IMG/VR virus record: IMGVR_UViG_3300008120_000563
Span: 1 to 20,236 of that record
Reading direction: 5' to 3' (one strand)
Source: a virus
DNA: 20,236 nt
Under the pieces are notes generated by a model. The model had not been told where the DNA came from. It worked only from the letters and a program-made list of their open reading frames with translations, and did no database searches. The stretch's first letter is position 1, and every line of letters starts with the position of its first letter. The position numbers were made by a program, and so were the translations under genes. Below are positions 1 to 20,236 of this stretch, piece after piece.

Positions 1-19
1 GCAGAGGAGAAAGCCTTTG

Positions 20-448
20 ATGAAGTCAATGGTAAGAAGTGGGTTGGTATTACTGGTAGTACTAACCTTGTTGTGGGTATTCACACCCGCGCCAACGGTG
101 CGGTTGGAATTATCCGAGCACAAGCCACTGATACCAGTGGTAAAGACCAAAGCTACAATGGAGGAGAAGCGTGAGAACATACGTGTATCGAAGCGTTACG
201 CTTACATCTTATACAAGTGGGGAAAGCGAGAGCAAGCCTGTCTCGTCTCCCTTTGGACCAGTGAGAGCAGGTTTGACCACTACGCAAAGAACCAACAAGG
301 TTCATCAGCTTTCGGAATTGCTCAGCTACTTAGAGAAACAAGTAGAGATCCTAGAGAACAAATCCTCAAAGGTCTTATCTATATCGCTCACAGACACGAC
401 ACACCTTGTCGAGCCAAGCGTTTCCACGATAGACACAACTGGTATTAG
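20..448 (+). CDS. Membrane-anchored lytic transglycosylase-like cell-wall hydrolase
   Basis: Likely cleaves host peptidoglycan, at entry or at lysis. Residues about 8-22 form a hydrophobic N-terminal segment (signal anchor or signal peptide), followed by a Pro/Lys linker and then an SLT-like domain. That domain shows ACLVSLWTSESRFDHYA with the candidate catalytic Glu in SESRFD, then GSSAFGIAQLL, and a C-terminal TPC...HDRHNWY ending. These elements in this order are typical of small actinophage transglycosylases, so the gene looks complete. The start is either ATG 20 or TTG 17; a GGAG at 6-9 serves both. An upstream frame ends in TGA at 18-20, so an unseen preceding gene probably overlaps the ATG as TGATG, which would couple translation. 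It is followed three bases later by the DNA methyltransferase gene. The fold assignment rests on motifs only. Confidence 0.8.
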   Translation: MKSMVRSGLVLLVVLTLLWVFTPAPTVRLELSEHKPLIPVVKTKATMEEKRENIRVSKRYAYILYKWGKREQACLVSLWTSESRFDHYAKNQQGSSAFGIAQLLRETSRDPREQILKGLIYIAHRHDTPCRAKRFHDRHNWY

Positions 449-451
449 TTA

Positions 452-1084
452 ATGTTGGTTTTTGATTTCTTTTCTGGTACTGGAAGCTCAACTCAGGCTT
501 TCAAAGATAAAGGTCATACTGTTATTACCTTTGAGTTAGATGAATCATTTGAGGCTACAGAAAATGTTAATGTGCTTCTATTAAATGCTGATTATCTTAT
601 AAAAAAATATGGCAAGCCTGATTTTATATGGGCTTCTCCTCCTTGTACCTCCTTTAGTGTTGCTTCTATTGGACATCATTGGGCGCAGGGAGGAGAGAAT
701 CCTATACCTAAAACAGAATCAGCTAAGTTAAGTCAGGAATTAGTAGCCCATACCAGAGATTTAATAGCAGAACTTAATCCTACGTATGGCTATCTAATCG
801 AAAACCCTAGAGGAATGCTTCGCAAGTTACCAGTAGTAGCGAAACTACCAAGAACAACAGTTACATATTGCCAATACGGTGATAGCCGTATGAAACCAAC
901 AGACTTATGGGGATATGTTCATAACTGGGTAGCAAAACCAGCCTGTAAAAACGGTATGCCTTGCCATCAGGCAGCACCTCGTGGTGCTAGAACCGGAACT
1001 CAAGGACTTAATGGAGCAAAGGATAGATCTAGAGTCCCATATAATTTAAGTGCTGAAATACTTTCAGCTATCGAGAGTATCTGA
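452..1084 (+). CDS. Small C5-cytosine DNA methyltransferase-like protein
   Basis: Predicted to transfer a methyl group from SAM to cytosine C5 in DNA. Motif I is FDFFSGTGSSTQAF (residues 4-17). The catalytic loop has PPC at 63-65 (candidate nucleophile Cys65) followed by TSFS, and motif VI is IENPRG (Glu117). A MKPTDLWG stretch follows near residue 150. At 210 aa it is much shorter than classical bacterial Dcm-type enzymes (over 300 aa) and has no room for a large target-recognition domain, as is common in phage versions. Expected role: marking phage DNA against host restriction, or an epigenetic role. The first half is A+T-rich (17 G or C of 60 in bases 541-600), unlike the preceding gene. 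It starts 3 bases after the transglycosylase stop, so the two are probably co-transcribed, and it ends before a hairpin terminator. It could use a different one-carbon donor, which cannot be told from sequence. Confidence 0.85.
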   Translation: MLVFDFFSGTGSSTQAFKDKGHTVITFELDESFEATENVNVLLLNADYLIKKYGKPDFIWASPPCTSFSVASIGHHWAQGGENPIPKTESAKLSQELVAHTRDLIAELNPTYGYLIENPRGMLRKLPVVAKLPRTTVTYCQYGDSRMKPTDLWGYVHNWVAKPACKNGMPCHQAAPRGARTGTQGLNGAKDRSRVPYNLSAEILSAIESI

Positions 1085-1120
1085 TACACTAAATACGCCT
1101 CTCCATTCCGGGACCAGTAG

Positions 1121-1164
1121 GGCCACACTGTTACTTGCCTTCCAGTGTGGCTTTACTTTTTCTT
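1121..1164 (+). terminator. Rho-independent terminator after the plus-strand pair
   Basis: A 9-bp perfect stem, GCCACACTG (1122-1130) with CAGTGTGGC (1143-1151), extended by a G-T pair at the base, closes a 12-base loop and is followed by a T-rich run on the plus strand (1152-1164). It ends transcription of the transglycosylase/methyltransferase pair. It lies just beyond the stop of the convergent minus-strand operon, but on that strand no T tract follows the hairpin, so strong bidirectional action is doubtful. Confidence 0.8.
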
Positions 1165-1728
1165 AATCCAATACTGAGTGTTAGCTACAACTAAATCAAA
1201 CTCTTGCCTATGACGCTCAGCAAAGAGGAGGATGCCAGCTTTAGGTGACTGAGAGGGAGGCAAGTCAGCGCCCCACGTGAGATCATCGAAAGCCATAATG
1301 CCACCGGACTTGAGCAGGGGCCAACTTAACTCAGCATCTAGCAGTACACCTACTGTTGTATGGTCTGCGTCTACATAGATGAAATCGTATTGACTCTTAT
1401 TAGCCCACTCATCTACGAGAAAGTTAGTTGTGCTTCTCTGAACAATAGTTATGTTGTGCTTGTGTGCAATCTTCTTCTTGTAAGTAGTAAAGACATCTTC
1501 AAAGTCCATAGACTTATGGTCTGCCTCATCACTACCTTGCCACGTATCCACATCAGTAAGGCGTGAGCCTTGACCAGTAAGAATGTTCTCCAATAGCCAC
1601 ACACTGGCATCGCCAGTAAAGGCACCGAGCTGAAGATACTTTAGATTAGGCAGACCAGTATCTTGTATCAGATAAGTAGCAAAGTTATCTATTGCACTCT
1701 TAGCAAACCAATTAGGATAGTCAGCCAC
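1153..1728 (-). CDS. SAM-dependent class I methyltransferase (Methyltransf_24-like)
   Basis: Rossmann-type methyltransferase of unknown substrate. Motif I is YLQLGAFTGDASVWLLENI (residues 31-49), similar to the LEIGSF-x-G-x-S pattern of small-molecule and sugar O-methyltransferases. Later motifs are YDFIYVDADH (114-123) and SGGIMAFDD (141-149). I place the start at GTG 1728, 191 aa, because GGAGG lies five bases upstream (1734-1738) and an FmdB-like gene ends at 1730. The open frame continues upstream to a GTG at 1791, but that part lies inside the FmdB gene and has no ribosome site. It is the last gene of the long minus-strand operon. DNA, glycan or small-molecule substrates are all possible; nothing nearby decides between them. 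Confidence 0.8.
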   Translation of the reverse strand: MADYPNWFAKSAIDNFATYLIQDTGLPNLKYLQLGAFTGDASVWLLENILTGQGSRLTDVDTWQGSDEADHKSMDFEDVFTTYKKKIAHKHNITIVQRSTTNFLVDEWANKSQYDFIYVDADHTTVGVLLDAELSWPLLKSGGIMAFDDLTWGADLPPSQSPKAGILLFAERHRQEFDLVVANTQYWIKKK

Positions 1729-1729
1729 G

Positions 1730-1903
1730 TTAGCCTCCAGTTGAATAGAATCCAGGTGCGTTAAAGGAGATACCACCGACACCATACACACGAGTCATAG
1801 GTTCGTGGCAATCAAAGCAGATAGGTGCGTTAGCCTCAGCGTGGATGCTACGTTCAACACTGAGTTCACCTTTACAGGTATCACACTTATAGTCATAGAT
1901 CAT
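1730..1903 (-). CDS. FmdB-type zinc ribbon protein (57 aa)
   Basis: Reading the minus strand from ATG 1903 gives a 57-residue protein beginning MIYDYKCDTCKGELSVERSI. It continues with a second Cys pair, CFDCHEPMTRVYG, and ends GISFNAPGFYSTGG. This is the typical FmdB layout: an aromatic N-terminus (Y-x-Y-x-C-x2-C), a second C-x2-C/H knuckle, and a closing F-x-G-x-G-F-Y-x-T element. The four cysteines (residues 7, 10, 29, 32) probably bind one zinc ion. FmdB ribbons occur widely as small putative regulatory proteins, and in actinophages beside replication genes; the biochemical role is not established. The start overlaps the TGA of the preceding tiny ORF (ATGA), and the stop lies just before the methyltransferase GTG, so translational coupling is likely. 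No strong Shine-Dalgarno precedes it. Confidence 0.85.
   Translation of the reverse strand: MIYDYKCDTCKGELSVERSIHAEANAPICFDCHEPMTRVYGVGGISFNAPGFYSTGG
1734..1738 (-). promoter_or_regulatory. Shine-Dalgarno that fixes the methyltransferase start
   Basis: GGAGG on the minus strand, five bases before GTG 1728. It lies inside the last codons of the FmdB-like gene, so the two genes are probably translationally coupled. It makes GTG 1728 the best start for the methyltransferase, rather than the more upstream GTG 1791. Confidence 0.75.
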
Positions 1904-1986
1904 AGTTTAATTCCATCTTCTATCAGAAAGTAGCCGACTATCTTCTCAACCTTTGCTCGGTTCTCAAACTCTGATGTAGCTGGCAT
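1900..1986 (-). CDS. Tiny ORF, possibly the 3' half of a frameshifted gene
   Basis: A 28-residue frame starting MPATSEFENRAKVEKIVGYF and ending in TGA, which overlaps the FmdB ATG. It has no Shine-Dalgarno of its own and its ATG lies inside the preceding tiny ORF (1964-2080). Two readings are possible: a genuine small overlapping gene, or the C-terminal half of one protein whose N-terminal half is 1964-2080 and which has been split by a frameshift near 1970-1986. The Glu/Lys-rich tail ending LIEDGIKL loosely resembles the end of small phage PD-(D/E)XK-like proteins, but no catalytic motif is visible. I do not assign a function. Confidence 0.35.
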   Translation of the reverse strand: MPATSEFENRAKVEKIVGYFLIEDGIKL

Positions 1987-2080
1987 CAAGCGTGTTGTCC
2001 ACTCTGGTTCTGCCCTCACTCTTAACTAAGTCAGGGTAGATATCTTTCTTGAGATGCTCAAAGAGTTCAGCCTCAATCAC
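1964..2080 (-). CDS. Small hypothetical ORF directly after the sigma-like gene
   Basis: A 38-residue frame from GTG 2080, starting with I-E-A-E-L-F-E-H-L-K-K-D-I-Y-P-D-L-V-K-S and ending TLDASYIRV. The GTG overlaps the sigma-like gene stop as GTGA, and purine-rich GGAGGGGAG in the end of that gene can serve as a ribosome site about nine bases upstream. The sequence is amphipathic and looks like coding DNA. It breaks off suddenly, and a second frame shifted by one base continues with similar character, so it may be the front of a broken gene. No family is recognised. Confidence 0.45.
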   Translation of the reverse strand: MIEAELFEHLKKDIYPDLVKSEGRTRVDNTLDASYIRV

Positions 2081-2709
2081 TTGAAGGGACTCTCCCCTCC
2101 GAGTTCGTTGAGCAACTTACGCATAGCGGTATTGCATCTACGATCAGCAGTGGATGTAGCACAACCAAGTATCGTTGCTATCTGTGCAAGAGTCAGTGAA
2201 TCGTGATACCGGTAGATGAGTAAGGTTCTGTAATCTAAATCTAATTTAATGAAACACTTCTTAATATCAAAGAGCATAGCAAGAAGGTTGCCACCTTCTG
2301 CTGGAGTAGATGAACCCTTAGGTTGTCCATCTCGTATCATCTCTTGTGCTTGTTCTAATACTGTTCCATCTACAACGGATGCAATAACAAAGGGTAGAAG
2401 CTGAGCCACAGTTGCGCTCTCATAGTAAGCCTCATCTGTTATGTGATAGCCAGCCTTACTAGCCTTCTCTTTACGTGCATATCTCTCTGCTACACGTCTC
2501 ATCTGCCACGCTATGCGATGCTCTGCGTGCTTACGCTTATCTTTATCTTCTTCATCTAACTGTTCGTTAATGTAATCAGTACGTGTGGTAGCCCAGTGTA
2601 GACACTCTTGTCGTACATCATCTAACTCTACATATGACCTGAACCTACGGACAATACTGGTACCAATAGATGCAGCTAAGTCATAGACAACTGGGTTTAA
2701 CTCGGTCAC
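2077..2709 (-). CDS. RNA polymerase sigma-factor-like protein
   Basis: Resembles ECF-type sigma-70 proteins. Residues about 8-42 contain a region-2-like helix with a polar VELDDVRQECLHWA core, where sigma-2 has its D-x-x-Q-E motif. Residues about 150-205 form a region-4 helix-turn-helix, with YRTLLIYRYHDSLTLAQIA leading into TILGCATSTADRRCNTAMRKL. The middle part (about 50-140) is charged and non-canonical. At 210 aa it is of ECF length. It likely redirects host RNA polymerase to later phage promoters, or acts as a DNA-binding regulator. The start is GTG 2709, overlapping the preceding stop as GTGA. The region-2 match is weaker than region 4, so a HTH regulator remains an alternative. Confidence 0.7.
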   Translation of the reverse strand: MTELNPVVYDLAASIGTSIVRRFRSYVELDDVRQECLHWATTRTDYINEQLDEEDKDKRKHAEHRIAWQMRRVAERYARKEKASKAGYHITDEAYYESATVAQLLPFVIASVVDGTVLEQAQEMIRDGQPKGSSTPAEGGNLLAMLFDIKKCFIKLDLDYRTLLIYRYHDSLTLAQIATILGCATSTADRRCNTAMRKLLNELGGESPFK

Positions 2710-3089
2710 TCTTCAGGCCACGTTCCATCCAGCACCATCATTGCAATAGCAGAATAGTTTAGAAGGTCAATGAAACTATCACGCAGAGATTCATTGCTAG
2801 GGTTAACGTTAGAATCAATAAGGTTGTTAATTCGGGCGACCTTATCCCACATACGTACACGCAAACCATTAAGTGGTCCACCTGGACTAAGGCTAATGTT
2901 CTTAGGACCGTAATCGTGGTGTTTCTTAATGAGAAGATTGCCTGCTGCATCCAAGATGCGCCATACATCGGTAACAAACTCATCGTCTACCTTGTTGGTA
3001 TTGGTCGAACTAATAGTTGTTCGCTCTGGTAGTCGGCCTCTAAGATCTGAAAGCCCAAATGCTGCAAAGTCTGTATTACGTTTATCCAT
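2706..3089 (-). CDS. Nmad1/DUF1599-like protein
   Basis: A 127-residue protein with a variable N-terminus (1-35) and a helical domain containing KKHHDYGPKNISLS (56-68), MWDKVARINNLID (80-92) and SLRDSFIDLLNYSAIAMMVL (101-120). The K-x-x-D-Y-G / K-x-x-R-x-x-N / D-x-x-D-x-x-N-Y pattern is that of DUF1599, also named nucleotide modification associated domain 1, whose acidic residues recall MazG-like and dUTPase-like nucleotide pyrophosphohydrolases. It could hydrolyse or select a nucleotide during phage DNA synthesis, but activity is not proven for the family. It lies between the Toprim gene and the sigma-like gene and shares four bases with the latter. Confidence 0.75.
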   Translation of the reverse strand: MDKRNTDFAAFGLSDLRGRLPERTTISSTNTNKVDDEFVTDVWRILDAAGNLLIKKHHDYGPKNISLSPGGPLNGLRVRMWDKVARINNLIDSNVNPSNESLRDSFIDLLNYSAIAMMVLDGTWPEE

Positions 3090-3095
3090 TCGTCT

Positions 3096-3629
3096 CTACT
3101 CATTCCTCTCACCAGTTAATAAGGCACGTGTAGCCACATCCCCGTGTGCTAGGTAGTAGTCATTGATGTCCATACCTGGAGGCAATGTTACTATTACTGA
3201 GTTGATTACCTCGTTTGCGACACGCTTAGCGAACTCAGCTCCAGGGTTGGTGCCATCTTCTTTAATGTCATTATCACCGATAACATAAATAGTTTCATAT
3301 CCACTAAATAGTTTTGGATAGTGTGACTTCCACGCCTGTACTCCAGGTACACCCACTGCTGGTATACCAAGTACACCGGAAGCGATAATGGTATCTAGTT
3401 CATTAAAGCCAACGCAGTGACCTAAGGCGGTGATGTATGGAATAGATATCCAACCCTCGTGTAGTTCGTGACCGTTAATAGGATCAGTAACAGTACCGAG
3501 CATATAACGAGCAGCAACTACCTCAGATATCCCACGTTCTCCGAGTGCGGCTAGAGCCTCTGGACTTATTTCCTGTGCGTAGTGTTGCGCCGCTTCCAGC
3601 AGCAATTTCTGTTGCACGTTTGAGGCCAT
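3096..3629 (-). CDS. DNA primase Toprim half, apparently with an internal deletion
   Basis: This is the catalytic Toprim half of a DnaG-type primase, encoded separately from its zinc finger. Residues 22-46 (SPEALAALGERGIS) and 59-74 (GWISIPYITALGHCVG) match the start of the primase core. IIASGVLGIPAVGVPGVQAW (81-100) and the metal-binding D-N-D at 119-121 match Toprim strands. In the family the first Toprim strand reads E-G-x-x-D; here the aligned residues are F-N-E-L-D (75-79), so the catalytic Glu and Gly are replaced. About 40-45 residues usually present before them seem to be missing, joined directly to GHCVGF. The ATG has GGAG seven bases upstream (3637-3640), supporting separate translation. 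The gene is either inactive, divergent, or affected by an assembly error. Confidence 0.75.
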   Translation of the reverse strand: MASNVQQKLLLEAAQHYAQEISPEALAALGERGISEVVAARYMLGTVTDPINGHELHEGWISIPYITALGHCVGFNELDTIIASGVLGIPAVGVPGVQAWKSHYPKLFSGYETIYVIGDNDIKEDGTNPGAEFAKRVANEVINSVIVTLPPGMDINDYYLAHGDVATRALLTGERNE

Positions 3630-3900
3630 CGTTGAACTCCATATTCTCCATAAAGCACACCAAGTTAGCAGCGTTGCCGCCTTTACCGCAGGTGTGACAA
3701 AAGTATAAATTGTTTACTGTATCTATAACAGCTGAGCCGTGCTTATCATCGTGCATTACGCACGATACCTTCACGTTCTTACCTTCTCTTACTTGCCCTC
3801 CGTAGTGAGCAACAACAGATCCTATGGGGATTGAATTCGCATCAACGGAACCTTTGAACCCTTTGTTACGAACCATCCTGGACCAACCTTGTGTTGACAT
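3523..3900 (-). CDS. DNA primase zinc-binding (CHC2) half
   Basis: The N-terminal zinc ribbon of a DnaG-type primase. The ligands fit C-x2-H ... C-x2-C: Cys47 and His50 in VSCVMHDDKHGSA, Cys68 and Cys71 in LYFCHTCGKGG. They are followed by NAANLVCFMENMEFNDGLKRA, as in primase CHC2 domains. The protein ends about 20 residues after the domain in an Arg/Ser-rich tail. The Toprim half starts in another frame inside this gene, with a 107-base overlap. Its role would be to recognise template single-stranded DNA for RNA primer synthesis, in partnership with the Toprim protein and the ATPase at 4918-5805. The start is ATG 3900, with AGGAG seven bases upstream; an internal Met at residue 9 is possible. 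It overlaps the end of the Cys-rich gene by 79 bases. Confidence 0.8.
   Translation of the reverse strand: MSTQGWSRMVRNKGFKGSVDANSIPIGSVVAHYGGQVREGKNVKVSCVMHDDKHGSAVIDTVNNLYFCHTCGKGGNAANLVCFMENMEFNDGLKRATEIAAGSGATLRTGNKSRGSSRTRRTWDI
3637..3640 (-). promoter_or_regulatory. Shine-Dalgarno for the Toprim gene inside the CHC2 gene
   Basis: GGAG on the minus strand with a seven-base spacer before ATG 3629. It argues that the two primase halves are translated as separate, overlapping genes rather than being a sequencing frameshift of one gene. Confidence 0.6.
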
Positions 3901-4004
3901 CCGCAGTCTCCTTCGTACTCACACTTCTCGTGCCAGTTGGTTGCTCGTTTGTTATGACCTAGTGCGTTCTCTTCTCCAGCTTTACGACAACTAAGACAAA
4001 TCAT
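3822..4004 (-). CDS. Small Cys/His-rich protein, putative zinc binder
   Basis: A 60-residue protein starting MICLSCRKAGEENALGHNKR, with a second cluster, KCEYEGDCGCQHK, near residues 27-39. The pattern C-x2-C ... H ... C-x5-C-x-C-x-H could hold one zinc ion, similar to small C-x2-C ... C-x-C-Q-H proteins in other phages. No function is known. The start overlaps the end of the acidic small gene (3991-4149). The last 25 codons overlap the CHC2 primase gene in another frame, so the C-terminal tail may be incidental. Order in the operon places it with replication proteins. Confidence 0.6.
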   Translation of the reverse strand: MICLSCRKAGEENALGHNKRATNWHEKCEYEGDCGCQHKVGPGWFVTKGSKVPLMRIQSP

Positions 4005-4149
4005 CTGCTATGCCTAATTCTTTCTTAACTTCCTCTAAAGGAATCTTATCTTCATTCATCTCAAAGACAATATCAAAGTCTTCGATATCTTGTGCTTCTT
4101 CTGCTGCAAAGATTTCTGATGTGGTGATTTCACCCTCTGGTACTGGCAT
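3991..4149 (-). CDS. Small acidic protein of unknown function (52 aa)
   Basis: Starts MPVPEGEITTSEIFAAEEAQ and ends VKKELGIADDLS. About a third of its residues are Asp or Glu, with few basic residues, and it has no Cys and no membrane segment. The ATG is preceded by AAGGAG with a seven-base spacer, a strong ribosome site, and the stop overlaps the start of the Cys-rich gene, so it is a real operon member despite its size. Strong acidity would fit a DNA mimic or a protein partner that competes for a nucleic-acid-binding surface, but that is speculation. No family is recognised. Confidence 0.7.
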   Translation of the reverse strand: MPVPEGEITTSEIFAAEEAQDIEDFDIVFEMNEDKIPLEEVKKELGIADDLS

Positions 4150-4193
4150 TTGTTTTCTCCTTATAAGTAATTACTACATTACCCCAACGTTTG

Positions 4194-4430
4194 TTAGAGG
4201 CTAAGTACTTCTTCTTGAACTTGGACTTCTTCAACTTCTTTAATGGTTGTATCACTGACGGCATCAGTTTTCCCTTCCCATTCTAAATGAAAGATACCCT
4301 TTTCTTTATGTCTCTTCATTAAAGTATGTAATCCTTTTTCACTTTGTCCTGATATGGCTAAGCCACAAAGACAAAGATATGAAAATCCTGGACTCTCTCT
4401 TGCATACCATTGTTGAGCATACTGATTCAT
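4194..4430 (-). CDS. C2H2-like zinc-finger small protein
   Basis: A 78-residue protein starting MNQYAQQWYARESPGFSYLC. It contains C-L-C, twelve residues, then H-x5-H (LHTLMKRHKEKG), which is the spacing of a C2H2 zinc finger except that only one residue separates the cysteines. The C-terminal third is acidic, with Glu/Val repeats (KEVEEVQVQEEV). It may bind nucleic acid or protein. I chose ATG 4430 because GGAG lies five bases upstream and the ATG overlaps the nuclease stop as ATGA; the longer frame to 4472 would lie within the nuclease gene. It follows the resolvase-like gene, so a recombination or replication role is plausible. Confidence 0.65.
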   Translation of the reverse strand: MNQYAQQWYARESPGFSYLCLCGLAISGQSEKGLHTLMKRHKEKGIFHLEWEGKTDAVSDTTIKEVEEVQVQEEVLSL

Positions 4431-4780
4431 TGTTTCTCCTTTAACCACTGCTTGAGATCCTGTATGACCCAAGCGTTTTCAATACCGGAGTTGCGACGCT
4501 TAACTACAACATAGTGCAGCGGTACTTCCCCAATACCACGTGCCTTAGCATAGTTAAGCGCCTCAACCTCGGCTTCCCTCCAGAACTCAGGCAAGGAAAG
4601 GGTTGCCCTGTTCTTGAGTTCTAGTATGTATGTCTTTCCCGCGACGACACATACTAAGTCTCCTTCATCCTTAGCTCCCGCTTTTGTTAAGCGTTCAGCA
4701 AGGACATCTTTAGTTTGGCGTAGCCATTTGAGAACATCTGTTTCAAACTTGCTACCCTTTCGACCATTCGGATTAGCCAT
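4427..4780 (-). CDS. Holliday-junction-resolvase-like PD-(D/E)XK nuclease
   Basis: A 117-residue nuclease of the Hjc/VRR-Nuc type. From ATG 4780 it starts MANPNGRKGSKFETDVLKWL, with an N-terminal Glu in the first helix, then AGAKDEGDLVCVV and ILELKNR. This gives the catalytic series E ... D ... E-x-K on the usual strand-turn-strand. The size and the leading GRKGSKFE match small phage resolvases, which cut branched DNA to resolve recombination or replication intermediates before packaging. The open frame extends to 4870, but the upstream part is out of register with the family and overlaps another small gene (4773-4931). AAGG lies six bases before ATG 4780. Neighbours are the DnaB-like ATPase and primase. 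Confidence 0.75.
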   Translation of the reverse strand: MANPNGRKGSKFETDVLKWLRQTKDVLAERLTKAGAKDEGDLVCVVAGKTYILELKNRATLSLPEFWREAEVEALNYAKARGIGEVPLHYVVVKRRNSGIENAWVIQDLKQWLKEKQ

Positions 4781-4931
4781 TGGCAACCTTAATAATCTTA
4801 TAGACCTGCTTGCCATTTTCTTCTTTGACTTCAACAATACCTGCTTGAATAAGAATACTAGCGAAGGCACCGAAGTCCTCTTCTAATTTAGCAATACGAT
4901 TCTTTACGTACTGTATTTCAGTATTGGCCAT
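4773..4931 (-). CDS. Small hypothetical protein (52 aa)
   Basis: Starts MANTEIQYVKNRIAKLEEDF and ends KQVYKIIKVANG. The first half is a predicted amphipathic helix and the second is strand-like, with no Cys and no membrane segment. The ATG overlaps the end of the ATPase gene by 14 bases; a GAGG lies about nine bases upstream. The stop overlaps the nuclease start as ATGGCTAA, giving tight operon packing on both sides and good reason to accept it. It may be a small partner of the ATPase or nuclease, but no family is recognised. Confidence 0.65.
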   Translation of the reverse strand: MANTEIQYVKNRIAKLEEDFGAFASILIQAGIVEVKEENGKQVYKIIKVANG

Positions 4932-5805
4932 AGACATCATCCTCATCATCTTTGTACTGTGATACGTAATTGCCTACATAACCAGCACGTGCGTCATTGT
5001 GAAGCATAACTCCGAAAGCATTCTTATCAGATATCTGACACGCTGCGTAGTTAACAAAGAGAGTAGCCCAGTCTGAGCCATCAGCAGTATGTGGACCGAA
5101 TCGGTTCTTGACTGCTGCAATCTTTAGTTCACCACTAGATGGATTGTAACCAAGAGTTAAGATTAACGCTGGTAGTTGACTGACCTTACCGTGAATAGCA
5201 CGACGTGCTGGTGGGTTAATAGTGGATCCGTACTCTGACTGCTCTGATACGTGGTGTAGCACCAGTACACAGGCTTCAGTCTTACGAGCCATATCGTGCA
5301 GCTCCATCATAATTGCACGAAGTCCTGCCCACTCGTTGTCTGTTTCAGCAGCAACGTTCATCAAGTTATCTATCACGATCAGTTCAGGTGCTTCTCCGAA
5401 CAACTCTACATATGCTCGAATCTCAAGTTCGATATCATCCAATGAAGGTGAAGAGTCAAAGACCCACTTAATATGTCTGAGTTTGTCGAAGTGTCTATCG
5501 TAGTAATGTGTATCGGCTGAGAGATTACTCTCTACCGAAACCTGTGAATGACCGGATGCTTGTGCAGCAGCACGCATCATTACAGTTGTGGTATCAGTAT
5601 CGGCTGAGAAGAACAGAGTAGGAACCTTTGCTTGCATTGCATAGACCAAAGCAAACATAGACTTACCAGCATTAGGAGCAGCAGCGACCATACAGACTTG
5701 TCCTCTACGGAACTTAATCTGCTTAGCTGCTAGACCATCCCACACATCGGGTAGCGGTGTTGCTTTGGTAAGCACACCACCCCACGCACGGGATAAGTCA
5801 AGCAA
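4918..5805 (-). CDS. RecA/DnaB-superfamily ATPase, probable replicative helicase or recombinase
   Basis: A 295-residue P-loop ATPase. Walker A is AAPNAGKS (42-49), FFSADTD follows at 65-71, Walker B is ELIVIDNL (141-148), and a sensor strand VLVLHHVSE lies near 180-188. The last two features recall the RecA-like fold of DnaB, KaiC and RepA. It lacks the DnaB N-terminal domain, so it is shorter than cellular DnaB (about 450 aa). Role: DNA unwinding with the split primase, or helicase loading or strand exchange. The start is TTG 5805, with a perfect AAGGAGG five bases upstream inside the WhiB gene end; an eight-base overlap with WhiB implies coupling. The acidic C-terminal tail (YKDDEDDVYGQY) is a possible protein-interaction site. 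Confidence 0.85.
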   Translation of the reverse strand: MLDLSRAWGGVLTKATPLPDVWDGLAAKQIKFRRGQVCMVAAAPNAGKSMFALVYAMQAKVPTLFFSADTDTTTVMMRAAAQASGHSQVSVESNLSADTHYYDRHFDKLRHIKWVFDSSPSLDDIELEIRAYVELFGEAPELIVIDNLMNVAAETDNEWAGLRAIMMELHDMARKTEACVLVLHHVSEQSEYGSTINPPARRAIHGKVSQLPALILTLGYNPSSGELKIAAVKNRFGPHTADGSDWATLFVNYAACQISDKNAFGVMLHNDARAGYVGNYVSQYKDDEDDVYGQY

Positions 5806-6064
5806 CTTCGCCTCCTTGTAAAGTTATTCCTCTTTGCCTACGAATCTTGTAGCGCTCTCTACTTACTAGACCGCCCCATATGCCGTGAGCTTCATTAACG
5901 ATTCCCCACTCAGCACACTCTGATTGGTGTGGACAACTTCTGCAAATTTGTTTTGCATAGTTAACTTCAATAGTTCCAATAGATTCTTTTCCCTTTTCAG
6001 GAAACCAGAAATCTCCACCAATCTCAGCACACGCGGGAGCTTCAAACTGATGCGGCTCCCGCAT
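5798..6064 (-). CDS. whiB: WhiB-like iron-sulfur transcription factor
   Basis: An 88-residue WhiB protein with the four cluster ligands Cys12, Cys41, Cys44 and Cys50 (C-x28-C-x2-C-x5-C), the turn GIWGG at 61-65, and the basic C-terminal RYKIRRQR DNA-binding tail. WhiB proteins bind a 4Fe-4S cluster, contact the principal sigma factor region 4 and change host transcription. Phage versions (for example WhiBTM4) can repress host whiB2 and block septation; here the target is unknown. It is the strongest evidence for an actinobacterial host. It is transcribed with the ATPase, whose ribosome site lies in its last codons. No good Shine-Dalgarno precedes ATG 6064, so it may be translated by coupling from the gene ending three bases upstream. 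Confidence 0.93.
   Translation of the reverse strand: MREPHQFEAPACAEIGGDFWFPEKGKESIGTIEVNYAKQICRSCPHQSECAEWGIVNEAHGIWGGLVSRERYKIRRQRGITLQGGEVA
5811..5817 (-). promoter_or_regulatory. Perfect Shine-Dalgarno fixing the ATPase TTG start
   Basis: AAGGAGG on the minus strand, five bases before TTG 5805, within the last codons of whiB. It identifies a TTG start and translational coupling of WhiB and the ATPase. Confidence 0.75.
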
Positions 6065-6067
6065 TGT

Positions 6068-6439
6068 TTATCTAACCCAGATTGTGTCGCACTTATCTGG
6101 TGCGCCCTTAGGTGATGGACACATCCATCCCTGCCACGTACCCTTTGAAGATGTACCAGTCTTGTACACCATTGCTCCGTGCTTACAAGTATTACCAGCA
6201 GATTGTGCTGGTGCTCCGCTAGGAGTTACTGCTGTGACTGTTGCTCCTAGTTGAGCTGCAATAGCGTTAGCACTTGAACCGCCAAGTTCGCCAGCAGTTG
6301 ATTTAATAAGAGCAGATACCATTGAAAGATCATTGAGTCCTGTCTCCAGTTCCTTTACGTCTGTTGCATACAGATTGATAAGTGTTCCATCATTCAACTT
6401 ATAGTTGACTTGATACTTTGTGTCTGACGGTGCAGCCAT
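6068..6439 (-). CDS. Hypothetical protein with a C-terminal Cys/His zinc-like module
   Basis: A 123-residue protein. Residues 1-45 are strand-rich, the middle is Ala/Gly/Ser-rich and flexible (50-83), and the tail is a compact module: TCKHGAMVYKTGTSSKG, then WQGWMCPSP and DKCDTIWVR. C-x-H-G ... C ... C probably binds zinc. The same kind of tail occurs on several unrelated phage replication proteins, so it looks like an add-on nucleic-acid or protein contact module. The ATG 6439 has GGAGG seven bases upstream. It starts one base from the stop of the Cas4-like nuclease, with which it may work (for example as a single-strand-binding or recombination cofactor, by position only). Confidence 0.65.
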   Translation of the reverse strand: MAAPSDTKYQVNYKLNDGTLINLYATDVKELETGLNDLSMVSALIKSTAGELGGSSANAIAAQLGATVTAVTPSGAPAQSAGNTCKHGAMVYKTGTSSKGTWQGWMCPSPKGAPDKCDTIWVR

Positions 6440-7399
6440 TTACTTTCCTCCACTTTGTTTGATGTTTAGCCGAACAGATTCGTTGCCAATAATTTTGGGA
6501 ACAAACCCTAGAAGTTTTTCAACTTCCTTGGAATCAACTGACTCTCGGCCTTTAACCGTAGTCCAACTGATTTCAATGCCACTGGCTGTTACACCAGTAG
6601 CTCCCTGAAATGATTCTTTCAAGGAATCCTTTTGCTTCTCTAACGCTTTAATCTGTGCATCTATCTGTAGATACTTTAGTCCGTTAGTGTCTATCTCTGC
6701 ATCCTCAATGATTGTTTCACTGAGAACTATACGTTCTTTTTTTAGACCAACGCATCCCATCTCACCTGATGCGTCGTAGTACTGACAGTAGAGTCTGCAG
6801 AAACTTTCATCCTTTTCAGGTTGTGGTGCCTCCGGCATCTCCTTGACATTAGCCAACCACGATAAGGCTTCGAGTGCAACCTTCTCATCATAGGCTTCAG
6901 TGTGTACCTTGACATCCTTCTCATCACCATCACGTGCGATAGCAACAAGGTTAACGGTATTGACTTTACCCTTACCGCTCTTCTCAATCAAGTAGCCATA
7001 GACCTGTACCTGCCAGCGCTGTTGCACTGATGGAAAGAATGATAGGTTCTTTACCTTAGATGTTTTCCAGTCAATGACTGCACCAGATTCTGGTATGTAT
7101 AAATCTACGTGTGCTTTCAAATCACCGTATGCTACTTCTGTTTCAACTAAGTAATCCTTACCTTCAGGATCTAATGTTGTAATTGCTTCTTCAATAGCTG
7201 CGTGGATGGCAGTACCCATAATGGCAGCAAGTTTAGATTGGTTATCATTAGTTTCAGGTTGACCGTTTAATCGGTACCACACCTTACGACGACAACCACC
7301 AATTTCTGATGGACCTACCTGTGTCTGCTTACTGCGGTCACGTCCTGCATCTTTGGCGTGCAGTACTGTGAGCAGTAGTTCCTTTGGATCACTTATCAT
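6440..7399 (-). CDS. Cas4/RecB-like PD-(D/E)XK exonuclease with four cysteines
   Basis: A 319-residue nuclease. Cys36 (IGGCRRKVWY) is followed by MGTAIHAAIEEA (His66), a Glu near 86, Asp99, then VIDWKTSK with Asp110 and Lys112 (D-x-K), and WQVQVYGYLI (Gln130, Tyr134). These are the RecB-family motifs in order. Cys201, Cys205 and Cys216 form a second cluster, so with Cys36 there is a C ... C-x3-C-x10-C arrangement like the 4Fe-4S site of Cas4/AddB nucleases. Expected role: 5'-to-3' or 3'-to-5' single-strand exonuclease for recombination or host DNA breakdown. The C-terminal 80 residues add a helical KALEKQKDSLKE coiled segment not found in Cas4. GAGAGG lies five bases upstream of ATG 7399. Confidence 0.8.
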   Translation of the reverse strand: MISDPKELLLTVLHAKDAGRDRSKQTQVGPSEIGGCRRKVWYRLNGQPETNDNQSKLAAIMGTAIHAAIEEAITTLDPEGKDYLVETEVAYGDLKAHVDLYIPESGAVIDWKTSKVKNLSFFPSVQQRWQVQVYGYLIEKSGKGKVNTVNLVAIARDGDEKDVKVHTEAYDEKVALEALSWLANVKEMPEAPQPEKDESFCRLYCQYYDASGEMGCVGLKKERIVLSETIIEDAEIDTNGLKYLQIDAQIKALEKQKDSLKESFQGATGVTASGIEISWTTVKGRESVDSKEVEKLLGFVPKIIGNESVRLNIKQSGGK

Positions 7400-7619
7400 C
7401 TGTGCCTCTCGCTATAGTAATTGCAAAGAACATTCCATTACAGACACCTTTATAGAATTCATCTGTTTGAGCTTCATCTACAAACTTGTTTCTGTACTCT
7501 TCAATTTGCTGAGCAATTCTTTCACGTAATGCCATTTCATCAAAACTGTTACCAATGCGACCAGCACGATAACCCTTTTCAAGTGCTTCACTTAGTGCAT
7601 ACTCCAATGTCTTGTTCAT
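7389..7619 (-). CDS. Hypothetical helical protein (76 aa)
   Basis: Starts MNKTLEYALSEALEKGYRAG and is predicted to be mostly helical, with a Glu/Arg-rich middle (ALRERIAQQIEEYRNK) and a hydrophobic stretch near the end (GMFFAITIARG). It starts at ATG 7619 overlapping the protease stop as ATGA, with AGAGG upstream, and its end overlaps the nuclease by 11 bases. It is clearly an operon gene. No family is recognised; its place between the protease and the nuclease gives no specific role. Confidence 0.7.
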   Translation of the reverse strand: MNKTLEYALSEALEKGYRAGRIGNSFDEMALRERIAQQIEEYRNKFVDEAQTDEFYKGVCNGMFFAITIARGTDDK

Positions 7620-8182
7620 TCAAATATCCTCTCCTGAACCACCAACTGTAAGGGCGGGTTAGTATTGACGTCAAGCACCGACGCGATCTTTACTGCTTTC
7701 TTTACAACTTGAATAGCAGCAGCCTGTGTACGTGTCGAGTTGTTAGATAGTGAGTACAGATAACCCATAGCAAACTGACCGCCTGAACCTAAGCCGTAGC
7801 GTCCTGTGTCATTAGATATAAAGCTCATATCGCAAGCGATGTGGAACAGTTCACCGTCAAAGGCGATGATGTAATCAAAGCCACCTTCTTTATCTTGCTT
7901 AGCCCAATCGTAACCGTGTGCTTCAAACGTACGAATGATAGATGGGATTAGTTTCTTTCCCATAAATATAATCTTGTCATCACCGGTATACGGAGGTGGT
8001 GTCCAGTTGTACGCAAGGATATCTCCTGGACGTGCATCGCCTGTGATACCGATAAGGTAATCACCAACTGCAACGATCTTCGGCGTGCGTGTAGATATTG
8101 TTCGTAAGTTATCTTCTGTTATTTGTGAGTCAGCGCAGAGTACACACCAACCATCTCCCTGAATACCGGCGATTGTTGTCAT
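7616..8182 (-). CDS. Proteasome-beta/HslV-like Ntn hydrolase (peptidase T1 family)
   Basis: Starts MTTIAGIQGDGWCVLCADSQ, which matches proteasome beta subunits and HslV: the Thr after the initiator Met would be the catalytic nucleophile. Asp17 (counting from that Thr) in CADSQ, Lys34 in RTPKIVAVGD, the GITGD turn, a GLGSGG motif (132-135) and SVLDVNTNPP near the end correspond to the family's Asp17, Lys33, Ser129-Gly and Asp166 regions. The length of 188 aa is like HslV (about 175). No HslU, ClpX or Mpa-like ATPase is present in the window, so it would use a host unfoldase or act alone. First gene of the early operon, so the likely action is on host or early proteins rather than capsid maturation. 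Could instead be a non-proteolytic Ntn amidase. No Shine-Dalgarno; see the promoter entry at 8189-8194. Confidence 0.75.
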   Translation of the reverse strand: MTTIAGIQGDGWCVLCADSQITEDNLRTISTRTPKIVAVGDYLIGITGDARPGDILAYNWTPPPYTGDDKIIFMGKKLIPSIIRTFEAHGYDWAKQDKEGGFDYIIAFDGELFHIACDMSFISNDTGRYGLGSGGQFAMGYLYSLSNNSTRTQAAAIQVVKKAVKIASVLDVNTNPPLQLVVQERIFE

Positions 8183-8188
8183 AATCTA

Positions 8189-8194
8189 AGCATA
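8189..8194 (-). promoter_or_regulatory. Possible leaderless -10 box before the protease
   Basis: TATGCT on the minus strand, six bases before ATG 8182, the TANNNT-to-start spacing seen for leaderless actinobacterial transcripts. The gene has no Shine-Dalgarno, which fits. No good -35 element is found at the usual distance, so this competes with the better canonical promoter at 8223-8251. Confidence 0.35.
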
Positions 8195-8222
8195 CCACGA
8201 CACGCCGTGAATGCTTCATTTC

Positions 8223-8251
8223 ATCATACCGGCTTGAGTATGTCGTTACAA
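8223..8251 (-). promoter_or_regulatory. Sigma-70-type promoter for the early minus-strand operon
   Basis: TTGTAA (8246-8251) and TATGAT (8223-8228) on the minus strand are separated by exactly 17 bases, giving 4/6 and 5/6 matches to the -35 and -10 consensus. Transcription would start near 8215 and give a leader of about 33 bases before the protease. No other promoter of this quality is visible in front of the 7-kb operon. The assignment is by consensus only. Confidence 0.5.
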
Positions 8252-8252
8252 T
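8247..8252 (+). promoter_or_regulatory. Possible leaderless -10 box for the plus-strand pair
   Basis: TACAAT on the plus strand, seven bases before GTG 8260. It overlaps the -35 of the opposite promoter, so the two transcripts would compete for RNA polymerase. There is no recognisable -35 or Shine-Dalgarno, so a leaderless start is suggested but not shown. Confidence 0.3.
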
Positions 8253-8259
8253 ATGAGCC

Positions 8260-8583
8260 GTGAGGCGAATTAAACAGGCAGAGCGGCCCTCGATGGGCCG
8301 CGACAGTAGCAGTACTGTTACTGTGCGGTTCCGTCTACCAACCCTGCGGATTTTCAGACGCAAGGATACACCCTACGATGGCCTTCCTGAGCCATTTGGA
8401 GCCGATTTGCGGGCTTTAGGCCCGCTCCACGTCTGTCCGTGTGGCTCTCAGGTCTTTAACGTTATGGCGTCCTTTGAGGACTTTGAACTCAGCTGGTATT
8501 TCTTGGACGCAACCTGCGTCAACTGCGGAAATCTAGTGGTTGTCCCCTGTCCTGTGGATAAAGATGGACCACAAGCTCAGTAG
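8260..8583 (+). CDS. Hypothetical protein with five cysteines, putative zinc ribbon
   Basis: A 107-residue frame from GTG 8260. The conserved-looking part is PYDGLPEPFGADLRALGP followed by HVCPCGSQVF, WYFLDATCVNCGN and VVVPCPVD. Cys59, Cys61, Cys86, Cys89 and Cys97 form a ribbon-like site. Proteins of this type occur in actinophages without a known function. The start is uncertain: GTG 8260 is leaderless-looking, while ATG 8293 lies inside a strong hairpin (8283-8301) and has no Shine-Dalgarno. The N-terminal 35 residues are basic. The gene stops within the start of the HNH gene, so they form a pair transcribed divergently from the early operon. Confidence 0.65.
   Translation: MRRIKQAERPSMGRDSSSTVTVRFRLPTLRIFRRKDTPYDGLPEPFGADLRALGPLHVCPCGSQVFNVMASFEDFELSWYFLDATCVNCGNLVVVPCPVDKDGPQAQ
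8283..8323. repeat. Two adjacent inverted repeats near the 5' end of the plus-strand pair
   Basis: First, GCGGCCC (8283-8289) pairs with GGGCCGC (8295-8301) around a five-base loop. Second, a 20-base near-palindrome at 8304-8323 (CAGTAGCAGT then ACTGTTACTG) has a single non-Watson-Crick pair, which would be G-U in RNA. They lie 30-70 bases past the promoter region. They may be a regulator-binding site or RNA hairpins controlling the plus-strand gene. They also fall inside an open frame, so coding constraint is a possible alternative. Confidence 0.45.
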
Positions 8584-8917
8584 CATAGATGAAGAAAAAC
8601 GTACCGCTACCTGTTCAGTTTGCGGTGATACAAAAATAAAGATTAGAAATAAAAAAGCAGCCACCCCGAATAGCAGGTGGCGTTGTATTGCAGTATTCAA
8701 AAGAAACTATAACAAGTCTATCTATCCGTATTCAGTTCATAAGAAAGCCCAATGCGAACACTGTGGCTTTATGCCATCACACTCCTCTCAACTAGATGTT
8801 GACCACATAGACGGTGATCGTTGGAACAACGACCCAAAGAACTTACAGACTCTCTGCGCTAACTGTCATAGATTAAAGACCCACTTGTCAGGAGATAGTA
8901 ACTCTGGTATTTTTTAG
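8564..8917 (+). CDS. HNH endonuclease
   Basis: A 117-residue protein from ATG 8564. An N-terminal Cys pair (TCSVCGDT, Cys17 and Cys20) and a later Cys41 suggest a first ribbon. The HNH core is C-E-H-C at 64-67, then LDVDHIDGDRWNNDPKN with His81 as the catalytic base, and LCANCHRLKTH with the second Cys pair and closing histidines. Small HNH proteins in phages act in packaging or as stand-alone homing-type nucleases; this one is not next to a terminase in the window, so either is open. The frame also runs upstream to 8540, inside the preceding gene. Convergent with the lysis genes; possible terminators lie downstream. Confidence 0.8.
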   Translation: MDHKLSSIDEEKRTATCSVCGDTKIKIRNKKAATPNSRWRCIAVFKRNYNKSIYPYSVHKKAQCEHCGFMPSHSSQLDVDHIDGDRWNNDPKNLQTLCANCHRLKTHLSGDSNSGIF

Positions 8918-8962
8918 CCAGACAGATCCAGATGGTCTGTCGAGTGCTGCTCCTGGGTATGA

Positions 8963-8986
8963 GGCAAAACTGCCCACTATTTTTAG
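8963..8986 (+). terminator. Weak candidate terminator after the HNH gene
   Basis: GGCA (8963-8966), four-base loop AAAC, TGCC (8971-8974), then a T-rich run around 8979-8984. The stem is only four pairs. The stronger hairpin at 8999-9032 may serve instead. Confidence 0.3.
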
Positions 8987-8990
8987 GCAT

Positions 8991-9032
8991 AAAAAATAAA
9001 CCCCCACTCAGGATTTCTCCTGAGCAGGGGTT
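8991..9032 (-). terminator. Strong terminator of the structural/lysis operon
   Basis: AACCCC (8999-9004) and CTCAGGA (9007-9013) pair with TCCTGAG (9018-9024) and GGGGTT (9027-9032) around a TTTC loop. Read on the minus strand, the hairpin is followed by TTTATTTTTT (8991-9000 on the plus strand). That is a classic intrinsic terminator placed 26 bases past the holin-like gene. A few T residues also follow on the plus strand, so some action on the convergent HNH transcript is possible. Confidence 0.85.
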
Positions 9033-9057
9033 CATTGTTGCCTCGCGCTAGTATGGG

Positions 9058-9249
9058 TTACTTAGACCCACGACCAAACTCTGTAGCAGATGGGTCGAGT
9101 GCCTTAAGCACAGGACCTGCGACAGCAGCGAGAGCTGCTAATCCGATTGTCTTGATATCTGTTTCGCCTGATAGCCATAGTGCAATGGCTGCAGCGATTC
9201 CGGCACGTAGATATGTTGCACCGATTGCCTTGAGTTTCTTGATATCCAT
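9058..9249 (-). CDS. Small membrane protein, probable holin
   Basis: A 63-residue protein starting MDIKKLKAIGATYLRAGIAA. Two hydrophobic alanine-rich segments lie at about 14-28 and 35-50, separated by a polar turn (SGETDIK), and the C-terminus is charged. Holins of this size collect in the membrane and release the endolysin. ATG 9249 overlaps the endolysin stop as TAATG, with AAAGGAG nearby, so endolysin and holin are coupled. It is the last gene before the terminator. No sequence-specific holin family is recognised, so the call rests on size, topology and position. The protein at 9719-9919 is a competing holin candidate. Confidence 0.6.
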   Translation of the reverse strand: MDIKKLKAIGATYLRAGIAAAIALWLSGETDIKTIGLAALAAVAGPVLKALDPSATEFGRGSK

Positions 9250-9719
9250 TAGTTCTCCTTTGGACTTGTTGGTTCTTTCTTCTTAGTCTTTACCTTAGAG
9301 ACCTTAGCCTTTACCTTATTTATCGGTGATGGCTCTGGCATCCAAGGAAACCAAGAAGAAGTATCGTTTGCACACTGCTTCTTAATAGAGATATGCAGGT
9401 GCTTGTTGTGCTTGTTACTACCGGTATAAATGTGTTCGCCTCTAGAGCGTGACCAAATCTTTCCTTTGAATATTAAGTACTCAACGCGGTCATCCTTCTG
9501 TAACTCTGAATAGATAACAGAGCAGTTAACTCCAACTAACGGATCGTGTGTTAAATCTACTGCGTGTCCTGAGTTGTGGTCTGAGTTAGGATTCTGATGG
9601 ACGTGTGCTTTAGATGGGAGCAGCCCATCGGATGCTTTCATCCTCTTCGGCCATATCGCTGTTGCTTGACGTAGTACTGCTATTGCAGCAGGCGTCGCCT
9701 TCTTTGCAAGTGGAATCAT
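9249..9719 (-). CDS. Endolysin, M15/VanY-type D,D- or L,D-carboxypeptidase-like peptidase
   Basis: A 156-residue zinc peptidase. NSDHNSGHAVDLTHDP (residues 45-60) carries His52 and Asp55, and KHLHISI has His109, giving the H-x2-D ... H-x-H zinc site of the M15 and related peptidase fold. It would cut peptide links in the host wall. The tail (about 130-156) is rich in Lys, Thr and Pro (KAKVSKVKTKKKE), a probable wall or lipid contact. There is no signal peptide, so release would need the holin. ATG 9719 is preceded by AGGA. The flanking genes encode membrane proteins, so this is the lysis cassette; it acts with the transglycosylase encoded far away at 20-448. Confidence 0.8.
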   Translation of the reverse strand: MIPLAKKATPAAIAVLRQATAIWPKRMKASDGLLPSKAHVHQNPNSDHNSGHAVDLTHDPLVGVNCSVIYSELQKDDRVEYLIFKGKIWSRSRGEHIYTGSNKHNKHLHISIKKQCANDTSSWFPWMPEPSPINKVKAKVSKVKTKKKEPTSPKEN

Positions 9720-9919
9720 TATTGTCCTCGTTGGAGTAGAATTTGATAGAGCTTGTCAACTTTTTCCTCTAATCTATTGACCTGATCACGTAAACTGTTG
9801 CCGCCGTTGGGACGAAATTCGTACATCAATGACTTGAATATCCATCTAAACCCTGTAATTAAAGTAGCGAGGATACCTAAGCAGGCTGCTATTAACATAG
9901 CCCAATCGTTGGCAGACAC
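9719..9919 (-). CDS. Small single-pass membrane protein with coiled-coil tail, holin-like
   Basis: A 66-residue protein starting with GTG 9919 (MSANDWAMLIAACLGILATL), with AAGGAG five bases upstream. One transmembrane helix covers about 7-24. The cytoplasmic or periplasmic tail has a heptad-like RDQVNRLEEKVDKLYQILLQ coiled coil (44-63). Single-pass proteins with a coiled coil near endolysins are often holins, antiholins or spanin-like partners. Its stop abuts the endolysin start. It follows the tail gene by nine bases, so it marks the beginning of the lysis module. Confidence 0.6.
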   Translation of the reverse strand: MSANDWAMLIAACLGILATLITGFRWIFKSLMYEFRPNGGNSLRDQVNRLEEKVDKLYQILLQRGQ

Positions 9920-9928
9920 GTGCTCTCC

Positions 9929-12157
9929 TTATACTGTTCTGATTGTGACTGTGAGATAACCGCCATAACCTGAGAAGCGCTTATCTTCTGGAGTCTTGTT
10001 ATTAAAGTCCATCTCTTCAATCAGACCTAGGTATGCTTCACCAGTTCTGAAATCTTGTACCTGGATAGTATCTCCAGCGTTTTCTATTGTCTCTAGTTGA
10101 GTCATACGTTGGTATGCTGAACCTTCATAACCTACTTCGTTACCAAACTTATCGGATTCGTGGTCAAAGCAGAAGAGTGGATACTGGATAAGACGCTGAC
10201 GTGGAATAGCAGGCAGAGCCTTAATCTGGTAGCCAGTAAAGAGTGGACCCTTTGTTGAATCAGTATCAGAGCGAGTCAATGTAAACTTAAAGCCTAAGTA
10301 TTCTTGAGCTGCTTGTGGGTAGTTAATGTTAATCTCAGGTACATTAGATGCTTGACCGAAGGTACCAATCTGGACTGCGTTACCTTCTGAATCAATAGAA
10401 CTGATACGCAAGCCACCATCTGTAGTATCTACACGTGCTTGAAGCATCTTAAATATCTTTAGTTCTAGTGTGTTATAACGAACATAACCTGTCTGTATGT
10501 ATCCCTCTGAAATAAGTTCTGTATCAGATTCAATATAAACATAACCATTAGTTCCGTCACCAGCATTACAAAATGCTAGACGGTTGGTATCTCCTAAGAA
10601 TGCACACGATGTTGTGTAGTGGTCAAGTGCGTCATCAGGATCGTATAAGTCCCACGCATAAGGAAAGAGTAGATTGCCTAGAGGCTGACCCATATCAACA
10701 CGTGTCACACCTACTTGTCCATCAACACCAGATGCTGCCCAGATATATCTATCACGGAAAGCAAAGTCATAGACTGGTTGTTCTGACTCAAAGATTAAAG
10801 CACCGTAGGTAATAGAGCCATCAGAGTCTGATAGTTGTGCTATACGCATACCTTGGTTGGTACCGATAGCCATATTGCCAAGGTAATAAGATATCTTAAA
10901 TACTCGCTCACCTACTGGCATCTCAGCTGCAGTAATAGCAGATGTCAGTGTAGGCATAGCACCAGATGTAGATAGAGTAAACTTCTGGATTGTTGACTGG
11001 ATGTTTGTATATCCTGCTAGGTAGATTGCAGAACCAGATGATGTGATACTTGTGTAAACAAAGTTATCTGTTGGGTGTGTGTAGACAGGGCTTGGTAGCG
11101 CAGTTGCAGTAGTTGCAAACTCGTAGACGCTGTTATTAGCGGCTAGAACTAAACGCTCTTTAGTAAACTCTAGAACTGCATTGGTTACTACAACGCCTGT
11201 TGCGTTGAACATCAAAGTCTCAGCTACTGATGAGTCATCAGAGAGCAACTTCTTGTAAAGGTGTATCTTGCTAGTTCCACCAGATACCTTATTGGTTACC
11301 CAATAGGCATAGGTACCATCATCACAGATAGCAAATACGGGATCATCAGTACCAGCGTTATAGTCAATGAAGTGTGTTACTTCACTTGTTACAGTTCCTG
11401 CAGGAGATACTGGAGTAGATGCTACATTAGATGCAGTCTTAGCATAGGTAAATGTAGTAGCAGAAGGAACTGTAGTAATAGTATACGAACCATTAAAGGT
11501 TGCATCCACACCAGTTACTGTAATTTCCATAGCAACTGCTAGACCGTGTGCTGCACTAGTAGTCAGCGTTGCTACGTTAGATGTCAAAGCCTTATTGGTA
11601 ACGGATGCAGTAATACGTGGATAGATTTTATCTACATCGTACTCATCTAGCATTAACACACCGTTATAGGTGTTAACATCTGTTGAGCCAGTATAGGTAG
11701 GTTTGGTCCACTTAATGGAACGCATAATCTGGTCTGGACGACCATTGGCATTGATAGCACCAGTAGTTGTATGGATGCCACCATCTACATCTTTAAGTAG
11801 TGTTGCCTGTCCTTTAGTCCAGACATCTACACCTTTAGATTGTGTGTATTGAAAGCGTAGCGACTCATCTTGGATAGGTTCAAAAAACTTAATACCTTGA
11901 CCATAGTGAAACGATGACTGTGATCGTAGCCACCAACCGGTAAGCGTCTGCTCACCTGGTTCACGGCTCTGGTCAATCTGTTGCTTACGGTACTGAGCCG
12001 TTACACGGCGATAAGGGTTATCATCAGATGCTGCAATAAAGAAGGGTAAGCCATTGATTGCTACATCGTAGGCATAGCCAGATGCGGTGTATGTAGCTCC
12101 TTCTGGATTAGACAATACAAAGGGTATTCCTTCGGTGATGTCGTCGCCGTATGGCAT
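9929..12157 (-). CDS. Large phage tail/virion protein with inserted Ig-like domain
   Basis: The largest gene in the window, 742 aa. Residues 1-180 are Thr/Asp/aromatic-rich. A separate beta-sandwich-like stretch at about 183-258 (ALTSNVATLTTSAAHGL, NGSYTITTV, TTFTYAKT) resembles the HGL/NGxYxI domain found in many phage fibres. The region from about 270 to 550 has repeated beta-strands spaced like a propeller (AYWVTNKVSGG, LVLAANNSVYEFA, AIYLAGYTN, RYIWAASG). The C-terminus has strand-rich RFSGYGGYLTVTIR. It is probably a baseplate or tail-tip protein. ATG 12157 has AGGAGG four bases upstream. Codon and base use match neighbours such as the fibre genes, apart from the A+T-rich insert directly upstream in the operon. 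Exact role unknown. Confidence 0.7.
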   Translation of the reverse strand: MPYGDDITEGIPFVLSNPEGATYTASGYAYDVAINGLPFFIAASDDNPYRRVTAQYRKQQIDQSREPGEQTLTGWWLRSQSSFHYGQGIKFFEPIQDESLRFQYTQSKGVDVWTKGQATLLKDVDGGIHTTTGAINANGRPDQIMRSIKWTKPTYTGSTDVNTYNGVLMLDEYDVDKIYPRITASVTNKALTSNVATLTTSAAHGLAVAMEITVTGVDATFNGSYTITTVPSATTFTYAKTASNVASTPVSPAGTVTSEVTHFIDYNAGTDDPVFAICDDGTYAYWVTNKVSGGTSKIHLYKKLLSDDSSVAETLMFNATGVVVTNAVLEFTKERLVLAANNSVYEFATTATALPSPVYTHPTDNFVYTSITSSGSAIYLAGYTNIQSTIQKFTLSTSGAMPTLTSAITAAEMPVGERVFKISYYLGNMAIGTNQGMRIAQLSDSDGSITYGALIFESEQPVYDFAFRDRYIWAASGVDGQVGVTRVDMGQPLGNLLFPYAWDLYDPDDALDHYTTSCAFLGDTNRLAFCNAGDGTNGYVYIESDTELISEGYIQTGYVRYNTLELKIFKMLQARVDTTDGGLRISSIDSEGNAVQIGTFGQASNVPEININYPQAAQEYLGFKFTLTRSDTDSTKGPLFTGYQIKALPAIPRQRLIQYPLFCFDHESDKFGNEVGYEGSAYQRMTQLETIENAGDTIQVQDFRTGEAYLGLIEEMDFNNKTPEDKRFSGYGGYLTVTIRTV

Positions 12158-12165
12158 CTATCCTC

Positions 12166-12627
12166 CTATGTTTTTTGTTTATTCATTTCTTCTAAAAATT
12201 CAGGTGAACCAATCCAATGTTTTCCATTGTCTATTGTCCAAACAAAATTATATTTATTATCTGTTGCATAAGTAACAAACCAACTTAAAACTTTTGCATC
12301 TAAAAAAGTTCCAGCTTTATGTAATTCAATGTATTCAATTTCATTAATTTTTCTAAAATCTAAAATAGCATTAGAAATATTTGGTTTCATCCATTCAGGA
12401 ATATCTGCATTTACTAACCAAGCACATTTGTAAGAAGCACAAGGATTGTTTGGTCTTATTTTGTATACAGAGCAACCTTCATTTAATTTAACAAAATGAC
12501 AAGGTTTTCCACTGTAAAAAGTTTTTCCAAAAACTTCTCCAGATAACGAACCTTCGCAGCATTTTGTACAATCTGAACAAGATCTTTGTTTTAATAAATT
12601 TTCACCAACTAAAGAATTTTGAGTCAT
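12166..12627 (-). CDS. YkgJ-like CxxCxxCC metal-binding protein
   Basis: A 153-residue protein with a cysteine block CSDCTKCC (17-24), then Cys43, Cys52, Cys63 and Cys68 in C-H-F, C-S-V-Y, RPNNPC and YKC contexts. This is the YkgJ/UPF0153 pattern of zinc- or iron-chelating proteins, whose function is unproven. The remaining 85 residues are mixed helices and strands (EWMKPNISNAIL, FVWTIDNGKHW). It is very A+T-rich (14 G or C of 60 in bases 12241-12300), unlike the tail gene, so it was probably acquired with its neighbour. ATG 12627 overlaps the previous stop as ATGA, with AAGGA upstream. A redox, iron or protein modification role in fibre assembly cannot be told. Confidence 0.75.
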   Translation of the reverse strand: MTQNSLVGENLLKQRSCSDCTKCCEGSLSGEVFGKTFYSGKPCHFVKLNEGCSVYKIRPNNPCASYKCAWLVNADIPEWMKPNISNAILDFRKINEIEYIELHKAGTFLDAKVLSWFVTYATDNKYNFVWTIDNGKHWIGSPEFLEEMNKQKT

Positions 12628-13307
12628 TTATATTCCTTGGTTGAACGAAAAAATGTTTTATAAGAATCAAATAATTTTGTTCGCAATAATACATTAATTT
12701 TATTTTGATTTTCTATATCTTGTTTATTACCTAAACTCATTTCCCAAGATTCGCGTTTGAATGGAATTACTTGTGCTATCGGAGTACCAGCAGGAATTAA
12801 TCCTTCAAATTTTATATCATTAAGAACAAAAGGAAAATTAACTGGAGACGTATATTCGTCAGTATCTACAATTCCTGGAAGAATTGTAAAGATAGATTCT
12901 CTATGGAATGGAGGAACAAAAAGTGTTGAATATCCTTTAGGTGTTTTTATTCCCCAAGGATTTATCCATTTAGGATAAGGAACTTCATTATATGTAGGAT
13001 GTGTTGGTGCTTGTTCTACTGGATGCCAACTTATAGGATTAAAAGAAGGCCATTCATAGTATGGTAAATTATCGTTATTACTTACATAAACATCTACATA
13101 AGTAGTAATAATATATCCATTAGTTATAGCATCAAATACTGGCATACATCGTTTAATAGTTCCTAATGTGCCGCCACTACCATTAGGTTTTTTAGAATCG
13201 TTGATGTATGATGACATATTTTTATACCATTCAGGTATAAATTTATTTGATGATTTAGGTTTATATTCTTCTGGTACACCTAAAACGTCAGTAAAGATAA
13301 TGTTCAT
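12624..13307 (-). CDS. Conserved phage protein of unknown function (DUF6065-like)
   Basis: A 227-residue protein with MNIIFTDVLGVPEEYKPKSS, KFIPEWYKNM, GTIKRCMPVFDAITNGYIIT, a middle Trp/Pro-rich part (WPSFNPISWHP) and EGLIPAGTPIAQVIPFKRES. This resembles a protein family I recall from marine and freshwater phages in which a capped cysteine and IPAGTPIAQVIPF are conserved; the DUF number is from memory. It could be an enzyme or a fibre-associated protein. It has AAGGAGG five bases before ATG 13307, an unusually strong ribosome site, and overlaps the YkgJ-like gene by four bases, so the two are likely to work together. No catalytic motif is seen. Confidence 0.55.
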   Translation of the reverse strand: MNIIFTDVLGVPEEYKPKSSNKFIPEWYKNMSSYINDSKKPNGSGGTLGTIKRCMPVFDAITNGYIITTYVDVYVSNNDNLPYYEWPSFNPISWHPVEQAPTHPTYNEVPYPKWINPWGIKTPKGYSTLFVPPFHRESIFTILPGIVDTDEYTSPVNFPFVLNDIKFEGLIPAGTPIAQVIPFKRESWEMSLGNKQDIENQNKINVLLRTKLFDSYKTFFRSTKEYK

Positions 13308-13322
13308 TAAAGCCTCCTTTTA

Positions 13323-13643
13323 TTAAGGTGACTCTACCACAACCCAACTTCTTGTATCATCATTCCAAAATACGTTATCTCCTTCTGGTTTTGGGACAGG
13401 GGGTACCCAAGTAGACCCATCCCAAATAAAATAATCTAATACAGGAATTGTCCTAAATTGACCATTAACCCAAGTGCCGCCTTTATAGGCAATCCCATTA
13501 TCACAACAACATACCACTTCGTCAGCATCAAAATTTAATTTTATTTGATTCAATAATTCGGGATCGTGATTTTCAAAAGCAAATACTCCTGTAACAATTG
13601 TATTTTTTACAGTAGCGTGTGGATGATTTTCTAAATGTTCCAT
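13323..13643 (-). CDS. Small fibre-associated hypothetical protein
   Basis: A 106-residue protein. The N-terminal part has NTIVTGVFAFENHDPELLN and VVCCCDNGIAYKGG. The C-terminal part has the double motif FIWDGSTWVPPVPKP followed by NVFWNDDTRSWVV, a W-x4-W and W-N-x-x-T-x-x-W pattern I associate with tail-fibre neighbours in cyanophages and related phages. It might be a tail-fibre chaperone or a minor structural piece. It is at the edge of the A+T-rich segment. No Shine-Dalgarno of note and no known catalytic motif. Confidence 0.55.
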   Translation of the reverse strand: MEHLENHPHATVKNTIVTGVFAFENHDPELLNQIKLNFDADEVVCCCDNGIAYKGGTWVNGQFRTIPVLDYFIWDGSTWVPPVPKPEGDNVFWNDDTRSWVVVESP

Positions 13644-13650
13644 AATTATC

Positions 13651-14886
13651 CTATACCGTGTAAACTAACACTTGTCCAGTAGCACCATTGCCGCCATTAC
13701 CTGAGTTACCAGCATTACCAATATTCTCTCCATTAACAATAACACGCCAAGTTCCAATACCGCCGCCTCCGCCTCCGCCAGCGCCTCGTGTATTTGCTGC
13801 ATTGCCGTTTCCTGCTGTACTTGCACTACCGCCACCTTTATTGGTATTAGTAACAGCATTGCCGCCACTACCACCATTTCCGGCGCCATTACCACCAGTT
13901 CCGCCAGCTCCGCCAGATACGCTTTGTCCAAGGTTTCTTGACTGTCCTCCAGAACCACCACCTGCACCGCCTCCACCAGCAGTATATGTTATAAGACCTG
14001 CTTGATTAAGAGTTACGCTAGATCCGTTATCACCAGAAGGACCTGTTGAACCGTTGGTAGCTCCGTTGTTTGCGTTAAAACCACTACTTCCTCCAGTTCC
14101 ACCGCTTGCAGTTACTGCTGTTACGTTAGCAGTTCCGCTTCCTCCGCTACCTCCAGCTATGCCAGAAGTAACTCCGTTACCACTAAATTGATTATAATTG
14201 CTAAGGCCTGTGAGTCCAGGATTTCCGCCATTTGCAGTTGCTAAATTTCCAAATGCGGAAGGGCTACCGCCATTACCATTAGCATTAAAATCATTAGATC
14301 CATTACCAGCAACTCCAACAGTAATAACGTAAGTATCTCCTGGTGTTACTGAATATTCAGAAAATGCAACTAACCCTCCGCCGCCTGCACCTGATGCGGC
14401 AATTCTTCCTGGGTTAGCACTACCAGGTCCACCTCTGCCACCTCCGCCTCCACCACCAGAAGCATAAACAGCAATTTTGGTTACGCCAGAAGGTACTGTC
14501 CAGTTTTGACTTGTGTTAGCAGTAAGTGCAAGAGTATATGCAGGTTGTACAGGTGTAACTGAATTAGATGATGCAGAATAACCACTATCACCGATACTAT
14601 TAGTAGCTTTTACTTTGAATGTATAAGCAGTACCAGCAGTCAACCCAGACACAGTAATAGGGCTAGATGTTCCTGTAGCCGTAATACTGCCTGGAGTTGA
14701 GATCGCTGTATAACTAGTTCCAACTACCTGACCAGGAGTAAAGGCAACATTGACGGTTGTGCCGGTACCACCATCCGTTGCTGTACCAATGGTTGGTATA
14801 GACGGAATTGATAACTGGTTAGCCAGCATCGAGTCGTACTTAGGACTATTAAGAATGCTCGAAAGCGACAGCCGTGTAATTGCCAT
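13651..14886 (-). CDS. Fibronectin-III plus glycine-rich tail fibre protein
   Basis: A 411-residue fibre. After a short N-terminal helix, residues about 27-112 form a fibronectin type III domain (SGLTAGTAYTFKVKATNSIG). Then QNWTVPSGVTKIAVYASGGG begins a glycine-rich domain with many Gly-Gly-X and Asn-Gly runs to the C-terminus (RGAGGGGGGGIGTWRVIVN, TGQVLVYTV). Gly-rich domains of this type form the polyglycine-helix receptor-binding tips of some phage fibres, as in the S16/Mu-type and DUF-type adhesins. It probably contacts the host surface. AAGGA lies in the leader before ATG 14886. Glycine codons give the region its 3-base periodicity, which creates false frames on the plus strand. Confidence 0.75.
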   Translation of the reverse strand: MAITRLSLSSILNSPKYDSMLANQLSIPSIPTIGTATDGGTGTTVNVAFTPGQVVGTSYTAISTPGSITATGTSSPITVSGLTAGTAYTFKVKATNSIGDSGYSASSNSVTPVQPAYTLALTANTSQNWTVPSGVTKIAVYASGGGGGGGRGGPGSANPGRIAASGAGGGGLVAFSEYSVTPGDTYVITVGVAGNGSNDFNANGNGGSPSAFGNLATANGGNPGLTGLSNYNQFSGNGVTSGIAGGSGGSGTANVTAVTASGGTGGSSGFNANNGATNGSTGPSGDNGSSVTLNQAGLITYTAGGGGAGGGSGGQSRNLGQSVSGGAGGTGGNGAGNGGSGGNAVTNTNKGGGSASTAGNGNAANTRGAGGGGGGGIGTWRVIVNGENIGNAGNSGNGGNGATGQVLVYTV

Positions 14887-14906
14887 TGAGTCTTTATCCT
14901 TTTAGG

Positions 14907-15041
14907 TTAGTTGTTAATGCTCTTTAGATATGCCTGATAATCAGAGTTTGCAGGGTCTGTGCCAAAAGATGTGCGCACCCCATCTTCTTCATACCAGATA
15001 ACTGTTGTTCCCATAAACTCTTCTACATTGTATTTTCTCAT
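14907..15041 (-). CDS. Small hypothetical protein (44 aa) between fibre genes
   Basis: Starts MRKYNVEEFMGTTVIWYEED and ends DYQAYLKSINN, with the segment RTSFGTDPANSD in the middle. The same kind of ending, S-F-G-T-D-P-A-N-x-D-Y-Q-x-Y-L, recurs in small proteins next to phage fibre genes. GGAG lies five bases upstream and the ATG overlaps the preceding stop as TAATG, so it is real and coupled to the fibre above. It might be a fibre assembly partner. Function unknown. Confidence 0.7.
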   Translation of the reverse strand: MRKYNVEEFMGTTVIWYEEDGVRTSFGTDPANSDYQAYLKSINN

Positions 15042-16069
15042 TATATCTCCGCATTAAAGGCAATAGATGCTGACGCATTGTTTGTTCTTGCTGCTCCTGC
15101 TTGACCTGCCACGCTTGAGATTTCGCTCAAATTGTAAATTAAAGCAGTTTCATTAGTTGCATACGCTATAGAAAAAGAATTGAATAAATCAGTTCCAGCG
15201 TTTCTATCTGCCGCGTAATAATCTGTTCCCGATGTGGCTACTAAGGATGGAGCAATTCGCATTGAAACAGGAAAAAATACACCCACATAAAGTTGCGAAC
15301 TGCTATAAAAAGAACCTATGCCTACCATTAAGTTAGTAGCACCTGAAACCATTGTGTTGTAATACCTTTGGCATAAGGATAACTCACCAGGCACACTGCC
15401 TCCAGCGCGGCTAAAGGTTGTGGCAGTTGTGCCTAGTTCTAGTTGAACGCCAGTTACCTCGAAGTAATCGTTAGTGCTTGCAGTACCAGTTGGAGTTGCC
15501 GCAAAGAAAACTGAAAGTTCAGTTACGGTTGTAGGTACTGTTGCAGTTATTGTAAAACGTTGCCAAGTTGTTGTAAGAGCTAAGTCTTGAGTAGCAATAA
15601 CTGCTCCACCAGTGTAAGCACCAGTAATAATATTTTGGTCTGTTCCTGTACCACCATATAGAGTTACACCGATTAAACTGCTTGTTGGTGAAAAGTTGGC
15701 ACCTTTGCGAGCATAAAAACTAAAAGTAACAGGTTTTCCTGCTAATGGAATTGAGTTTACGCTTTCAAATTGATTAGCAAAATAATAAACAGTTGTTCCA
15801 GTCTGACCAGAATCGCGTTGAATACGAGCACAGTATTGAATATTAGGTAGATTGGTTGTATCACTTGTTGCCTGACGAGAGACAGTCATTGCTTGAGATG
15901 CGTTGTTTTTTAATTGCCATCTATCGGCTGTATAAGGTGTTGTTGATGCAGATGCGGCAATAGATGTACCCCTTTGCCATATATCCATACCACCATTGAT
16001 GATGGCGTTCTTACCAGCAGCCTGAAGGCTGTTGATAGTATTGCCACCGCTAAATAAATTGATAGCCAT
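15041..16069 (-). CDS. Tail fibre protein with carbohydrate-binding-like domain
   Basis: A 342-residue protein. After a short N-terminus, KNAIINGGMDIWQRGTSI and YTADRWQL (residues about 20-52) mark the start of a jelly-roll domain often found in phage fibres, ending near VTGVQLELGTTATTFSR (about 205-222). The middle resembles CBM4/9-type carbohydrate-binding modules (FSFYARKGANFS, WQRFTITATVP). The C-terminal part is a separate strand-rich domain, perhaps a trimerisation or receptor-binding tip. It probably recognises host glycans. ATG 16069 overlaps the preceding stop as TAATG. Confidence 0.75.
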   Translation of the reverse strand: MAINLFSGGNTINSLQAAGKNAIINGGMDIWQRGTSIAASASTTPYTADRWQLKNNASQAMTVSRQATSDTTNLPNIQYCARIQRDSGQTGTTVYYFANQFESVNSIPLAGKPVTFSFYARKGANFSPTSSLIGVTLYGGTGTDQNIITGAYTGGAVIATQDLALTTTWQRFTITATVPTTVTELSVFFAATPTGTASTNDYFEVTGVQLELGTTATTFSRAGGSVPGELSLCQRYYNTMVSGATNLMVGIGSFYSSSQLYVGVFFPVSMRIAPSLVATSGTDYYAADRNAGTDLFNSFSIAYATNETALIYNLSEISSVAGQAGAARTNNASASIAFNAEI

Positions 16070-16398
16070 TAAGCAATCTCGCTTCCAAATGCTGTAAATG
16101 ATAGTGTTGCACTTGAAGCATAAATAGTTACGATATCTGTTGCTGCAAGTGTGATGCCAAGTGTCAGAGCTGTAGAATCAGCAGCGCCTACTGTTACGTC
16201 ATATGCTAGGTACTGAGATGCAGCAAGTGTTGCTCCACCTACGCGTACTGCTAGACGGAATGTTGCAGCAGTTGATGCTTGATTACATACAACAAGTGTT
16301 GAGATAACTGCCTGAGTTGCAGCCGGTACTGTGTATAGAGTCGTTGCTGTTGTTGCCGATGGGTTTGATTGCCCAAGGACTTTATATGATGTTGCCAT
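16069..16398 (-). CDS. Small virion structural protein, beta-sandwich
   Basis: A 109-residue protein starting MATSYKVLGQSNPSATTATT. It is rich in Thr, Ala and Val with alternating strand patterns (LYTVPAATQAVISTLVVCNQ, FRLAVRVGGATL) and ends TLSFTAFGSEIA. Such proteins are frequent in marine and freshwater phage tail regions and are thought to decorate or tip fibres. No enzymatic motif. It overlaps the next gene's start by one base. Confidence 0.65.
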   Translation of the reverse strand: MATSYKVLGQSNPSATTATTLYTVPAATQAVISTLVVCNQASTAATFRLAVRVGGATLAASQYLAYDVTVGAADSTALTLGITLAATDIVTIYASSATLSFTAFGSEIA

Positions 16399-16421
16399 TG
16401 TTTTCTTTTCTCCTTAGTTGT

Positions 16422-16937
16422 TTATCCACCCATAAGCATCAGCATATCTGCTGTGCTGGCGCTACTTTCTGGAACCGACCATTTGACTCCAGAAGCCTGT
16501 GTTGAATCTGCTGTTAGGATTGCGGTATTAGTACCGACTCCCAATCGAGCAACAGTTCCTGCTGCAGTTGCTACAACTATATCTCCCTTAGCGGTTGATA
16601 GTGTTGCTGGCGAACTGAGATTAAAGTAATTAAGATCATCGCTGGTCAGTACGTGCTTAACTGATGCACCAGCTGTATGTGTAATAGCACTTGTTCCTGC
16701 ACGTCCACGTACTACTGTTAACGTATCAGATGAGATTGCTGTAACGAATACGATTTCTTCGTTCTGTGTATCTACATCCAAGGCAATAGTGAACTGGTCT
16801 ACGTTACCTGCTGTGAGGGTAACACCACCCATAAGCGCTGAACCAGTACCAGTAGCAACTGTGATTGTTGTATCACTACTAGATATAGTTGACGCAAGCG
16901 TTGTCTGAACGCTGGTGGAACTGTATTTACGTGTCAT
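16422..16937 (-). CDS. Tail fibre-like protein with KGD-VVATAAGTVARL motif
   Basis: A 171-residue protein. The N-terminal half is strand-rich (TLASTISSSDTTITVATGTG, EEIVFVTAISSDTLTVVRGR). The C-terminal half has TAKGDIVVATAAGTVARLGV and GTNTAILTADSTQASGVKW, a repeat-like motif seen in many phage fibre and tail-tip proteins where an independent fold joins a longer shaft. It ends in a short Met/Gly tail (MLMLMGG). Probably a structural fibre adapter. The exact part in the particle is unknown. Confidence 0.65.
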   Translation of the reverse strand: MTRKYSSTSVQTTLASTISSSDTTITVATGTGSALMGGVTLTAGNVDQFTIALDVDTQNEEIVFVTAISSDTLTVVRGRAGTSAITHTAGASVKHVLTSDDLNYFNLSSPATLSTAKGDIVVATAAGTVARLGVGTNTAILTADSTQASGVKWSVPESSASTADMLMLMGG

Positions 16938-16950
16938 TTATTAGCCTGCC

Positions 16951-17818
16951 TTATGATGTGTAGTGAACACGGATAGGGAACTTGTCTTGCAGTTTGAGTG
17001 ACTCTTCAGTTAAGCGTTGGTTGTAGAGTGCAAAGATGTAACGAGATGAAGCAACGCCAGCACTGGAAGGAATCTTTGTATCGTTCAAGTCAGCCTCAGC
17101 TGAAGATAAGTTGATACGACCTGAATCTACATATGAGAGCAACTTGTATGATGCACCAAGTGTTACTACATCGCGGCAAGAATCAGGTAGTCCAGTCACA
17201 TCTGCAAAGTCATCGGTGTTAGCATCGAGTGTATTAGCAGTAGTTGTGTAATAGACCTGAACTGTGCGTCCTGGTTGAATGTTCTCATAGATGTTAATTG
17301 TGTTAGTTGTGTTAAACGCTGATACGTTAGCCATAGGATCTGCACGCCAACGGTTAATTGGTAGCCACTCTAGGCTTGAGCCAGTTGTCTGCCAAGATGC
17401 GTAGATGATAGATTCGCAGTCATCTGGTAGCGGATATGTGGTCTGGCTTGCATTAAAAGTAAATGTTGTTGAGTTAATTGCCCATAGTTTCGGATAGAAA
17501 CTGTTGATAGTATCGTTGATAGCCTGCTTGATAACGGTACGTGGAAACGTTGGTGTCAGTGTTACTTGAGCGTACTGAGCGTGTGGTGCTGGCGCTGTTC
17601 CTTGCCATCCACGACCAAAGCCTGGAGCTGCGTTAAGAGTATTGTTTGTTGAGTTAAAGTTATCAATCCAGATAAGTTCGTCATCAATTTCAATGATGCC
17701 TTTTGCTAAGTTGCTAGATGAACCAACTTGAATTGCTAGGTCTGTTGTATTGATTGCGCTGTTGAGATAAGTAATTCTATCTTGGCGCAGGGTGTAGCCA
17801 GCCAGTGAGGATCGTACT

Positions 17819-17847
<29 letters not shown>
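16951..17847 (-). CDS. Virion protein, head-tail connector/adaptor-like
   Basis: A 298-residue protein with MATLAEMVDEVRSSLAGYTL at the N-terminus, IIEIDDELIWIDNF, then RTVIKQAINDTINSFYPKLW and YPLPDDCESIIYASWQ, followed by strand-rich segments. I recall proteins with this order in actinophage structural modules next to tail genes, where they are usually called connector or minor tail proteins. No enzyme motif is visible. The gene overlaps the glycosyltransferase by 29 bases at its 5' end (17819-17847); the start MATL is supported by AAAGG upstream. Confidence 0.6.
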
Positions 17848-20168
<2,321 letters not shown>

Positions 20169-20169
<1 letters not shown>

Positions 20170-20236
20170 CAGGAAGAGACCGCTCTGAGAGCTGCCGCTG
20201 CAGGTAAGCCAGAAGTACCAGCGATATAATTACATA
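20169..20236 (-). CDS. Partial CDS, C-terminus of an upstream structural gene
   Basis: Open from the right edge of the window to TGA 20169-20171. The last residues are CNYIAGTSGLPAAAALRAVS followed by one Ser and the stop. It overlaps the next ATG by one base, so it is in the same operon. Too little is visible to name it. Confidence 0.55.

Follow-up and report, generated by a model that had tools for sequence, protein, structure and literature searches.

The Protease Gene and Its Locus

The window, that is, the whole stretch of 20,236 nt analysed here, contains a short gene on the minus strand that encodes a proteasome-like hydrolase, followed by a series of genes typical of DNA replication, and faced by a small divergent gene. 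The features of this region, given in the order in which they lie along the minus strand, are:

8995..9036, minus strand: strong intrinsic terminator (19 pairs plus a T-run), which closes the late/lysis operon upstream
8260..8583, plus strand: small cysteine-rich ORF of 107 aa with a GTG start, divergent
8199..8206, minus strand: GGCGTGTC element, adjoining the -10 on its upstream side, single copy in the window
8189..8194, minus strand: predicted -10 hexamer TATGCT, 6 nt before the ATG, with an upstream TG at 8196-8197
7616..8182, minus strand: proteasome-like N-terminal-threonine (Ntn) hydrolase; ATG, 188 codons, stop
7389..7619, minus strand: 76-aa ORF with a start codon that overlaps the stop of the protease gene, shared by only 25 of 81 relatives
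6440..7399, minus strand: Cas4/RecB-type PD-(D/E)XK exonuclease, the second conserved operon gene
6068..6439, minus strand: homologue of mycobacteriophage L5/D29 gp49
5798..6064, minus strand: WhiB-like transcription factor (actinobacterial marker)
4918..5805, minus strand: DnaB-like replicative helicase
4427..4870, minus strand: RusA-like Holliday-junction resolvase

A sequence-only reading of this DNA had placed an open reading frame with Thr1, Asp17, Lys34, and a GSGG turn at 7616-8182, all of which are found there, and the strand, which it left unstated, is the minus. The nucleophilic Thr is codon 2, which becomes Thr1 once the Met is removed, and the next residue is Thr2. In the numbering from this Thr, the catalytic series continues with Asp17, Lys34 (the equivalent of proteasome Lys33, shifted by one residue), and Gly47, with the GSGG turn at 131-134. 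The reading frame is closed by a stop 1–4 codons 5' of the ATG in the window and in many of its relatives, so the Thr would directly follow the initiator, with no propeptide. The stops at both ends of the frame also rule out a fragment of a larger protein.

Five homologues (L027, L053, L060, L061, and L063) have an apparent ATT start, an Ile codon, after a good Shine-Dalgarno sequence, and in four of the five there is no in-frame ATG, GTG, or TTG upstream. The use of ATT as a rare start codon may limit expression in these five cases.

Conservation of the Protein Family

The protein matches the Pfam Proteasome family (PF00227) with an E-value of 3.3e-7 and 30.6 bits, against a gathering cut-off of 22.4, and is matched over its whole length by PHROG 1040, the “peptidase HslV family” (E = 3.6e-23). 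Relatives are encoded in 417 IMG/VR stretches, of which 80 were fetched, and the comparison was based on a set of 181 sequences, composed of the relatives of the window clade together with those of the E7/ct2KA10, DSL-LC01, Pitbull, and Streptomyces-type proteins. Thr1, Asp17, and Lys34 are invariant in all 181 phage relatives, and Gly47 is found in 177 of them. The Streptomyces-type homologues (TSSFRMGQLL; viral contigs L188-L191) keep Thr1, Asp17, and Lys33, and have Ser, Thr, Asp, or His in place of the oxyanion Gly47. The nucleophile is thus present in every homologue compared, as the earlier reading requires.

Within the window clade, the segment R50-P-G-D53 is invariant in 82 of 82 sequences, as part of a longer clade-specific invariant segment, R50-P-G-D53...YNW-x-PP, where the first helix begins and near the S1 region, which argues for a role of these residues in the specificity of the protease. 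The ratio dN/dS is 0.06–0.11 against the nearest relatives and reaches 0.26 further out, which shows that the gene is under purifying selection and, together with the conservation of the sequence, rules out a spurious ORF.

A scan of genome contigs for bacterial relatives of the close protease family found none, and a profile search of 396 actinobacterial genomes returned only weak matches and a single distant homologue, in the Streptomyces genome that was used as a centre. When the Tunturi_5 and Bacillus plasmid proteins served as queries, no viral relatives were found.

Predicted Fold and Known Proteasome Relatives

An AlphaFold2 model derived from 20 close relatives reached a pLDDT of only 51 and was discarded, whereas a model from a 57-sequence alignment that spans the diversity of the family has a pLDDT of 93.3 and a pTM of 0.88. 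The best Foldseek match of this model is the betaproteobacteria proteasome homologue (BPH) of Thiobacillus denitrificans (5ovs; E = 4e-12, TM 0.74–0.78), followed by HslV and the 20S beta subunits. Alignment of the model with the epoxomicin-bound BPH (5ovt) in VIA-align covers 173 residues with a Z of 20.3, an rmsd of 2.6, and 24% identity, and its aligned range begins with residue 2 of the model and residue 1 of BPH, which is the register of the active site. A profile search of PDB sequences recovers HslV (2.5e-14) and BPH (2.5e-13), and phmmer also matches BPH and HslV chains. The sequence matches and the predicted structure together confirm the assignment of the protein as a proteasome-fold Ntn hydrolase, with the four-layer fold of the PF00227 superfamily, and the beta-subunit/HslV type of fold and active site suggested from the letters alone is borne out in this respect.

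The closest known protein in structure is BPH, which resembles the phage protease in its Thr1-Asp17-Lys series, in the absence of a propeptide, and in the lack of an unfoldase partner. It is known to lose its Met, to assemble into tetradecamers, and to have no propeptide and no detectable unfoldase partner, with the HslU-interface residues lost (PMC5777263). However, BPH is a cellular protein with a long acidic pore loop, which by eye is shorter in the phage protease, and it lacks the Arg50-Pro-Gly-Asp53 segment.

The phage protein also resembles HslV (ClpQ), which has a TTI start, Asp17, Lys33, and GSGG, but HslV pairs with HslU, and the phage encodes no HslU, although a host HslU is possible. 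The idea of a canonical proteasome subunit or HslV does not hold: the HslV models score about 30 bits against cut-offs of 137 and 158 (NCBIfam TIGR03692, 30.2 against 157.75; NF003964, 30.6 against 137). Bacterial 20S beta subunits usually have a propeptide that is processed before Thr1, and the phage protein was rejected as a member of this class by the absence of both a propeptide and an alpha partner, each record holding a single copy and no further homologue.

Fuchs et al. reported proteasome-like proteins in phages in 2021 (PMC8665760). In that study, the compact proteasome homologues of group I have strands S1–S11 and helices H1–H4, with no S12/H5, insertions, or propeptide, and the model of the phage protease (S1–S11 and H1–H4, without S12/H5) fits this description. 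The proteasome homologue of phages and their hosts (PPH), by contrast, has some 140 residues and no helix H2 (PMC8665760), whereas the phage protein has 188 residues and a model in which the helices at 50–59 and 70–88 are both present, so that PPH was also rejected. Given that phage proteasome-like proteins were already known in 2021, and that the protein is neither HslV nor PPH, the locus represents a new and abundant actinophage clade of a known type of protein.

The fold itself does not dictate the reaction. The Ntn fold supports many reactions, and connectase, a monomeric ligase, belongs to the same proteasome-like superfamily (PMC8665760). The phage protein might then be an amidase, an acylase, or a connectase-like protein ligase with one substrate, a reading to which the invariant clade-specific residues of the pocket region, suggestive of one specific substrate, and the inertness of BPH on standard peptide and casein substrates (PMC5777263) would both lend weight. 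All the proteolytic catalytic residues are retained, however, the best sequence and structure matches are proteases, and the two-helix insertion that connectase carries between S3 and S4 is absent from the model, which has a tight S3–S4 hairpin. We therefore regard a reaction other than proteolysis as quite improbable.

Promoter and Upstream Elements

The earlier reading had placed the gene behind the best promoter in the window. Comparison backs the promoter itself: a TANNNT hexamer ends 6–7 nt 5' of the start in 24 of 30 distinct upstream regions, and 16 of the 30 have the extended -10 TGNTANNNT. The superlative finds no such backing in the consensus scan, in which the sigma-70 sites of the window (31) are in no excess over the 39.8 expected in shuffles. 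A Shine-Dalgarno-like tetramer is found in just five of the 30 upstream regions, which, together with the position of the TANNNT hexamer 6–7 nt before the start, implies that the mRNA of the protease would be leaderless, with its 5' end at about 8182. On the opposite strand, TACAAT lies 7 nt before the GTG of the ORF at 8260..8583, and this gene is apparently leaderless too. The two divergent leaderless promoters, TATGCT and TACAAT, appear to share the gap of about 80 bp at 8183-8267.

In many relatives, the GGCGTGTC element forms an inverted repeat, GTGTCGC..GCGACACGCC, and in most relatives the element or the repeat adjoins the -10 on its upstream side. In one related record (G002), it is present at two sites only, upstream of the protease and some 0.75 kb upstream of the terminase gene (position 5019, L192). 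The element is a possible operator of a phage regulator, or a possible activator site.

Two Alternative Positions of a Single-Copy Gene

The neighbourhood of the gene was compared in 81 window-clade loci, some of which are too short to show all the neighbours. The Cas4-like exonuclease is downstream of the protease in 78 of these loci, and the WhiB and DnaB-like helicase genes then follow in 73. The divergent small gene faces the protease in 78 loci, with the lysin upstream in 61. The terminator at 8995..9036, which closes the lysis operon, sits beyond the divergent and HNH genes and separates the protease from late transcription. With these conserved neighbours and this terminator, the protease is the first gene of the replication operon in almost all window-clade relatives. 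The view of the gene as the first of an early-type operon is thus upheld by conserved synteny.

The nearest cultured relatives of the window phage, the Planktophila phages LanE43AprE7 (OX376640, listed as ct2KA10) and F5 (OX376641), have a related genome plan, a tail protein with 53% identity to that of the window phage, and a homologue of the protease with 32% identity and the same active site. In these phages, however, the homologue lies directly behind the portal, in the head-gene block, whereas the window gene heads the replication operon. This second position is also fixed: in 79 of the 80 loci of the E7-type clade, the homologue comes directly after the portal match, at a median distance of 21 nt, and the head-gene block that follows includes scaffold-like and major head proteins. 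The window-clade and E7-clade records share a common genome plan, including the terminase, portal, head, and tail genes, and the protease is single-copy in all of 30 records, either in the early operon or adjacent to the portal. An ORF of 72–73 aa occupies the slot next to the portal in the three window-clade records that were read from end to end. In the tree, the window clade (100/99) and the E7 clade (99/97) are each one strongly supported group, and their sister relation is weakly supported (83/52).

The slot between the portal and major head genes is the classical place of a prohead protease, and the E7-type arrangement resembles it. A single gene that sits either there or in the early operon is consistent with a protein that is, or descends from, a prohead protease trimming the scaffold, the portal, or other head proteins, and that moved to the early operon in the window clade. 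Several features speak against this reading. In the window clade the slot does not hold the protease, which lies about 24 kb from the portal, behind the terminator of the late operon and a gene in the opposite orientation. The genome plan is also that of Streptomyces phage Manuel, which has no annotated homologue beside the portal, and tblastn of Streptomyces phage records found no homologue in any of them. A separate acidic scaffold-like protein exists, and the head protein has no obvious delta-like N-terminal domain. Other members of the fold family also lie outside the portal-head block, both in Arthrobacter phage Pitbull (gp77, “protease”; 28% identity), with HNH and HTH neighbours, and in Actinomycetia phage DSL-LC01 (“HslV”; 35% identity), in the type of which the homologue is near WhiB and the terminase gene is further downstream. 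We thus find a prohead protease fairly unlikely, but a purely early role leaves the position of the E7-clade gene in the head block unexplained.

What is new here is a large actinophage clade and one single-copy gene fixed at two alternative sites. The encoding of such a protein by an actinophage had been called unusual, which is overstated, given the 2021 description (PMC8665760) and the homologues in isolated actinophages (Pitbull and the Planktophila phages E7/F5) and in Actinomycetia phage DSL-LC01. Fuchs, Alva, and Lupas found no actinobacterium-specific phage carrying AAH, which like PPH is a phage-associated proteasome homologue with the compact group I fold, in 2021 (PMC8665760), and the clade, a candidate member of AAH, bears on this gap.

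Host and Possible Unfoldase Partner

The tail protein of the window phage matches only those of Streptomyces, Microbacterium, and E7/F5 phages, and “Ca. Planktophila” was the isolation host of both E7 and F5 (PMC10202952). Together with the WhiB gene, these matches indicate that the phage infects an actinobacterium, in agreement with the earlier reading, and the host is probably a member of the “Ca. Nanopelagicales”. A literature search found nothing on a proteasome in this order.

The absence of a partner ATPase near the gene, noted from the sequence, extends to the whole window and to the related records searched. The ClpX/HslU-type AAA domain (PF07724) was found in none of 30 related phage records, some of which are fragments, and in all 14 control genomes. 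A search of eleven window-clade records gave no match to the PF00004 domain; in the E7-type phages its matches are to the DnaB-like helicase gene, where checked (G017 and G021), and in the DSL-type phages (DSL-LC01 and L095) to AAA proteins without a Clp/HslU-type AAA_2 domain.

Proteins of the proteasome/HslV fold class normally work with AAA+ unfoldases and, since the phage brings none, the host would have to be the source. The protease might then be an HslV-like degrader that docks on and redirects an unfoldase of the host, namely ClpX, ClpC1, or, in a host with a proteasome, Mpa/ARC, and so degrades folded host proteins. The use of a host unfoldase had been suggested in the earlier reading. 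The nearest fold, however, is that of BPH, with no unfoldase partner detected and its HslU interface lost, and we consider the recruitment of a host unfoldase unlikely.

Proposed Mode of Action

The best explanation of these findings, to which we give about an even chance, is a BPH-like, self-assembling Thr protease that is made early and acts on a narrow set of substrates. The host methionine aminopeptidase would remove the Met and expose Thr1 as the nucleophile. Lys34 and Asp17 would activate it, and Gly47 would lie at the oxyanion hole. By analogy with BPH, the most likely assembly is a stacked double ring of identical subunits that encloses the active sites. With no unfoldase encoded, the ring probably accepts unstructured or specially delivered substrates, and a narrow specificity may be set by the R50-P-G-D53...YNW-x-PP segment. 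The protease would be the first product of the replication operon, translated from a leaderless mRNA, and its early expression is suggested by this first place and by the content of the operon. Its most likely targets would be a small number of proteins, perhaps a single one, either of the host or made early by the phage, and their cleavage would favour the takeover of the host or DNA replication. Given that BPH is inert in the standard assays, the activity of a BPH-like protein is not to be presumed.

A bolder version of this proposal, which we hold to be unlikely, is a dedicated unfoldase-independent protease of the proteasome type, acting as the first early protein of freshwater actinophages on a narrow target, for example a regulator or a defence protein of the host. 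In sister clades, this same single gene would have been put to different uses, early takeover in one and head assembly in the other.

Almost nothing is established on the functions of viral proteasome-like proteins, and a literature search found no experimental work on any proteasome-like protein of a phage. The clade described here is abundant, with its 417 stretches in one viral collection, conserved, and tied to the replication operon. The two alternative positions of the gene make the choice between early takeover and head maturation a direct and answerable question, and the function can be tested, given that the cultured relatives infect one of the most abundant orders of freshwater bacteria.

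Other Genes of the Window

Two further genes of the minus strand deserve mention. A primase-like gene lies in two overlapping frames, at 3096-3629 and 3523-3900, which may represent a conserved split gene or a programmed frameshift, and Streptomyces phage Manuel likewise has two genes, gp41 and gp42, both annotated as “DNA primase”. In the structural region, a collagen-like protein with G-x-y repeats is encoded at 18902-19834.
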